From the NCBI RefSeq assembly GCF_001042695.1, contig NZ_AP012334.1:124001-188000 (forward strand): 64,000 nucleotides of DNA, read 5' to 3'. The notes beneath the pieces are model-generated. The model saw nothing but the letters and a program-made list of their open reading frames with translations, searched no databases and had not been told where the DNA came from. Of the stretch, positions 1 through 64,000 are shown piece by piece; the first letter of the stretch is position 1; each line of letters starts with the position of its first letter. A program made the position numbers and the translations under genes. Origin of the DNA: Scardovia inopinata JCM 12537 (GTDB taxonomy: Bacteria; Actinomycetota; Actinomycetes; Actinomycetales; Bifidobacteriaceae).

Positions 1-540
1 AGCCCAGCCTTTATTTTTTCTGGCAAAACGCTCGATAGCTTCACGGTTGCTCTTGTGAGAGAATGAATATCCGCTAAGATACACTACATCACCTTCAGAC
101 AGATTAATTGATTCATATGTTTCAGGAGGAACCATAGTTTCTGCCCCGCGAGTCGAGACAAAAGTACGTTCGCCAGAAGGTTCAGTCATGGCTACGCAAT
201 AGCCTGTATCTATATTGGGCAGAGTTGGCCCTAACGTTTTTACTCCGATTTTATTTAGGGCTTCGACAGCCTTGTCAGCCATTGGTCCCGTTCCCAAAGC
301 ACCCATATATACCGCAGGCGCGTGGAACCGCCGTATGGCAGTGAGTACATTGTAACCGCCGCCAACACTTATATCGTTACTAGTTGCAAAGATATCCCCG
401 CCTCTTTCTGGCAGATGATCAATGTGAAGAGTCAGATCTACGATTACCTGTCCTAAGTGAAATACGCAAGGAGCGTGCGGAGAGGGAACAGCTTGTGCAG
501 CACTTGGCTGTAATGGAGCATCATGAGTTAAAGAATTCAT
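1..540 (-). CDS. PfkB/ribokinase-family sugar kinase, C-terminus cut by window edge
   Basis: The ATG at 540 opens 180 codons without a stop to base 1, so the gene continues outside the window. The visible part has the N-terminal ribokinase fold signature: a GGGYN motif (about residues 63-67) corresponding to the GGxxxN substrate-binding loop, then a TRGAE segment typical of PfkB kinases. The C-terminal DTxGAGD ATP/anion-hole motif would lie outside. It starts 9 bp after the permease stop, with an AAGGA ribosome site inside the permease end, so the two are translationally coupled. Family members phosphorylate ribose, nucleosides or other sugars with ATP in the cytoplasm. With an ADP-ribosylglycohydrolase-family protein and a permease in the same unit, phosphorylation of a sugar released from an N-glycoside is likely (inference). 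Substrate unknown; E. coli YegV is the positional counterpart. Confidence 0.88.
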   Translation of the reverse strand, partial: MNSLTHDAPLQPSAAQAVPSPHAPCVFHLGQVIVDLTLHIDHLPERGGDIFATSNDISVGGGYNVLTAIRRFHAPAVYMGALGTGPMADKAVEALNKIGVKTLGPTLPNIDTGYCVAMTEPSGERTFVSTRGAETMVPPETYESINLSEGDVVYLSGYSFSHKSNREAIERFARKNKGWA

Positions 541-549
541 GAGTAACCA

Positions 550-1998
550 CTAATCCTTAATTGTTTGACTTGTTTGTTTTAATCCGCCCAGTGCGGCGTA
601 AAGAATGCCTGAGAGGAGTAGGGAAACTATCCAGGCAAGACCATTTTTCCCAATTGTGGTTGAAGCTAGTGGTCCAGAAAACCAAATCTCATTTTTTGAA
701 ACTTGTGCCGTTACAAAAAGGAAACCAACGATAATTGCGGCCAACCAACTGATAAATGCTGGTAAATTGATTCCGTGCCAATACCAATACGATGATGTAG
801 GAGTAAGATCAAGCAAGCCATCAGGGTCGTATTGCTTTCGTCGGATCATATCAGTCAGGAATATTCCTGTCCAAGCGCTCAACGGAACGGCTAAGAGAGA
901 AATAAAGGTTACAAAAGGACCATAGAATCCACTTGAGCCGAGGGTGAAGTACAAAGCTCCGCTGGTAGTTACTACAACATCAAGGATAACAGCATAAACA
1001 CGAGGAATTCTGAAACCTAAAGTAATTGTAGTTAATCCCGCTGAATAAACTGAAAGGTTATTAGACATCAATAATCCTGCGAAAGCTGCTATGAGATAGG
1101 GTATTGAAACCCATGCCGGCAGCGCCATGCGTACTGCAGCGACAGGATCTGATGCAGTCGCAATTGATGAGTTTCCTGCGGTGAGAATAATTCCAAGACC
1201 AATGATTATGGTTAGGGGAATCCCTGCTCCAGTGGCAGCAACAAGAATCAATGAGTGAGATGAGACAGATGTTTTTTGGTATCGTGCCATGTCAGCACCA
1301 GAATTAACCCAACCTATACCTGTACCGGCGGCGATTGTACCGATTGCAATTAAGAAAGCACTCAACGATCCAGGTTTATTGCTTATAAACGATGCCCAAT
1401 TTACTGTAGTAGAGAGGTATATTGCAACAATCAGAGTGAGAGCTCCAAAAATATATGTAGCCCATTTCTGTACTGTTAGTATAAATGCATGTCCTGCAAC
1501 TGAGACAATAACCGTCAGCGCAACAAAAATTACAATGCAGAAGAAAGTTAGTACTGGTATCTTCTTTGCTTCTGCAGGAGTTCCAAAAATTATTGCGCTT
1601 AGTGACAAAAGTGCGAATGCACCAGTCATTGTATTGACAGTTTCCCATCCAAGGCGTGAAAGCAAAGCAACCAAGGTTGGGCCAATATTGCCTCGTACAC
1701 CAAAGATTGCGCGAGATAAGGTGAGAGATGGTGCCCCGCCATGTTTACCCGCGACAGAGATGAGTCCAACAAGCGCGAAAGAGCCGAATGATCCTAGAAT
1801 TGCCGCAAGTAAAGCTTGCCAAACATTAAGACCAAGGGCGACTAATGTTGCGCCAAGGGGTATCCCAAGAATAGAAATATTTGCAGCAAACCATACCCAG
1901 AATAACTGTGCAGGATTGCCATTGCGTTGATCCCTCGGAACTGGCTCAATGCCTCGTTGCTCAACACGGGAAAGAATCCCACCACTCTTCGTTGGCAT
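550..1998 (-). CDS. NCS1-family nucleobase/nucleoside permease
   Basis: A 482-residue protein with about 12 hydrophobic segments and a short cytosolic N-terminus. The stretch containing GIPLGATLVALGLNVWQAL, followed by a GGAPSLTLSRAIFGVRGN segment, is characteristic of NCS1 (cytosine/purine/uracil/allantoin/thiamine) cation symporters, where this loop helps form the substrate site. Length matches the family (420-500). It has an ATATCTCC-complement (GGAGATATT) ribosome site just before ATG 1998. It lies between the ADP-ribosylglycohydrolase-family gene (79 bp upstream) and the kinase (9 bp downstream), which suggests it brings in the compound those two process. Substrate cannot be read from the sequence; a base, a nucleoside or a modified nucleoside are all possible. 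Confidence 0.88.
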   Translation of the reverse strand: MPTKSGGILSRVEQRGIEPVPRDQRNGNPAQLFWVWFAANISILGIPLGATLVALGLNVWQALLAAILGSFGSFALVGLISVAGKHGGAPSLTLSRAIFGVRGNIGPTLVALLSRLGWETVNTMTGAFALLSLSAIIFGTPAEAKKIPVLTFFCIVIFVALTVIVSVAGHAFILTVQKWATYIFGALTLIVAIYLSTTVNWASFISNKPGSLSAFLIAIGTIAAGTGIGWVNSGADMARYQKTSVSSHSLILVAATGAGIPLTIIIGLGIILTAGNSSIATASDPVAAVRMALPAWVSIPYLIAAFAGLLMSNNLSVYSAGLTTITLGFRIPRVYAVILDVVVTTSGALYFTLGSSGFYGPFVTFISLLAVPLSAWTGIFLTDMIRRKQYDPDGLLDLTPTSSYWYWHGINLPAFISWLAAIIVGFLFVTAQVSKNEIWFSGPLASTTIGKNGLAWIVSLLLSGILYAALGGLKQTSQTIKD

Positions 1999-2077
1999 AA
2001 TATCTCCTTTGATTATTGTCAGATCATGTTTAAGTTATTAAGAGTGTGAAAAAGTGAAAATATTTTTTAAAGAAGTA

Positions 2078-3076
2078 TTATTTTCTTAGCTTTAATAAAG
2101 CAATAGCTAATGGTTCAAAGTTGAGTTGTGACACCTCCTTAACAGTTTGGACACTATCTTTTGGAAAGGCCTGGTCGCCCAAACAAGAGCCAAGCATTGC
2201 TCCGGACATTGCAGCAATGGTATCTGTATCTCCGCCCAATCCAGCAGCAGTATACAGGGCAGTTGCAGGTTCGTCAGCATATCTCCAGGTGAGCGCGAAT
2301 GCCGCAGGTATGGATTCATTAGCTTCAACGGAAGTTCCACATTCATTATGCAAGAAGTCAAAAAAAGCAGAATCTGAATCCTTGGCAGCGTGCGTGAGAG
2401 CAACTTTTGTACGAGCAAGGACATTCGCTTTTGGAGTCCATGCTCCTCTTTCAGGGAAAGAGTCAACTGTTTCTAGGCTTTCCGAAAGATTGTTATGAAC
2501 AGCACCACCTTCAATTCCATAGCTCACTGCAGTTGCGATTAAAGCTGCACTACAGAATCCATTAGTTGTATCGTGAGTGACTCTGCAAGATTCGTATACT
2601 CTATCTGCAAACTGTTCTAGATTTTTTAGAGAATTTGCAATGCCTACAGGCGTAACGCGCATAGCTGCACCGTTGGTGGTACCCGTCTTGCCTGTTTTTG
2701 TAATATCTCCCCCATTGCGCACTTGTTCAAGAGCTAACTTTGTGGAAGGTCCGAGTAAATCAAGTGATCCTTTTGCTCTCATATCATCTTCCCATTTAAG
2801 GAGAGTCGTAGCAAGAGATAGGGGATCAATGTGACCCTTACCGGTAATTATTAGTTGGCTAATAAGAATAGCCTGCTCTGTATCGTCTGTTATGGATCCT
2901 GCTGGAGTAGAAGGGGCAATAGGTTGGTAGGGGACAGCTTTATTAAGCCCGTGTATAGCTCCATATGCTTTTATTATGTCACTATTGCTCATACTTTGAG
3001 TCGGCATTCCCAGTGCATCGCCTAAAGCAAGGCCTGTCAGTGCGCCGATTGCTCGATCCTTAATTGATGGTGTCAT
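2078..3076 (-). CDS. ADP-ribosylglycohydrolase-family protein
   Basis: 332 residues from ATG 3076, chosen because AGGAGA sits just before it; a longer frame exists (to 3265) but lies wholly inside the regulator gene and its extra residues look non-coding. Both metal-binding signatures of the family are present: TDDTE at residues 63-67 and GGDTDT at 281-286, which hold the two Mg ions in DraG/ARH3-type enzymes. These enzymes cut N- or O-glycosidic bonds of ADP-ribose or, in some members, of nucleoside-like compounds. The gene overlaps the end of the GntR gene by 17 bp, so they are co-transcribed and coupled. In this kinase/permease context a catabolic role on an imported ribosyl compound is more likely than reversal of protein ADP-ribosylation (inference). 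Confidence 0.87.
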   Translation of the reverse strand: MTPSIKDRAIGALTGLALGDALGMPTQSMSNSDIIKAYGAIHGLNKAVPYQPIAPSTPAGSITDDTEQAILISQLIITGKGHIDPLSLATTLLKWEDDMRAKGSLDLLGPSTKLALEQVRNGGDITKTGKTGTTNGAAMRVTPVGIANSLKNLEQFADRVYESCRVTHDTTNGFCSAALIATAVSYGIEGGAVHNNLSESLETVDSFPERGAWTPKANVLARTKVALTHAAKDSDSAFFDFLHNECGTSVEANESIPAAFALTWRYADEPATALYTAAGLGGDTDTIAAMSGAMLGSCLGDQAFPKDSVQTVKEVSQLNFEPLAIALLKLRK

Positions 3077-3911
3077 TATCTCTCCTAAATTCGGTGTGTA
3101 GGGAAAAATGCTGAGGGTTGAGGTAAGAAACAACGTATTCGACAAGATCCTCATTTTCATTAAAACTTGCTTTACTAACAATAAGAAAATTATCTTTATC
3201 GCTTGCTTCCAACTGTTGTCTGTATTCTTCTGGAGCAAGCCCAACATGTGCATCCTGTACTCCACTCACTGGGACCATTCCTGCAGCTTGCATAGTAAGT
3301 GAAATAGAATCTCCTAATAATCCATGTTCCATGATCAGATCAAGAATTCTGTTTACTGGTAAAACAGAGATCTCAATAGAAACGGGGATGATCTTTTGTG
3401 CTGAATATGGAGTCTTATTTCTCTTGATTATTCTTCTTCGGACAATGCGATAGACATCATTTTCGACGCCATATGCGCGTTGCAGCTCTTCCGACGCAGG
3501 TTCGCGTGTACAAGATATAACTTCTGCCACAGTAGGAGATCCAGCCTGTGCGCTTGCTTCTGCCCAACCTTGCGGATTCTCCATGCTATGACCGTGGTAT
3601 GAAACAAAGCTTCCAACTCCGGGCTTGGTAACGACCAATCCTTTTTCTTTGAGGATATCCAATGCATTGCGCATAGTTCCTCGAGCAACTCCATGTTTGT
3701 GAGCTAAATCGAGTTCAGAGTCCAAACGATCGCCATCTTGGAGTATTCCTTTTAGTATTTGCTGCCCTATGTCTTCTGCAATTCGCTGGGATTGTAATTT
3801 TCGGTGCCCAGATGCATTCTGGGAAACTGGCCGGATCGAATTTTCGATAAGTGAATCAGAATCAATGATTCTACTCGGTGAATTCAAAGCTCCATTACTT
3901 TTAGGTTTCAT
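3060..3911 (-). CDS. GntR/HutC-family transcriptional regulator
   Basis: 283 residues. A winged-helix GntR domain occupies about residues 40-105 (QRIAEDIGQQILKG, then GVARGTMRNALDILKEKGLV and the wing GVGSF). The remainder resembles a UTRA ligand-binding domain as in HutC-type members. A 35-residue extension precedes the HTH, which is longer than usual. It is the first gene of the minus-strand unit, so it probably controls itself together with the permease, hydrolase and kinase, responding to the substrate or a phosphorylated product. The ATG lies only 7 bases after a TATACT -10 box, leaving no room for a ribosome site, so the transcript is predicted to be leaderless. E. coli YegW is the positional analogue. 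Confidence 0.9.
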   Translation of the reverse strand: MKPKSNGALNSPSRIIDSDSLIENSIRPVSQNASGHRKLQSQRIAEDIGQQILKGILQDGDRLDSELDLAHKHGVARGTMRNALDILKEKGLVVTKPGVGSFVSYHGHSMENPQGWAEASAQAGSPTVAEVISCTREPASEELQRAYGVENDVYRIVRRRIIKRNKTPYSAQKIIPVSIEISVLPVNRILDLIMEHGLLGDSISLTMQAAGMVPVSGVQDAHVGLAPEEYRQQLEASDKDNFLIVSKASFNENEDLVEYVVSYLNPQHFSLHTEFRRDNDTIN

Positions 3912-3913
3912 AC

Positions 3914-3958
3914 TTTGCAGTATAGTACCTGTTCATAAACTTGTCAATTTCCAGTATA
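3914..3958. repeat. 11-bp direct repeat bracketing the promoter (candidate GntR operator)
   Basis: On the plus strand tttgcagtata (3914-3924) and tttccagtata (3948-3958) differ by one base and lie 34 bp apart, about three helical turns. The first covers the -10 box and the second lies just upstream of the -35. This is the expected placement for a repressor that binds two faces-aligned sites. Assignment to the adjacent GntR protein is inference. Confidence 0.5.
3919..3947 (-). promoter_or_regulatory. sigma70-type promoter of the gntR unit
   Basis: Read on the minus strand: TTGACA (3947-3942), a 17-base spacer, TATACT (3924-3919), then 7 bases to the ATG of the regulator. The -35 is a perfect consensus match and the -10 differs at one position. 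It implies transcription starting at or next to the start codon. Confidence 0.85.
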
Positions 3959-4221
3959 TTTAAGCAGTAGCTTAATTTCTGCAAATTTCTTTGGAGAAAG
4001 AAGCATGTCTCCGAGACCAATGGTTATCGGCCTATGTACAATGGAAGTGGTCAATAAATACATTAAAAAAGCATTGATCGTTAAAAACTGGTGGGAAACA
4101 TCGATCTTCGGGTTTTATCACTGAAATTTCGACGCAATACCGAAGTTGCCGAAAATCAGTTATTAAGGCTTGACTATCGTTGTTTCTCCACCATTTATGT
4201 TCGCTTTCAAGGAGGAAAATC
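3948..4221. other. Divergent intergenic region, gntR unit / gldA
   Basis: AT-rich spacer between the minus-strand regulator unit and gldA. For gldA a weak candidate is TTGACT at 4170-4175 with ATTTAT at 4193-4198 (17-base spacer), and AAGGAGG at 4209-4215 is its ribosome site. No gene, tRNA or strong hairpin is seen. Confidence 0.4.
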
Positions 4222-5346
4222 ATGCGCACAGTTTTATGCTCACCCGGAACATATGTTCAGCAGGAGGGGGCCATCAAAACTCTGGCTGCTGAGTATGCAG
4301 CCGTCAGTCCATCTGAAGGCAGGAACGGGGCTTATATCATCGTGGATTCGGTAATTGATGGACTCTATCATGATGATATTGTGTCCAGTTTTACTTCCGG
4401 GTCAGATGACGGTCAAGCCACGCATGTCAAGTATAAGCTGGTTCTTTTTGGCGGTGAGTGCTCTGATGCTGAGATTCAGAAGCATGTAGCACAGCTGGAA
4501 GATGCGGATACGGTCATCGGAATTGGCGGCGGCAAAACGCTGGACACTGCAAAAGCTGTTGGTTACTACGGCAAGCGTCAGGCAATAATCGTTCCCACGG
4601 CTGCTTCCAGCGATGCCCCTTGCTCCCGGTTGTCTGTTGTCTATACAGATGACAGTCAGTTTGATCACTACCTTCCGCTGCCGCAGAATCCGGCGATGGT
4701 GCTGATGGATACAGATTTAATTTCCAAGGCACCAGCCCGCTTTCTCATTTCTGGCATTGGTGATGCTTTTGCGACCTACTATGAGGCTGCGGCTTGTGTT
4801 CAATCCAGCGCTATTACGATGACCGGCGGTCACGCGACCAATGCTGCTTTTGCGCTGGCTACCCTCTGCCACGATAATCTTCTGGCAGATGGAGTCAAGG
4901 CTGTGTCTGCAGTAAAAGCAGGCCTGAGGACTAAGGCAGTCGAAAACATTATCGAGACCAATACTTTGCTCTCGGGTTTGGGCTTTGAGTCCTGCGGCCT
5001 TGCGGCAGCACACTCGATTCACGATGGTCTTACTGCTCTTCCGGAAACACACTCTTACCTGCATGGAGAAAAAGTCGCCTTTGGGACCTTGGCACAAATG
5101 ATCATGGAAGATCGATCCCTGGATGAATTAACAGAAGTCTACCGCTTCTTCCGTGCAGTTGGTCTGCCAACTAACTTCAAAGGCATTGGTATTACAGATG
5201 TTTCCGATCAGCAGCTCCTGCAGGTCGGAGAGCTTGCTTGCGGTCCTAACGATACCATGGCTAATATGCCCTTCGCAGTTGAACCGATTGATGTTGCTCA
5301 TGCTCTCCGTGCGGCTGACGCTCTTGATTCTGTGATTAAGGATTAA
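4222..5346 (+). CDS. gldA: Glycerol dehydrogenase (iron-containing alcohol dehydrogenase superfamily)
   Basis: 374 residues from ATG 4222, preceded by AAGGAGG with 6-base spacing; an upstream ATG (4180) lacks a ribosome site. Oxidises glycerol to dihydroxyacetone with NAD (or the reverse). The NAD-binding segment IGGGKTLDTAKAVG lies at 101-114 and the family segment PTAASSDAPCSRLSVVY at 125-141. Metal ligands expected for GldA are visible: Asp181 (GDAFATYYEA), His264 (AAAHSIHDG) and His281 (LHGEKVAFG). Length is normal. The gene stands alone between a divergent regulator unit and a convergent membrane-protein gene, so it seems to be a single transcription unit. Confidence 0.95.
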   Translation: MRTVLCSPGTYVQQEGAIKTLAAEYAAVSPSEGRNGAYIIVDSVIDGLYHDDIVSSFTSGSDDGQATHVKYKLVLFGGECSDAEIQKHVAQLEDADTVIGIGGGKTLDTAKAVGYYGKRQAIIVPTAASSDAPCSRLSVVYTDDSQFDHYLPLPQNPAMVLMDTDLISKAPARFLISGIGDAFATYYEAAACVQSSAITMTGGHATNAAFALATLCHDNLLADGVKAVSAVKAGLRTKAVENIIETNTLLSGLGFESCGLAAAHSIHDGLTALPETHSYLHGEKVAFGTLAQMIMEDRSLDELTEVYRFFRAVGLPTNFKGIGITDVSDQQLLQVGELACGPNDTMANMPFAVEPIDVAHALRAADALDSVIKD

Positions 5347-5461
5347 AAATAGATTGATGAAAGAGTAAAGAGGCAACGGTATACGGAGGCTGAAACTGTC
5401 TCAAACTATTTCAGGTTCTAACAAACAGATACCTTAGATGCCTCTCATTGGTTCTTGAGAT

Positions 5462-5511
5462 AGATGTCTCTGGCGGCGCAAGGTAATAATTATGCATCGC
5501 CAGAGACATCT
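5462..5511. repeat. Perfect 14-bp inverted repeat with 22-base loop
   Basis: agatgtctctggcg (5462-5475) pairs exactly with cgccagagacatct (5498-5511). It lies in the 320-bp gap (5347-5666) between the converging ends of gldA and the membrane-protein gene. No clear T-run follows on either strand, so it is a possible factor-independent terminator only in a loose sense. The rest of that gap has a short AGTGC/GCACT hairpin with TTT at 5573-5589 and no recognisable gene. Confidence 0.6.
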
Positions 5512-5666
5512 TGGTCCTCAACGGCGGTAGTCTCATACTTCCAGGGTCGGTGATCCAACTTTAGATTTAGCCAGTGCTTCAGCACTTTTCAAGGTTAATT
5601 ATTCAGGGTTATTAATTATTGTTGTAGCTCCCGCTGTTCTCTGCTTCTGGCTTGAGTTTGACTGAA

Positions 5667-7187
5667 TTAATGTCTCCGTTTGATTGTTAAATATGCGGGA
5701 TCATTGAAGATAAAACTCAAATAACGTTTACACATCTCGTCATATCGAGATCGATAAGAAGGGTTTATGTCAAGATTTTCCAGGAGAGCCAAAAAATCAC
5801 AGAGCTGTAGCTGGTCTTCTTGATTGCTGACAAAATAAGTTTGGTTTTTCTGCCGAGTGGCTCTTCCATTTTCCTCTTTCTCTGATAGAAAAGCCATCAG
5901 TTCTTGAGAAGAGAAAGCTATCAGAGGGATGGCTCTGATACCGTGTTTCTTCGCTGTTTCTTTGGGCCGATAAAGAAGCTCAACGGGCTTACTAATCAAG
6001 CTGGGAGTAGTATTAGGCACTACAAGAGCACAATTCTTGATTTGTGTATACAAAGCATCAGCCTTATCCTGCAAGCCCGCCTGCTCTAGCCAACGTAGGA
6101 AGAAAAGGGCATGGGATTCTTCCAGCTGCTTCTGTTCTCTTTCTAACAGAGCCCATGAATCGTGGACTCTTCTTGCTGCTTGAAGTGTCTTATAGATAAG
6201 AATATAAATGATCAGATGAATAATAGTTCCAACTATGGTAAGGATTATATATTTTCTTTGCGCAGGTTCTGCTGTAACTTTTGCGTATGATGATTCACTG
6301 ATTATAAGTACCCATTGAGAAAGAAGATCTACAGGTATCACAACGGCGAGTAGCATAACTACTTGTATGATGGTTTCTGCCCGATTAGGTTTTGAGAGAG
6401 CTCTATTTTGCCAATTATTTAATATAGTTAAGTCCATAAAGTTGCCTAGAATGAACAGAATGAAGATTCCCACTACTATAATGTATGGCAGGTTGCTCAG
6501 TAGAGAAATCTGATATTGAAAAGAAAAAATTATTTCTGGCAGAAGTGTGAAAAATAAATAAAGAAAAAGCAATGCAATAACTTTTAGTATTGCCCAAGTA
6601 TTGGGTGAAAGATATTTTCGTCTATTAACTTCACTATCTCCTTCTAATACCGATTTCTTATAGAAGGCTGCATAATCTTCTCTTCTCTGTTCGCAGTTGT
6701 CTAAGGGAGTGCGTGAAAAATTAATCTGTAATGAAAAATAAAATATCGCTGAAAATGCACAACAAAGCCCACCACAGTAAACAATGCTTGTGGGATAGTC
6801 GAAACAGGAGAGAAGGTCAAACAGTACAAAACCCATAAAGAAAGCGGCAAAAGAATCTCCCCAAAACAGGAATGACAGGTAATCGTGTGAATAAGGGTTC
6901 TCTTTGCCATTAAAGACAATTGCGATAAGGATACCTACAAGTATGGCTAAAATGGCAACGAAAAGGCTGGGAAGTTGATTAATGTTCGCAGTTTTCTGTG
7001 AGTGCGGAATGAATGAAATAGAATTAGAATAGCTAGGAAAATTATCAATTATGATTCTTGCAATGTAGCCAAGACTGGCGGACAGTGCTGTAAGGAATAA
7101 TGAGGTTACGAGTCCCCGTGATTTTGCTGCAGATACCGTTTGAGGGAGCTTTGCATATTGTGGCTTATTTTTATTGTCAGTATTCAA
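5667..7187 (-). CDS. Multi-span membrane protein with cytosolic C-terminal region, unknown function
   Basis: I do not recognise a family. The frame can open at ATG 7205, but the codons that would follow (AAG GAG GTG) spell an excellent ribosome site placed 8 bases before TTG 7187, so 7187 is chosen (506 residues). About eight hydrophobic segments occupy the first two thirds. A soluble tail of about 170 residues follows, rich in Glu, Gln and Arg, beginning with a helical LLEREQKQLEESHALFFLRWLEQ-like stretch. No catalytic motif is seen. Neighbours are unrelated: gldA converges and a P60-like gene diverges. The AT-rich codon use resembles the regulator unit more than the central part of the window. 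Confidence 0.72.
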   Translation of the reverse strand: MNTDNKNKPQYAKLPQTVSAAKSRGLVTSLFLTALSASLGYIARIIIDNFPSYSNSISFIPHSQKTANINQLPSLFVAILAILVGILIAIVFNGKENPYSHDYLSFLFWGDSFAAFFMGFVLFDLLSCFDYPTSIVYCGGLCCAFSAIFYFSLQINFSRTPLDNCEQRREDYAAFYKKSVLEGDSEVNRRKYLSPNTWAILKVIALLFLYLFFTLLPEIIFSFQYQISLLSNLPYIIVVGIFILFILGNFMDLTILNNWQNRALSKPNRAETIIQVVMLLAVVIPVDLLSQWVLIISESSYAKVTAEPAQRKYIILTIVGTIIHLIIYILIYKTLQAARRVHDSWALLEREQKQLEESHALFFLRWLEQAGLQDKADALYTQIKNCALVVPNTTPSLISKPVELLYRPKETAKKHGIRAIPLIAFSSQELMAFLSEKEENGRATRQKNQTYFVSNQEDQLQLCDFLALLENLDINPSYRSRYDEMCKRYLSFIFNDPAYLTIKRRH

Positions 7188-7316
7188 TTTGTACACCTCC
7201 TTCATTTCTCATCTTTATCACTTAATATTATAATTATATTTGCCTTAATGGTAAATTTATTCGATATAAGGCAGTCTTTTGCTGCAGATGATAGTGAGGT
7301 TATGCGAGGTAACACT

Positions 7317-8069
7317 ATGAGCAACTCGACCGCAAAAGCGCCTTGTTTAGGCGAAGATACTTCAGCTGGGCGCTGGCAGACAGTACAGCTGGCTGATCTG
7401 AATGATGGCGACCTGCTTTTTGTTGCTGACCCGAGCGGGATGGGACAGGCTGTTCAGAAGTCAACCGGGCAGTTCAGCCATGTGGTTATATATTTCAAGG
7501 GATATGTCTATCATGCAGCCAGTCGGCGGGGTGTTGTTAAGGACCGTATCAAAGATTTTCTTGCAGAATTTGCCGGAATAACTGAGGCTGCTGAAATCTT
7601 TGGAGCTGACGGAAAAACCGGGACCGCCGGAATAACTGGAGTTACCGGAGCCACCAGATTTTTTGAATGCTCGGGAATACCCGATCAAGTGGATTCGAAT
7701 CAGGTTGGAGGAGTAGATCATTTTCAAGCTGAGCACCGACTATGCGCGGTATACCGATACCCCCAGATTGACGCTGTTTCTGTTCGGCGGCAGGCGGAGA
7801 ATCTCCTGGGCCAGCCCTACAACCGCACTTTCTTACCTGATGGACAGGGATTATATTGTTCCCAGTTTATAGCCACTATTCTGCCGATTTTTGACATGAT
7901 CCCCATGCGTTTTGATGACGGGAGCGGCAAAGACAGTGCTTCGGTTTCTGCCTACTGGCAGGATTACTTTGCCGATTTGGGTATATCTGTTCCGGTTGGA
8001 CAGCCAGGGACGAATCCGAATCAAATTGCGGCGTCGCCTCAATTGGTCTTTGTTGGGTGGCTTCTCTAG
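7317..8069 (+). CDS. Permuted papain-like (YiiX/NlpC-P60-type) cysteine hydrolase
   Basis: 250 residues from ATG 7317 with GAGGT six bases upstream; the longer frame to 7140 overlaps the divergent gene and lacks a ribosome site. The order of motifs fits the circularly permuted NlpC/P60 group: LNDGDLLFV (residues 29-36), catalytic-His candidate in FSHVVIY (His55), then catalytic-Cys candidate in LYCSQF (Cys181). Such enzymes are amidases or lipid/peptide hydrolases. No signal peptide is seen with this start, so it is probably cytosolic. Odd feature: residues about 98-113 form a short Gly-X-Thr-like run (GKTGTAGITGVTGAT) between the His and Cys motifs. A HAD phosphatase gene converges 10 bp beyond its stop. 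Confidence 0.7.
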   Translation: MSNSTAKAPCLGEDTSAGRWQTVQLADLNDGDLLFVADPSGMGQAVQKSTGQFSHVVIYFKGYVYHAASRRGVVKDRIKDFLAEFAGITEAAEIFGADGKTGTAGITGVTGATRFFECSGIPDQVDSNQVGGVDHFQAEHRLCAVYRYPQIDAVSVRRQAENLLGQPYNRTFLPDGQGLYCSQFIATILPIFDMIPMRFDDGSGKDSASVSAYWQDYFADLGISVPVGQPGTNPNQIAASPQLVFVGWLL

Positions 8070-8079
8070 AGGGGAGCTA

Positions 8080-9480
8080 TTAAAACTCGCTGACGGTGGT
8101 TGTATCTGGACTGGGACGCTGGTTTGCCTGTTGCTGGTTGCCATCCTCAGTATTATCATCTTGTCCACTGGCCCACTGCTGCTCAACGGCGGAAATGAGT
8201 TTCTTGGCCTTGGCCTGAGCTTGATCGCCCAGATCGCTCAATTGTTCCTGCAGGCGCCCAATACTTGTCTGGTAAAACTCCTGAACGTCAGAATCGTTAA
8301 GGATGAACTGAACTTGGAAATTTTCACTGGCAATTTCCAATAAATGCATCAGCTCCTGAGATGACCAGCTTGAATATTTATTCATATTTCTGATCAGGAA
8401 ATGTGTCGTTCTGAAATTCCTGCTGTCTTCCAGAGCGTTAATCAGATCCTGTCTTTCCTCAACCTCATCCTCAGTCCTGGCGTAGTAATCGTCGGCATCC
8501 TGCTGATCTTCTACAGTCTGAGATTCAAGGACTTCGTTCGCCTTGGTCCGGTCAATAATTGCCTTGACCAGGTGATCCAGTTCGCTGCCATCTTCATAAT
8601 CTGCCTCAGCAAAGTAGCGGATTCGTTCGTCCCTCATCATCTTGTAAACTTTTTGCTTTGCTTCGGATTCATTCTCACCGTCTTGTACCTGATAAACCCC
8701 AATGGAATGGCCGCCGGAAGAATTGATCACCCGCATACAGGGGACGTCAGTATCGCTGTCACCAATGTAAATCATGTTGCGGAAGGGAACTCGGATATCC
8801 TTCTGAGCGGTGTGATCATTCACCGCAGGATCATTGACGTCTATTACGCCTTTCTCAATCCTGAACAGGAACTGAGTTTTGTTGGTAAAGTTGATGACCT
8901 GAGCTGGCCAAACTGCAACTCCATCGGCATCGTAATAAAAAGCGCTGGCGAATACGGCTGTAAACTCGTTAAAAATAGGGGTTCCTTCTATCATCTCCCT
9001 CAGACCAGATGAGATGATGTAATGTTCCACAATTATTCCGCGCTCTTTCCCATACTGACGGATGCGGCTAAACCAATCCCTGACGCCGGGAAAGAGATCT
9101 ACTTTACTGCCATAATCTTGTAGCTCCTGCCGAGTAAAAAGCATTTTCCCGTGGGCCATCTGTCTCATCTGATACATCCAGGCCAGATTTTGATCCATCT
9201 GGTGGTCTTTTGCCAGTTGATTGGACTTGTTCCAGAATTCCTTGATACTGGTTGCCGGGGATGAAGGCGCAGTGTTGTCGTCGGAGTTTTCTTTGGCTTC
9301 CTCTTTGAAATCCGGGTTTTCAACTGCATTATTTTTTGCTTTTGCATTTGCATCCATGACCTTCTGTATGAAGCCTTGAGCCTGCATATCCGTGGGAGAC
9401 AGTGTTTTGTCGAAGTCGTAGCAGATTGCCAGCACCGGCTTATCCTCTTTAGGCAGCCGGTTGAACTCATTTTCTTCCAT
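8080..9480 (-). CDS. HAD-superfamily phosphatase
   Basis: 466 residues. HAD motif I is DFDKT near residue 22 (nucleophile Asp and acid Asp), motif IV is IGDSDTDVP in the middle of the protein, and the segment VEHYIISSGLREMIEG fits motif II (Ser/Thr). The family hydrolyses phosphate monoesters with Mg; the substrate cannot be told. An extra C-terminal half of about 180 residues, acidic and glutamine-rich (ending in a low-complexity DDNTEDGNQQQAN stretch), follows the catalytic core. AGAGGA precedes ATG 9480. It is divergent from the nucleoside hydrolase gene. Confidence 0.85.
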   Translation of the reverse strand: MEENEFNRLPKEDKPVLAICYDFDKTLSPTDMQAQGFIQKVMDANAKAKNNAVENPDFKEEAKENSDDNTAPSSPATSIKEFWNKSNQLAKDHQMDQNLAWMYQMRQMAHGKMLFTRQELQDYGSKVDLFPGVRDWFSRIRQYGKERGIIVEHYIISSGLREMIEGTPIFNEFTAVFASAFYYDADGVAVWPAQVINFTNKTQFLFRIEKGVIDVNDPAVNDHTAQKDIRVPFRNMIYIGDSDTDVPCMRVINSSGGHSIGVYQVQDGENESEAKQKVYKMMRDERIRYFAEADYEDGSELDHLVKAIIDRTKANEVLESQTVEDQQDADDYYARTEDEVEERQDLINALEDSRNFRTTHFLIRNMNKYSSWSSQELMHLLEIASENFQVQFILNDSDVQEFYQTSIGRLQEQLSDLGDQAQAKAKKLISAVEQQWASGQDDNTEDGNQQQANQRPSPDTTTVSEF

Positions 9481-9508
9481 AAGATTCGTCCTCTTCCGTG
9501 ATGTAATA

Positions 9509-9520
9509 CCAGGTACCTGG
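9509..9520. promoter_or_regulatory. 12-bp perfect palindrome CCAGGTACCTGG
   Basis: Lies 29-40 bp upstream of the HAD gene start in the divergent region with the nucleoside hydrolase gene. Symmetric sites of this size often bind dimeric regulators. No regulator gene is adjacent, so the assignment is tentative. Confidence 0.35.
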
Positions 9521-9706
9521 ATTTGTAAGAATCTGTCGAGGCAATACTATTCATAATAGACTGATGGTAATAAATAAAATTCCTGAGTGAACACGACTGC
9601 GTCTTTGTATGCTTACAGCGGAGTAAAATAGAAACCATTACAGGGCACATGTCCTGCAAGAACTTCTCCTTCCTACTTACCTACCTACTGCAAAGGAGCA
9701 GATATT

Positions 9707-10720
9707 ATGACATCTGGAACGCTAAATTTTTCAGACGAGGGGTCAACCTCCAAAACCAAGCTTATCCTTGACCTCGATACCGGCATCGATGATACCCTTG
9801 CCATTATCTACGCTCTTGCTACCCCCGATGCTGATCTGCTTGGCATTACCGGGACTATTGGCAATGTATCCATGGACCTGGGAATCAAGAATGATCTGGA
9901 TATTTTAGCCATGTTCGGCCGGGAAACAGTTCCTGTGTACAGGGGGATTGACCATGTGTCGACTAGTGAGGAGGTTTATCAGCCCACCTGGTTTGAGCAT
10001 GCCCTCTGGCATGGCCACAATGGGGTAGGGGAGATGAAAATCCCAGCAACTGCTTCTCGTCAATGTGAGCAGGAAAGTGCTGTAGATTTCATCATCGATT
10101 CAGTTCGCAGATATCCGGCAGGTGAGGTGGTCGTTGTTCCCACCGGCGCCTCAACCAATATCGCCGCAGCGCTAAAGAAGGCTCCGGATATTGTGGATAA
10201 AATTAAGATTGTGACCATGGGCGGGTCTCTGACTCAGCCCGGCAATGCTTCACCATTCGCGGAAGCCAACGCTTTCACTGATCCTGAGGCTACCAACTAC
10301 ATGTATTCCACTAATGCTGACATCACTATGGTTGGGCTTGATGTAACTATGCAGGCTTTGCTGACCGAAGAGGAGGTCAACGAGCTGAAGGGCATTGACA
10401 CTGAGACCGCTCACTTCCTTGCCGGAATGCTGGATTATTATCTGCGTGTCAGCAAAGAGAATGACCCGGCTTATCAGGGCGGTTGCAACCTACATGATCC
10501 TCTATCTGTTGCCGTAGCTATTGATCCTACCTTGGTGGAGACTTTCCCCATCAATCTTATGTGTGAAACGGAAGGACCTGGACGTGGCCGGACAATTGGT
10601 GACCCTTCTCGTCTTCTGGCTGAGCCCAAGAATACCAAGGTCGCCCTGACTGTGGACCGGGATAGGTTTAAGCAGCAGTTCCTCTTTTACCTGTACAACA
10701 TTGCACGTGCATCCCGGTAA
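9707..10720 (+). CDS. Inosine-uridine preferring nucleoside hydrolase
   Basis: 337 residues, AAAGGAG before ATG 9707. Cuts the N-glycosidic bond of ribonucleosides to give base and ribose. The calcium-binding signature DxDxGxDD is present as LDLDTGIDDTLA at residues 21-32. Further family features include VVVPTGASTNIAAAL, VTMGGS and, near the C-terminal third, NLHDPLSVAVAIDP carrying the last Asp ligand. Length is normal. It probably works in nucleoside salvage. It is a second potential N-glycoside hydrolase in this window besides the ADP-ribosylglycohydrolase-family protein, but there is no transporter or kinase next to it. Confidence 0.93.
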   Translation: MTSGTLNFSDEGSTSKTKLILDLDTGIDDTLAIIYALATPDADLLGITGTIGNVSMDLGIKNDLDILAMFGRETVPVYRGIDHVSTSEEVYQPTWFEHALWHGHNGVGEMKIPATASRQCEQESAVDFIIDSVRRYPAGEVVVVPTGASTNIAAALKKAPDIVDKIKIVTMGGSLTQPGNASPFAEANAFTDPEATNYMYSTNADITMVGLDVTMQALLTEEEVNELKGIDTETAHFLAGMLDYYLRVSKENDPAYQGGCNLHDPLSVAVAIDPTLVETFPINLMCETEGPGRGRTIGDPSRLLAEPKNTKVALTVDRDRFKQQFLFYLYNIARASR

Positions 10721-10882
10721 AGGAGTTACCTCCATTGACTGGAAGTATCTCTTCCTCGGGTATTCTTGTGTTTCTACTGATCTGGTATATTTTACTGGAA
10801 TTGAGGTTTACGAGTTTTATCTGGCTCTGTAGTAAAATTTAGTTATTATTTAGTCCAAGTTAAATCTGAAAAGGAGAGGACA

Positions 10883-11782
10883 ATGTTGAGTCTTAAGAAG
10901 AAAATATTTATCTCAGGACTTTCCATTCTCATGGCTGTCGGTTTGCCCCAAATTGCTCATGCGGAGACTCCATATGCCTGGAAAGACGCCGGAGTTCTCC
11001 AGAATGATGGGGAAAAGTACGAGTATCGTGGAATGGCAGATGTGACTCGTCAGGATATGGCAGCTTTTCTTTATCGGTGGGCGGGGTCACCAGCATACTC
11101 ACCTTCAACCCAAGATACAGAGAGATTCGTTGATGTTTCTTTTGCAACCCCGCATGCTAAAGAAATCTGGTGGCTGGCAAGGGAAGGAATTAGCACGGGG
11201 TGGCAGGAAGAGAATGGTACATATAGCTTCCGTGGAATGGCATCAGTGACTCGTCAGGATATGGCGGCTTTTATGCATCGGCTTGTTGGAGATGCTGGTG
11301 TTTCTTCAACTGAGAATGTATTTGCTGATGTTGATATCTATACTCCTCATCAAGAAGATATTACCTGGCTTGCTAATAAAGGCGTCAGCCAAGGATGGAT
11401 TGAGCCAGACGGAAGTAGAACATTCCGTGGTAGTCAGGCTGTAAAACGTCAGGATATGGCTGCTTTCTTATACAGGCTTGCAGGTTCTCCAGCCAGCCCA
11501 GAAAATGATAATAAATGGGTTAGGAATCGTTATGTTGATGTCAACGAATCCACTCCGCATGCGAGAGACATCTATTGGCTGACTCTGGAGAAAATCAGCA
11601 CAGGATGGATTTATGTTGCACCGAATCCCAAACCCGCGCCGCAGCCAGCTCCAAAGTATAAAGACTGTACAGAAGTATGGAGGATTCACAAGAAACCCCT
11701 TAGAAGAGGTGAGCCTGGGTATACCAAAGAGTTGGATCGAGATAATGATGGAATAGCTTGTGAAGTTCGTCCGAAGAAATAA
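10883..11782 (+). CDS. Secreted wall protein: SLH-like repeats plus Excalibur domain
   Basis: 299 residues, AAAGGAGAGG before ATG 10883. A signal peptide (KKK, hydrophobic core, cleavage near AHA-ET at about 29) is followed by SLH-like repeats. Each repeat has an FxDVxxxTPHxxxIxWL half (three copies) and an FRGxxxVxRQDMAAFLYRLAG half (three copies). After a short proline-rich linker (PKPAPQPAPK) comes a C-terminal Excalibur domain: DCTEVW, then DRDNDGIACE, a calcium-binding-like loop with two cysteines. SLH domains bind pyruvylated wall polymers. The next gene, 31 bp downstream on the same strand, encodes a polysaccharide pyruvyltransferase-family protein. Probably a wall-bound surface protein; catalytic activity is not evident. 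Confidence 0.85.
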   Translation: MLSLKKKIFISGLSILMAVGLPQIAHAETPYAWKDAGVLQNDGEKYEYRGMADVTRQDMAAFLYRWAGSPAYSPSTQDTERFVDVSFATPHAKEIWWLAREGISTGWQEENGTYSFRGMASVTRQDMAAFMHRLVGDAGVSSTENVFADVDIYTPHQEDITWLANKGVSQGWIEPDGSRTFRGSQAVKRQDMAAFLYRLAGSPASPENDNKWVRNRYVDVNESTPHARDIYWLTLEKISTGWIYVAPNPKPAPQPAPKYKDCTEVWRIHKKPLRRGEPGYTKELDRDNDGIACEVRPKK

Positions 11783-11813
11783 CAGTAACTAGAAATGGCA
11801 ATAACTAATTACG

Positions 11814-13115
11814 ATGAAAATGAATCCTAAAAAGTGGTTACGCAAAATTGTTCCGGTCAGCAACAGAGCTTTCGATAGAAAAGCAGAGGAGCTCACATCT
11901 CGGCTGGATCAGCTGGACGCCAAGCTGGATGCTCTGCACCATGATAAGGCAGCAAAACAGCGTGCTTACTATCTTGTTGCCGAGCCAGGCTATCCGAATT
12001 ACGGAGATGAGCTTATTGCCCGGGAATGGCTGAAATACCTGGCAAAAATTGCGCCAGATACCCCCGTATACCTTGACTGTACGAGGCCAGGCCCGGCCGC
12101 ATCAATTTTGCGTAACTATCATCCTCATCTGCGGGTAGTTGATACTCTTTCTCGTCTTACTTTTGAGAATAAATATGTGGCAGAAGGTGATGCTGGCAAC
12201 ATTACTGGTATTACAGATTTCATTGAGCAGGCATTTGAAGATGAAGGCGCCGCAGCCCGCTATTCGTCTGGTTTGCAGCTTATAAAATCTGAAGTTGAAG
12301 GGGTTCACTTTTTAGGCGGCGGATATATGAATGGCCGATGGATTCCCAATCTCGCTCGGTTGGAGCTAGGCAGGTGGTGTCACCACCATTCTATTCCTGT
12401 TATTGCTACTGGCGTTGGCCTTATGCCCATGATTGAAAAGACTGCAACTTATACACGACAGGTTGCACAAAATTTCAATCACTTTTCCGTGCGAGATCAG
12501 GAATCATTTGATATGTTGACTCGAGATAATGAAGGTGCTGGGAACATTGAGCTAATGCCTGATGATTGTTTTATTAATGGACTTGCTGACAGTTATGTTT
12601 CTGAATCCGATCAGCCATTTTTGCCAGATACGATGGTGTGTATTCAAACAGATTTAGTTACTGATCCTGATGCGATATATCACCATGTCCTGGAGACACT
12701 AAAAGTTTGGAATATTGGAAGGAATGATCCCATTGGAGTTGTGGAATGCAACCCTTATGTTGATTACCCAATTGTTGAAGTTTTAAAGAATCAGGGATAC
12801 ACTGTTCAGTTCTTTCCCACTGCTTTCCTACTGGAGCAGGGTTTTCCTGCTCGTCCTGGTCAGAGGTGGCTAACTACTCGTTTCCATCCTCATATCTTAG
12901 CTGCGGCTTGTGGAGCCAGAGGTTCTTTTATCACTGTTGATGATCGATATTATGGGGTTAAACATGCAGCAGTTCTACGCATGGGGTCCAGGTGGTCGCA
13001 TGCTGTACTTGGGAAAGATATTCCTCAGCCAGGTGAAGGCTTTAGCGATGCCACAAGCCCTGATCGGTATTCTGAGCAGATAAGGGCGAACGTTCGCGAT
13101 TTTTATAAAATCTAA
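11814..13115 (+). CDS. Polysaccharide pyruvyltransferase-family protein
   Basis: 433 residues from ATG 11814 (or ATG 11820); no strong ribosome site, which suggests coupling with the gene 31 bp upstream. Residues about 20-45 form a short heptad-like helix (LTSRLDQLDAKLDAL). The core has NYGDELIAREWLKYL near 60-75 (the NxGDE substrate motif of the family), a GGGYMNGRW loop, the GVGLMP segment, FSVRDQESFDML and, near the C-terminus, TRFHPHILAAACGARG with the conserved Arg/His. The family (WcaK/AmsJ/CsaB) transfers pyruvate from PEP to sugars as a ketal. Given the SLH-like neighbour, modification of a wall polymer to be recognised by SLH-like domains is a reasonable inference. PEP carboxylase elsewhere in the window is unrelated to it. 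Confidence 0.8.
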   Translation: MKMNPKKWLRKIVPVSNRAFDRKAEELTSRLDQLDAKLDALHHDKAAKQRAYYLVAEPGYPNYGDELIAREWLKYLAKIAPDTPVYLDCTRPGPAASILRNYHPHLRVVDTLSRLTFENKYVAEGDAGNITGITDFIEQAFEDEGAAARYSSGLQLIKSEVEGVHFLGGGYMNGRWIPNLARLELGRWCHHHSIPVIATGVGLMPMIEKTATYTRQVAQNFNHFSVRDQESFDMLTRDNEGAGNIELMPDDCFINGLADSYVSESDQPFLPDTMVCIQTDLVTDPDAIYHHVLETLKVWNIGRNDPIGVVECNPYVDYPIVEVLKNQGYTVQFFPTAFLLEQGFPARPGQRWLTTRFHPHILAAACGARGSFITVDDRYYGVKHAAVLRMGSRWSHAVLGKDIPQPGEGFSDATSPDRYSEQIRANVRDFYKI

Positions 13116-13274
13116 TTTTTCCCTTTTTTCCCTTTTCCCTCCAGCCTATCTCCAGAATCTGATGATGTAGCCTTCAAATTGTAAGGAATTGTTGGAATTA
13201 GGAATAATACTGCATATTTTTGTCTGATTCAGGCTAGTGTAAACAGGTACAGGAACTTAGGTGAGGTGTTACAT

Positions 13275-16200
13275 ATGCGGGAGCCATACGGACTTGGGGA
13301 TAACTTAGATAAATATGCAGGATTATCTGCCGGGGAAAATTCACAGCGGGGGACGATGCCTGCTTTTGTGCGCAGAAGAAAAGCAGAAAAAACTGTCCGT
13401 ATTCTTATGACGGTTGTCATCACCATGGCTGTTGTACTTGCCATGATCATTTCTCTCGCTTTGTCTACAAATTCTGTCAACCTCTCTTCTCAGGCAGCCG
13501 ATTTGGAGCCCTCCTCAGCTGCTCGCGTATCTAAGGCTTTCAACCGGGAATCAGCAGAAAATAAGAAAAAATCCAGCAGGCAGAAAAAACACAAGCAGCA
13601 GCAGAATTCTCGCAAGGGCAGCAGCAGCAGTGGGGCAAATACTGGGCAAAACAACAAAACTAATGAGGGCAATTCATCCACCTCTTCTTCCCGTGATTTT
13701 TCAGGCTCCCGGAATTATCGAGGACAAACACTTCCCCGGTCAATCGCCAAAACTGTTCCCAATAATGCGGTGCTGGTATCGCCCAAGCTGGCTGCTGCTC
13801 CTAACGGAACTGTCTACAATGTGATGACTGGCAAAAAGGTGACTGCACCTGCCTATTTTGGGACAGCTGCAAGACCTGCTGACCCCCTGGCCAAGACCGG
13901 CGGACAGTCTTTCAAACCCATCTCTATTGCTGTTTTGAGGCAGGAAGAGAAGAAGGATTCCCATGACACTTCTCAGTTTGCACCTGGGTCTGTCAACCAG
14001 TCAAGCTCATCTTCCAGGGGAACTGTAACATCTGCGCTGGCGGTCCGCACGCCCCAAACGCAAGCTTCACATGTTCATACCGTTTCCCTCCCGGGAAACT
14101 CTTACGGGGCTCACTGGGGAACCTATCAGGGGTCGCCTGCCTTCTATGGCAGAACCGGGTCCCTCTTTGCCCAGCAGGCTAAAGGCGTTGTCGATGTATC
14201 TCAGTGGCAGGGCTCAATCAATTGGGCTGCAGTTAAGAAGGCTGGGGTAGAGGGTGCTATCATTCGCATTGGATATGGGGTAGGCAACGCCGATAGTAAG
14301 GCTTTGTACAATATTTCTGAATGCAAGCGGTTGGGAATTCCTTTCGGTTTGTATATTTATTCTTATGCATACAATACAACCTTCGCTTACAACGAGGGGA
14401 CATCAGTTGCTAACTTGCTGAAAAAATATGGGGTAAGTGCCAAAGATCTGACCTATCCGGTTTATTATGATTTGGAAGCCTGGTCCTGGACTGGCCATAC
14501 TCGCCCAACTTCGCCCGCAGTGTATCAGTCTATTGTTAATTCCTGGTATTCTTCCATGGAGGCTGCCGGCTTCAGCCGCAGCAAACTGGGTGTATATTCA
14601 TACACGTCTTATCTCAACACCAGTCTTAATGATGCCAGCATTCATCAGAAAACTTCCTGGGTGGCGCAATACAGCGGAAATATGGGCTTTACCAACTGGA
14701 CTTCCAATTTCCGCGGCTGGCAATATACATCCCAGGGAAGTATTAGTGGGATCAGCGGGACTGTTGATTTGAATGCTTTTGGATATAAGACAAGAGTAAA
14801 TTCTGCCGGCGGGTCCTCCTCGTCTTCTTCGCCAAAGAAGGACACAAAGACCACCAAGGATAATTCCACAAATAGCAACTATAACAGGGGAATCAACCTA
14901 TCTAAACTCCCCCTGGTAACTATTCCCAATGGCAGATATTATATTAATGTCAAACATGCCGATACCATGTCTTTGGATATCAATGGGGGCAGTCTTCGTA
15001 ACGGTCAGGCTCTGCAAATCTATCAGTGGAATAATTCTACAGCTCAGCAATTTATTTTTACCAGACAGGCAGACCGCAGCTATGTTATTACCAATGTTAA
15101 TTCCGGCAAGGCTATAGATGTCAGTGGTTCCCGCACTGCGGACAAGACCAAAATACAGCAGTGGAGCCGTAATGGGGCTAAGGCTCAGAAGTGGTTCATC
15201 CGCAGCTCTGGTGATGGCTATTACCTTCAATCAGCCTTGGGCAATTGGGTTTTGGATATGGCCAATGGATCAGTCAAGAATTGTACCTCGGTCAGACTTT
15301 TTACCCCTAACGGAACCAATGCGCAGAGATTTCAGCTTGCTTCTGTGGCGACATTACCTATGGGCACTGCACTTCGCATATCCAGCGCTGTGAATCCTTC
15401 TCAGGTTTTGGATATTCCCGGGGGTTCAAAAAATAATTCAGCCCGGCTGGAGCTCTATAAGTGGCTGGGCGGCTCGGCTCAGCTGTTTACCTTGGCTCAA
15501 GTAGGAAATGGAGTATATACCATTACGAACATCAACTCCGGCAGGCTGATTGATGTTTCAGGAAACAGTTTCTCCAACGGAGCTGAAGTCCAGCAGTACC
15601 AGGCGACCGGAAGCCAAGCCCAGCATTGGCAGGTCAGAGTGTCCGGAACTGGTTCTTCTACTTCCAGCACCCCTTACTCTCCTGCTGTCCGCTATTCATT
15701 TGTGGGATCAGGGTCGGGGAAGTTCCTGGATCTTCCCTCGGGAAAAGCCGTAAATTTAGCTAAGCTGCAGATCTGGCAGAGTACGGGGACAAGTGCTCAA
15801 CAGTGGACCCTGTCTCAAGCACAAACGACTGATGCCTTGTCCTATAATCATCGTGCTGATCTGCCTGACGGGACCTATACCTTTGGATCCGGAATCAACT
15901 CCTCCTATAAGATGGATGTGAGCGGCGGATCCAGAAAGGCCGGAGCTAATGTTCAGCTTTGGAAATCCAACAATATGATGCCGCAAAGGTGGATGGTCAC
16001 ACACGATTCTCATGGGTATATTCATCTGACTAATGTCCAGTCAGGGCTTCGGTTGGATGTTCAGGCTGGTTCTTCTGCTAAAGGGACCAATGTTCGGCAG
16101 TGGAGCGCTAACAATGCTGCAGCTCAGAAATGGATTGCAGTCAGAAACTCTAATGGAAGTTTCACGCTTTATTCGGCTGTTAATCCGTCGGGTTCGTCTC

Positions 16201-16316
16201 CTGCAAGCCGAGTTTTGGATGTTCGCAATGGGGTGGCTGCTGGCAAGTCTAATGTTCAGCTCTGGGCTGCTAATGGAACGAAAGCTCAGCAGTGGTGGGC
16301 GATGAAGAAATACTAA
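13275..16316 (+). CDS. GH25 lysozyme (muramidase) with three ricin-type lectin domains
   Basis: 1013 residues from ATG 13275, preceded by GTGAGGTG; a GTG at 13266 is part of that ribosome site. The order is: a cytosolic stretch of about 35 residues, one membrane or signal-anchor helix (about 38-62), a Ser/Lys/Gln-rich low-complexity linker, and a spacer region. The GH25 domain spans about 304-500, with VDVSQWQG at its start, the catalytic YYDLEAW motif (Asp and Glu) and the closing WQYTSQG/DLNAF segment. A Ser-rich linker follows, then about 480 residues with nine QxW-type repeats (for example IYQW, IQQW, QLWK, RQWS), enough for three beta-trefoils. GH25 cleaves N-acetylmuramic acid links of peptidoglycan. 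The lectin part probably binds a wall carbohydrate. Confidence 0.92.
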   Translation: MREPYGLGDNLDKYAGLSAGENSQRGTMPAFVRRRKAEKTVRILMTVVITMAVVLAMIISLALSTNSVNLSSQAADLEPSSAARVSKAFNRESAENKKKSSRQKKHKQQQNSRKGSSSSGANTGQNNKTNEGNSSTSSSRDFSGSRNYRGQTLPRSIAKTVPNNAVLVSPKLAAAPNGTVYNVMTGKKVTAPAYFGTAARPADPLAKTGGQSFKPISIAVLRQEEKKDSHDTSQFAPGSVNQSSSSSRGTVTSALAVRTPQTQASHVHTVSLPGNSYGAHWGTYQGSPAFYGRTGSLFAQQAKGVVDVSQWQGSINWAAVKKAGVEGAIIRIGYGVGNADSKALYNISECKRLGIPFGLYIYSYAYNTTFAYNEGTSVANLLKKYGVSAKDLTYPVYYDLEAWSWTGHTRPTSPAVYQSIVNSWYSSMEAAGFSRSKLGVYSYTSYLNTSLNDASIHQKTSWVAQYSGNMGFTNWTSNFRGWQYTSQGSISGISGTVDLNAFGYKTRVNSAGGSSSSSSPKKDTKTTKDNSTNSNYNRGINLSKLPLVTIPNGRYYINVKHADTMSLDINGGSLRNGQALQIYQWNNSTAQQFIFTRQADRSYVITNVNSGKAIDVSGSRTADKTKIQQWSRNGAKAQKWFIRSSGDGYYLQSALGNWVLDMANGSVKNCTSVRLFTPNGTNAQRFQLASVATLPMGTALRISSAVNPSQVLDIPGGSKNNSARLELYKWLGGSAQLFTLAQVGNGVYTITNINSGRLIDVSGNSFSNGAEVQQYQATGSQAQHWQVRVSGTGSSTSSTPYSPAVRYSFVGSGSGKFLDLPSGKAVNLAKLQIWQSTGTSAQQWTLSQAQTTDALSYNHRADLPDGTYTFGSGINSSYKMDVSGGSRKAGANVQLWKSNNMMPQRWMVTHDSHGYIHLTNVQSGLRLDVQAGSSAKGTNVRQWSANNAAAQKWIAVRNSNGSFTLYSAVNPSGSSPASRVLDVRNGVAAGKSNVQLWAANGTKAQQWWAMKKY

Positions 16317-16334
16317 GAAAAATACCACGGTGGT

Positions 16335-16515
16335 TTTCTAACCGTAAAACTTCCTATTTTTTGAAGTTTTTCAAGTAGGATTTTTAATAAAAATATGGGT
16401 CTCATTGCTACACCTCAGAATCCTAGTAATTACAAGGATATTGCTTAATAAGTTTACTTTTTGCCAGGAGGCTTTCTAACTGTAAAACTTCTTATTTTTT
16501 GAAGTTTTTCAAGTA
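16335..16515. repeat. Two 43-bp direct repeats (41/43 identical), each forming a hairpin
   Basis: Copies at 16335-16377 and 16473-16515. Each holds AAAACTTC / GAAGTTTT arms with a short loop and trailing T-rich bases, so each copy resembles a factor-independent terminator. The first follows the GH25 stop by 18 bp; the second runs directly into the promoter hairpin of the ATPase gene. The duplication might mark an insertion event. Confidence 0.7.
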
Positions 16516-16546
16516 CAAGATTTTCCGCAGGAAAATCTTGTATAAT
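16515..16546 (+). promoter_or_regulatory. 12-bp hairpin abutting a TATAAT -10 box
   Basis: ACAAGATTTTCC (16515-16526) pairs perfectly with GGAAAATCTTGT (16530-16541) across a 3-base loop. The last base of the right arm is the first base of TATAAT (16541-16546), which lies 20 bp before the ATPase-gene start. A symmetric site here is well placed as an operator over the promoter. No good -35 is seen. Confidence 0.5.
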
Positions 16547-16566
16547 AGAGGATGGAGGTAACTGGT

Positions 16567-17841
16567 ATGACTTCTCAGGAATATATTCAACGGCCCTTAT
16601 TGCTTCAACGATTAATAACTGAAAAAGACCGTGATATGGCAAAAGTTATTACAGGAATATGAAGGTCCGGTAAATCATTTTTGCTATTCACAATTTTTCG
16701 GGACTACCTAATAAAACAGGGTATTCCCGAAGATCGAATTATCGCAATTGATCTGGAGACTCAAAAGAATGCGCAGTATAGGGATGCTCAAAAATTATAT
16801 TCTTATATCACTAATTTAATATATGACCGCAGCAAAAAAACGTATGTTTTTCTGGATGAGATCCAGATGGTTCCGAATTTTGAGGATCTTGTCAATGGCC
16901 TGCGGATTGATGATAATTGCGATGTCTATATAACTGGATCCAATGCTCAGCTTCTGTCGAAAGATATCAATACCCGTTTTAGGGGAAGAAGTGTTGAGAT
17001 CAGGACGTTCCCGCTTTCTTTCCAAGAATATTTTTCTTACCGGCAGGAACAGAATGTAACCGGTGCTCCAGCCGGCAGAAATGCCTTTCTTGATACGAGA
17101 AAAATATTTAACGATTACCTGGTAGAAGGGGGGATGCCGTATTCGGTTACGTTGCCTTCCATGCCAGAGAAACATGCCTATCTTAATGATATTTGTAATC
17201 TGGTTCTTTTCCGAGATATTATCGATCGGTACAAGGTCAGGAATGAAAATCTGTTGAAAGCGGTGTTTGATTTACTGTGTTCACAGATTGGGTCGTATGT
17301 CAGTGCAAATAAAGTTGCTAATACCTTAAAAAGTAATGGGTATTCTCATGTTTCCGCAGAGACAATTGGCAATTATCTTGAATATTTCTGTGATTCTTTT
17401 CTTCTGTATAAAGCTCAGCGTTACGATATTCGTGGGAAAGCGTATTTAAAGACCCTTAATAAATATTATGTAACAGATCTGGGGATTCGTAACAGTAGGC
17501 TCAATTTTCGGCAATTAGAAATTACTCACTCCTTGGAAAATCTTGTATATATCGAGCTTGTCCGCAGAGGGTACATTGTCGACATTGGAAAAAACAGAGA
17601 CAAGGAGATAGATTTTCTTGTCTCTAACGGGCAGACGGATTTTTACATACAGGTTTCTTATACAGTAATCGATGAAAAAACTCGGGATAGAGAGCTGTCG
17701 GCTTTTAATCTGCTTGACGATGGCTACAAAAAAATATTAATTACCATGGATGATAACCCTTATACTGCGCTTGATCGAGGGTATAAACAGATTAATGCTC
17801 TTGATTTTTTCCTTGATAATCAGGCCTTGGAAAAAATATGA
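16567..17841 (+). pseudogene. AAA_14/DUF4143-type ATPase interrupted by TGA inside Walker A
   Basis: From ATG 16567 (GGAGG at 16554-16558) the frame is open to 17841 (424 codons) except for one TGA at 16660-16662, codon 32. The residues around it read VITGI-stop-RSGKS, where the family has GxRRSGKS, so the stop replaces an Arg (one base from CGA or AGA) in the phosphate-binding loop. Beyond it the protein is intact: YVFLDEIQ (Walker B), YITGSNAQLLS (sensor-like), a PLSFQEYF segment typical of the family and a C-terminal DUF4143 nuclease-like domain with ELVRRGYIVDIG and EIDFLVS. A second start at 16681 would give 386 residues without Walker A. The cellular role of these ATPases is unknown. 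Base composition is more AT-rich than its neighbours. Confidence 0.8.
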
Positions 17842-17856
17842 ATAAGGGGTGAATTT

Positions 17857-18387
17857 TTATTTAGTCCAGCGGAGACGGCCGTCCCTAGCAACTTTGCAAG
17901 TAATAATATTACCATTCTTGGCATCAATAGTTTTGGTTCCCCTGCGGCTTGCTCTGCAGTATTCACCGTGGAAATATCCTTCGCGACGCAGTTTGTTTGA
18001 AGCTGGTCTGCGGACAGGAGTTCTGCGAACTGGAGCACGCCTTGGGGCACGCCTGACCCTGGAGCGCCTGACCCTGGAGCGCCTAACTGGGGCCCTTCGG
18101 GTAACTCTTCTCGCTACCCGCCTGCGAGCTGCTACGGTCACGAGACGATATCCAGTATTTTCATTCCTGGTGGATGTTGCTGCAATCTGATCGGTCTGAG
18201 CAGAGGACGATACTTTTACTTTCTGCTGGCTTGCGGTAGGAGTAGCAGATACGGCAGCTGTATCGCTTAAGCTTGTGGGTGCCAGTGCAGCCTGCGATAC
18301 GGGGATAATCAAGCTGAGAACAGCAACGATTCCCCAGAGCAGATTTCGTATTTTATGGTTCTGTGATGAGTGTGATGGATTAGTCAT
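17857..18387 (-). CDS. Secreted arginine-rich protein with C-terminal two-cysteine domain
   Basis: 176 residues; AGAGGA precedes ATG 18387. A signal peptide (hydrophobic LLWGIVAVLSLIIPVSQAALA, cleavage near residue 34-36) is followed by a Ser/Thr/Ala-rich segment. Next come about 45 residues with tandem RR motifs (RRAPVRR, RRSRVRR, RRTPVRR), then a small domain of about 45 residues with two cysteines (EYCRASRRGT, NGNIITCKV) ending in DGRLRWTK. The terminal domain resembles short actinobacterial secreted modules in which a Cys pair surrounds an NGxxxxC turn. The strong positive charge could bind anionic wall polymers, DNA or membranes. Function unknown. It converges with the ATPase pseudogene 15 bp away. 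Confidence 0.75.
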   Translation of the reverse strand: MTNPSHSSQNHKIRNLLWGIVAVLSLIIPVSQAALAPTSLSDTAAVSATPTASQQKVKVSSSAQTDQIAATSTRNENTGYRLVTVAARRRVARRVTRRAPVRRSRVRRSRVRRAPRRAPVRRTPVRRPASNKLRREGYFHGEYCRASRRGTKTIDAKNGNIITCKVARDGRLRWTK

Positions 18388-18563
18388 CGTTTCCTCTTTC
18401 CTGTGTAAATCTTGTATATTTCCACCTACAATTGCTGGGAATATATATAAAGATATTCTAGCATTAAGATTATTTAAAGAATCGCCGTAATCGTTGTTTT
18501 CCTGGCCAAAAGTGGTCTCCAGAAAAGATGAGCAGCATCCGAGAGCACATGGGGGTGTAATTA

Positions 18564-19250
18564 ATGAAGGATGACAATAAAAATCGTATCAACTGGCTGA
18601 TTAAGGGGGTTATTCTCCTCGCTGTGATTTTGATTGCAGCCATGGTTGCTATAGATGTCATGGCTGATTATGGAAATTATCCCTACCTCTTTTTTCTTAA
18701 AGATCTGTGTACATGGGTTCTTATTGTGAATCCTTTCTTGCTTATTCTTCTTCTGTGGGTTTTCCGCAGACACAGCATTGCCTGCCGACTGGGTTCACAC
18801 CAGCTTGAGGAGGTAAAGAAGGCGAAAGAAGAAAACCAGAAATTAAGCCGAGGGAAGCTGGTTTTCATGTTTGTTGGTTTGTCTTTATTCTTTCTCGTTG
18901 CTGCTACGCCCGGACCGATGATCCTAGCGGATTTACCGCATTTAAGTACTCCATCCACAGTGGAAGTCAGATATCCGTGGGTTTCCTACGAATCTTATTT
19001 CAGCTATCCTTGTTTAGAAGGAATTGATGATAAGGGTCACAATGTTGTGCTCACGGTAAGCAACAATGCAATGCAGCGTATTAATCACAGAGCAGATAAG
19101 GAAGCTCCTGTGCAGGCTTATATATGCCCCACAGCCGAGTCCTCCTGTATTTTAAAGAGAAATGAACTTCCTTTTCATCCTATCCGCCTACGAGAGAAAA
19201 CACGGTCCTCAAGCCTCATTAAGAAAGTTAAGAAAGGTGCCTTTCACTAA
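18564..19250 (+). CDS. Small membrane protein of unknown function
   Basis: 228 residues; a GGGGGTG ribosome site precedes ATG 18564. There are three predicted membrane helices (about 12-34, 45-67 and 95-113). A charged cytosolic loop containing EEVKKAKEENQKL lies between the second and third, and an outer domain of about 115 residues with three cysteines (SYPCLE, AYICPT, SSCILK) follows. No family is recognised. It diverges from the Arg-rich protein gene (176-bp gap) and converges with the large membrane-protein gene. Confidence 0.65.
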   Translation: MKDDNKNRINWLIKGVILLAVILIAAMVAIDVMADYGNYPYLFFLKDLCTWVLIVNPFLLILLLWVFRRHSIACRLGSHQLEEVKKAKEENQKLSRGKLVFMFVGLSLFFLVAATPGPMILADLPHLSTPSTVEVRYPWVSYESYFSYPCLEGIDDKGHNVVLTVSNNAMQRINHRADKEAPVQAYICPTAESSCILKRNELPFHPIRLREKTRSSSLIKKVKKGAFH

Positions 19251-19340
19251 AAAATCTACATACTATCTGCAAGTTGCCAAAGTAAACAGAAAGAACAGAA
19301 AGATAGGCAGAGGTAGGCAGTAAGCTCCGGATAGCGGGTT

Positions 19341-21881
19341 CTAGATAAAGAGGAACCAGCGGGAAAGCTCGAAATAGGTCATAGGATTGACCGTTATCAG
19401 ATTGCGGCTGGCTCTGAAAGGAGTAATCAAAGAGAAGAACTGTATAAAAATAGTAATACATATGCAGATAAGGAGGAAGAGGACCATCAGCCGACTGTAC
19501 TGAGTAAAAGGTTGCAGATGACCTGCTGAGGGGGCGGCTCCAGGATCTTCAGCCAGGGGGATGCGGATGGAATCAATAACCATGAGAAGGAAAACGGCGA
19601 CGATCATCAGCAGGTAGGCCACATCCGTTGGATAGCGGAAACCAATGCCCGCTTTATGCCCTTCTATTGCCATCAAGACAACAGCCAAGCTGGTAACAGC
19701 CAGGCAGAAAATCATGCTGAGACGAAGGGAAAGTCTTATAGCTAACATTCTGCTGGCAGACAGAGGCTGGCCTGCTGCACAATTTGCGGCCTTGACGCTG
19801 AGGATATTATGCATAACAAACAGGATGAGGAGGAAGGGAATGGTAAAGAAGAGGCCTCCTGACAAAGGTTCAGCCCAGTAGTAGACTGAGGTCCTGATTG
19901 TGGTAGAGCCTACAAAGGGGAAAGTAGCAAAAATATTCGGCGGCTGGAGGAAGTAGTAGTAAAGCTGCTGAGGGACGGTCCACCAGGTAGTGGCAGGCTC
20001 GGTCATATTGACTACAGTCAGATTGTAATCTTGACCGAAATTCCAGACAGAACCAAAGCGTGCATAGTTATACCAGAGCAGGGGGATGAAGACCAGGATG
20101 AAGGGAAGAATAAGAGCACACACGTTTGGCAGTCCCTTCTTCGACAGAAAGAGGTGGTCTTCAGCTAGCTCTTTCCAAAAAAGCGGAACAGCCAAAAGAC
20201 AAGCCACAATAAAGGGAGGACGACAGCCCAGGGTGAGGGCCATACAAACAGATCCGGCAGCCAGCCACTTCCTGCTTGAAGATCGAGAGCCAGCTGCAGG
20301 GCCGGACACAGATTTATGGTGGCCTCCAGAGCGGGCGGTTGCCTCAGACCCTATTCCCCGGCTGTGGGCTCCTGGATGGGGAACTTTACTCATAATCCGG
20401 GGGAATTCGTCCGTAGTGCTTTGAGTCCAACCGGCAAAAATAAGTCTTTTGACACTGTCGAAGGCGCTACTTGTCTGCCGGCTGCCGAGAATCCGGCCAT
20501 GCATAAATCGTCGTGTTCCTTTCTGTTCCTGTAGATGGCCCGGTTCGGCTGCTCCTGCGGAGTGAACTGTTCTAATAGGTCGTTTATGCATAGCATCCTT
20601 GGCTCTCATCCAGCAGTAGAGGCCGCCCAGGGTGAAGGCCAGAGCACTGAGAGGAGGAATGGAGTAGTAATAGCCCAGCATAACCTCGCTATAGTAGGAG
20701 GCAGCCAGGTTTCCACAGATGATGACCAGGACAACCATGCCGTAACTTGCCGTCTTGGGGAAGAAGGTTTTGGCAAATCTCACGGCGCAAAGGGTAATCA
20801 TGACAGTGATGATCAGTCCCAGGAGAATGGCTGCATTTTGCGAAGGTAGCCATTGGTGAGTGACCAGCTGGTAAGGAATAAAAAGAAGGATGGCAGGGAC
20901 AACTCCAAAATAGCTGTAATACTTGCCATGGTAGAAAACATGATCAAAAAAGATTTGAGTTTGATGGTTACGAATCAGATCATATCGAGCTTGAGGATTA
21001 TATACATTCTTCAGATTTTTTAATTCTTCGGGAACAGGCAGATCCAACCATAAATGTCCATGAAGAAGGGCATCGCCAAGACGGCCATAAAGATCATAAT
21101 CTATCCACTCCCAGCGGTTATACAAACCGGTAAAAGGAGTCCCCTTAGAATTTGAGACTGTCAGCTGGCCAATGGCCGCGATCACCAGCAGTTGCAGAAC
21201 TGTCAAAGCTACAAGGCCCCAAGCCTGACTTCGGTTTCCTGTGGTCAGCTTAAGGCGGTAGAGGCTGGAACCTGGCCTGAGTAAAGCCAGAAAGAGGGCA
21301 ATCAGCAGCATGATCATCAGCCTGGTTCCGCTTATAGTCAGGGGGATTCGAGGATTGAGAATCAAAGAAAAATTGGGGAGGGGTGTTCCTGGCGGATCAA
21401 GGAAAAGAAAGCGAACGCAGGTGTAGTTTGATCCCACATGTAACAGCTGAGAATCTTTGCTGGGACCATAAATTGCCGCGTTCCCAGATCTGGTATACCA
21501 GACTCCCTCAATCGTTTTCTCCAGAACGGAAAAATTAATTACCTGATCCTTTGTCGAGTCAGAGGGAATAAGCTGAAGATAGTTGATTGGTTCCTTCCCT
21601 ACATACTGAATAAAGGCCTCCTGCTGATTCCTGATGATAAAAGATGGTGTTTGTTTGTCGGAAGAAGGGCTCTGAGGCTCCAGGCCAGACCCCAGGCTGA
21701 TAGAAGAAGAATCCACCAGTTGAGTGTGTGCCTGTCGGGACTGCCAGTAGGGAGCATTGAAAAGGAAGATCTCAACCAGCAAGGCTATGAGCAAGCCAAG
21801 AAGGAAAATGACCGCGCCCCGGTGATGCTGCTTCATAAACTGAATCTGCCGGCTGGATCTATCTGATGTTTTGTTGTTCAT
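19341..21881 (-). CDS. Large polytopic membrane protein, GT-C-like glycosyltransferase candidate
   Basis: 846 residues. One N-terminal membrane helix (about 22-43) is followed by an outer domain of about 130 residues, then about ten further hydrophobic segments. A long loop after the third of these contains DYDLYGRLGDALLHG and, later, YSYFGVVPAILLF, a pattern common to bifidobacterial membrane glycosyltransferases of GT-C type. That is a resemblance rather than a proven assignment. An unusual hydrophilic, Arg/Ser/Gly-rich insert of about 110 residues sits in the middle (around 20260-20600). The gene is transcribed away from the polysaccharide export operon. With the two GlfT2-like genes nearby it may add sugars at the outer face using lipid-linked donors (inference). 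Confidence 0.62.
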   Translation of the reverse strand: MNNKTSDRSSRQIQFMKQHHRGAVIFLLGLLIALLVEIFLFNAPYWQSRQAHTQLVDSSSISLGSGLEPQSPSSDKQTPSFIIRNQQEAFIQYVGKEPINYLQLIPSDSTKDQVINFSVLEKTIEGVWYTRSGNAAIYGPSKDSQLLHVGSNYTCVRFLFLDPPGTPLPNFSLILNPRIPLTISGTRLMIMLLIALFLALLRPGSSLYRLKLTTGNRSQAWGLVALTVLQLLVIAAIGQLTVSNSKGTPFTGLYNRWEWIDYDLYGRLGDALLHGHLWLDLPVPEELKNLKNVYNPQARYDLIRNHQTQIFFDHVFYHGKYYSYFGVVPAILLFIPYQLVTHQWLPSQNAAILLGLIITVMITLCAVRFAKTFFPKTASYGMVVLVIICGNLAASYYSEVMLGYYYSIPPLSALAFTLGGLYCWMRAKDAMHKRPIRTVHSAGAAEPGHLQEQKGTRRFMHGRILGSRQTSSAFDSVKRLIFAGWTQSTTDEFPRIMSKVPHPGAHSRGIGSEATARSGGHHKSVSGPAAGSRSSSRKWLAAGSVCMALTLGCRPPFIVACLLAVPLFWKELAEDHLFLSKKGLPNVCALILPFILVFIPLLWYNYARFGSVWNFGQDYNLTVVNMTEPATTWWTVPQQLYYYFLQPPNIFATFPFVGSTTIRTSVYYWAEPLSGGLFFTIPFLLILFVMHNILSVKAANCAAGQPLSASRMLAIRLSLRLSMIFCLAVTSLAVVLMAIEGHKAGIGFRYPTDVAYLLMIVAVFLLMVIDSIRIPLAEDPGAAPSAGHLQPFTQYSRLMVLFLLICICITIFIQFFSLITPFRASRNLITVNPMTYFELSRWFLFI

Positions 21882-22109
21882 GGCTGCCTATATCGTAACG
21901 TTCATATTCACTGGTGCTTCTAAAAGCATTGTATATGTCTGAGCCCCCGACAATAACCACAACACTCCTATAGTTATAGTGCCGGGCCGCAGAAAAGGGG
22001 CAACTCCTGTTGCATGGCGCCATCTGTTTCCTGTAATGACTTCTTTTTCATGCGTATTGCTAGAATAAAACCGACTAGTTAAATTGTGTGATTGCAGAGG
22101 TATCTGATT

Positions 22110-23981
22110 ATGCCAACCATGAAGTTTGCGAATATTTTGTTGGAGACGAATCCCCGGTCTGTGGCTTATCCTGGCTTGTATTGCCGGTCAGACCAGCCGG
22201 TGGTGCATGATCCCGACAGTGGTGACTGGCAGATGTATGCTGCCGGCGACTATGATTTCGCTACCTACTTCAACTCTCTGTCTGTAATAAAGTTGAGAAA
22301 ATATACTATCGCTTCAGGCTTCACTCTTCACCTGGAACTCAAAGGAGCCGCTGCTACCATCCAGGAGACATATGGAGATGCCTTTGCCGCTCATCCTCTT
22401 CCCCTTGACCAGGTTAAAGTTGACCTTGGAGCATCTGATGACTGGCAGGTTGTGGACATTCCTCTGACGGTCACCAAAGACATGATTATTGTTGGTTTTA
22501 CCATCAGTACCCAGGGTCGGGTAGCCATCCGCAACAGCTATTATGCCCTGGATTATGAGGGTTCTCTCAGAAATGTTGAGCTTGCCCTGGGAACGACCAC
22601 TTTTAAGAAAGAAAGTTTCATCATCAATAATGTGGACCTGGTAAAAAAGAATATTATTGATTCTGATGATGATATAGCCGGTCATTTCCACATGTATGTC
22701 ATTGACAACGGCCGAACCCTGGACCCGCAAGCCCTTAGCAGCCGGCGAGTGACCGTTGTTCCCAACGACAATGTGGGCGGAGCCGGCGGCTTTACCCATG
22801 CCATGATTAACGCCATGGAGCAGACACCACAGGCCACCAACATCCTTCTCATGGATGACGACGTGGCAGTTTCTCCCGAAAGCATTAAGCGAACCTACAA
22901 CCTTCTGCGGATTGTAAAGCCGGCTTATTCTGAATCAATTATCAGCGGTGCCATGCTGTCGTACGAAGTTGGGGAAGATCAGTGGGAAGACATTGGTTTT
23001 GTTGATCCGGGCAGCAATTTTGTTGCCTGCAAGCCTCCTCTGCACCTTACTCACTTTGAAGACCTAGTCTACAACGAGGTGTTCCGTCCCACGAAGAGGA
23101 TGAAGAAAAACATGTATGCAGCCTGGTGGTACTGCTGCATTCCTATTTCTGTGATCCAGAAGAACGGCCTTCCCCTGCCCTATTTTGTCCGTTGTGATGA
23201 TGTGGAATACGGCATCCGCTGCAAGACCGACTTCATCACCATGAACAGCCTCTGCGTCTGGCATATGTCTTTCCACGTTCGCTATAACTCAGCCGTGGAA
23301 CGATACCAGGCTACTCGTAATACCATGATTGCCCAGATGACATCCGGCCTTGCTCCTGATACAGATCCTTTTAAGGAAATGCATAAAAATATGAAGTTGG
23401 AGCTGAAAAAATTCGGTTATGCTGATGCTGAGCTCTGCCTGGATGCTTTCGAGGATTTCATGAAAGGCCCAGATTTTTACAGCAGGCCCGGCATCGCTGA
23501 AGAAACCTTCATGAAAGCTAATAAAGACAAGGAAAAGTTGGTCGATTTTAAGACTTTGCAGAAGCAGATTGATGCTGATCCTGATTTGGTTGGCCTCAAG
23601 ATTTCCCATATTGACCGTCAGCTGATCGATGGAGACAAGCCTCGCAGTTTTATTGACAGGGCTGAAGATGTGACCACGGATAACTGGCAGCGTTTCATTA
23701 AGCGTGAGGGTTCCGGCTATGCTGTTATTCCTCTGGCAGGATGGGTTTACCCGGCCGGTGTTATTCGTGGCAAAAAGAAGCTGGTTGCCATTGACTGGTA
23801 CAACCGCAAGGGGGCTATCAGGGTCAAAGACAGCAAGCGGTACGACCAGATTATGAAGCGTTACAAGAGGGATCTGCGTTACTACAAGGCCAACATTAAT
23901 CGCCTGCGCTATGAGTATGCCGCTTCACGCAAAAAGGTAACGTCTCTGAGCTTCTGGAAGAATTATTTGAAGATGGATTAG
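22110..23981 (+). CDS. GlfT2-like galactofuranosyltransferase (GT2 family), copy 1
   Basis: 623 residues from ATG 22110, eight bases after GAGGT; the frame also opens at TTG 22092, whose codons form that ribosome site. The N-terminal about 160 residues resemble the beta-barrel domain of mycobacterial GlfT2. The GT2 core has NDNVGGAGGFTHAM, the metal-binding LLMDDDV motif and, further on, FVRCDDVEYGIRC with the putative base Asp, then CVWHMSFH. A helical C-terminal region follows. GlfT2 polymerises galactofuranose from UDP-Galf on a lipid-linked acceptor at the inner face. The same donor is likely here but not proven. It begins the exporter operon. Confidence 0.85.
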   Translation: MPTMKFANILLETNPRSVAYPGLYCRSDQPVVHDPDSGDWQMYAAGDYDFATYFNSLSVIKLRKYTIASGFTLHLELKGAAATIQETYGDAFAAHPLPLDQVKVDLGASDDWQVVDIPLTVTKDMIIVGFTISTQGRVAIRNSYYALDYEGSLRNVELALGTTTFKKESFIINNVDLVKKNIIDSDDDIAGHFHMYVIDNGRTLDPQALSSRRVTVVPNDNVGGAGGFTHAMINAMEQTPQATNILLMDDDVAVSPESIKRTYNLLRIVKPAYSESIISGAMLSYEVGEDQWEDIGFVDPGSNFVACKPPLHLTHFEDLVYNEVFRPTKRMKKNMYAAWWYCCIPISVIQKNGLPLPYFVRCDDVEYGIRCKTDFITMNSLCVWHMSFHVRYNSAVERYQATRNTMIAQMTSGLAPDTDPFKEMHKNMKLELKKFGYADAELCLDAFEDFMKGPDFYSRPGIAEETFMKANKDKEKLVDFKTLQKQIDADPDLVGLKISHIDRQLIDGDKPRSFIDRAEDVTTDNWQRFIKREGSGYAVIPLAGWVYPAGVIRGKKKLVAIDWYNRKGAIRVKDSKRYDQIMKRYKRDLRYYKANINRLRYEYAASRKKVTSLSFWKNYLKMD

Positions 23982-23993
23982 GAGACAGATTGG

Positions 23994-24020
23994 GGCAGTC
24001 GCAGTACCGTGACTGCCTTT
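23994..24020 (+). terminator. Candidate attenuator/terminator between copy-1 transferase and wzm
   Basis: GGCAGTC (23994-24000) pairs with GACTGCC (24011-24017) across a 10-base loop and is followed by TTTATT. The stem is strong but the T-tract is short, so partial termination that lowers expression of the exporter relative to the transferase is plausible. Confidence 0.4.
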
Positions 24021-24069
24021 ATTGCTGCCGGACTGCTGCTGTTGGTAGGTGCTTTGCTAGAATGGCAGA

Positions 24070-24918
24070 GTGAATCAAGTGGAAACCAAGCTCAAATCCC
24101 GCTACGGCTATGCCTGGACGGTCCTGAAGGGACTGGTAAAAACAGATTTTAAGCTGCGCTATCAGGGGTCATTCCTGGGTATTATGTGGTCGGTACTTAA
24201 GCCGCTGATGCTTTTTGTGGTCATGTACCTGGTCTTTGCCCGCTTTCTGCGCATGACTGACGGTACCCCCACTTACCCGGTTGTCCTCCTGCTGGGAACC
24301 TGTTCCTGGCAATTCGTAATGGAATCAACTAATTCCGGTTTGAGGTCCATAGTGGACAGGGGGGATCTGCTGAGAAAAATTCACTTCCCCAACTATATTG
24401 TGGTGGTCTCAGCTACAGTTGGAGCCTTAATCAGTTACGGGATCAACCTGTTAGTGGTTCTGGTTTTTGCCTTCGTTTCTCATGTCAACTTTACCTGGCG
24501 AGTTTTGTGGCTTCCGGTCAACATCATTGAACTCTATGCCATTACTTTGGCTCTTACTATGATTATGGCCACCATGTATGCTTACTTTCGAGATATTGCC
24601 CATATTTGGGAAGTGCTCTCCCAAGTCATTTTTTACGCCATGCCCATTATTTACCCCCTGTCCTTTGTTCTGCAGCGGGGAGGTTTGATTTCTAAGTTGG
24701 GCAAATTGGAACTGCTTAATCCTTTTGCCCAGGCGATTCAGGATATTCGGCATAATCTGATTGCACCTGAAACTCAGCCTACAGTCTGGAATCTTTATGG
24801 GAACTCTTTCAAAGGTTGGTGCGGCAAACTTTTACCCATTGTTTTGACCGGATTGATTCTCTGGTTTGCTATCTGGCTGTTCAGACGCAACAGCCGCCGC
24901 TTTGCGGAGGTGATGTAA
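24070..24918 (+). CDS. wzm: Wzm-type ABC-2 polysaccharide exporter permease
   Basis: 282 residues from GTG 24070 (GTG 24079 is an alternative; the ribosome site GGCAGAG is weak). Six hydrophobic segments follow an amphipathic start, with the ABC-2 signature LRYQGSFLGIMWSVLKPL at about 30-47. It forms the channel that moves a completed lipid-linked polysaccharide across the membrane using Wzt. Its stop overlaps the wzt start (TAATG at 24916-24920). Mycobacterial Rv3783, which exports galactan, is the nearest well-known relative in role. Confidence 0.9.
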   Translation: MNQVETKLKSRYGYAWTVLKGLVKTDFKLRYQGSFLGIMWSVLKPLMLFVVMYLVFARFLRMTDGTPTYPVVLLLGTCSWQFVMESTNSGLRSIVDRGDLLRKIHFPNYIVVVSATVGALISYGINLLVVLVFAFVSHVNFTWRVLWLPVNIIELYAITLALTMIMATMYAYFRDIAHIWEVLSQVIFYAMPIIYPLSFVLQRGGLISKLGKLELLNPFAQAIQDIRHNLIAPETQPTVWNLYGNSFKGWCGKLLPIVLTGLILWFAIWLFRRNSRRFAEVM

Positions 24919-26225
24919 TGACAAATATGTTGGGGCAGGACCGCAATGTGATAGTAAAAAAGCGAAATTTTGAGGATGCTCCGGTAGTTCTCTCTGCTCA
25001 TCATGTTTCCAAATCCTTCCGCCTGCCCACTGAGCAGGCGACCGGTCTCAAGCAGGCTTTTATCAACTGGACCCGGGGGATTAAAGGTTATACTGAGCAG
25101 AAAGTACTCCAGGACATTACTTTTGATGTTCATCAGGGTGAATTCTTTGGGATTGTTGGCCGCAATGGAGGGGGAAAATCAACCCTCCTGAAGATTATTT
25201 CCCAAATCTATTATCCGGAAACCGGACAGGTGTCTGTTAAGGGGAAGCTGGTCCCTTTTATTGAACTCGGAGTTGGTTTCAATCCTGAGCTGACCGGTCG
25301 GGAAAATGTCTATCTGAATGGTGCCCTCCTGGGGTTTTCCAAGGAAGAAGTCGATGCTATGTATGACGACATCGTGGACTTTGCTGAACTGGAAGACTTC
25401 ATGGATCAAAAACTAAAAAACTATTCTTCCGGTATGCAGGTCCGCCTGGCTTTCTCTGTTGCCATTAAAGCTCAGGGTGATATTTTGGTTCTGGATGAAG
25501 TCCTGGCCGTGGGAGATGAGGCTTTCCAGCGCAAGTGCGACGACTTCTTTACTCAAATCAAGCAGGATCCCACCAAGACGGTCATCCTAGTCACTCATGA
25601 TATGGCTTCGGTAACTAAATACTGCACCAGGGCCATGATGATTGCCGGCGGTAAAATCCAGGCAATTGGTGATCCCGAGTCAGTCTCCAAGCAGTATACC
25701 TTGGCCAATCTGGAAGCTGAAAAAGCGGAGGCCAGACGCAGGCAAGAGGAGAATGGAGGCTATCCCAACGGCCTCAATGAACGCTGTCCGGTGCTTAAGA
25801 CCACGTCGGTTTCTTCTCAGGTTTGTTCCAGCTCAGACTCTTTTATTTTCGATGTCGATTACCAGTTTGATGAGCCTGGAGATTTTTACCTGGCTATAGC
25901 CCTGCATGATATTCGACGGGGAGGAATCTCTTTCGACACCGGCAACAGGAATATGAAAGTCCTGCAGCATGGCCGGCACACAGCCAGGTTCAGCCTGCCT
26001 TTGAACATTTTCAATAACGGCGAGTTTCGTCTGGTAACTTCTTTATGGAAGGAATCCCCGGATTCGGATGGGAAGGCCGAATTTGTTGCCGTTGCTATTG
26101 ATGATAATGCCTGTGATTTTGTTGTCAGAGATGACCGCAACAGCGACTATGCCCTCCTGAGCCAAAGGGCAATTCGCATCCTTCCTCTTGATCCCAGTCA
26201 AATAGAGTATATCGACAGAAAGTAG
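24918..26225 (+). CDS. wzt: Wzt-type ABC polysaccharide exporter ATPase with C-terminal extension
   Basis: 435 residues from ATG 24918, with GGAGGTGATG directly before it; the longer frame to GTG 24816 lies inside wzm. Walker A is GRNGGGKST, the signature is YSSGMQVRLAF (the Wzt-type variant of LSGGQ), Walker B is ILVLDEVLAVGD and the H-loop is VTHDM. After the ATPase core a segment with about 45 charged residues leads into a beta-rich Wzt C-terminal domain of about 140 residues, which in Gram-negative homologues recognises the modified end of the polymer. Tightly coupled to wzm. Which polymer is recognised cannot be seen. Confidence 0.92.
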   Translation: MTNMLGQDRNVIVKKRNFEDAPVVLSAHHVSKSFRLPTEQATGLKQAFINWTRGIKGYTEQKVLQDITFDVHQGEFFGIVGRNGGGKSTLLKIISQIYYPETGQVSVKGKLVPFIELGVGFNPELTGRENVYLNGALLGFSKEEVDAMYDDIVDFAELEDFMDQKLKNYSSGMQVRLAFSVAIKAQGDILVLDEVLAVGDEAFQRKCDDFFTQIKQDPTKTVILVTHDMASVTKYCTRAMMIAGGKIQAIGDPESVSKQYTLANLEAEKAEARRRQEENGGYPNGLNERCPVLKTTSVSSQVCSSSDSFIFDVDYQFDEPGDFYLAIALHDIRRGGISFDTGNRNMKVLQHGRHTARFSLPLNIFNNGEFRLVTSLWKESPDSDGKAEFVAVAIDDNACDFVVRDDRNSDYALLSQRAIRILPLDPSQIEYIDRK

Positions 26226-26234
26226 GGGCCGATA

Positions 26235-28439
26235 ATGGCAGAAAGAGATGAATGGGAGCCCGTCTTCCGCATAGTTTTCCCCCTGTCTGATGCAGAGCAG
26301 GTCATGCCCCTCTATGCCATCGACTGGACCCGTCCCAGGGTTAGCGAGGCTGCTGTAGCAACATCGGGTATTTTGCCCAAGGTTACTTTGTCAGGTATGG
26401 ATAGGGGACAGTTCAAGGAACTGATTTCCCAGGCGGCGCCGAAGCCGGTTACCTGCCAGGATTTTACTGTGGAATCGAGGACTAGCATCAGGATTATCCC
26501 CGGTGGACATATATCTCTCTGTACTTTCTTTAACGCTTTCCCTGCTTCTTATTGGCGTCGCTGGACCCAAGTCACTTCTGCCCGGCTGACTGTGGGAGTG
26601 AAGGGGAAGGGGACTTTGAGGGTTTTTAGGTCTACCGGCCGTGGATTGATCTACCAGGCAGGGGCTGATATTCCCATTGACACAGCTGCCGATACCGGAG
26701 ATACTGCCGATAGTGGCGATACCGCCGATACCGCCGGTACTGATTATGACGGAGAGCAGATTATCAACTGCCTGGTTCCCTTTGAGGGGCTTATGGATGG
26801 GGGTTATTTCTGGTTTGATGCCCAGGCTGCGGCAGAATCTGACCTAGTTATCAGCAATGCTGCCTGGTCAGTTCCAGCCGTATCGCAAGTGCCATCTGGA
26901 AGGAAATCTCCAACCCAGTCGCATATGTCTTTTGCTATGACGACTTTCAATCGGGCTTCTTACTGCATGAATCAGTTGAAAATACTGGCCCAGGCTGATG
27001 ATCTCCGTCAGCGGATTGATACTATCTACTGCGTAGATCAGGGGACGGATCTGGTCAGTCATCAGCCCGACTTTCCTTCTGTCTCAGCCAGTCTGGGTAG
27101 TCAGCTGACCTATGTGCGTCAAGGGAACCTGGGTGGATCCGGCGGCTACTCACGCGGTATGTACGAGGCAGTTAAGGCTGGCAAAAGTGACTACCTGCTC
27201 CTTTTGGACGATGATGCCATCTGCGAACCTGAAGCTATCCTTAGAGCCCTGCAATTTGAGGATTATGCTATTAAGCCCATCCTGGTAGGAGGGGCAATGC
27301 TTCATCTGGACAATCGCACCATGCTCTATACTCAGGGAGAACGGATGGATCCCCGTCGAATGTGGAATACTCCAGCTTTGGGCTTAGATTATAATTTTGA
27401 TTTTGCCGTTCAAACTTTGAGAGATACACCTGAGCGTCATCAACGAGTTGACAGCGATTACAACGGCTGGTGGATGTGCCTGATTCCCCTGGAAGTCATA
27501 AGAACGATTGGCCTTTCCCAGCCCTTCTTCATTAAGTTTGATGACATGGAATTTTGTCTCAGGGCGGGGAAGCACGGGTATCCCACGGTCTGCTTGCCCG
27601 GGGTTGCTGTTTGGCATCAGGCTTGGCACGACAAGGATCCAACCCGAGGGTGGGAAGAATACTTCATCCAGAGGAATCGGTGGATTTCTGCCCTTCTAAC
27701 TTATCCCGACCAACCGCCCCGGATGTGGTTGGAGAATCTACGGTGGGATGCCAGCGTCAATCTTCGTTTTCTCTACTCGGCTCTGGCTCTGCATACCATA
27801 GCTCTGAAAGATATCCTTAAAGGGCCGCAGTATATTGTGGACTCCTTGCCCACTAAATTAGCTCAGATCCGCGCCTTCCGCTCTACTTTCAGCGATGCCC
27901 AGGCCCAGGCGAGTTTTGAGGACTTCCCTCAACCATCCCGGCAGATGTCTGAGGCGGGCAAAGCTCGGGAAGATCTGACCATGAAAGATTACTATCGGGC
28001 AGTAGTAGGTCTCATGGGCCGGTGCGCAGTCAGCGGAATTAAAGCTGCTGGTGGGGTTCTTGGCCGACGCATAACAATGCCGTTAAGGAGAAAAAAGGGA
28101 GGAGCAGATGCGGCTCCGGCGCACGATGCGCACAAGCAGGCAGCTGTAAGTCGGCCTGATATAGCTGTCCCGGCGAAAGATGCTTCCTGGTCGGGCATTG
28201 TTCTAAGTAAACTGAACTCAGCATTGATGACAACCCCTGACGGGCAGGGAGTTTCCTGGGTAAAAAGAGATGATGATCTGGCCAGGCGAGGAATGACTGA
28301 AAATGCTCGACTGACTGTCACCATTATGAAAAACTGGAAGAAACTCTCGAGACTTTATAGGAATTATGATATGGCATCGTGTGATGTCTGGGAAAAGATC
28401 TTTGCAGCAAACCCAGCGGTCGAGGATAATAAGAATTGA
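26235..28439 (+). CDS. GlfT2-like galactofuranosyltransferase (GT2 family), copy 2
   Basis: 734 residues, ATG 26235 only 9 bp after wzt. Closer to mycobacterial GlfT2 than copy 1 by eye: NLGGSGGYSRGMYEA, LLLLDDDAICEPEAI (metal site), FIKFDDMEFCLRAGKHGYPT with the catalytic-base Asp, then VAVWHQAWHDKD and YFIQRNRW. The N-terminal barrel domain is interrupted by an Asp/Thr/Ala/Gly repeat (see 26691-26743). A basic linker (LRRKKGGADAA) divides the C-terminal part. Having two related transferases parallels mycobacterial GlfT1/GlfT2, in which one starts and one elongates the galactan (inference for this organism). Confidence 0.87.
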   Translation: MAERDEWEPVFRIVFPLSDAEQVMPLYAIDWTRPRVSEAAVATSGILPKVTLSGMDRGQFKELISQAAPKPVTCQDFTVESRTSIRIIPGGHISLCTFFNAFPASYWRRWTQVTSARLTVGVKGKGTLRVFRSTGRGLIYQAGADIPIDTAADTGDTADSGDTADTAGTDYDGEQIINCLVPFEGLMDGGYFWFDAQAAAESDLVISNAAWSVPAVSQVPSGRKSPTQSHMSFAMTTFNRASYCMNQLKILAQADDLRQRIDTIYCVDQGTDLVSHQPDFPSVSASLGSQLTYVRQGNLGGSGGYSRGMYEAVKAGKSDYLLLLDDDAICEPEAILRALQFEDYAIKPILVGGAMLHLDNRTMLYTQGERMDPRRMWNTPALGLDYNFDFAVQTLRDTPERHQRVDSDYNGWWMCLIPLEVIRTIGLSQPFFIKFDDMEFCLRAGKHGYPTVCLPGVAVWHQAWHDKDPTRGWEEYFIQRNRWISALLTYPDQPPRMWLENLRWDASVNLRFLYSALALHTIALKDILKGPQYIVDSLPTKLAQIRAFRSTFSDAQAQASFEDFPQPSRQMSEAGKAREDLTMKDYYRAVVGLMGRCAVSGIKAAGGVLGRRITMPLRRKKGGADAAPAHDAHKQAAVSRPDIAVPAKDASWSGIVLSKLNSALMTTPDGQGVSWVKRDDDLARRGMTENARLTVTIMKNWKKLSRLYRNYDMASCDVWEKIFAANPAVEDNKN
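26691..26743 (+). repeat. Degenerate 9-12-bp tandem repeat inside the copy-2 transferase
   Basis: Units of the type GATACCG/GATACTG recur about six times and encode an Asp-Thr-Ala-Gly-rich stretch in the N-terminal domain. All visible unit spacings keep the frame, so length changes would alter only a surface loop. Confidence 0.55.
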
Positions 28440-28553
28440 TCTGAGATGCTGCTGACGGAGAAGGTATGATGGAAAAGATAGAAGAGCAGGAAACAAAAAA
28501 TAAGAGATAAAGTACTGAGGATAGAATTAAAGGATAAAGAAGGAAGGCGCGAG

Positions 28554-30815
28554 ATGAAATCTGAAGAGATAACAGGAGGAAAGGGGAAATTATCCTCAGC
28601 TCCTGCTGTGCTCCCTGCCCTGATAACAAGCCTGGTGATTGCTTTGGTCGCCGCTCTGGCGGTTATTGCCTCTGGGGTTATTGATATTGGAGCTTTACAG
28701 GAGTCGGGATTGGGTTTTGGACGGCTCTTCGGTTTGCCTCCAGCCTTGATTGCCTATTTGAGGCGGACAGGCCTGCAGGCTGGTATCGTTGCTTTTGTCC
28801 TGACTATGGTTGTTCTTCTGTGGGCCGGCAGAGTCAGCCGACCTTTCCGGCCCAGAAATCCCGGAAGCACCAGTAATACCGATCGGCTCAGCAATAGGTC
28901 GCGGTCATCTAAACTGTCTTTTATTTTCGGCCCCAGTTCTCCCATGACCTTTGGCAGAGCTTTCAGACGGTATGGCTGGATTTTCTGGCTGTCAATCCTA
29001 ATTTCCTGGGTTCCTGTTCTCATGACTGCCTGGCCTGGCGCTCTGAGAGATGACACCTTGGCCCAGTTCTTTCAGTCACAGAACGTCCGAGGGTACTATA
29101 CCCGTCATCCCCTGATGGGAACTTTTATTTTTGGGCTCTTCTGGAAAGCAGGAGAAGCGTTGGGGAATATTACCCTAGGTCTTGTTTTCTATATAATCGT
29201 GCAGGCTGTGGCCTTGTCTTTGTGCTCTGCCCTGGTCCTGTCTTATATGCGCAAATGTGGAACTCCTCTCTTCTTCATCTGGCTGTCTCTTCTGTATTTT
29301 GCGGCTTCCTATCAGACTTCTGCTGCCGTGCCTACCATGAGTAAAGATTCTCTCTGGGCCATTGTGATGACTCCCTTTGCCTTGATTTTTATTGAAGCCT
29401 GCCAAACCAGGGGGCGGATCCTGAAGCGGAGGCCAGTCTTGATTTCCTTCATCATTCTGGCCTTTTTGGTGATGACAATCAAGCGAACGGGACAGATACT
29501 GGTGCTTGCCTCTGGCTTCTTCCTCTTTCTCTTGGTGGTTTTTTCCGGCAGACAATCAGCTGTTCGGACCACCCGGGGCAAGATCCTGCTTGCGGCCAGG
29601 GTCCTTCTTGCCTTTCTTCTGCCTGCCCTGGTGACCGCGGGAATCTGGAATCCTTTGTCAATTAAAGCTGTCCAGGCTTCCAGCTGGGAACCGGTAGAAT
29701 TTTACGGACTTTTCACCCAACCTCTGGCAAGGCTTTATAAGGCGAATCCTCAATCTGTGTCTGCCGGCCAGCGCAAAGAAATCAACAGATACATGGATCT
29801 TTCTATAGCTGCTGAGGCTTATAACCCTAGCAGGATGGACGAAACCATGTATACGTCCCGCCGTCGGGTCCTCTCTGGAAAAATAGTGGATTTCATTAAA
29901 CTTTGGGCTAAGATTGGGCTGAGCAGCAGGGCTAACTCCAGCCAGTACCTGAAGGCCTATCTGTCTGTCTGGAGGGGCTGGTTTTCCCTTCAGAATGATG
30001 AGGGATATCCAACAGAATCTGCATATATATTCACTCCATCTTACATGCAACAGTGGGGGAGAGAAGTAGAAGGACCAGATAAAGCTTTCTTATCAACTGC
30101 CCACCTGAGGGCTGGAATCTACAGGGGAATGGAAAGCAGGACCTTCTGGGCCAGCCAGGTAGCGGGAGGTCTGAAAGAACGCAGGCAGGCGGAAGAGAGG
30201 GCAAGGAAAGTAGAAGTGTGTCTGGCGGCTGGAGCTACTTCCTGGGGGACTGCAGATCAGATGAGCAGAGGAGGGAGAAATCTGACTGAGAAGCTGGTTG
30301 CATGCAGGGAACTTGTCAAGGATTACAGGGAAGATGTGGCTGATTCTGAAAAAGATCAATCCAGAAAGCGGATAAGGAGCTGCATTCAGGAGCAGGGGAA
30401 CCAGATGAAAGCCAGAAGAGATCAGGAAGAAAGAGTGGATACAGAATATCATCTCAAAAGACAGCCGGTCAAGGGACTATCGGATGCCACGATTAAGGTG
30501 CTGTGCCAGGCTGGTCCTGCAGAGAAACTGCCCCGGCGCCTAGGCCCGTTGCAGGTATTGGATAGTCTGAGCAGATCAATGGGAATAACCGTAACCCTGA
30601 TTCCTCTGGCACTGGGACTCTTCCTCTTACTGCGCCGGCGATGGGCAGCCCTTGCTTCCTGGTCGTTCGCGGGTCTTTTTCTTCTCCAGCTCTACCTGTC
30701 GCCAGCTTCATTGATATGGTATGCAATCCCTCTGTTTTTCCTGCTGCCTGCTTTTGGCTCTCTGATTTTTCAGCCAGCTCAGAGAGCTATCGCACAAACA
30801 GCAAGGCAGAAGTAA
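28554..30815 (+). CDS. Polytopic membrane protein, DUF6020-like, putative glycan-assembly protein
   Basis: 753 residues; GGAAGG before ATG 28554. About twelve hydrophobic segments. The first large outer loop contains LRDDTLAQFFQ followed by TRHPLMGTFIFGLFW; the Asp pair and His-Pro fit DUF6020 proteins, whose architecture resembles GT-C glycosyltransferases. The membrane pattern resumes near the C-terminus. Between them, from about residue 525 to 665, lies a strongly charged, Arg/Glu-rich stretch (ERRQAEERARKVE, KDQSRKRIR) that is predicted helical and unusual for such a protein. It is last in the transferase/exporter series (114 bp after copy 2). Role in polymer synthesis inferred from position. 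Confidence 0.65.
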   Translation: MKSEEITGGKGKLSSAPAVLPALITSLVIALVAALAVIASGVIDIGALQESGLGFGRLFGLPPALIAYLRRTGLQAGIVAFVLTMVVLLWAGRVSRPFRPRNPGSTSNTDRLSNRSRSSKLSFIFGPSSPMTFGRAFRRYGWIFWLSILISWVPVLMTAWPGALRDDTLAQFFQSQNVRGYYTRHPLMGTFIFGLFWKAGEALGNITLGLVFYIIVQAVALSLCSALVLSYMRKCGTPLFFIWLSLLYFAASYQTSAAVPTMSKDSLWAIVMTPFALIFIEACQTRGRILKRRPVLISFIILAFLVMTIKRTGQILVLASGFFLFLLVVFSGRQSAVRTTRGKILLAARVLLAFLLPALVTAGIWNPLSIKAVQASSWEPVEFYGLFTQPLARLYKANPQSVSAGQRKEINRYMDLSIAAEAYNPSRMDETMYTSRRRVLSGKIVDFIKLWAKIGLSSRANSSQYLKAYLSVWRGWFSLQNDEGYPTESAYIFTPSYMQQWGREVEGPDKAFLSTAHLRAGIYRGMESRTFWASQVAGGLKERRQAEERARKVEVCLAAGATSWGTADQMSRGGRNLTEKLVACRELVKDYREDVADSEKDQSRKRIRSCIQEQGNQMKARRDQEERVDTEYHLKRQPVKGLSDATIKVLCQAGPAEKLPRRLGPLQVLDSLSRSMGITVTLIPLALGLFLLLRRRWAALASWSFAGLFLLQLYLSPASLIWYAIPLFFLLPAFGSLIFQPAQRAIAQTARQK

Positions 30816-30900
30816 GGCCCGAATAGGGCAGAAGTGGGGCATGAATAGGGCAGAAAAGCGCAGGAATTGCATTGCCAGATATGACCAGGTTGGGCCTATC

Positions 30901-31410
30901 TTAGTGGGGCATATCCTGCTCGGTATCCAGAAGAATAGTCACCGGCCCATCATTGACCAGATCCACCTCCATATGAGCCCCAAACCATCCAGTTTTTACG
31001 GGTATGTGGTAGTCTGACTGCAAGATCTGATTCACTTCCTGCCACATTTTTTCAGCATGTTCTTTATGACCAGCTTTAACAAAACTGGGACGGTTTCCCC
31101 GACTTATATCGGCAAAAAGGGTAAACTGTGAAATAGAAAGAATCTGGCCAACAACGTCGAGGATACTGAGATTCATCTTTCCGTGATTATCTTCAAAAAC
31201 TCTCAGGTGGGCGATTTTCTTTGCTGCCCAAGCTGCTTCTGCCCTTCCATCCGAATCTGCAACAGCAACCAGTAGAACAAAGCCCAGACTGATCCTTCTG
31301 CTGTCTGAAGAAGCAACAGCAGATTCCGGAGTGCGAGGATTGTCTTGGGCTGGGACGTCCTGAGATAATCTGACCTGAGCGGAAGTGACTTTTTGAATAA
31401 CTATTTTCAT
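30901..31410 (-). CDS. dtd: D-aminoacyl-tRNA deacylase
   Basis: 169 residues, slightly longer than the usual 145-150 owing to an insert of about 20 residues after the N-terminal strand (PAQDNPRTPESAVASSD). Starts with the canonical MKIVIQKVTSAQVRL. Both active-site motifs are present: SQFTLFAD and the cis-proline motif DGPVTILLD near the C-terminus. The enzyme removes D-amino acids (and glycine from tRNA-Ala) mischarged to tRNA. There is no free ribosome site: the only candidate (AAGG) is inside a 13-bp hairpin ending 2 bases before the ATG. It lies 117 bp downstream of ppc on the same strand. Confidence 0.94.
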   Translation of the reverse strand: MKIVIQKVTSAQVRLSQDVPAQDNPRTPESAVASSDSRRISLGFVLLVAVADSDGRAEAAWAAKKIAHLRVFEDNHGKMNLSILDVVGQILSISQFTLFADISRGNRPSFVKAGHKEHAEKMWQEVNQILQSDYHIPVKTGWFGAHMEVDLVNDGPVTILLDTEQDMPH

Positions 31411-31412
31411 AC

Positions 31413-31458
31413 CCTTATCTTACTGTCCGCTCAGCCAGGAGTAGGCAGTAAGATAAGG
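31413..31458 (-). promoter_or_regulatory. 13-bp perfect hairpin abutting the dtd start codon
   Basis: On the minus strand CCTTATCTTACTG (31458-31446), a 20-base loop, then CAGTAAGATAAGG (31425-31413), GT and ATG. The stem would hide the sole purine-rich stretch upstream of dtd. No T-run follows, so it does not look like a simple terminator for ppc. Confidence 0.65.
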
Positions 31459-31527
31459 AACATATAGTGGGAGTGGGAGCATGCTGTAGGATTATGCGGT
31501 AAGGAGCAGCATGCAGAAGAGGGAAGC

Positions 31528-34338
31528 TCAGCCCGTATTCTGCAGGCCGGCAGCTACCCCGGAGACGGTGCATAAAATCAAATAAATATAATCAGCCGTC
31601 TGAGAGGTGCTCAGTTCCGATGTATCATTGAGCCAGCGGATTTTGCGCAGAGCTCGTACCTGAGTCAGGGATAGGGCGTCCACATAAGGGGAGCGGATTC
31701 GGATAGCCTGGCCGAGAATGTGCCTATGCTCCAGAGGCCACTGATCGCCAACGATTCTGAGAACCCAGCTTCGGGTCAGGCGCATTTCATCGAGAACCAG
31801 CTTTTTCAGATCCTCCCTATCGCCCAGGTCCAAATACATGAGGGCAATCCGTTCATCTGTTTTAGCGAGAGACATTTCTATGTTGTCAATGAAGGTCGTG
31901 AAGAGGGGCCATTCTTTGTAGGCAGCCTGGAGCTGTGCCAAATCTCCGAATTTTTCGCATGCCGTCCCCAGACCATACCAGGCAGCCAAATTAATCCGTG
32001 CTTGAGCCCAGGAAAAGACCCAGGGGATGGTGCGCAGATCATCTAGAGACTTAGCTCCCAGCCCTCTCTTGGCCGGACGAGAGCCTATAGGCAGGAGTCC
32101 GATTTCTGTCAGAGGGGTAACGATGGAGAACCAGGGAGTGAAATCTTCGGTATTCAGCAGGTCAACATATTTCTGACGGGAAGTCTCATCCAGAGTGTCT
32201 GCCATGGAAGAATACTTCTGGGTCATTTGAGTGTTGATTTTTTCCATACTGGGAGCCGACTGGAGAAGGGTGGCAGAAGCTATAGCCTCCACATGGCGTG
32301 CAGCCAGGATAGGGTTGCCGTAGCGGGCAAAGATGATCTCTCCCTGTTCGGTAACCTTGAAGCGACAGTTCACTGAACCTGCAGGCTGTGCGAGAACTGC
32401 CCTGTTGGCTGGGCCGCCACCTCTTCCTACAGCCCCGCCACGGCCGTGGAAGAGAGTAAGAACAATGTCATGATCTTGAGCCCATTGGGCAATTCGTCCC
32501 TGAGCCCGATGCAGCGCCAAGGTAGCTGAGGTAGGGCCTGCATCCTTAGAGGAATCAGAATACCCCAGCATGACCTCCATATGATTCCCAGTTTCCTTTA
32601 GGCGGGCCTTGACTTCGGGAATCTTAATTATCTCCTCCAGGACGTCAACAGAATTTTCCAAATCTTCCAGTTGTTCAAAGAGGGGAATGACGTCGAGGAC
32701 AGGGGCATCGGCGGGGTTAGAGAAGGCCAGGCGGTTGAGCTCATAAACATCTTTTACATGCTGAGCGCTCTTGCAAAAAGAAATAATATATCGGCCGGCA
32801 GCCTTGCGGCCGTTGTGTTTTTGAATAGCTCCAACGGCTCTGAAGGTACTGAGGACTTCCTGAGTCATGGGGTTTAAACTGCCTCTTTCCCCATGGAGGC
32901 CATGCTCTCGGATATCGTCCAGGGCGCGGGCATGGACCAGGGAATGCTGGCGGAATTCCATTTCTACCATGTGGAATCCAAAGGTCTCCACCTGCCAGAT
33001 CAGATCCTGAAGAGGACCGTAAGCACTGCGGACAGCACCAGCCTGGGCCAGAGAGGTCTGGACAGTTTTCAGGTCCTGAAGAAATTCGTTTGCGTTGGCA
33101 TACATGAGATCGGCATTGCGTTCTCTGGTAGCTTTCAGGCGGTCGGCTATAACAAAAAGACAGGCTCGGTGAGGTTCTTTGTCGGAAATAATTTCTGCAT
33201 GAGAGGTGAGTTTTTCGCTCAATTCTTTCTGTCTGCTCCACAGGGCTCTGAGACTCTCATTAGGGGGTGTAGTTTTTGATCCTAAGGTGAGGTTCCGGCC
33301 AACTGTGTGAGTAGTTTCTGCCAGGGTGGTCAGCATATGATCATAGAATTTTCTGGCTACTTTCCTGCTGACTCTGGCGGTAACATTAGGATTTCCATCT
33401 CGGTCAGAGCCAATCCAGCTGCCAGGGTGGAAAAAAGCTGGGCATGCCGGGGGAACGGTTCCTGATTTCTTTCCTAGGATCCAGTTGTCGAATCGGCGGT
33501 AGACCCGGGGAATCATCTGAAAAAGAGTGTTATCAAAAATATCCAGGATGGTGTCAGCTTCCTCCACAGGGGTCGGCTTCTTGACAGCTATAGGGGAGGT
33601 GCGGTAGAGGGAATCTATCTCATTATAAAGTTTGCGGTCTGTTTCCTGGCGCAGGGGGCCGCCCGTCTGACGGCGGCCAGCCAATAGATCGGATATTCTG
33701 CGGATTTTGCCTTCTACTGCCTTGCGACGAGCTTCGGTAGGATGGGCGGTGAAAACCGGGTGAAACTCCAGTTTGTTTAGGAGCTCCTGTGCTCCTGCAG
33801 GACCGACTTCATCCAGCAGCTGTTTGTACGCTACTGACAGGGCATTCATTTGATCTACCGGAGCTGTAGAATCCGCCGCATTCTCGCGGTTTGTGAGAAC
33901 AGATACCCGGTAATTCTCTTCGCAGAGGTTGGCTAGGTGGAAGTAGGTGGTAAAGGCTCGTGCCAGGGCCTGAGCATCATCAATAGGGGTATCGTCGATC
34001 ATCTTGACCGCTTCCTGCAGACCCCGCTGGGCAGCGGTGTGCAGCTGGCTGAGTTCCTGGGAATCGGTATCATTGACGTGCAGCTGTTCTTCGCTGGCAA
34101 CAATCACGTCTTCGCGCAGGGAATCGAATTTTTGTAGAATGTTAGGGTTATATTCCTTCAGAATTTCCCGCAACATGTTAAGGACCAGGTCCATATCTTC
34201 CTGGAGAGGCTGGGGCAAAGCAGTTTCTTCAGCGACCTGTTTGGCACTGATGGCTACGAAAGTGCGAGTATCGTCCGTCTTTTCCTGGCCGTCATTGCTG
34301 TCTGCATTCTCTGCATTTTCTTTATTATCTATGTTCAT
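31528..34338 (-). CDS. ppc: Phosphoenolpyruvate carboxylase
   Basis: 936 residues from ATG 34338, with AAGGGAG upstream; the frame extends to 34455, but that extra stretch lacks a ribosome site and family similarity. Forms oxaloacetate from PEP and bicarbonate, refilling the TCA-type intermediates. Catalytic motifs are all present: FTAHPTEARRK (active His), VMLGYSDSSKDAG, and the glycine loop FHGRGGAVGRGGGP. The C-terminus ends in the conserved QNTG. The acidic N-terminal 40 residues are variable. Length fits bacterial PEPC. In bifidobacteria, which lack a full TCA cycle, it is the usual anaplerotic and CO2-fixing enzyme (established for the group). Confidence 0.97.
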   Translation of the reverse strand: MNIDNKENAENADSNDGQEKTDDTRTFVAISAKQVAEETALPQPLQEDMDLVLNMLREILKEYNPNILQKFDSLREDVIVASEEQLHVNDTDSQELSQLHTAAQRGLQEAVKMIDDTPIDDAQALARAFTTYFHLANLCEENYRVSVLTNRENAADSTAPVDQMNALSVAYKQLLDEVGPAGAQELLNKLEFHPVFTAHPTEARRKAVEGKIRRISDLLAGRRQTGGPLRQETDRKLYNEIDSLYRTSPIAVKKPTPVEEADTILDIFDNTLFQMIPRVYRRFDNWILGKKSGTVPPACPAFFHPGSWIGSDRDGNPNVTARVSRKVARKFYDHMLTTLAETTHTVGRNLTLGSKTTPPNESLRALWSRQKELSEKLTSHAEIISDKEPHRACLFVIADRLKATRERNADLMYANANEFLQDLKTVQTSLAQAGAVRSAYGPLQDLIWQVETFGFHMVEMEFRQHSLVHARALDDIREHGLHGERGSLNPMTQEVLSTFRAVGAIQKHNGRKAAGRYIISFCKSAQHVKDVYELNRLAFSNPADAPVLDVIPLFEQLEDLENSVDVLEEIIKIPEVKARLKETGNHMEVMLGYSDSSKDAGPTSATLALHRAQGRIAQWAQDHDIVLTLFHGRGGAVGRGGGPANRAVLAQPAGSVNCRFKVTEQGEIIFARYGNPILAARHVEAIASATLLQSAPSMEKINTQMTQKYSSMADTLDETSRQKYVDLLNTEDFTPWFSIVTPLTEIGLLPIGSRPAKRGLGAKSLDDLRTIPWVFSWAQARINLAAWYGLGTACEKFGDLAQLQAAYKEWPLFTTFIDNIEMSLAKTDERIALMYLDLGDREDLKKLVLDEMRLTRSWVLRIVGDQWPLEHRHILGQAIRIRSPYVDALSLTQVRALRKIRWLNDTSELSTSQTADYIYLILCTVSGVAAGLQNTG

Positions 34339-34460
34339 CGCTATGGTGCTCCCTTCGCTGATTCGTGGGGTTGCCTGTCTGCCAGCTTCACGGACCTCTT
34401 GCCCGATTATTGGTGCCAGCCGTTCCAGGCCCAAAGCCCCCGAGTGGGTGAACACCCTCC

Positions 34461-34466
34461 ATTATA
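34461..34466 (-). promoter_or_regulatory. TATAAT -10 box, candidate ppc promoter
   Basis: A perfect -10 on the minus strand, 123 bp upstream of the ppc ATG. No good -35 at 17 bases. The resulting leader would be about 115 bases. Confidence 0.4.
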
Positions 34467-34658
34467 CGGCTCTGCATTTACCGAAGCTGTCCACATGATG
34501 GAAGAAAAAATGAATAGATGAATAGGAATACAGATATCCAGCCTACTCTCAGGCTAAAGGGCAACTTTACTATTTTCTTTTCTTCGCATTGCAAAACGTA
34601 TGGACAGAATTTTTCTCTTTCTCGGGTCGTTCTTATTTTTTTCTGCTCTGTACACAGG

Positions 34659-34763
34659 TTTTCCACCTACTTATCCACGAAATGTGGAAAACTCTGAAAA
34701 TTATGCACGAGCTTAGCCTTGAAATGTGAATAAGAAAAAATATTATCCATGTATGTTTCCACA
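34659..34763. promoter_or_regulatory. Cluster of seven DnaA-box-like 9-mers upstream of dnaB
   Basis: Within 105 bp: TTTTCCACC (34659), TTATCCACG (34671), TTTTCCACA on minus (34683-34691), TTATGCACG (34701), TTATTCACA on minus (34725-34733, perfect consensus), TTATCCATG (34743) and GTTTCCACA (34755). The others differ from TTATNCACA by one or two bases. The cluster lies in the 462-bp divergent ppc/dnaB region next to an AT-rich run. The rest of that region (34467-34658) holds no visible gene. Confidence 0.65.
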
Positions 34764-34800
34764 GGCTTGACTCGGGAATGGGGAAGAGGAATTCTTCTTT

Positions 34801-36264
34801 TTGTCCTCTTTCTTACTGTCTGCCTATTACAATCAAGGTATGCCTCAGAATCCTAATTACCCAAATTATGCTGCCTATAAGACCCCATCGCCGGCACCGG
34901 GAGCCGAGGGGGTGGGAAGCAATCAGTCCCTTTTTGACCGCGTGCCTCCTCACGATTCTGATGCAGAAATGGCCGTTCTGGGCGGAATGCTGCTGAGCAA
35001 GGAAGCTGTTGGGGAAGTTTCTGAGCTGATTACTTCTGAAGACTTCTATGAGCCTAAAAATCAGACCATTTTTGATACGATTATCAGTCTTTATGGTTCG
35101 TCCCAGCCTACCGATGTTATTATGACAGTCAACGAATTGACCCGGAACGGGCAAATCGAAAAAGTAGGCGGATCTGAGTATGTGCATCATTTGGTAGAAT
35201 CGGTGCCAACGGCTGCCAATGCCACTTTTTATGCAACAATTATTCATGAGCAGGCCATACTGAGGGAAGTTATTCAAACTGGGACAAAAATTACCCAGCT
35301 GGGGTATTCGGCTGACGGTTCCCAGGCAGAAGATATTGTCAACATGGCTCAAGCTCAGGCTTACGAGTTGGGGGCTGGCAATGTCCGCCAGGATTACCGA
35401 TCTTTTGGCGATGTGGCTGATGAAACCCTGAAACAGCTGGATGACATTCAGCAGGGGAATCTTCCTCAGGGAGTCAAGACTGGTTTCAAAGATATTGATG
35501 ACCTTACTCAGGGCCTGCAACCTGGGCAGATGATTGTGGTTGCTGGTCGTCCGGCTATGGGCAAATCCACCTTGGGAGTAGATTTTGCCCGGTCAGCTGC
35601 CCTCCATCAGGGACTGACCACGGTGATCTTTTCTTTAGAAATGAATTCCAATGAGCTGGCTCAGCGTATTCTCTCTGCTGAAACCAATATTCCTCTCAGC
35701 GCCCTGCGCAAGCCAGATGAAATCACTCCTGAACGGTGGGGGACCTTGAACAATGCCTTTGACAAACTGCATGATGCTCCCCTCTTCATTGATGATTCTC
35801 CCAATATGTCTCTGATGGAAATCAGGGCGAAATGCCGCCGGCTCAAGCAGACCGAAAATTTGAAGTTGGTGGTCATCGATTACCTGCAGCTGATGAGTTC
35901 AGGGAAAAAAGTTGAATCCCGCCAGCAGGAAGTTTCCGAGTTTTCCCGTGCTTTGAAACTGTTGGCCAAGGAGCTGGCTGTCCCTGTGGTGGCTCTGTCT
36001 CAGCTCAACCGTGGATCAGAAATGAGGCAGGATAAAATCCCCCAGCTGGCTGATCTGCGCGAATCCGGCTCAATCGAGCAGGATGCTGACGTAGTTTTTC
36101 TGGTTCACAGGCCTGATTTTTATAACAAGGAAGACAGGCCGGGGGAAGCCGATATCATTATGGCCAAGCACCGCAACGGTCCGACAGATACCTTCCATCT
36201 GGCCTTCCTAGGGGCCAATTCCAAGTTCAATGATATGCCCAAGGATTATCAGCAAGGAGTATAG
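34801..36264 (+). CDS. dnaB: Replicative DNA helicase
   Basis: 487 residues if it starts at TTG 34801 (AGAGGA about 10 bases upstream); ATG 34840 is an alternative whose only ribosome site is too close. Hexameric 5'-3' helicase of the replication fork. The N-terminal DnaB domain (SDAEMAVLGGMLLSKEAV) binds primase. The RecA-like C-terminal domain has Walker A GRPAMGKST, Walker B LVVIDYLQLM and the conserved SQLNRGSE and LADLRESGSIEQDADV motifs. No intein. The first 40 residues are rich in Pro/Tyr/Asn. It is followed by murT after 7 bp, so replication and wall genes share a transcript. Confidence 0.96.
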   Translation: MSSFLLSAYYNQGMPQNPNYPNYAAYKTPSPAPGAEGVGSNQSLFDRVPPHDSDAEMAVLGGMLLSKEAVGEVSELITSEDFYEPKNQTIFDTIISLYGSSQPTDVIMTVNELTRNGQIEKVGGSEYVHHLVESVPTAANATFYATIIHEQAILREVIQTGTKITQLGYSADGSQAEDIVNMAQAQAYELGAGNVRQDYRSFGDVADETLKQLDDIQQGNLPQGVKTGFKDIDDLTQGLQPGQMIVVAGRPAMGKSTLGVDFARSAALHQGLTTVIFSLEMNSNELAQRILSAETNIPLSALRKPDEITPERWGTLNNAFDKLHDAPLFIDDSPNMSLMEIRAKCRRLKQTENLKLVVIDYLQLMSSGKKVESRQQEVSEFSRALKLLAKELAVPVVALSQLNRGSEMRQDKIPQLADLRESGSIEQDADVVFLVHRPDFYNKEDRPGEADIIMAKHRNGPTDTFHLAFLGANSKFNDMPKDYQQGV

Positions 36265-36271
36265 GAGTATC

Positions 36272-37579
36272 ATGGCTTCACGAGTTTTAACGGTTGCCCT
36301 GGGGAAAGCCGCTCGGGCCTTGGCCCGTATCAGGGGTGGGGGCACTGCTTTCCCTGGCAAAGTGGTAGAGACTATCGACCATCGTTTTTTGCCCGATACT
36401 CTGGCCCAGCTGCCTTGTGGAGTTGTGCTGGTATCGGGAACAAACGGAAAGACCACGACCACCAGGATAGTGGCTTCTCTCCTGGGAAGCCTGGGGCTCA
36501 CAGTATTCACCAATCCCACTGGTTCGAATTTTACCCGGGGAGTGGTCTCCGCCCTGATCGATAAGGTAGATTTCCGCGGCCGCCTGGATGCAGATATTGC
36601 AGTTTTGGAGCTGGATGAGGCCTACGCCGTTCATTTTGTGCACCAGGTGAAGCCTCGGTATACTTTACTCCTGAATGTCATGCGGGATCAGTTAGACAGG
36701 TTTGGTGAGATTGATACCACTGCCCGTCTGCTTTCCCAGGCTGTCAGAGCAACAGAAAAAGTCCTGGTCCTCAACCGGGAAGATCCTAGAATTTCCAGGC
36801 TTGCCTTAGTTGCTCCCCAGGGGACGGAAATTCGCTACTTTGGTTTGGCTGATTCCCTTCTTTCCTTTTTCCCCAGTGATGATGCCATGCACGATGAAGA
36901 TAGCAATCATCCCGAAGCTCATGGACTGGTGGCTGATGTAGTCCTGACTGCAGTGGACGGGCACCGGGCAGACTATGAGATTGACGGCTCTTCTTATTCC
37001 CGCAGTCTCCGGCTGGAAGGAGTCTACAACCTCTTTAATGGTGCCGCTGCCCTCAGCCTGGTTCGGTCTGTCATGAAAGATGTGGATGCTGCCCGGGGAA
37101 GGCACACGCAGACAGATGATATGCTTAATGCTTTGGCCGAGGTTACTCCAGCCTTTGGCCGGGGGGAAAGCGTGATGGTGGGAGATACTCCTGTTCAGAT
37201 GATCCTGGTCAAGAATCCTATGGGATTCCGGCTGGCCCTGAAGTCCTTCCCCAGCCAGGGTGCTGATACTATGATTGCCATCAACGATGAATACGCCGAT
37301 GGCCGCGATATGAGCTGGCTCTGGGATGTAGATTTCTCCAGTCTTCAAGCTGACGGAGTCTCCCTGGTTTCCGGAATCCGTGCGGACGACATGGCCCTGC
37401 GCCTTGCCTACGATCAGGTTCCTGTGGGTAAGGTTAATAGCGGCATCAGCCAGGCAGTAAAACAATTTGTCAGTCTGGATCCGGGCAAGCCTCATCATAT
37501 TTACTGCACTTATACTGCTATGCTTACGGTTCGTCAAACCCTATCTTCTCTAACTGAGGTTGAAGATGTTGGCCTCTAG
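36272..37579 (+). CDS. murT: MurT subunit of lipid II isoglutaminyl synthase
   Basis: 435 residues from ATG 36272 with AGGAG just upstream; the ATG 36230 frame is inside dnaB. A Mur-ligase-type ATP loop (SGTNGKTTTTR) is at about 55-65, followed by ELDEAYAVHF and MLNVMRDQLDRFG motifs and a C-terminal DUF1727-type domain. With GatD it amidates the D-glutamate of lipid II. The CxxC pairs of the zinc ribbon found in streptococcal and staphylococcal MurT are missing: the region after IRYFGL has no cysteine. gatD follows 103 bp later. Confidence 0.92.
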   Translation: MASRVLTVALGKAARALARIRGGGTAFPGKVVETIDHRFLPDTLAQLPCGVVLVSGTNGKTTTTRIVASLLGSLGLTVFTNPTGSNFTRGVVSALIDKVDFRGRLDADIAVLELDEAYAVHFVHQVKPRYTLLLNVMRDQLDRFGEIDTTARLLSQAVRATEKVLVLNREDPRISRLALVAPQGTEIRYFGLADSLLSFFPSDDAMHDEDSNHPEAHGLVADVVLTAVDGHRADYEIDGSSYSRSLRLEGVYNLFNGAAALSLVRSVMKDVDAARGRHTQTDDMLNALAEVTPAFGRGESVMVGDTPVQMILVKNPMGFRLALKSFPSQGADTMIAINDEYADGRDMSWLWDVDFSSLQADGVSLVSGIRADDMALRLAYDQVPVGKVNSGISQAVKQFVSLDPGKPHHIYCTYTAMLTVRQTLSSLTEVEDVGL

Positions 37580-37682
37580 ATGCGTTTGTAGACCTGGAAC
37601 GTGTCTGGCTGGCAGTCAGAGTGCATTATGCATACATACTCTTTATACGAGAGAATACTTATCACTGTAAAGGATGACGATA

Positions 37683-38441
37683 ATGACAGAGGAACGGAAG
37701 GCATTGGATATTGTCTGCCTTTATCCCAAGGATATGAATATTTATGGGGATTTTGGCAATCTAAAGGTTCTCCAGCTGCGCTCCAGCCTTTATGGATACA
37801 AACCTCAGATCCATATGTATAACGTTGGCGATCCCTGGCCAGGGGAATGCGATCTGGTAGTGGGGGGAGGCGGTCAGGATCATGGCCAGATCCGGGTGGG
37901 AGAGGACTTGTTTTCCATCAACCAGACCTTGCATTCCCTGGCCGACCGGGCGGTCCCCATGTTGGTTATCTGCGGACTCTACCAGCTTTTTGGGCATTAT
38001 TTTGATACTGCTGACGGCAAGAGAATTCAGGGTATTGGTATTCTGGGTGTTCACACTGTGGGCCAGAAAGTCCGTATGATTGGCAATATTACCGAGCATA
38101 CCCAGGATTTTGGTGATGTTATTGGTTACGAAAACCATTCGGGTCAGACTATTCTGGATGATCCTTCCCTGGCTTGGGGCCGGGTAGATTCACAAGGCAT
38201 GGGCAATAATGGTGAGGATGGCACCGAGGGGGCCCGGTATAAGAACGTGATTGGTACTTATCTGCATGGATCCCTCCTTCCTAAGAACCCACGGGTTGCC
38301 GATTTCCTCATTCGGCAGGCAGCCATTAATCGATATGGATCTTTCAAGCCATCGGGAGATCAGGCTCAGGCTGAAGAGTTGGAAAGACTGAATAATCTTG
38401 CTCAGAAGGCAAGGAAATCAGCCATGGCCCGGCCCCGCTAA
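37683..38441 (+). CDS. gatD: GatD glutamine amidotransferase subunit of lipid II isoglutaminyl synthase
   Basis: 252 residues from ATG 37683 (AAAGG nine bases upstream; an ATG at 37674 is also in frame). A CobB/CobQ-type class I glutaminase: LVICGLYQLFG holds the nucleophile Cys, and GTYLHGSLLPKNP the catalytic His. It supplies ammonia from glutamine to MurT. The neighbouring VVGGGGQDHGQ loop is typical of GatD. It forms an operon with murT and dnaB. Confidence 0.94.
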   Translation: MTEERKALDIVCLYPKDMNIYGDFGNLKVLQLRSSLYGYKPQIHMYNVGDPWPGECDLVVGGGGQDHGQIRVGEDLFSINQTLHSLADRAVPMLVICGLYQLFGHYFDTADGKRIQGIGILGVHTVGQKVRMIGNITEHTQDFGDVIGYENHSGQTILDDPSLAWGRVDSQGMGNNGEDGTEGARYKNVIGTYLHGSLLPKNPRVADFLIRQAAINRYGSFKPSGDQAQAEELERLNNLAQKARKSAMARPR

Positions 38442-38471
38442 CCCAGCTAATTCCTCGCCCTAGCCCCGATT

Positions 38472-39380
38472 CTAATCCCAGTTGCTGGTACGGGAAGTCG
38501 GTCGGCTGGTAGATCTGGTAGAGGCCGAAGATGACTTTGGAACTGAGGTAGATGACGTGGTGACCGACGTATCAGGCTGAGAAGGAGCAGAATCCTGATC
38601 TTGTGGGGATTGTGGGGACTGGCCTTTGGATTTTTTCTTAAAGAAGCCGGCCCAAGAGCGGTGTTTTTTCTTTGATGACGGGGTCTTGGTCTGTGAGTCA
38701 GGAACGGTGCCTTTATAGTCAGCTTTTGCCCTGTGGCCGGTCTTCGTTTGAGTCAGGTAGTCCACAATGCCTGCAATAAGAAGAGCCGCTCCACTGATCA
38801 CAGCTGTAATCCAATACCCCCTGGGCACTCGGAATGCGGGGATGATTAAGGTTTCCACCAGAAGGACTAGCCCGACAATAAACATGGGGGTATCGGCAAA
38901 AATAGCGCTTCCGCTCAAATACATTATTCCCACTAAGGCGCTGATGAGCAGGCAGTTCATTATGCCGGTTCCATAGCTGTTGAAATTGTACTGGGCTGCT
39001 ACTGTATTGAATGCGAGCTCGCAGAAAAGGAAGGCCACTGCCCAGGTTAGGGCCCAAATTCTCGATCCATGAATAATATGATGAGCCAGGCGGGGATCGT
39101 CACGGAATCTGTGTGACTGACTGACCCCATAGCCAATAATGATGGAAAAAATAACCGACAGGGAAATGCAGATAATGCATAAAACATATCCCCAACTTGC
39201 CGGGTGCCCATAATTATCGGTGGAAAAAGCCAGAATGCCAAAGCCCAGAAGCCAGAGGAAAGCCCAGAAAAAATAATACATCCACGTGGGCAGGCTGAAA
39301 ACAGTTCGCTGGGCAGAAGGGCGGTGGCTGTCTTCCTGTCCAGAATCGGTCTGATGTCCGTCGGGGGCCGGGTCGGTCAT
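38472..39380 (-). CDS. Six-span membrane protein with basic and Ser/Thr-rich tail
   Basis: 302 residues; a strong AAGGAGGA precedes ATG 39380. A hydrophilic N-terminus of about 30 residues is followed by six hydrophobic segments between about 30 and 210. The cytosolic tail has a Lys/Arg patch (KKKHRSWAGFFKKKSK) followed by a Ser/Thr/Pro/Gln-rich low-complexity end. Family not recognised. It converges with gatD (30 bp) and is followed upstream by the cdaR gene on the same strand. Confidence 0.72.
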   Translation of the reverse strand: MTDPAPDGHQTDSGQEDSHRPSAQRTVFSLPTWMYYFFWAFLWLLGFGILAFSTDNYGHPASWGYVLCIICISLSVIFSIIIGYGVSQSHRFRDDPRLAHHIIHGSRIWALTWAVAFLFCELAFNTVAAQYNFNSYGTGIMNCLLISALVGIMYLSGSAIFADTPMFIVGLVLLVETLIIPAFRVPRGYWITAVISGAALLIAGIVDYLTQTKTGHRAKADYKGTVPDSQTKTPSSKKKHRSWAGFFKKKSKGQSPQSPQDQDSAPSQPDTSVTTSSTSVPKSSSASTRSTSRPTSRTSNWD

Positions 39381-39425
39381 GATTCCTCCTTAAAGTTAAT
39401 CTATTGCCATCATATCTTATTGACT

Positions 39426-40613
39426 TCATATACTGCTGGGACCAGATATGTCTGTCTCTATGCCCTGGGAATCCCTAAACTGGAGAAGAGTGAAAGCCAG
39501 ATAGAGAACTGCATAATCGTTGAGATTCCGGGGATTATAGCCGGTCAATCTGGCTAGACGGTTTAGCTGATTCTGAACTGTATTTTTATGCAGAAAGAGA
39601 CTGTCCGCAGTATGAATAATGCTCCCATTGTTTTTAGTATATTCTGAAAACAGGCGCTGGGCTGCCTTAATGCGGTCAGGCATGAGATTCCCCAGTACCC
39701 GGCTAATCAGACGATCCGCCTCCCGCCTGGATAGGTGGGAAGCTACCAGGCCCAGATCCAGTTGATCATACCAGAGCCTGTTTCCCTGCCCTTTGAACTG
39801 CGCCCACCGTGCTGCATCCTCTGCTTGGCGGTAAGCTATAGGGAAGTTATCAAGCCCGCAAAAGGGCTGGCTGATGCCAATCACCGGCCTCGAGTCGCCC
39901 GGAAGAAGGGCCTGCTTCAGGCGGTTTGCCAAGGCTGAAGCAAGCTCCTCCGCACCGCTGCTCGTGTCCTCCTCTCGGTATTGAAGGAAAAGGTCAAACT
40001 CCTGGGCGGCTAAGGTAAAAAAATACTGTTTGTGCAGATGGGGAAAATCCTGAGACAAGCAGAGGTCAATGGCCTGAAAGGCCTGATCCTGCAGGCTTCT
40101 GGAACCGGTCGTGCTACATAGGCCTAGGATGCAGATGTAGTCTTGCTGCACATCCACATTCAGATTACCGGCCAAATAGGTGATTAGAGCCTTATCGGGA
40201 GGCGACTGCACAATGGCTGTTGTCAGGCTTGCCATAAGCAGACGGCGATCGTATCTGGCCAGGCGCTCATAATTTTCCATCACCAGGATTTCAGTCATCT
40301 TTTTGAGAACGGTCCCAAACGGTTCCACCTCCTGCCTTTTCCCAGTGATACCAATAACAGCAACGACTTCCTGGTTGAAGATGACAGGTACATTGATCCC
40401 ATTCCTCGCGCCCCGGTACTGGTGATTGTCGTCAACCGCTATTGCCCGGTTCTCCTTGGCAGCAAGAAGGGCAGCCTCATGTTTGCTTCCTACCCGTGAA
40501 GGGTCAGTGCTGGCAATGCAAATCCCGTTTGTATTGAAAAAGTTGATGTTGTGGCTGACGGCATCCTTGATATTCTCTACTATAGTCTGGGCTATTCTGG
40601 CATCAATTTCCAT
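39426..40613 (-). CDS. cdaR: CdaR-family transcriptional regulator (sugar-diacid type)
   Basis: 395 residues from ATG 40613; an in-frame TTG at 40634 is less likely. The N-terminal diacid-recognition domain includes NINFFNTNGICIASTDPSR and ends about residue 125. A middle GGDEF-like region and a C-terminal PucR-type HTH follow (LHKNTVQNQLNRLARLTGYN, preceded by NNGSIIHTADSLF). CdaR activates glycerate, glucarate and galactarate genes in E. coli in response to glycerate. Divergent transcription from a GntP permease and glycerate kinase gives the same logic here. The -10 TATACT (40621-40626) is only 7 bases from the ATG, so it may be leaderless. Confidence 0.88.
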   Translation of the reverse strand: MEIDARIAQTIVENIKDAVSHNINFFNTNGICIASTDPSRVGSKHEAALLAAKENRAIAVDDNHQYRGARNGINVPVIFNQEVVAVIGITGKRQEVEPFGTVLKKMTEILVMENYERLARYDRRLLMASLTTAIVQSPPDKALITYLAGNLNVDVQQDYICILGLCSTTGSRSLQDQAFQAIDLCLSQDFPHLHKQYFFTLAAQEFDLFLQYREEDTSSGAEELASALANRLKQALLPGDSRPVIGISQPFCGLDNFPIAYRQAEDAARWAQFKGQGNRLWYDQLDLGLVASHLSRREADRLISRVLGNLMPDRIKAAQRLFSEYTKNNGSIIHTADSLFLHKNTVQNQLNRLARLTGYNPRNLNDYAVLYLAFTLLQFRDSQGIETDISGPSSI

Positions 40614-40620
40614 AAAAAAT

Positions 40621-40626
40621 AGTATA
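40621..40626 (-). promoter_or_regulatory. TATACT -10 box of cdaR
   Basis: One mismatch to TATAAT, 7 bases upstream of ATG 40613. The -35 at 17 bases (TGGCTC) is poor, which would suit an activated promoter. Confidence 0.45.
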
Positions 40627-40837
40627 CATAACAATTTTTACTAGAGCCAGGTATAGATTATCGTTCTCAGGAACATTGTGTGATCCATGCCACATGAGTC
40701 ATAATAGGAGAGCAAAGGGAATAATTGTAAGGAAAAGACAGAGGAATCTGTAAATGATTTTCTTCTTTCCGTTCTTTTCCTTGATTTTTCGCCTAGTGCC
40801 GATTCGAAGATGTTTCGGCGGAAAGGGTACATGTACT

Positions 40838-42184
40838 ATGACCATTACTTTAGCCTGGTGGGCCGCCCTGATAGGTCTGGCTCTAGCCATTGTCCTCATT
40901 TTGATGAAACTTAATCCCACCTATTCCCTTCTGTTGGGAACGGTAATAGGCTGCTTGATTGGCGGGGCTGGCTTCACGGGAACCGTCACCATTGTTGTCC
41001 AGGGTGGTCAGAGCGTGATGGGAACTATCATTCGCGTCCTGGCTGCCGGAGTCCTGGCCGGTGTCATGATGGAATCCGGGGCAGCTACGCAGATTGCCCG
41101 AACCATTGTTTCCAAATTTGGGGAGAAGCTGGCTATTTTTTCCCTGGCTTTCGCAACCATGATTATTTGTGCTGTGGGTGTTTTTATCCCTGTAGCTGTT
41201 TTGATTGTGGCTCCCATAGCCATCGAAGTCGGTTCCCGGTTGGGAATTTCCAAGCTGGCTCTTTTGATAGCTCTGTCAGGCGGCGGTAAAGCTGGGAATA
41301 TCATCTCTCCCAACCCTAACACCATTGCAGCTGCATCCGGATTCAGCTCAAAATCAGTAACTATTCAGCCTTCTCAAGTCATGGTAGGGAGCCTGCTGCC
41401 TGCCCTCTGCGGCCTAATAATGGCTGTTTTTCTGGCAACCCTGATGAAGAAGAGGGGAACAATTGTGCAGATGTCGGATCTTCAGGAGAAAACCGGCAAA
41501 GGTGGAACTTCTCAGGCAGGTAGCTCGCAGTCTTCCGATTCTGCCGAAAAACTGCCCTCGATTGGTACCTCCCTGGTTGCTCCTATTGTTGCCGTTGTTC
41601 TTCTGTTGATTAACCCTGTTGGCTCACTGCTGCACATCTCTCTGCTGGAAAAATTCCAGGTGGATGCCATGTACATTCTTCCCTTTGCGGCCTTGGTGGG
41701 TATGGTAGCCATGGGTCAGGCCAAGCACGTTCTTGCTTATACCAAAGCAGGCCTTGGCCGGATGGTTGATGTAGTTCTGATTCTTATTGGTGCCGGTGCT
41801 ATTGGTGCCCTCATTACCAATTCCAACCTCCCCCAGCAGATTGTCTGGCTGATCAACCACATGGGCGTTCCCGGTACCCTGCTTGCCCCCATTGCTGGTA
41901 TTCTCATGGCCGCTGCCACGGCTTCCACTTCTACTGGTGTCATTCTGGGAAGTCAAGCTTTTGGCGGGTCTATCCTCTCCTTTGGCACTAGCCGCCTGGC
42001 TGCTGCTATTACCATGCAGGCCGGAGCGACTGTCATTGATGGGCTTCCCCAGGGCAACTACTTCCATGTGACCGGCAATGCGATGAATATGGATTTGAAG
42101 GAACGTATGTCTGTAGTTCCTTTTGAAGCCTTGGTAGGTCTGACAATGACTATTGTGGCCACACTGATGTATATCGTCTTCTGA
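40838..42184 (+). CDS. GntP-family gluconate/glycerate permease
   Basis: 448 residues from ATG 40838 (AAAGGG ten bases upstream). About 12 hydrophobic segments, with family sequences MMESGAATQIARTI, LIALSGGGKAGNIISPNPNT and ATASTSTGVILGSQAF. Proton symporters of this family carry gluconate, glycerate or related hydroxyacids. Glycerate is favoured here because glycerate kinase is next (85 bp downstream) and a CdaR regulator is divergent. A polar linker (about 215-255) interrupts the middle, as is common. Confidence 0.9.
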   Translation: MTITLAWWAALIGLALAIVLILMKLNPTYSLLLGTVIGCLIGGAGFTGTVTIVVQGGQSVMGTIIRVLAAGVLAGVMMESGAATQIARTIVSKFGEKLAIFSLAFATMIICAVGVFIPVAVLIVAPIAIEVGSRLGISKLALLIALSGGGKAGNIISPNPNTIAAASGFSSKSVTIQPSQVMVGSLLPALCGLIMAVFLATLMKKRGTIVQMSDLQEKTGKGGTSQAGSSQSSDSAEKLPSIGTSLVAPIVAVVLLLINPVGSLLHISLLEKFQVDAMYILPFAALVGMVAMGQAKHVLAYTKAGLGRMVDVVLILIGAGAIGALITNSNLPQQIVWLINHMGVPGTLLAPIAGILMAAATASTSTGVILGSQAFGGSILSFGTSRLAAAITMQAGATVIDGLPQGNYFHVTGNAMNMDLKERMSVVPFEALVGLTMTIVATLMYIVF

Positions 42185-42269
42185 AAAATCTAGAAGGATC
42201 ACTCTGGAAGGCTTGTTTTTCAGAGAAAGTACGATGCGCTGTAAATGAAGTAACAATAAAGGACCTATT

Positions 42270-43409
42270 ATGAAAATCATTATTGCCCCTGATTCTTTTA
42301 AGGGGAGTATGACAGCTCAGGAAGCTGCTGATGCTATGGAGGAGGGGGTACGCAAAGCCCTTCCCGACGCTGAGATTATCAAAGTTCCTATGGCAGATGG
42401 GGGAGAGGGGACGGTGCAATCCCTGGTTGATGCTACCGGGGGCCAGATTATTACTGCCCCTGTCACCAATCCCTTGGGTGTTGAAGCGGAAGCAGCTTAT
42501 GGCATTCTGGGGGATGGGACCAGCGCTGTGATTGAGATGGCGGCTGCCAGCGGTATTCAGTTTGTAAATTCTGAAACCAAGAATCCACTGATTACCACGA
42601 CCTACGGGACTGGCCAACTGATTACAGATGCCCTGGACAGGGGAGTCACAGAAATTATTGTAGGTCTGGGTGGGTCGGCGACCAATGATGGTGGTGCTGG
42701 AATGGCTCAAGCTCTGGGGGTCCACCTCTTGGATGCAGCCGGCAGGGAGCTTCCTTTTGGCGGTGCGGCTTTGGCTGATTTAGCTTCGGTGGACTGTTCC
42801 GGTATTGACCCCCGTCTCAAGGATGTTCGTATTCGACTGGCCAGTGATGTGACCAACCCTCTGACCGGGGTTCGGGGAGCTTCAGCTGTTTTTGGACCTC
42901 AAAAAGGGGCGACTCCTCACATGGTGGAACAACTGGACCGCGCATTAAGCCATTATGCGCAGATTATTCATGATCAGTTGGGCAGGGATGTTCAGACAGT
43001 TCCTGGGGCTGGAGCTGCCGGTGGATTGGGAGCTGGTTTCCTGGCTTTTACTGATGCGGTTATGCAGCCAGGAGTCGCAATTGTTGTTGAGGCGACACGA
43101 TTAAAAGATAAGGCAGTTGGGGCCGATATCTGCATCACTGGCGAGGGCGGTATTGATTATCAGACTCAATATGGAAAGACTCCCATGGGAACAGCCCAGG
43201 CGGTAAAAGAGGTCTCGCCCGACTGTATGGTAGTGGCTATTGCTGGTTCTGTAGGAGAAGGGATCGACCAGTTGTATGGCCTGGGGATCGATGCCATTTT
43301 TGGAATCCTCCCCGGGGCATGCACCCTTCAGGAAGCACTTGTCTGTGCGAAGACGAATGTGTCTAGGACTACAGAAAATATTATCCGGCTGATTGCTGGC
43401 CGGCAGTAG
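42270..43409 (+). CDS. Glycerate 2-kinase (GarK/GlxK family)
   Basis: 379 residues, AAAGGA before ATG 42270. Canonical start KIIIAPDSFKGSMTAQEAA, then MADGGEGT, VGLGGSATNDGGAGMAQALG and TGEGGIDYQT, all family signatures. Phosphorylates glycerate to 2- (or 3-) phosphoglycerate, feeding lower glycolysis. The position after the permease completes an uptake-and-phosphorylation module under CdaR. Confidence 0.95.
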   Translation: MKIIIAPDSFKGSMTAQEAADAMEEGVRKALPDAEIIKVPMADGGEGTVQSLVDATGGQIITAPVTNPLGVEAEAAYGILGDGTSAVIEMAAASGIQFVNSETKNPLITTTYGTGQLITDALDRGVTEIIVGLGGSATNDGGAGMAQALGVHLLDAAGRELPFGGAALADLASVDCSGIDPRLKDVRIRLASDVTNPLTGVRGASAVFGPQKGATPHMVEQLDRALSHYAQIIHDQLGRDVQTVPGAGAAGGLGAGFLAFTDAVMQPGVAIVVEATRLKDKAVGADICITGEGGIDYQTQYGKTPMGTAQAVKEVSPDCMVVAIAGSVGEGIDQLYGLGIDAIFGILPGACTLQEALVCAKTNVSRTTENIIRLIAGRQ

Positions 43410-43548
43410 GCATCTCTTAGCACAAGCACTTCCTGACATAAGCATCTCCTGGCGAGAAGTGTGCATAAGGCCGCTGAGCATATGGCCGCTGGCTGGCAAA
43501 ACTAGGTTCTTTCTAGGCTGCTGGCCGGCGGCCATCGTTCTTCTGCCT

Positions 43549-45648
43549 TTACTCCAGCTCAAAGGCACCGGTATACAGCTGGTAGTACTCGCCCTTTTCT
43601 TCCAAGAGCTGGTCGTGTGTTCCACGTTCAATAATCCTGCCGTGATCCATCACCATAATGACATCTGAATTACGAACGGTAGATAGGCGGTGGGCAATGA
43701 CGAATACGGTCCGTCCTTCCATGAGGGCATCCATGCCTGCCTGCACAATCTGTTCAGTTCGGGTATCAATCGAGCTGGTGGCTTCGTCCAGAATCATAAC
43801 CGGAGGATCGGCAACCGCTGCACGAGCAATGGAAATCAGCTGTCTCTGCCCTTGAGACAGTCCGCTTCCATCCCCCTGGAGAACGGTATTATAACCATGA
43901 GGGAGCATGCGTATAAAGCTATCTGCATTGGCCAGTTTAGCCGCAGAAATGCACTCATCATCGGTGGCATCCAGCTTTCCGTACCGAATGTTGTCTATAA
44001 CGGTTCCAGTAAAAAGATTGACGTCCTGAAGGACAATCCCCAGAGATTGGCGCAGATCACGCTTATTGATATCTTTAATATTGATCCCGTCATAGAGAAT
44101 AGACCCGCTGTCAATATCGTAGAAACGATTGATGAGATTAGTGATGGTTGTTTTCCCTGCTCCTGTCGCCCCAACCAGGGCAACCTTTTGACCAGGTTTG
44201 GCGTAGAGGGAAATATCATGAAGGACCTCGTGACCAGGCTCATAGGAGAATCTGACATCATTAAAGCGAATATCTCCCCGCAGCAACGTGTAGGCAGAGG
44301 CTTCTTTCCTGGAAGACCCTCCGGCCAGGGCTGCTATGGAGCTGGCCCGAGCTTCATCGATACGGCTAGACTTGTTGGCAGCTACGGTAACATTTGCCAC
44401 ATCTTTATTGACACGGACTCCCGCAGGAACTCTCCAGGCCCACTTATCAGTGTGGTGAGCAGCCTGGGTGATAGTTCCATCCTCTGCAACATGAGCTTTG
44501 ATGAGGGTGACCTCACCAGAGTTGGACTCAGGCTTTTCATCCAGAAAATCGAAGATTCGTGAGGCTCCTGCCAGGGCCATGAGGACAAAGGAGAACTGGT
44601 TGGAAATCTGCCCGATGGGGTTGATGAAGCTCCGGGACAGGGTGAGGAAAGAAACAATTCCTCCAATAGTCAGGGCTGAGGACCCGGTCAAACTGAAATT
44701 ATGGAAATTGCTCAGGGCTGCCCCTGCTCCCACAATAGCTACTAGAACATAAAGGAGATACCCCATGTTACCCACCACAGGCATAGTGATATTGCCAAAG
44801 TAATTGGCCTGGGATGAGGCATCATACAGGGTTGAATTTTTCTGATCAAAGGTTTTTTGAGTAGCTTCTTCATGGGTAAAGACCTTGATGACCTTCTGCC
44901 CATTAATTGCTTCCTCAATGAATCCATTAACATCACCCAGTTCCTGCTGCTGTTTGACGAAGAATTTTCCGCTGGCAACAGCGAGCTGGCGAATAACAAC
45001 CAGGAGGAGGAGGGCAAAGAGAACGACGAAAGCGGTGAGGGGAACGCTGATAATCAACATGGCAACAAAGGCAGCTGCTACGCTCATGATTGAGGAAAAC
45101 ATTTGGGGCAGGCTCTGGGAAATAGCCTGGCGCAGAGCATCCGTATCGTTGGTGTAGAAGCTCATGACATCACCGTGAAGGTGAGTGTCAAAATATTTGA
45201 TGGGCAATGTCTGCTGATGGGTAAACATATCATCGCGAATAGTTTTGAGAACTCCCTGCTCAACCTTAACCAGGATCCGGTTATAGAAGAGGGTACAAAA
45301 AGCGCCCACCAGGAAAATGGCAGCCATTACTGACAGTCCCTGGACCAGGGGCATGAAGTTGGGGTGATCTTTGCCAATCAGCGGCAGGATGTAAGAATCA
45401 ATCAGTTTCTGGAGGAACAAACCCATGGCAGCATTGGCTGCCGCACTGATGATTATGCAGACAATCACCATTATTATTTGCCAGTTATAAGCAAAGACGT
45501 ACTTGAGAAGACGGCTCAGAGTCCCTTTCCGGACTTTGACTCGCCCTCTTCCCGGGGCTTTTTCCCCTAATTCTTTTGTTTGAGGAGCTGACATGTTTTT
45601 CTCGTTCTTTTCTTGATTAGTCTTTGTATGTGTTTTATTCTCCATCAT
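43549..45648 (-). CDS. ABC exporter half-transporter with consensus ATPase site
   Basis: 699 residues from ATG 45648 (45645 and 45594 are alternatives); its start overlaps the end of the preceding gene by 14 bp. Six membrane helices (about 30-330), then an insert of about 70 residues between membrane and ATPase domains. The ATPase has Walker A GATGAGKTT, the signature LSQGQRQ, Walker B MILDEATSS with the catalytic Glu, and the H-loop IAHRLST. It forms a heterodimer with the upstream gene product, in the TM287/288 (multidrug exporter) pattern. Substrate unknown; the MarR gene at the head of the unit suggests a toxic compound. Confidence 0.93.
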   Translation of the reverse strand: MMENKTHTKTNQEKNEKNMSAPQTKELGEKAPGRGRVKVRKGTLSRLLKYVFAYNWQIIMVIVCIIISAAANAAMGLFLQKLIDSYILPLIGKDHPNFMPLVQGLSVMAAIFLVGAFCTLFYNRILVKVEQGVLKTIRDDMFTHQQTLPIKYFDTHLHGDVMSFYTNDTDALRQAISQSLPQMFSSIMSVAAAFVAMLIISVPLTAFVVLFALLLLVVIRQLAVASGKFFVKQQQELGDVNGFIEEAINGQKVIKVFTHEEATQKTFDQKNSTLYDASSQANYFGNITMPVVGNMGYLLYVLVAIVGAGAALSNFHNFSLTGSSALTIGGIVSFLTLSRSFINPIGQISNQFSFVLMALAGASRIFDFLDEKPESNSGEVTLIKAHVAEDGTITQAAHHTDKWAWRVPAGVRVNKDVANVTVAANKSSRIDEARASSIAALAGGSSRKEASAYTLLRGDIRFNDVRFSYEPGHEVLHDISLYAKPGQKVALVGATGAGKTTITNLINRFYDIDSGSILYDGINIKDINKRDLRQSLGIVLQDVNLFTGTVIDNIRYGKLDATDDECISAAKLANADSFIRMLPHGYNTVLQGDGSGLSQGQRQLISIARAAVADPPVMILDEATSSIDTRTEQIVQAGMDALMEGRTVFVIAHRLSTVRNSDVIMVMDHGRIIERGTHDQLLEEKGEYYQLYTGAFELE

Positions 45649-47593
45649 CAATCACCCCGGACTGATTTTGAGATTTGTAGATGCTGCGGTATTCGTCTGA
45701 TGTGCGCATAAGCTCTTCGTGAGACCCCTGAGCGGCTATGGATCCACCCTCCATCATGATGATTTTGTCTGCATTTTCAACGGAAGACAGGCGCTGAGCA
45801 ATGATAATGATGGTGGTATCGGGAATTTCTGTAGCAAAAGCCTTGCGGATCAGGGCATCTGTTTTAGTGTCCACAGCTGAAGTGGAATCATCAAGAATGA
45901 GAATCTTAGGCTTCTTCAGCAGGGCCCGGGCTATGCACAGGCGTTGCTTCTGGCCGCCGGAAACATTGCTTCCTCCCTGTTCCAGATAGGTGTCGTATTT
46001 GTCGGGGAATCCTTGAATAAACTCATCGGCTTGAGCCAGTTTGGCTGCGTGGATGACCTCTTCATCGCTTGCTTGAGGGTTGCCCCACTTGAGGTTTTCT
46101 TTAATGGTTCCGCTGAAAAGAATATTTTTCTGCAGGACCATGGCGACTTCCTTCCTCAGGGTATCGAGCGAATAGCCTTTGACATCTACTCCGCCTACCT
46201 GTACATTTCCTTCCGAAGAGTCGTACAAACGGGGGATAAGCTGGACCAGGGAAGACTTGGATGAACCTGTTCCTCCCACAATTCCCAGTGTAGACCCGGA
46301 AGGAATGGTCAGGTTAATATCGGAAAGAACAGGTTTTTCTGATTCCTTGTTATAGCGGAAGGTGACATGGTTGAAGCTGATAGAACCATCTGCTACAGCA
46401 GGTACCGGATTCTCAGGGTTGGTAACAGTGCTTTCTTCCTTAAGAACAGCAGCAATACGGCCGGCTGAAGCACGAGATATTACCACCATGATGAAGATCA
46501 TAGACAGCATCATCAGCGCCATCAGGATTTGAAGAGTATAGGTAAACAAACTGGTCAGGTCTCCGGTTGTTAAACCTAGTGCTTCATTATTTCCCGAAGC
46601 CACAATCTGGTGGGCTGCCATCCAGCTGAGCAGAAGAACGGTCCCGTAAATCGCTAGCTGCATGACCGGCATGTTCCAGGCAAGTTTCAGCTCAGCTTTA
46701 ACAAAATAATTGTAGATACGCTGAGAAACGCTCTTAAACTTAGTCTCTTCATAGTTTTCGCGGGTGAAGGACTTCACTACCCTGACCCCCAACAGATTTT
46801 CTTCCACATCGCTGTTCAGCCTGTCATATGTGTGAAAAACCTTAACAAATATGGGGTGGACAGTGAGTCCAATGGCTATCAGTATAAAGCCAAGAAGAGG
46901 AGCGACTACCAGAAAGATAAAGGAGATGCTGTGGCTGATGCGGAAGGCGAAAATCCAGGCAAAAATAATCATCAGAGGAGCTCGGAAGGCTATCCTGATC
47001 AACATTTGGTAAGCGTTCTGAACATTGGTCACATCGGTAGTCAATCTGGTGACCAGGCTGCCGGTAGAGAAATGGTCGATGTTGGTGAAGGAGAAACTCT
47101 GCACCTTGGTAAAAAGATCGTGACGTAAATTCTTCGCCAGGCCTGAAGATGCCACGGCTGCGGTACGGCCTGCTCCGACTCCAAAGGTCAGAGAAATCAA
47201 GGCTACAACTATCAGTAAGGAGCCCCATTTCCATACTTCGCCCATATTTTTTCCCTGAATGCCACGGTCTATCAAAACGGCCATGAGAGTAGGGATGAGC
47301 AGTTCCATGGCTACTTCTCCTGCCACCAGGAGAGGGGTTGCCCAACTGTACTTTTTGTAGTCCCGAATACTGCTGAAAACCACCTTAAAATCTTTCAGCG
47401 AGCCGCCTTCGTCGCTACCATAACGGTGTTCCTCTTCCTCTTCCAGCCGTTCCTCAGTTTGGGTAATGTCGTTGTATTCAGCTTGCTGCTTCTGTGAGAG
47501 CATGTGCCCTTGAACGTCGCTGCCGGCTGCTGAATCTGCTTTTTCAGCCTCATCAAGGGCTGTTTGTGCAGGATCATACTGGCTGACTGCCAT
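45635..47593 (-). CDS. ABC exporter half-transporter with degenerate ATPase site
   Basis: 652 residues; AGAGGTGA before ATG 47593. A polar N-terminus of about 65 residues, six membrane helices, then the ATPase domain. Walker A reads GGTGSSKSS with Ser where Gly precedes Lys. The signature SGGQKQR is intact, Walker B is LILDDSTSA with Asp instead of the catalytic Glu, and the H-loop reads IAQRLSS with Gln for His. The last two are the same losses as in TM287, the degenerate half of a heterodimer. It thus contributes signature residues for the active site built on its partner. Co-transcribed with marR and the partner. Confidence 0.93.
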   Translation of the reverse strand: MAVSQYDPAQTALDEAEKADSAAGSDVQGHMLSQKQQAEYNDITQTEERLEEEEEHRYGSDEGGSLKDFKVVFSSIRDYKKYSWATPLLVAGEVAMELLIPTLMAVLIDRGIQGKNMGEVWKWGSLLIVVALISLTFGVGAGRTAAVASSGLAKNLRHDLFTKVQSFSFTNIDHFSTGSLVTRLTTDVTNVQNAYQMLIRIAFRAPLMIIFAWIFAFRISHSISFIFLVVAPLLGFILIAIGLTVHPIFVKVFHTYDRLNSDVEENLLGVRVVKSFTRENYEETKFKSVSQRIYNYFVKAELKLAWNMPVMQLAIYGTVLLLSWMAAHQIVASGNNEALGLTTGDLTSLFTYTLQILMALMMLSMIFIMVVISRASAGRIAAVLKEESTVTNPENPVPAVADGSISFNHVTFRYNKESEKPVLSDINLTIPSGSTLGIVGGTGSSKSSLVQLIPRLYDSSEGNVQVGGVDVKGYSLDTLRKEVAMVLQKNILFSGTIKENLKWGNPQASDEEVIHAAKLAQADEFIQGFPDKYDTYLEQGGSNVSGGQKQRLCIARALLKKPKILILDDSTSAVDTKTDALIRKAFATEIPDTTIIIIAQRLSSVENADKIIMMEGGSIAAQGSHEELMRTSDEYRSIYKSQNQSGVIDDGE

Positions 47594-47622
47594 GAATTCA
47601 CCTCTGTCTTGTGTGTACTCTT

Positions 47623-48123
47623 TTAATTCTTCTTGTCTATTTCCTTGAGGTTGTCAAGCATCTTTTGCATAGTTTGCGCTGCCAGAGAGCTGGTGCCGTC
47701 ATCAATTCCCTTCATCATCTGATCCTCAATTTCCTGAGCGACCTCAGTGAAATGGGCTACAAAAGCCTGTGATTTTTTTGTCAGATGAAGAGCATTGCTG
47801 CGCCCGTCTCTCGTTTCGCTGTCCCTGGTCAGGAGACCTTTTTCCTCCATGAGGGTGATGACCCTGCTACAGGTTGAGCGAGTGATGGAGAACTTGCTTT
47901 TTATATCTGACTGGTACGTTTCCAAGCCGTGTTCATTGTTATGGGCAATGAACAGGATGATGCGGGCATTGACCCCGGACACCTCTCCTGTTGCTTTATC
48001 CAAGGTCCGGTTAAGGACATGGTTCAGCACATGAACCGCAAAGACAAAACTGGTTGTTTTTGTCTCAACGGCAGTCGGCGGATATGCCTTGTATTCCGGC
48101 ATGCCTGTGGGGGGCAATGACAT
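47623..48123 (-). CDS. MarR-family regulator of the ABC exporter
   Basis: 166 residues from ATG 48123, preceded by GGAAGGAACC; the frame extends to 48327, but nothing there supports coding. The winged-helix region has IKSKFSITRSTCSRVITLMEEKGLL and a wing of DSETRDGRSNALHLT. Flanked by the half-transporter genes (29 bp), it probably represses the three-gene unit until the exporter's substrate binds. A matching 18-bp palindrome is 47-64 bp upstream of its ATG. Confidence 0.9.
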   Translation of the reverse strand: MSLPPTGMPEYKAYPPTAVETKTTSFVFAVHVLNHVLNRTLDKATGEVSGVNARIILFIAHNNEHGLETYQSDIKSKFSITRSTCSRVITLMEEKGLLTRDSETRDGRSNALHLTKKSQAFVAHFTEVAQEIEDQMMKGIDDGTSSLAAQTMQKMLDNLKEIDKKN

Positions 48124-48169
48124 GGTTCCTTCCCTAGTCGTGATGTGTACAATGATAACTGTAACACTT

Positions 48170-48187
48170 ATGTTGTATATGCAACAT
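48170..48187. promoter_or_regulatory. 18-bp near-perfect palindrome, candidate MarR operator
   Basis: ATGTTGTATATGCAACAT has one mismatched pair. Size and symmetry fit MarR-family sites. It lies 47-64 bp upstream of the regulator ATG, where the promoter would be, and 143 bp before the divergent phasin-like gene. Confidence 0.6.
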
Positions 48188-48329
48188 GCCCACGATGTCC
48201 TTGTCTCACAAAGCGAAATTCTTCTTTTCTGGTCCGGTCCTCTACTTATAGGACTAGAATCGTGTATACGTCTGCGGGGGAGTAAACCCGCAGGAAAAAA
48301 GCCTAAGATGATAGCCGAAGGAGGCAATT

Positions 48330-48764
48330 ATGGCAGACGTGAATCTTGATTCCCTCGCTCAGGGTGCCCGTGATATTTTCTTAGCGGGAGTCGGCCTAGC
48401 GGCTACGGGAGTGGACAAGAGTAAGGAAATTATTGATGCTCTGGTGAAAAAAGGTGAAATTACGGTAGAGCAGGGGAAAAATCTGAATACGGAGCTGTCC
48501 CGCAAAGCAAAAGACAAGGCAACAGATGCTATTTCTGATGCCCAGGATCGCCTTCTGCGGGTACGGCTGGCTGCCATGAGTGATCAAGAGCGGCAGGAAT
48601 ATGTTGCTAAGGTATCCCGTCTTGCTGTGGATCTGAGTAAAAAGAAAGATTCTCAGGAATCTGCCGACAATAAAGAATCCGGCCGTCAGGCAGCTGATGG
48701 AAAGACAACAGATAAGGCTCATGACTCTGCTACTGATGATCAGGCAGCAGGAGCAGATAAGTAA
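48330..48764 (+). CDS. Phasin-like small helical protein
   Basis: 144 residues; GAAGGAGG before ATG 48330. The first about 100 residues are amphipathic helix (LAQGARDIFLAGVGLAATG, then KKGEITVEQGKNLNTELSRK), resembling the phasin/PhaF-like family. A disordered Lys/Asp/Ala-rich tail follows. Phasins coat polyhydroxyalkanoate granules, but related short proteins are found beside UbiB kinases in actinobacteria. The UbiB gene follows after 3 bp, so the two almost certainly act together; how is unknown. Confidence 0.72.
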   Translation: MADVNLDSLAQGARDIFLAGVGLAATGVDKSKEIIDALVKKGEITVEQGKNLNTELSRKAKDKATDAISDAQDRLLRVRLAAMSDQERQEYVAKVSRLAVDLSKKKDSQESADNKESGRQAADGKTTDKAHDSATDDQAAGADK

Positions 48765-48767
48765 AAG

Positions 48768-50516
48768 ATGACTTCCGAGCAGTTAGATTCTCAGCAGCCT
48801 TCTGATTCTGCTGATGCCGGGCAGACGGATGCTCAGATGGCGGATAAGCCGGTTTCGGATGATCAGGCAGCAGACATATCGTCCGCTGCCTGGTCTCAGA
48901 ACCGCCGTCAGGGAAGAGCCAAAAGGCTGGCGCAAATCGCGGGAATAACTCATAAGTATGATATTCCCCGAAGTATGACTCCGGCTAAACTCCGCATGGC
49001 TCTGGAAGAGTTGGGCCCTACCTTCGTTAAAGTAGGGCAGATTCTTTCCATGCGATCAGAAATTCTTTCCGAGGAATACTGCAATGAATTGGCTAAGCTG
49101 AAATCTGATGCCGATCCTATGCCCTTTAATCTGGTGAAGGCCACAGTGGAGCATGAGTATCACTGCCCGATAGACAAGGTATTTTCTTTTATTGACCCCC
49201 AACCTTTAGGATCTGCTTCTCTGGCTCAGGTGCACAGGGCGACTTTGATTACAGGGGAAGATGTTGCCATTAAAGTCCAGCGGCCTGGTGTAAAGGAGAC
49301 CATGGCCCAGGATATTGAGATCATTCGTTTTGTCGCTAATGCTGCGACGAAAATAGCCTCTCAGAACAGTCAGATTATTGATTTTATGGGTGTGGTAGAT
49401 GAGCTCTGGGAAACTTTCCAGTCGGAAACCGATTTTACAGTAGAAGCGAAAAATCTCCAGGAGTTCAAAGCCTTCGCTAATGATTATGCTTATATGGACT
49501 GCCCTCGTCCCTACATGCACCTGTGTACCCAGCACATTGTGGTCATGGATTATATTGATGGCATTCCTATTTCTGATTTCGCAGCTCTGCGAAAAGAGGG
49601 GTATGATCTTGAAGAAATCGGCACCAAACTGGTGGATAATTATGCCACTCAAGTTCTCGATAAAGGTTTTTTCCATGCCGATCCCCATTCAGGCAATATC
49701 ATCATTCGTGGCGGTCAGATAGTTCTGATTGATTTGGGCATGGTAGGCCGTATCAGTTCAGAGATGCGGTCCATTCTTAGACAGATGATTTTTGCTGTTC
49801 CTCGCAAGGATTCGGTGACCTTGGAGGAGGGTCTGCTGCGTCTGGCTGATATTTCTTCCAGCGGTCAGCAGGTGGATAATGCTGCTTTGCTGGCAGATAT
49901 TGATCTAATCATCTCTGATTTTGGGACTGTTGATTTAAATGATCTAGATATAGGCAAATTCATTATGTCTATGATGCAGTTGGCGTCTCGCAACAAGCTT
50001 AAACTTCCTGGCTCCATCACCACAGTTGCCCGTAGTCTGGTGACTCTGGAAGGACTAGTGAATCAGCTGATGCCTCAGGCAAACATTATTGATATTATTA
50101 CGTCCCATGTGATTTCTTCAGTGAAGCCAGCAGACTATGTGAAACAGGAAGCCACAAAGCTTGGTCTGGAGTCGCAGACTGCTCTTTATGGGGCTTTGAA
50201 CGCCATGACAGAGGCGGGAACCGCTGCCCGCATGCTGACTCGGGGACAGCTGAAAACTAATCTGGAATTGGTCGGCTCAGAGGAACCTCTGCGACAGTTG
50301 TCTTTCATGGTCGATCGCCTGACTATTGCCTTAATTGTTGTGGGCCTTTATGTAGGTTCTTCCATTGTCTACTTTGCCCGTATTAAGCCCGTGGTCTTCG
50401 GCATACCTGTCATTGGATTTATGGGATATATTGTTGCTTTTGTTCTTTCCTGCTGGATTGTTATTGATATTATGCGCAAAAACAGAGATTTAAAGCGGAA
50501 AGGGAAGACTAAGTAG
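48768..50516 (+). CDS. UbiB/ABC1/AarF-family atypical kinase
   Basis: 582 residues. The N-terminal about 55 residues are acidic and disordered. The kinase-like domain has the KxGQ motif (FVKVGQILSMRSE), the alanine-rich/lysine motif VAIKVQRPGV, HADPHSGNI and IDLGMVG (metal-binding Asp). Two C-terminal membrane helices anchor it (about 515-575). In other bacteria such proteins support ubiquinone synthesis, yet bifidobacteria are not known to make respiratory quinones, so a lipid or isoprenoid-related role is more likely (inference). Paired with the phasin-like protein. Confidence 0.92.
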   Translation: MTSEQLDSQQPSDSADAGQTDAQMADKPVSDDQAADISSAAWSQNRRQGRAKRLAQIAGITHKYDIPRSMTPAKLRMALEELGPTFVKVGQILSMRSEILSEEYCNELAKLKSDADPMPFNLVKATVEHEYHCPIDKVFSFIDPQPLGSASLAQVHRATLITGEDVAIKVQRPGVKETMAQDIEIIRFVANAATKIASQNSQIIDFMGVVDELWETFQSETDFTVEAKNLQEFKAFANDYAYMDCPRPYMHLCTQHIVVMDYIDGIPISDFAALRKEGYDLEEIGTKLVDNYATQVLDKGFFHADPHSGNIIIRGGQIVLIDLGMVGRISSEMRSILRQMIFAVPRKDSVTLEEGLLRLADISSSGQQVDNAALLADIDLIISDFGTVDLNDLDIGKFIMSMMQLASRNKLKLPGSITTVARSLVTLEGLVNQLMPQANIIDIITSHVISSVKPADYVKQEATKLGLESQTALYGALNAMTEAGTAARMLTRGQLKTNLELVGSEEPLRQLSFMVDRLTIALIVVGLYVGSSIVYFARIKPVVFGIPVIGFMGYIVAFVLSCWIVIDIMRKNRDLKRKGKTK

Positions 50517-50548
50517 AATAAGTAGAACAAAAATAGCCCAGAGTGGCA

Positions 50549-50608
50549 CACAGCCTGGTGCTGTAGCTGTTTTTCTATTCTTCCAGTCTTCTATTCTTCC
50601 AGGCTGTG
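50549..50608. terminator. Terminator region between converging ubiB-like and FMN-reductase genes
   Basis: A local hairpin (ACAGC 50550-50554 with GCTGT 50566-50570, then TTTT) could end the plus-strand transcript. A longer inverted repeat, CACAGCCTGG (50549) with CCAGGCTGTG (50599), spans it. Two copies of TTCTATTCTTCCAG, 16 bp apart, sit in the loop. Confidence 0.45.
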
Positions 50609-50652
50609 GCTATTAACTATTGAATGAGCATTGTATGGCTATTGCAGCTTGT

Positions 50653-51204
50653 TTACTGAGCGATGAAATCAAGGAAAGCTGCAGCCTGATCAGCAACAGC
50701 CTTCTTGTCACTGTCGCTTAATATCAGGTTCCCGGTCTGCCATGATTCCCCGCTGAGGGCAATACCGGCAACAGGATCAGCCATAACCTTCATGCCAATA
50801 AATTCGCCCAGCTCTTTAGCCTTTTCAATTACTGCGGCGCCGGCAGTATTGCCAGCTGCGGAACTGATAGTTAGTTTGGCTCCCTGGGTGGAAGCGCTTT
50901 CCATGACACCCTGCTCGGTGGCACGGGACATCCAGTCAAGCAGATTCTTCACGAGGCCAGGGTAGGAATCGTTGTACTGGGGGGTCACTACCCAAATGCC
51001 ATCAGCGGCATCAAAAGCTGCTCGGGCTTCCTGCACAGATTCCGGAGCGGGGAATTCCTCATCTTGGTTGAAAAGAGGCACATTCCTATAATCCAGGAAG
51101 CTTACCTCTGCTCGGTCTCCAATTTCTTTGACAATGGCGTCAGCCAGCTGACGATTGTAAGAATTCGTGCGGTTGGAACCAACAACCATGAGGATCTTTG
51201 CCAT
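50653..51204 (-). CDS. NADPH-dependent FMN reductase/quinone reductase-type flavoprotein
   Basis: 183 residues; GGAGAT precedes ATG 51204. Flavodoxin-like fold: VVGSNRTNSYNRQLAD at the start binds the FMN phosphate, and TPQYNDSYPGLVKNLLDW is the signature loop. Family members reduce FMN, azo dyes, quinones or chromate with NAD(P)H. Single gene. The product is probably a small cytosolic dimer. Confidence 0.92.
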   Translation of the reverse strand: MAKILMVVGSNRTNSYNRQLADAIVKEIGDRAEVSFLDYRNVPLFNQDEEFPAPESVQEARAAFDAADGIWVVTPQYNDSYPGLVKNLLDWMSRATEQGVMESASTQGAKLTISSAAGNTAGAAVIEKAKELGEFIGMKVMADPVAGIALSGESWQTGNLILSDSDKKAVADQAAAFLDFIAQ

Positions 51205-51491
51205 GGGGATCTCCTTTACAGATCAAAATAAGTAAGATTGTGTTTGCGGCTGCGAGCGGCCGGTCAAGCCGGGCCGATCCATATGAGGCAACAAAGGGAA
51301 GGAAGCATTATTCCATTTTTCGCTGTGACCTAGCCCACAGACAGATTCTCCTCCTATTCTGTAGTGTCCTATTCTGTAGTGCCCTGTAGAATCAAGGCGA
51401 AAGGAAACTGGCTGCCTATCATTCGTTTCCCTCGGATGTCTTCCCAGTGATTCACTGCGGGCAGCTTTCCCTGATCACTTCCAGGAGGATT

Positions 51492-52214
51492 ATGGTGGAA
51501 ATGGCACAGTATGGCCCTCAGGCCGTCTTCTTCGATATGGATGGAACCATCATCAATTCTGAACCTTTGTGGGCTCAGTCGGAGCGAGCCATCATGAAGA
51601 AGTATGACATTGCCTGGCCGGCCGGTCTGTCCGCCAGACTTCAAGGCACTTCTCTGGCGTATGTGGCTCAGGCTCTCATTAATCTGGGACTTCCCCTCAG
51701 TCAGGAGGAGACCATTGATGCCATGGTATCTTATGTGCATCAGCGGGAAGCAGTTCAACTTCCCTGGATTGACGGTGCCCAGGAGTTTATTGGCAGAATT
51801 CATCAGGCTGGGATTCCTTGTCTTTTGGTGACCGGCTCTCCCAGAATTTTGGTTGAAAACCTGGTTTCTCAGACACCGGAGGGCACTTTTGCCGGTTTCA
51901 TTTGTGATGATTCCCTGCCTGATAACCGGAAGAAGCCTCTGCCAGATCCTTATTTTGCTGCAGCAAGTCTGCTGGGGATTGACCCTGAGGATAAGAAAAG
52001 TATGGGCCGCTGCCTGATTTTTGAAGATTCTGCTCCTGGTCTCAAATCCGCCAGTCAGACCGGAGCCGTTGTGGTCAGGAAAATTGGGGAGACTAGCACA
52101 GCCTTTGCTGAAGAAGGGGGACAATTTATGTCTGTCAGCAGTTTTGAGGGGATGAGTGTGGATGATACAGCCCTGATTATGCGTGAAGCCCATGAAGCTG
52201 GTTACGTTCATTAA
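51492..52214 (+). CDS. HAD phosphatase (beta-phosphoglucomutase-like subgroup)
   Basis: 240 residues from ATG 51492 with AGGAGG directly upstream; the frame upstream to 51447 is not supported. Motif I is FDMDGTIINSEP (about 14-25), followed by an alpha-helical cap. The motif II Thr/Ser is LLVTGSPR, and motif IV is IFEDSAPGLKSA, which is typical of the PGMB/ phosphatase group. Probably a sugar- or nucleotide-phosphate phosphatase. It stands alone; an inverted repeat lies about 100 bp downstream. Confidence 0.9.
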   Translation: MVEMAQYGPQAVFFDMDGTIINSEPLWAQSERAIMKKYDIAWPAGLSARLQGTSLAYVAQALINLGLPLSQEETIDAMVSYVHQREAVQLPWIDGAQEFIGRIHQAGIPCLLVTGSPRILVENLVSQTPEGTFAGFICDDSLPDNRKKPLPDPYFAAASLLGIDPEDKKSMGRCLIFEDSAPGLKSASQTGAVVVRKIGETSTAFAEEGGQFMSVSSFEGMSVDDTALIMREAHEAGYVH

Positions 52215-52309
52215 GTGGTTGGTTGGTGATCCGGTCTGAATCTTCCTACCCCGTCCGTAGCCGAAAAACCTGGCATATTATCGTCTCATGGTACCCTACT
52301 TTTTACCCC

Positions 52310-52334
52310 ACATGTTCAGCATGCTTGAACATGT
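52310..52334. repeat. 9-bp inverted repeat with 7-base centre
   Basis: ACATGTTCA (52310-52318) and TGAACATGT (52326-52334). Located between the HAD gene and the convergent tRNA pair. Could be a terminator for the HAD gene (T-rich stretch after it) or a regulator site. Confidence 0.4.
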
Positions 52335-52448
52335 TTCTGCACGTTTTAATCTTTGATGCCTATAGGAAAAAGATGCTCACAATGGTGGAATATAACCGAG
52401 AAAAGCATAAAATTGGCTTTTAAAGCAGGCTCGTATAAAACCTTTGAG

Positions 52449-52521
52449 TGGAGGTAAGGGGACTCGAACCCCTGACCCTCTGCTTGCAAAGCAGATGCGC
52501 TACCAGCTGCGCCATACCCCC
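52449..52521 (-). tRNA. tRNA-Ala (anticodon TGC)
   Basis: 73 bases, GGGGGTA acceptor arm pairing with TACCTCC, anticodon loop TTTGCAA within a TCTGC/GCAGA stem, and T-loop GTTCGAGTC. No CCA is encoded. Downstream of tRNA-Ile and probably co-transcribed. Confidence 0.95.
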
Positions 52522-52546
52522 AAGGATTTGCTATTACTCAGCAAAG

Positions 52547-52620
52547 TGGGCCCAGGAGGACTTGAACCTCCGACCTCATCCTTATCAGGGATGCGCTCTA
52601 ACCAGCTGAGCTATGGGCCC
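52547..52620 (-). tRNA. tRNA-Ile (anticodon GAT)
   Basis: 74 bases, GGGCCCA acceptor arm pairing with TGGGCCC, anticodon GAT in loop CTGATAA, and T-loop GTTCAAGTC. No CCA is encoded. The Ile-Ala order is that of many rRNA spacers, but no rRNA is present here. Confidence 0.95.
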
Positions 52621-52714
52621 ATCTATGCGATTATAGGGATTAATCCGGCTATCACCGCACAAAGAGTCATACTACAACCACCTCTGGAACAGGTCAACTC
52701 CATTCGTAGTCGCG

Positions 52715-53554
52715 GTGTGTCACAATAAAAGCATGATATGGGGGCACGGGAATCACCAAAATTGGGATAGAAATCGGAAGTCTGAGCTGCAATCTGGCCA
52801 AAAACGAGGCGGAGAGTCTGGTAAAAGAGTGGAATCTGATCCGACGTTTACCCTTAAGACTCGCGATGGTAGTGACGGCCTGACCCATCGTGACAGTCTT
52901 ACAAGCAGCATGGGTCTCGAAGATCGTGAGGGGCTTAAAGGGATTGAGGGACTTGAGGGCCAAGAAATCAGTCTCATCCGCCGTGCTGGTAATAAGAATA
53001 TGTATCTGAGGGTCAAGCCTCCCCTGGGCCGTATTGTAGTAACTGCCCCTCTCAGAGCTTCTGAAGATTCCATCCGAGAATTTATCAGCCTGCATCAAGC
53101 CTGGATTGATAAGCAGATGGCTCTTTTTCACCAGGCGCAGACTCGTGATCCAAGCCGGGGGGATGATTGTGGATTTGCTGGAGAACCTTACCCTTGTCTT
53201 CTTCCTGTCAGTCAATGGGACTCAGAGGAAAAGGAAACTGCCAGGCAGCGCCTGGCTCCCATAATTGACTACTATCTGACTGCCTATACAGCTCTGCTGG
53301 GTCGAGCCCCTTCAACTGTTACCCTGCGTCTGATGACATCGAGGTGGGGATCTTGCACTCCGACGACAGGGAGAATCCGTTTCAACCTTGCCCTGTCTGT
53401 CCTTCCCAACGATCTGATTGAGTATGTGGTGGTGCATGAGCTGACCCACTTGTATGAAAAAGGCCACGGAGAAGGTTTCCGTGGCCGTATGAACAGATAT
53501 CTGCCCGATTGGAGGAGAAGGAGACGAGAGCTTAATCGCTGTATCCTTTACTAG
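52715..53554 (+). CDS. YgjP-like zinc metallopeptidase (DUF45)
   Basis: 279 residues from GTG 52715; ATG 52733 is equally possible and the first about 80 residues (Gly/Asp/Arg-rich) are not conserved, so the start is uncertain. The conserved part begins with LIRRAGNKNMYLRVKPPLG. It carries the SRWGSCTPTTGRIRFNL motif and then the zinc site HELTHLYEKGHGEGF (HExxH plus a later His). The family (YgjP, WLM-related) acts as a putative peptidase of unknown substrate. It starts about 95 bp upstream-divergent from the tRNA-Ile gene. Confidence 0.85.
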   Translation: MCHNKSMIWGHGNHQNWDRNRKSELQSGQKRGGESGKRVESDPTFTLKTRDGSDGLTHRDSLTSSMGLEDREGLKGIEGLEGQEISLIRRAGNKNMYLRVKPPLGRIVVTAPLRASEDSIREFISLHQAWIDKQMALFHQAQTRDPSRGDDCGFAGEPYPCLLPVSQWDSEEKETARQRLAPIIDYYLTAYTALLGRAPSTVTLRLMTSRWGSCTPTTGRIRFNLALSVLPNDLIEYVVVHELTHLYEKGHGEGFRGRMNRYLPDWRRRRRELNRCILY

Positions 53555-53577
53555 CACCTCCTGTTTAAGAGTCAGTT

Positions 53578-54519
53578 TTACCGGGCTGAGCTGCCAGTAT
53601 CACTGCCGCCTAAAGTGGTGGTATTCTGCGCTTCCTGAGCAGAAACCATGGAGTTGGTCATCTGGGTAAAGAGTTCTCCGTAACCTCCGGGAGTAGATGC
53701 AGGCAGGACAACAGTCTTGGCATTCTTGGATTCGGACAGGGATCGCATCACATCAAGATACTGATTGAACAAAACCACATTATTGACCTCATCGATATTC
53801 ATGCCCACAGCCTGCAGGCTCTTGATTTGGTCAACAATACCATTGGCAATCTCACGTCGGTAGTTCGCCTGTCCTTCACCCTGGAGGCGGGTCCGCTCAG
53901 CTTCCGCAGCTGCCTGAGTCTCAATGGCAATACGATTGGCTTCTGCCCGTTCGCGGGTAGCCTCTTTTTCCCTCTGAGCTGCGTTGATAGAATCCATGGC
54001 AGCCTTCACCTGGTTGGAAGGATCGATAGAGGTGATCAGGGTTTTGACAACAGTAAAGCCAAAACGAGCCATTTCGGCCCCCACTGTTTTTTGAACATCA
54101 GAGGCAACATCATCCTTGCGGGCAAAAGCATCGTCAAGGGTCAGCATAGGAATAGCGCTCCTTAAAGCATCTTCCATGTAGGAACGCAGCTGTCCGGCAG
54201 GGTCTTGCAGCTCATAATAGGCTTTAGCAACATTCTGAGCTTCAACCCGGAACTGAGTAGAGACCACAACGGTTACGAAAACGTTATCCAAGGTTTTGGT
54301 TTCTACCTTGACCATGAGTTGATTGACTCTGAGGCTGGTCTTGGTGGCAATCCGGTCGACAAAAGGGACTTTCACATGGATACCGGCACCACTGACCTTT
54401 AGAAACTTACCGAAGCGCTCAATAATGTAGGCTCTTTGTTGGGGAACAACGTACAGTCCTGATAAAAAGACCCACAAAACAAGAACAAGAATAATAATTA
54501 GAGTTACGAGGCCGCCCAT
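53578..54519 (-). CDS. SPFH/band-7 membrane protein (stomatin/QmcA-like)
   Basis: 313 residues; AAGGAG before ATG 54519. An N-terminal membrane helix (about 4-25) is followed by the band-7 domain (VPQQRAYIIERFGKFLKV, then DRIATKTSLRVNQ), a coiled coil of AQREKEATRERAEANRIAIE type, and a C-terminal segment with MRSLSESKNAKTVVLP. Such proteins form large membrane-microdomain assemblies. No NfeD partner gene is adjacent. Confidence 0.92.
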   Translation of the reverse strand: MGGLVTLIIILVLVLWVFLSGLYVVPQQRAYIIERFGKFLKVSGAGIHVKVPFVDRIATKTSLRVNQLMVKVETKTLDNVFVTVVVSTQFRVEAQNVAKAYYELQDPAGQLRSYMEDALRSAIPMLTLDDAFARKDDVASDVQKTVGAEMARFGFTVVKTLITSIDPSNQVKAAMDSINAAQREKEATRERAEANRIAIETQAAAEAERTRLQGEGQANYRREIANGIVDQIKSLQAVGMNIDEVNNVVLFNQYLDVMRSLSESKNAKTVVLPASTPGGYGELFTQMTNSMVSAQEAQNTTTLGGSDTGSSAR

Positions 54520-54562
54520 AGAAACTCCTTTTTCTCAGTTTTAGCGGTTGTTTTTAGTATAC

Positions 54563-54603
54563 AAAAAGCCTTGTAGAAATACAAGATATATTCCTACAAG
54601 GCC
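54563..54603 (-). terminator. Rho-independent terminator of dps
   Basis: On the minus strand GCCTTGTAG / CTACAAGGC (9-bp perfect stem: 54602-54594 with 54576-54568), then TTTTTG. It lies between the dps stop and the band-7 gene. Confidence 0.8.
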
Positions 54604-54634
54604 TATTGGAGAGAATCTCTCTTTGCGCCAGACT

Positions 54635-55114
54635 TTATGCCAGATGGGCACGCATGAACCAGAGGAACTTTTCCAGGGCCTGAACGTGGTCCTGAATTAT
54701 GTTGGAACTAATCACATCGAGCTGGTCCAATTCTGCGATAGCTTTGCGGTCATTTTCGATGAAGGAGACATAATAAGTAATCAATGCCTGCAAATAATCG
54801 GCAGTATCCAGAGAACCTTTGGCATTGAAGGTTTCCCAGGTGCGATTTGCTACAATACCGTCGGCCCGTCCATCTGACCAGCCTCCCAGCTGTGAGATGC
54901 GCTCGGCTGTTTCATCTGCCTGTCCCAGGACAGAATCAACTTCTGGATCCAGCATTTCATGCACGGCAATAAAGTTCTTACCCTTCATATTCCAGTGTGC
55001 ATGCTTGAGGATAAGGCCTGCTTCCTGCTCCTGGCTGAGACGATTCTGCAAAATAGCAATAATCTTCTGGCTGGTCTCTTCATCCAAGCCTGGATTTGTA
55101 TAATTAAGTTCCAT
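54635..55114 (-). CDS. dps: Dps-family ferritin-like DNA-protection protein
   Basis: 159 residues from ATG 55114, preceded by GGAGGT; the extra N-terminal frame (to 55276) is rejected. The ferroxidase-centre signature is present: AHWNMKGKNFIAVHEM, then LDPEVDSVLGQADETAERISQLGG. These 12-subunit cages take up iron using hydrogen peroxide and bind DNA under stress. Stands alone with its own terminator. Confidence 0.94.
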   Translation of the reverse strand: MELNYTNPGLDEETSQKIIAILQNRLSQEQEAGLILKHAHWNMKGKNFIAVHEMLDPEVDSVLGQADETAERISQLGGWSDGRADGIVANRTWETFNAKGSLDTADYLQALITYYVSFIENDRKAIAELDQLDVISSNIIQDHVQALEKFLWFMRAHLA

Positions 55115-55185
55115 GCTAAACCTCCGTATATTCTTATTCTCCGGATTGTATTGGTTGCAGTAAGGACAACCAGATGTCACAGAAG

Positions 55186-55213
55186 GGAATTCCGGTTCAG
55201 CCGGTCGAATTCC
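55186..55213. repeat. Inverted repeat downstream of the corC-like gene
   Basis: GGAATTCCGG (55186-55195) pairs with CCGG-TC-GAATTCC (55201-55213) with a two-base bulge. It follows the corC-like stop on the minus strand but has no T-run, so it is a weak terminator candidate. Confidence 0.3.
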
Positions 55214-55229
55214 TCTTTTGTTGGATAGA

Positions 55230-56579
55230 TCACATTTTAGAACGGCGGATCTGAATGGTTTGAATACGGCGATCATCCATGGCTGTAATGGTCATGGTAA
55301 ATCCGCTGTTTCCGGAAGCAGAGGGGTCTGTTTCGGCCGTATCATGGGCATCCCGATCTGGACCAGATATCTGCAGTTCCTGGCCAACATAGCCGAGTTG
55401 GCCACTGTGAGCCTGCATATATCCGGCCAGGGTTTCATAGGGTCCGTCCTCCAGCTCGATCCCGGAAATATCGGCAAAGTCTTCTAGGGTCATTCCTCCC
55501 TCAACATCCAAAGCCCCATCTTTGAATGCGGTAGCCGGTTTTCCCTGTTCCCGATCCGGCAAATCATACTCATCCCGAATATCGCCCACCAGTTCTTCGG
55601 TCATATCTTCCAAAGTAACAATACCGTCGGTGCCGCCGTACTCATCAATAACAATTGCCAGATGAATTCCCCGCTTGCGCAGAAGACTTATGGAGGGAAG
55701 TATCTTTGACGTGCCGGGAAGGCTAATTCCTTCTCTGACCACATCAGCAACTGTACGGGCATGAGGGTCACGGACATCCAAAAGATCGCGGACATGGACA
55801 AAGCCCAAAACGTCATCAAAGTCCTTACCGGTGACAGGGTAGCGGGAGTAAGGCATATCGCGTACAAACTGAGCCGCCTGGTCTAGGGGTGTATCGCCGC
55901 TGAGGAAGGTAACATCAGCCCTGGGCCGCATAACCTCGGCTACAATTGTCTCTGATGCATCAAAAACATCATCCAGAATGACCCGTTCATCTTTTCCTAG
56001 TTGCTGATTAGAAGATACCAGAACCCGCAGCTCATCATCGCTGACTTCACTCTCTGTTTCATTGGGGTCAAAGCCTAAGATACGGACTAGGCCGTTGACG
56101 TTCTTGCTCAGCAGCCAGATTAAGGGGGCGCAGGCAGTAGCTATAGCATCAACTGCCGGAACCACGGCGCGGGCGATTCTCACAGGCTGTTGGAGGGCAA
56201 TACGTTTAGGGGTCAGCTCAGAAATAACAATGGAAAAGTAGGAAATCAGAATGGTCAAAACAACCATTGACAGGCCGCTGGCAAAACCGGAAGGCATTCT
56301 CCAGCGGACAAACACGGGAGTCAGGTAGGGAGCGATGGCATTCGCTCCAAAGGATGCTGACAGGAAGCCAGCTAGGGTGACGCCTAATTGAACGGTAGAC
56401 AGAAACCTGTTAGGATCCCGGGCTACTTTAGCCACTCTGGCCCCGCGCTCATCCTGCTGCTCTAGCTGCTCAATCTGTGAAGCCCTGAGGGAAATGAGAG
56501 CCATCTCGGTGCCCGAGAAAATCGAGCCAACCAGCATAAATATGATGATGAAAATAATGTCAAGCCATAAAGAAGACAT
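55230..56579 (-). CDS. CNNM/CorC-family (HlyC/CorC) transporter-associated protein
   Basis: 449 residues; AAGGA precedes ATG 56579. Four N-terminal membrane helices form a CNNM/DUF21 domain (GSIFSGTEMALISLRAS signature), followed by two CBS repeats (MRPRADVTFLSG, VHVRDLLDV, GIHLAIVIDEYGGTDGIVTLEDM) and a CorC_HlyC C-terminal domain. The family handles Mg/Co efflux, despite the older name hemolysin. The carbonic anhydrase gene is 22 bp upstream on the same strand. Confidence 0.93.
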   Translation of the reverse strand: MSSLWLDIIFIIIFMLVGSIFSGTEMALISLRASQIEQLEQQDERGARVAKVARDPNRFLSTVQLGVTLAGFLSASFGANAIAPYLTPVFVRWRMPSGFASGLSMVVLTILISYFSIVISELTPKRIALQQPVRIARAVVPAVDAIATACAPLIWLLSKNVNGLVRILGFDPNETESEVSDDELRVLVSSNQQLGKDERVILDDVFDASETIVAEVMRPRADVTFLSGDTPLDQAAQFVRDMPYSRYPVTGKDFDDVLGFVHVRDLLDVRDPHARTVADVVREGISLPGTSKILPSISLLRKRGIHLAIVIDEYGGTDGIVTLEDMTEELVGDIRDEYDLPDREQGKPATAFKDGALDVEGGMTLEDFADISGIELEDGPYETLAGYMQAHSGQLGYVGQELQISGPDRDAHDTAETDPSASGNSGFTMTITAMDDRRIQTIQIRRSKM

Positions 56580-56601
56580 GTTTATTCCTTATGCAGCCAA
56601 T

Positions 56602-57315
56602 CTAGAAGCTGAGAACTTCTACCAGGCCGTTTGTCATAACATAGCGGGCACCGATAATCTTCAATTTTTCTTGAGACAGGGCCTGGCGGATCACCTCAGA
56701 CTGATCAACCAGACGCTCGATCTGCATGGAAATGTGAATGCGTTCAATATCATTGGGATTGGTGATTTCTGCTTTATGCGCAATTTCAATGGTTTTTAAG
56801 GCCTGCTTCATAGTGAACGGCATGGAAGAGGTGGCTTTATCGGTTCCGATGGAAGCAGCCGCCGCAGTGTCCTGAGGGTCCTGTGATACTGCATCATCCT
56901 TTTGCACTGATGCTGCGGCTTCCTGCAGAATGGAGCAGCCCTGGTGAGTTAAAACTACAATGATGCTCACATGAAGATGATCAACTGCATATTCCAGTGA
57001 TTCCAGCCCGGCCTGATCGATGGTTGCTCCTGCAGTACGCACGGTAAAAAGATCGCCAAGCCCCTGATCAAAAATGATTTCTGCGGGGACCCGAGAATCA
57101 GAGCAGGTAAGGATTGCTGCCTGAGGATTTTGCCCCTGTAGTAAGGATCGCCTGGTTTCTGCGTCTTGCCAGGGGTGTTCGCTGGTTCCCTGGGCAAAGC
57201 GTTTGTTGCCTTGAAGCATACGGGTCCAGGTCCCGTTGGCTCGATTTTCCTCATTCATCTCAGAAAGGGCAGTAGTGTCTTCCCGTGAGTTTGCATTGTC
57301 TATCTGTGAAGTCAT
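56602..57315 (-). CDS. Beta-class carbonic anhydrase
   Basis: 237 residues from ATG 57315 (a TTG at 57333 is in frame but unsupported; no clear ribosome site). Zinc ligands and active residues are visible: CSDSRVPAE (Cys, Asp-Arg dyad) and THQGCSI (His-x2-Cys). VRTAGATID follows the first motif as in the family. A loop of about 35 extra residues (AAASVQKDDAVSQDP...) follows the His/Cys site. Supplies bicarbonate, which PEP carboxylase and fatty-acid synthesis need. Overlap of transcription with the CorC-like gene is likely. Confidence 0.94.
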   Translation of the reverse strand: MTSQIDNANSREDTTALSEMNEENRANGTWTRMLQGNKRFAQGTSEHPWQDAETRRSLLQGQNPQAAILTCSDSRVPAEIIFDQGLGDLFTVRTAGATIDQAGLESLEYAVDHLHVSIIVVLTHQGCSILQEAAASVQKDDAVSQDPQDTAAAASIGTDKATSSMPFTMKQALKTIEIAHKAEITNPNDIERIHISMQIERLVDQSEVIRQALSQEKLKIIGARYVMTNGLVEVLSF

Positions 57316-57397
57316 ATCTCTATTATGAAGCAAGATAACGATGTCTTTACAAATCGTTGAAATTAGGCAGGTGAATGCAGATTTTTGCTTAACTACT

Positions 57398-57406
57398 TGT
57401 TATAAT
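57398..57406 (+). promoter_or_regulatory. Extended -10 promoter (TGTTATAAT)
   Basis: A perfect TATAAT preceded by TGn, 65 bp before the GTG start of the DUF2974-type gene. No -35 is needed for this class. Confidence 0.6.
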
Positions 57407-57470
57407 TAAACCGACTCCGGGTGTTAAGCTGACTCAGAGTATTAACTGCAATAAAATAGGAGCTACCTGC

Positions 57471-58106
57471 GTGTATCACAATAACCTTTCTGACTACATA
57501 TGGTGGTGTGGTACTGTAACTTTTGATAAAAGTCCGCTTAATCTTTTTGACGGCATGGTCTTTTCTCAATTAGCATACGCGAATATTGAAGACCTTCCGA
57601 TGAGTGATAAAAAAGAAATGACATTGCGCGAGCTTCATTCACGGCTTTATCAGACCGGTAAATTTAAAAACACCGGACTTGGAAATGCTGCTGAGGCGGA
57701 ACGTTTTTTTGACCTGGTTTGCAGAAGCAAGCGCTTTTCGGGGGTTGTCCTGGAAAATTGGCAAACCACTTTCAGCTCGGAAGAGGATGAACAGTTTGTA
57801 GCAATGGCCTTCAGAACGCAGGCTAGTGAAGCTGATGAGGCTAGTGAGGCGAAGGAGGAAGGAGCACCAGTTCGATACCTTGCTTTTCGCGGAACAGATG
57901 ATTCTGTTGTTGGCTGGAAAGAAGATTTCATGATCAGCTTCAGCGTAACGTCTGCTCAGAAAAAAGCATTGAAATATTTACATGATGCCCTCAGATACAA
58001 TGGGTTGTACTATGTGGGAGGTCATTCCAAGGGAGCGAATCTGGCACTCTATTCAACATGTTTATGCGATGATGAGGATCGGGCACAAATTCTGAAGCCT
58101 ATTTGA
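57471..58106 (+). pseudogene. Truncated DUF2974/Mbeg1-like alpha/beta hydrolase
   Basis: 211 residues from GTG 57471 (AGGAG eight bases upstream). The start NLSDYIWWCGTVTFDKSPLN and the nucleophile elbow GGHSKGANLALY (about residues 185-196) are those of DUF2974 lipase-like proteins, which normally run near 400 residues. Here the frame ends 10-15 residues after the elbow, so the C-terminal half with the catalytic His/Asp is missing. The sequence becomes AT-rich and unrelated at about 58100. A working enzyme is unlikely. The other broken end of this insertion is a TetR stub at 61003. Confidence 0.72.
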
Positions 58107-59096
58107 GTAACAATCATACGAAACTAGCAGAAGAAATTTGTGAACGAAACGGAGTTGATTTTGATGTCATCGTTGGACAAATATAAACCACTCAATGTTC
58201 CTGATAAATTCAATCGTCCTCTTCAAGCAAGGAGCTACCCAGTTGGTTATGAAGAACTCTACCTATCGTTTTACGATTTTGAACTGGTCAAAGATTTGAT
58301 TGATTATTGGGGACTCTTATATTATCAACCTAAGAAGGATTCTTGAAGTATGCAGAACAATTTAGAAAACAATCCTTTAAAGGTGAAAACCACTCCGATA
58401 AAATACGATTAAAAAGGCGACTAGACAAGAAGCTAGACAGCCTTTTTTGAGGAGTTAAAAACAAAACTATTAAAAAAGATGAGTCAAAACGCTTGCTGGA
58501 TGGCATTCAAACAGACGGGCTATACTCGATTGGTACTATAAAAATGAAATGGAATATAAAGTCGAATTAAATAGTCTGGACAATTTCAAGCCTAGTCAGG
58601 TGCACGCAATACATTAACAACTGTCCGTGAGCGGGGGGATATGGACAGACTAATCTCACTTGGTGGAGATATTTTTTCAGGAAGTATCCCACAGAAACAG
58701 AAATCAATGATTGGCTTTAGTTTGATTTATCGATTCCTTGGTTATTATGATTTGATAGAAGATGACGTATGAGAGTTGTAAAGAAAATTTACGAGGGAAT
58801 CTCCTTCTTTCCTGATAAAAACGAATTCTGGAATCTCTACATTATCCTAATAAAGGAAAAAGAGTTTTTTTCTTAGACACTTTTGCGCGGGAAGCTGCTA
58901 ACCTTGATTATCCTGCTCACTACTGATGTGGTCTGGTTTTTGTTCTTAGTGAATTCTCATTTTATGTGGGTGAAAGGATATATTAGGAACCAAGCAAGGA
59001 TTGGAACTTAACTTCTTTATTTTGTTTTTAATTGCTGTTATTATATTAACACTTTACTTTGTAACACCAAAAAATACATTAAGGAGCTAGATATAT
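58107..59096 (+). other. AT-rich decayed region, no intact gene
   Basis: Short reading frames, each stopped or shifted, run in the plus direction. One of 26 codons (58106-58183) is followed by a 60-residue frame from ATG 58164 (to 58346). A third (around 58350-58455) begins LKYAEQFRKQSF. A longer piece (around 58620-58770) reads DMDRLISLGGDIFSG and ends in YYDLIEDDV, its stop overlapping the next ATG at 58768 (ATGA). Small remnants continue to 58975. The fragments read as coding DNA but I recognise no family. Interrupted frames and low GC indicate imported DNA in decay. Confidence 0.6.
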
Positions 59097-59759
59097 ATGA
59101 GTATGAATGATATAAAATTGTTTTCTAAGAAAAATATGGCCTATGATCCAACCGGCCATGATTATTTACATGCGCAAAGAGTTGCAGAAACAGCTACAAA
59201 AATCTATAGAGCGGATTATGACTCAAAAATAACAGCCGAGGGCCTTTACATTGTCGAAGCTGCCAGTTATTTACATGATACCATAGATGAGAAAATTACA
59301 ATGAATATGAATACTCGGCTAAAAGAAGTGCAGGCTTTACTCGAAAAAGAAAACATCTCAACTAAGGCTAACAATGACATTTGGAACATTATTCAACATA
59401 TGTCGTATTCTAAAAACATTGAACATCACTATCGGCTTTCTGACGAAGGTAAATGCGTCCAAGATGCTGATAGGATTGACGCTTTAGGCGCGATTGGAAT
59501 TGCGCGCGCATTTGCCTATGGCGGCCATGCTGGTCAGGAAATATATAATCCCCGCATATTAGTCATGAAATTTAAGAATCATGATGATTACCGTAAGCAC
59601 AAAGGAACGACCATTAATCACTTTTATGAAAAACTACTAAAGTTGGCGGGCTTAATGAATACAAGAACTGGAAAGGAGGAAGCGCAACGACGAACGCAAT
59701 ATATGTATGACTTTTTAACCGAGTTCAAAATAGAAACGGGGGCTGAAAATGAGGCATAA
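59097..59759 (+). CDS. HD-domain phosphohydrolase (YedJ-like)
   Basis: 220 residues; AAGGAG 59081-59086 before ATG 59097. The metal-binding HD-superfamily pattern is visible: HDYLHAQRV (His), YLHDTIDE (His-Asp) and DADRIDALGAIGIARAF (Asp). Members hydrolyse phosphate esters or nucleotides; substrate unknown. Codon use is far more AT-rich than its neighbours, resembling low-GC Firmicutes, so recent transfer is likely. Intact within a decayed island. Confidence 0.88.
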   Translation: MSMNDIKLFSKKNMAYDPTGHDYLHAQRVAETATKIYRADYDSKITAEGLYIVEAASYLHDTIDEKITMNMNTRLKEVQALLEKENISTKANNDIWNIIQHMSYSKNIEHHYRLSDEGKCVQDADRIDALGAIGIARAFAYGGHAGQEIYNPRILVMKFKNHDDYRKHKGTTINHFYEKLLKLAGLMNTRTGKEEAQRRTQYMYDFLTEFKIETGAENEA

Positions 59760-59957
59760 TGACTATCTATTAGATAAACACTATTTTGAAAAAGTTACCG
59801 CACTCTTTGATAAAGGCCAAAAAAGCCTCAAAAAATTATAGTTGTCGAACATGCTGTGATTAACAGCTTAAGTTTTATGAACTATTTATGTGATCATTAT
59901 CAAGTGTTCTTTATCCCCAAACCGAAAAGTATTGACCAAAAAGTTTTGAAATCCTGG
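59749..59957 (+). pseudogene. Frameshifted gene fragment cut by the IS element
   Basis: ATG 59749 overlaps the HD gene end. The frame stops at 59841, but sequence in another frame continues as IIVVEHAVINSLSFMNYL... up to the IS left end at 59958. Thus one gene carries a frameshift and its 3' part has been lost or separated by the IS. Family not recognised. Confidence 0.55.
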
Positions 59958-59976
59958 TTTGTCAGTTTAGGTTAGA
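59958..59976 (+). repeat. IS30 left terminal inverted repeat
   Basis: 19 bp, one mismatch with the right end. Confidence 0.85.
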
Positions 59977-60039
59977 TAGAGATCATGTGTGTTAGGTTCG
60001 AGTAAAAATCCATTCTTTAATCGAAGAAAGCTAACACGC

Positions 60040-60996
60040 ATGGCGTATACACACCTTATCATGACTGAGTTAGCAATGATAGAAGCCTACTGGAATGCGC
60101 GTGTTCCTGTTACCCTCATTGCTCACCATCTGAAACGCTGCCGGCAAACTATTTATACCGTCATCTCCCGTTTCAAGAACGGTTCCACTGCGTACACGTA
60201 TTACCAGCAGTATCAAGCAAACAAAAAGAAGTGTGGCAGAAAACTCCTGAAGATACATCCCCATCATTACGAAATGATAGTAGACCTTTTACACAAGGGA
60301 TGGAGTTTCGATGTGATCACCGGAGTCTTGAACAAAGAGTTACCCTATTCTGCAAGCACGTTGTATAGGCGTGCTCAGGATGGCGTGTTTGATAAGACTA
60401 CTCTTCCATGGAAAGGTAAACGCCACCGTAACGGTGTCAAAGATAAGCGTGGTGGACGCTACATTTTCCGTAGACATCTTCAAGAACGCGGTCAGCTCTT
60501 TCCCCATTATCGTAACGAGTTCGGTCACTTGGAAGGCGATACTATCGTGGGAGCTCACCACAAAAGTTGTATCCTTACCCTAGGAGAAAGACAGTCGAAA
60601 GCTATTATCGCATTAGAAACACAAGGAAGAACCGCCTGTGATATGGAGCATGCTTTAGATACGTGGATGACCGGGCTGCCTCGTCATATATTTAAGTCTA
60701 TGACATGTGATTGTGGTAAAGAACTCTCGAACTGGAAAACTGTTCCCAATAAGCATAATATTGATATTTTCTTCGCAGACCCAGGATGCCCAGGACAGCG
60801 TGGATTAAACAAGAACTCAAACGGGCTCTTACGCCGTGATGGGTTGACTAAAAGGAAAGATTTCACAGGCCTATCACAAGCTTTTATTAGTAGCGTGACT
60901 CACTACCGTAATAGTATTCCTCGTAAGAGTCTAAACTATAAAACACCAATACAAGTATCAACCGAATACCCAACACACACGTCTAACTTAAACTGA
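60040..60996 (+). CDS. IS30-family transposase with Lys at the catalytic Glu position
   Basis: 318 residues from ATG 60040 (a GTG at 59989 would add 17 residues). N-terminal HTH of LTxIERAxIE type (ELAMIEAYWNARVPVTLIAHHLKRCRQTIYTVI). DDE core: first Asp in LEGDTIVG, second Asp in MTCDCGKEL. The third position, 34 residues after the second Asp and normally Glu in NENxNGLLR, reads NKNSNGLLR. The change AAG for GAG is one base. The retained context (RGLN, NGLLR, RNSIPRKSLNYKTP) is standard. Without Glu the enzyme should be inactive. Confidence 0.9.
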   Translation: MAYTHLIMTELAMIEAYWNARVPVTLIAHHLKRCRQTIYTVISRFKNGSTAYTYYQQYQANKKKCGRKLLKIHPHHYEMIVDLLHKGWSFDVITGVLNKELPYSASTLYRRAQDGVFDKTTLPWKGKRHRNGVKDKRGGRYIFRRHLQERGQLFPHYRNEFGHLEGDTIVGAHHKSCILTLGERQSKAIIALETQGRTACDMEHALDTWMTGLPRHIFKSMTCDCGKELSNWKTVPNKHNIDIFFADPGCPGQRGLNKNSNGLLRRDGLTKRKDFTGLSQAFISSVTHYRNSIPRKSLNYKTPIQVSTEYPTHTSNLN

Positions 60997-61000
60997 CAAA
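60982..61000 (-). repeat. IS30 right terminal inverted repeat
   Basis: 19 bp, pairs with 59958-59976 apart from one base. Confidence 0.85.
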
Positions 61001-61002
61001 TC

Positions 61003-61179
61003 AAGAATATTAATGATGCCTTTATGGCTAGTTCTGCTATTTTTGCTGTGATGGACGGCCTGCAGCTCCAATGGTTGTTAGATAGGAAGAATGTCAAATT
61101 AGCTGATTACACAGAGTACGCTATTACTGCAATTGTCCGTTCTGTCATTCCTCTCAACGGTGAATCTTCCACTTTGTGA
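61003..61179 (+). pseudogene. C-terminal stub of a TetR-family regulator
   Basis: 58 codons to TGA 61179, with no start. The sequence FMASSAIFAVMDGLQLQWLLD followed by VKLADYTEYAITAIV is typical of the ligand-domain end of TetR/AcrR proteins. Codon use matches the host. The N-terminal HTH and most of the ligand domain are gone, replaced by the island and the IS. Confidence 0.72.
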
Positions 61180-61372
61180 GTCTTTCGCCTTTGAGCCTTC
61201 CGTTTTGGTACTATGTGTAAACAGGTTTCTTTGCTAGGCGAAGGTAAAAATTAGGGGGACAGTTCTGTTGAATTGCCCCCCATCATGTTTTGCTTCTTGC
61301 AAAATCAGGCAGTATTTTCAGTTGCACCTAGTCGGGTTCTGCTCTCTGCCTTAACGAATTCCTTAACGAATT

Positions 61373-61867
61373 CTATTTTTCTGACTCAGCAAGGCGCTTG
61401 CGGGCTGCGACAATTTCTTCCTCAGCCTTGGCAGCATTAGTCCAGTATGAGCCGGGCTTAACTTCCTTGCCAGGCTCTAAAGCCTTGTATTGATTGAAGA
61501 AATGATCAATTTCATCTTTGTGAAAATCAGAAACGTCATTGATGTCTTTAATGTTGTCAAAACGGACATCGGCGGGTACGCACAGAACCTTGTCATCGCC
61601 GCCAGCTTCGTCAACCATGTGGTACAGACCAACAGCGCGGCATTCCACTGTGCAGCCGGGGAAGACCGGCTCAGGGAGCATGACCAGGGCATCCAGAGGA
61701 TCTCCATCTTCGCCCAGGGTGCCGTCAATATATCCATAGTTATCGGGATAAACCATGGAAGTGAACAAGATGCGGTCCAGCTTAATACGGCCAGTCTCAT
61801 GGTCAACTTCGTACTTGTTATGAGAGCCCTGGGGGATCTCCACCAAAACATCAAATGTCTCTGCCAT
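61373..61867 (-). CDS. ppa: Inorganic pyrophosphatase
   Basis: 164 residues from ATG 61867 with AAAGGAGT upstream; a longer frame to 62029 is unsupported. Family I (soluble) enzyme: the metal-binding DGDPLDALV motif, plus [14 protein letters not shown] and [16 protein letters not shown]. Hydrolyses pyrophosphate to drive biosynthesis. The C-terminal tail of about 20 residues is helical. The gene follows glgE on the same strand with a 180-bp gap. Confidence 0.97.
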
Positions 61868-62047
61868 TTTTACTCCTTTGATAGTTGCTTCTGGTGCGGC
61901 TTCAAGCGCAGGCAATACAACATGCTTGGTGCATAATGCAAGGCAATGTTTGCCGGCACTTTCCGCCCTAATTATACGGTATTGAGCGGATTGCTTATTG
62001 GTGATTGCAAATAAATTAACTCCTGACAATCCTCATGTGACACAATC

Positions 62048-64000
62048 CTAGCGTTTGCTCTTCCGGGGAGCAGGGGCATCCTGCTGCCGGACTGTGAGAA
62101 CATGGGCAACATCAGCCCAGGGCGCTAGAGAAACGTAATTGTCATAGCTCCAGGTGAAGTTGCGACCGGTAAGTTCATCATGAACCCGGATTTCGCTTCC
62201 CTGCAGACCCAATGCCGATGGTTCAATATGAACACTGCCCTGCTGAGCATTGTGCCCATCCAAATTGACCACTACAATCACCGTATCTGCTGTGCCGTTT
62301 TCTGACAGGTTCGCTGGCAGGTGTCGGTAAAAGGCAACCAGAGCAGGATTGGCTGTGGGTAAAACATGCAAATCATGATAAGTCCGTGTTGCTGGATGGG
62401 CATTGCGAATCTGATTGAGCCTGGTCAAAAGCTCGCTAATTCCATAATCATCTGCCTTTTGCCAGTCACGAATCTTGATTTCATATTTTTCGTTGTCGTT
62501 GGGCTCTTCAAACTGACCGCACTGAACATTTTCAATTAGCTCATACCCGTTATAAATACCCCAGCTGGGACTTCCCAGAGCGGCAAGTACAGCACGCACA
62601 GCATGCCCGGCAATTCCGTTGTCTCTCAGATAAGCAGTAAGAATATCGGGAGTAGTGGGCCAGAAAGTATTGTGCTGGAAGAACGCTTGGTTGCTGTTTG
62701 TCTCAGCCAGATACTCGTTCAGCTCTTCGCTGGTATTGCGCCAGGGGAAGTAGCAGTGAGATTGGGTAAAGCCTGCAAAGCTTAAGGACCGCATCATGGC
62801 CGGGCGCGTAAAAGCTTCAGCCAGGAAGAGGACCTCAGGATGTTTCTTGGTTACAGCAGTAATGACATCCTGCCAGAACCGCACCGGTTTAGTATGCGGA
62901 TTATCAACGCGGAAAATTGTCACTCCCTTACTAATCCACAAAAGGAGTATTCTTTCAACTTCCTTTTCTATCCCACGCATATCTTTTTCAAAATCAATAG
63001 GATAAATATCCTGATATTTCTTGGGAGGATTCTCAGCAAAGGCAATAGTGCCATCAGGCTTGATCTTGAACCATTCTGGATGCTGTTTCACCCAGGGATG
63101 ATCAGGGGAACATTGGAGGGCAAAATCAAGGGCAATTTCCAACCCCAGCTTATGGGCATAAGCAACAAAATTCTCGAAGTCCTCCATGGTCCCTAAGAGA
63201 GGATCAACTGTATCGTGTCCGCCCAGCTGACTGCCAATGCCGAAAGGAGAGCCTGGATCATCTTCAGTAGCAGTCAAGGCGTTGTTCTTACCCTTGCGGT
63301 TGGTAACCCCAATGGGGAAGATAGGAGGGAGATATACAATGGAAAATCCCTCAGCTTTGGCTCTGTCTAGACCGGTTAGGGCTGTTCTGAGATTCCCCTG
63401 AACAATTTTTCCTGTTTTGTCATCTACATAAGCGCCTTCTGATCGGGGGAAGAACTGATACCAGGAAGCAAAGCTGGAATGCGGACGTTCAACCATAAAG
63501 TTCACAGGGTTAGATTCGCTGATCCCTTCCCGTAAGGGTTTATGGTCATGGAGGGCATGGAGATCACTGTTGTCGGCTGCTGCCAAGCGGTCATCATACG
63601 TCATGGTGTCATCATCGATGAGGGCAATGGCTAAGCGGAGAGTTTTCTTCTCTGCGACAGTCAGGTGGGCGTCTTTGCTAGCAGCCCAGCGTTTAAGGAT
63701 TTCCTGTCCTTCATCGAGAACATTCTCCTGGTCATCATGGGCAGCGATTTTAATCCGGGCATCATGCAGCCAGGTTGCATAGGTATCCTGCCAACCTTCA
63801 ACCACCAGCTTCCAGATTCCTAACCGTCGCTGCACAGCAGCGAAGCCTTCCTCCCAAGGAAGTGCTAATTCTGCCTTTCCCATGCGAACAGTACCATTCC
63901 ACTGATCCAGCCCTGCAACAGTGCAGGTTAAGGGAACTCTTTGGAAGAGAGCACCGGTTTTGGTGTAAACAACGGCGCTGGCTCCCACACGTGTCCGCCC
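62048..64000 (-). CDS. glgE: Alpha-1,4-glucan:maltose-1-phosphate maltosyltransferase, 5' end outside the window
   Basis: At least 651 codons, still open at base 64000, so the start lies beyond the edge (a GTG at 63988 is internal). GH13 family GlgE: the N-terminal beta domain is cut; NPVNFMVERPHSSFASWYQFFPRSEG and IVYLPPIFPIG are characteristic. FRVDNPHTKPVRFW carries the nucleophile Asp and FLAEAFTRP the acid Glu. It extends alpha-1,4-glucan using maltose-1-phosphate as donor, so the organism probably builds glycogen by the GlgE route. Confidence 0.95.
   Translation of the reverse strand, partial: GRTRVGASAVVYTKTGALFQRVPLTCTVAGLDQWNGTVRMGKAELALPWEEGFAAVQRRLGIWKLVVEGWQDTYATWLHDARIKIAAHDDQENVLDEGQEILKRWAASKDAHLTVAEKKTLRLAIALIDDDTMTYDDRLAAADNSDLHALHDHKPLREGISESNPVNFMVERPHSSFASWYQFFPRSEGAYVDDKTGKIVQGNLRTALTGLDRAKAEGFSIVYLPPIFPIGVTNRKGKNNALTATEDDPGSPFGIGSQLGGHDTVDPLLGTMEDFENFVAYAHKLGLEIALDFALQCSPDHPWVKQHPEWFKIKPDGTIAFAENPPKKYQDIYPIDFEKDMRGIEKEVERILLLWISKGVTIFRVDNPHTKPVRFWQDVITAVTKKHPEVLFLAEAFTRPAMMRSLSFAGFTQSHCYFPWRNTSEELNEYLAETNSNQAFFQHNTFWPTTPDILTAYLRDNGIAGHAVRAVLAALGSPSWGIYNGYELIENVQCGQFEEPNDNEKYEIKIRDWQKADDYGISELLTRLNQIRNAHPATRTYHDLHVLPTANPALVAFYRHLPANLSENGTADTVIVVVNLDGHNAQQGSVHIEPSALGLQGSEIRVHDELTGRNFTWSYDNYVSLAPWADVAHVLTVRQQDAPAPRKSKR

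Follow-up and report, generated by a model that had tools for sequence, protein, structure and literature searches.

The anchoring of SLH proteins on pyruvylated ManNAc, with CsaB as the pyruvylating enzyme, is established in Firmicutes (PMC6801904, PMC6081394). A 64,000 nucleotide stretch of the Scardovia inopinata JCM 12537 genome (contig NZ_AP012334.1, positions 124,001 to 188,000; here called the window) carries an SLH protein gene next to a gene for a polysaccharide pyruvyltransferase. This raises the question whether a member of the Bifidobacteriaceae anchors surface proteins by the same principle, as the initial annotation of this DNA had proposed.

An SLH/Excalibur gene lies directly upstream of a pyruvyltransferase gene

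The two open reading frames are:

10883..11782, + strand: secreted SLH-repeat/Excalibur protein, 299 aa (Pfam, repeat HMM, AlphaFold model)
11814..13115, + strand: polysaccharide pyruvyltransferase of PF04230, divergent CsaB-like branch, 433 aa (Pfam, GT-B fold, invariant residues)

The SLH/Excalibur gene is the upstream one, and the gap of 31 bp contains no intrinsic-terminator-like site. The upstream frame passed the Pfam cut-offs for SLH (PF00395, 28.6 bits versus 20.8) and Excalibur (55.3 bits versus 22); in the genome-wide search SLH reached 22 versus 20.8 bits, summed over neighbours. The downstream frame matched PS_pyruv_trans (PF04230) with 64.7 bits versus a cut-off of 25.3. Both genes were thus found adjoining on one strand at the distance given by the initial annotation. 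They are unique in the 1.8 Mb single-contig genome: one encodes its sole SLH protein above the cut-off, the other its sole PF04230 match.

The SLH module keeps the equivalents of the pyruvate-contact residues and lacks the ManNAc-stacking tryptophan

The N-terminus of the SLH protein resembles a signal peptide by eye. A repeat HMM located a half repeat, two full repeats and a second half repeat (aa 42-67, 82-134, 147-200 and 217-242), followed by Excalibur at aa 259-294. Such an arrangement amounts to three SLH repeats if it is circularly permuted. Equivalents of Arg43 (R56, R124, R189) and of Gly29 (G106, G171, G241) as well as TPH motifs are each present three times; these three full sets fit a circularly permuted trimer. 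Over most of aa 50-200 the AlphaFold model has a pLDDT of 90-98. Its alignments with SLH domains, at Z 15.8 for Sap (142 residues, rmsd 2.4) and Z about 13.5-13.7 for SpaA, lie far above those with unrelated folds. On the basis of these alignments the protein is predicted to have the three-helix core and the three lobes of the SLH fold, and the last half repeat probably lies within this fold as well.

In SpaA and Sap, pyruvate is held by Arg43 and Gly29, and Trp13 stacks on ManNAc (PMC6081394). Trp13 is not kept in the window protein, where its position is occupied by the Pro of TPH. The Gly29 and Arg43 equivalents were kept in 222/222 SLH repeats of relatives, a count for which some bias is expected, since the repeat model was built from such repeats. 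Trp13 is typical of SLH repeats but not required in every one, and it varies in accepted SLH domains; its loss therefore speaks to the ligand, not to SLH membership.

The enzyme is a PF04230 protein outside the CsaB equivalog

The AlphaFold model of the pyruvyltransferase (mean pLDDT 84.9) was compared with Foldseek and VIA-align, which returned GT-B enzymes in general (UDP-GlcNAc 2-epimerases, GT4 enzymes); Pvg1p was not among the matches listed. Other PF04230 enzymes have been modelled with a GT-B fold, and the matches support the predicted fold, not a function. A PDB sequence search with the single sequence and with a profile gave no relevant match.

An N-x-G motif (N62, G64), R227, R356, H358 and K383 are invariant across 16 orthologues. 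With hhalign, R227 was aligned to the Arg that is invariant in other PF04230 proteins; R356-x-H358 and K383 correspond in motif and order only to R306, H308 and K328 of Paenibacillus alvei CsaB. The enzyme thus appears to have the Arg, the Arg-x-His and the Lys of the PEP site. In P. alvei CsaB, R148 and H308 are important for PEP binding and K328 contributes (PMC10435577). The initial annotation had classified the protein as WcaK/CsaB-type. Its membership in PF04230 stands, full CsaB identity does not: the protein scored 27.9 bits against the NCBIfam equivalog TIGR03609, which has a cut-off of 213.1. The activity described by this equivalog is pyruvylation of ManNAc-GlcNAc-PP-lipid.

Galactan synthesis and export genes accompany the enzyme

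The galactan cluster that the initial annotation had placed at 22-31 kb and suggested as the source of the polymer was located at 22092-28439. Together with a lysozyme gene downstream of the pair, the relevant genes are:

13266..16316, + strand: GH25 lysozyme with ricin-type lectin repeats, possibly belonging to the same wall region (Pfam)
22092..23981, + strand: galactan-type glycosyltransferase (gt629), candidate enzyme for synthesis of the acceptor polymer (weak GT2 match)
24070..24918, + strand: ABC-2 polysaccharide export permease (PF01061; homologue near the pyruvyltransferase in Bifidobacterium loci)
24816..26225, + strand: ABC polysaccharide export ATPase (PF00005; homologues linked to the pyruvyltransferase in Bifidobacterium loci)
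26235..28439, + strand: GlfT2-like galactofuranosyltransferase (Glft2_N and GlfT2_domain3)

In most Bifidobacterium loci the pyruvyltransferase gene is located directly among gt629, ABC and GlfT2 genes, and homologues of gt629 flank it. GlfT2 homologues were found within 10 kb of the pyruvyltransferase in 16/76 loci (outside the window and loci L094-L110). This linkage makes galactan a plausible candidate for the polymer.

Some further features of this region were observed. In two species of the genus (window 13266-16316; L199:13634-16576), a GH25 lysozyme with many ricin-type lectin repeats is encoded beside the galactan cluster, and its lectin repeats may bind the polymer of that cluster. 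In B. magnum, a GH25 domain is fused to an SLH triplet next to the pyruvyltransferase. The lysozyme gene and the galactan cluster are separated by an ORF for an AAA_14/DUF4143 ATPase with a TTG start (window 16681-17841); the genus mate G187 has no such gene at this place, so the window ORF may be an insertion. In the second genus mate, G186, the gt629 gene is tandemly duplicated (L198:13421-17244).

The pair is conserved in part of the Bifidobacteriaceae

We searched 189 Bifidobacteriaceae genomes for both partners. A close orthologue of the pyruvyltransferase was present in 17 of them (an 18th, G163, has a distant match of 35%), and SLH triplets of the window kind in 29. Fifteen genomes have both, two only the pyruvyltransferase, 14 only the SLH triplets and 158 neither (Fisher p = 1.5e-12, kinship ignored). 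Within the main genus, 14 of the 15 enzyme-bearing genomes have SLH (p = 3.6e-14, kinship ignored), and all 18 SLH-bearing genomes have some PF04230 enzyme (p = 1.5e-6, kinship ignored). Related genomes and duplicated genes enter these counts as independent cases.

In 14 genomes the pair is located on one contig, with gaps of 0.2-5.7 kb and usually beside galactan synthesis and export genes. If the SLH genes are placed at random, the chance of a gap as small as seen is 0.1-9% per genome; adjacency of SLH and pyruvyltransferase genes exceeds chance. Recurrence in relatives together with the random-placement test rules out that the pairing is a quirk of one genome. Conservation in relatives had been set beforehand as a check on the initial annotation, and the adjacency passed it in the Bifidobacteriaceae. 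SLH triplets usually occupy the C-terminus of their proteins, which are secreted and about 440-1,200 aa long; these include the GH25 lysozyme of B. magnum and one protein with a glycosidase-family match.

Both the SLH gene and the pyruvyltransferase gene are missing from the genus mates G186 and G187. G187 still has the galactan cluster in full, with the GH25-lectin gene immediately upstream, so the two genes are jointly absent while the polymer genes stay.

SLH type follows enzyme type

Beside the window-type enzyme (in Bifidobacteriaceae and a Collinsella bin), 39/39 SLH genes are of the PH type ('TPH'). None of the 18 SLH genes beside other PF04230 enzymes in Bifidobacteriaceae belongs to this type; they have FA, FG, WA, WG and the like instead. 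Beside a sister enzyme clade, found in Dermabacteraceae and other families, positions 13-14 are mostly VF, IF or PF. The SLH genes are clustered and partly duplicated, so that independent loci number about 14 and 9 and not 39 and 18. Both systems are present in four genomes (G046, G047, G052 and G076), where each SLH type lies next to its own enzyme. Cognate pairs would predict this match, and linked inheritance of the cassettes would give the same pattern. In two genomes, G075 and G082, TPH-type SLH occurs although the window-type enzyme is missing.

A Collinsella metagenome bin contains a window-type pyruvyltransferase together with TPH-type SLH genes (L097, contig DXAO01000049.1). This could reflect transfer across classes or misbinning, and our conclusions are independent of this locus.

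The pairing extends beyond the family

The co-occurrence of enzyme and SLH exceeds expectation in a further 360 genomes of the order (11/18 versus 67/342, p = 2e-4). In Helcobacillus and Dermabacter (Dermabacteraceae), the SLH and pyruvyltransferase genes overlap (gap 0) and SLH is fused to an amidase; the pair in G350 has the same sequence as that of Dermabacter. The two genes are also direct neighbours in G324 (gap 2 bp) and G455 (gap 163 bp). In G271 and G450, SLH lies within 5 kb of the pyruvyltransferase, with a glfT2 homologue within 1.2 kb. Pairs such as those of Dermabacter, Helcobacillus, G455 and G324 belong to a separate enzyme clade of Dermabacteraceae and other families, where galactan genes were mostly not detected nearby.

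On the enzyme tree, 21 of 92 rows have an SLH gene within 10 kb, and these fall into two separate parts. The label requires at least 5 changes over well-supported branches, versus a mean of 19 after shuffling. A single origin of the pairing is not supported by these changes, in which losses are indistinguishable from gains.

Most homologues from Pseudonocardiaceae, Nocardia and Gordonia have no SLH gene within 10 kb, and several of them adjoin glfT2 and ABC export genes; pyruvylation therefore has other uses. The linkage of the enzyme to galactan genes is thus wider than that of SLH, and SLH pairing was probably added in some lineages. As a separate observation, homologues in Amycolatopsis, Haloechinothrix and relatives (L137, L139, L140, L143, L163, L164 and similar loci) adjoin glfT2 and a gene for an ABC export ATPase without SLH, and the arabinogalactan-type walls of these bacteria may carry pyruvate.

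A predicted wall-anchoring cassette and its alternatives

We consider it quite probable that the pair is a wall-anchoring cassette, in which the SLH protein binds non-covalently to a pyruvylated non-ManNAc glycan of the wall, most likely the linked galactan. The recurrence of the pairing across the family and relatives suggests that surface proteins are probably held on a pyruvate-tagged wall sugar. Judged from genomic context, the conserved adjacency and the pairing beyond the family favour the Firmicutes anchoring principle that the initial annotation had put forward.

The pyruvyltransferase would move pyruvate from PEP, as a ketal, onto a sugar of the wall glycan before or during export. 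The acceptor would most likely be the galactan that the linked GT/ABC/GlfT2 cluster synthesises and exports, and we give this assignment about an even chance. Galf cannot carry a 4,6-ketal, and a pyranose residue or another position would therefore be needed. The secreted SLH protein would fold as a three-lobed module and grip the pyruvylated residue non-covalently through the invariant Gly and Arg. Its sugar contact would differ from that of Sap and SpaA, because the ManNAc-stacking Trp13 is not kept. The enzymatic activity, the SLH binding and the role in carrying cargo are thus all predicted. The window genome encodes a single SLH protein, which has no effector domain, and its system may be residual.

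More broadly, Bifidobacteria and other Actinobacteria may bind pyruvylated non-ManNAc glycans, galactan among them, via SLH, and some species may run two SLH/pyruvyltransferase systems in which the motif at positions 13-14 is matched to the sugar modified by the system's own enzyme. This generalisation is tentative, and we rate it somewhat below an even chance.

An alternative that we regard as unlikely is that the enzyme decorates a surface glycan, the galactan or a different one, to provide charge or masking, while the SLH genes gather in the same wall-gene region and bind something else. Homologues without a nearby SLH gene are indeed frequent in Pseudonocardiaceae, Nocardia and Gordonia, where some adjoin glfT2/ABC genes, and the enzyme occurs without SLH in Alloscardovia criceti (G005) and B. 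mongoliense (G063). However, the genus mates lack the SLH gene and the enzyme together although G187 keeps its galactan cluster, the second SLH-paired clade mostly has no detected galactan genes nearby, and SLH type follows enzyme type where both types coexist.

We consider it rather improbable that the pair is a remnant in the window genome, with an SLH protein that lost its effector domain and an enzyme kept by chance or for another purpose. The solitary SLH protein and the missing pair in the genus mates would fit this, as would a secreted protein of another Bifidobacterium (G042, L037:571-2256), which is 55% identical to the window protein over the shared part and has a GmrSD_C nuclease-like domain followed by half-1-1-half SLH and Excalibur. 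The window protein has no effector domain and, given this architectural similarity, may be a shortened form. On the other hand, neither frame is disrupted, every catalytic and Gly/Arg position has been retained, and the groove residues are still present as three full sets. The G042 protein itself is a possible surface-anchored nuclease and would represent a fuller version of the window protein.

Equally improbable is an action of the enzyme on capsule or EPS, with SLH proteins binding EPS and not the wall polymer: action on EPS has been proposed for B. longum EPS-cluster pyruvyltransferases, Bifidobacterium PF04230 enzymes have been assigned to EPS clusters (PMC5412050), PF04230 matches occur in 88/189 Bifidobacteriaceae genomes and some of these enzymes adjoin other SLH types, but the window-type enzyme is linked to galactan and ABC-2 export genes.

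Relation to known systems

The predicted wall-anchoring cassette resembles the systems of Bacillus anthracis Sap and P. alvei SpaA in its SLH fold, the kept Gly29 and Arg43 and the nearby gene for a PF04230 enzyme; in P. alvei, slhA and spaA share a cluster with csaB (PMC6801904). It differs from Sap and SpaA in having TPH instead of Trp13 and in architecture, since the SLH triplet is mostly C-terminal and, in the window protein, permuted and followed by Excalibur. Unlike in the Firmicutes CsaB systems, the enzyme scores far below the CsaB equivalog cut-off, and the linked genes are those for galactan rather than for a ManNAc polymer.

Actinobacterial SLH proteins are known from Propionibacterium freudenreichii (SlpB, SlpE and InlA). 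These are located non-covalently on the wall and are released with guanidine, and the available part of that report names no pyruvylated ligand or pyruvyltransferase, unlike the pairing described here (PMC6107788). According to a review, the pyruvylation of sugars in actinobacterial walls is of use chiefly in chemotaxonomy and has no known function; the 4,6Pyr-galactan of Promicromonospora citrea demonstrates pyruvylated galactan in such walls (PMC6801904), reported without known function and without SLH binding being shown.

The idea of an SLH/pyruvate link in bifidobacteria, which the initial annotation regarded as outside the standard wall model, is not wholly new. A study of B. animalis BB-12 and B. 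longum BB-46 noted S-layer homology proteins and a pyruvyltransferase, and one sentence relates the pyruvyltransferase to S-layer protein expression in BB-46; the part of the paper available to us gives expression data only, from other strains, and contains no linkage, residue or phyletic analysis (PMC10057886). Among open-licence papers, outside which earlier work may exist, we found no link between pyruvate and galactofuranan in Bifidobacterium and none between Propionibacterium SLH proteins and a pyruvyl transferase.

The pairing offers a concrete, testable partner for actinobacterial wall pyruvylation and for the unnamed ligand of the P. freudenreichii SLH proteins. A natural set of SLH domains with a fixed pyruvate grip and a sugar contact that varies with the adjoining enzyme would let SLH ligand choice be mapped. 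Since bifidobacteria live as commensals in gut and mouth, a novel mode of surface display for their lysozymes, glycosidases and adhesin-like proteins would bear on colonisation and probiotic work.

Many SLH-triplet genes lie together in B. ramosum (G080). Its genome has 20 reported SLH-triplet matches, most of them on C12:48-128 kb (locus L082), where they form a dense array around one pyruvyltransferase and a galactan-type glycosyltransferase.
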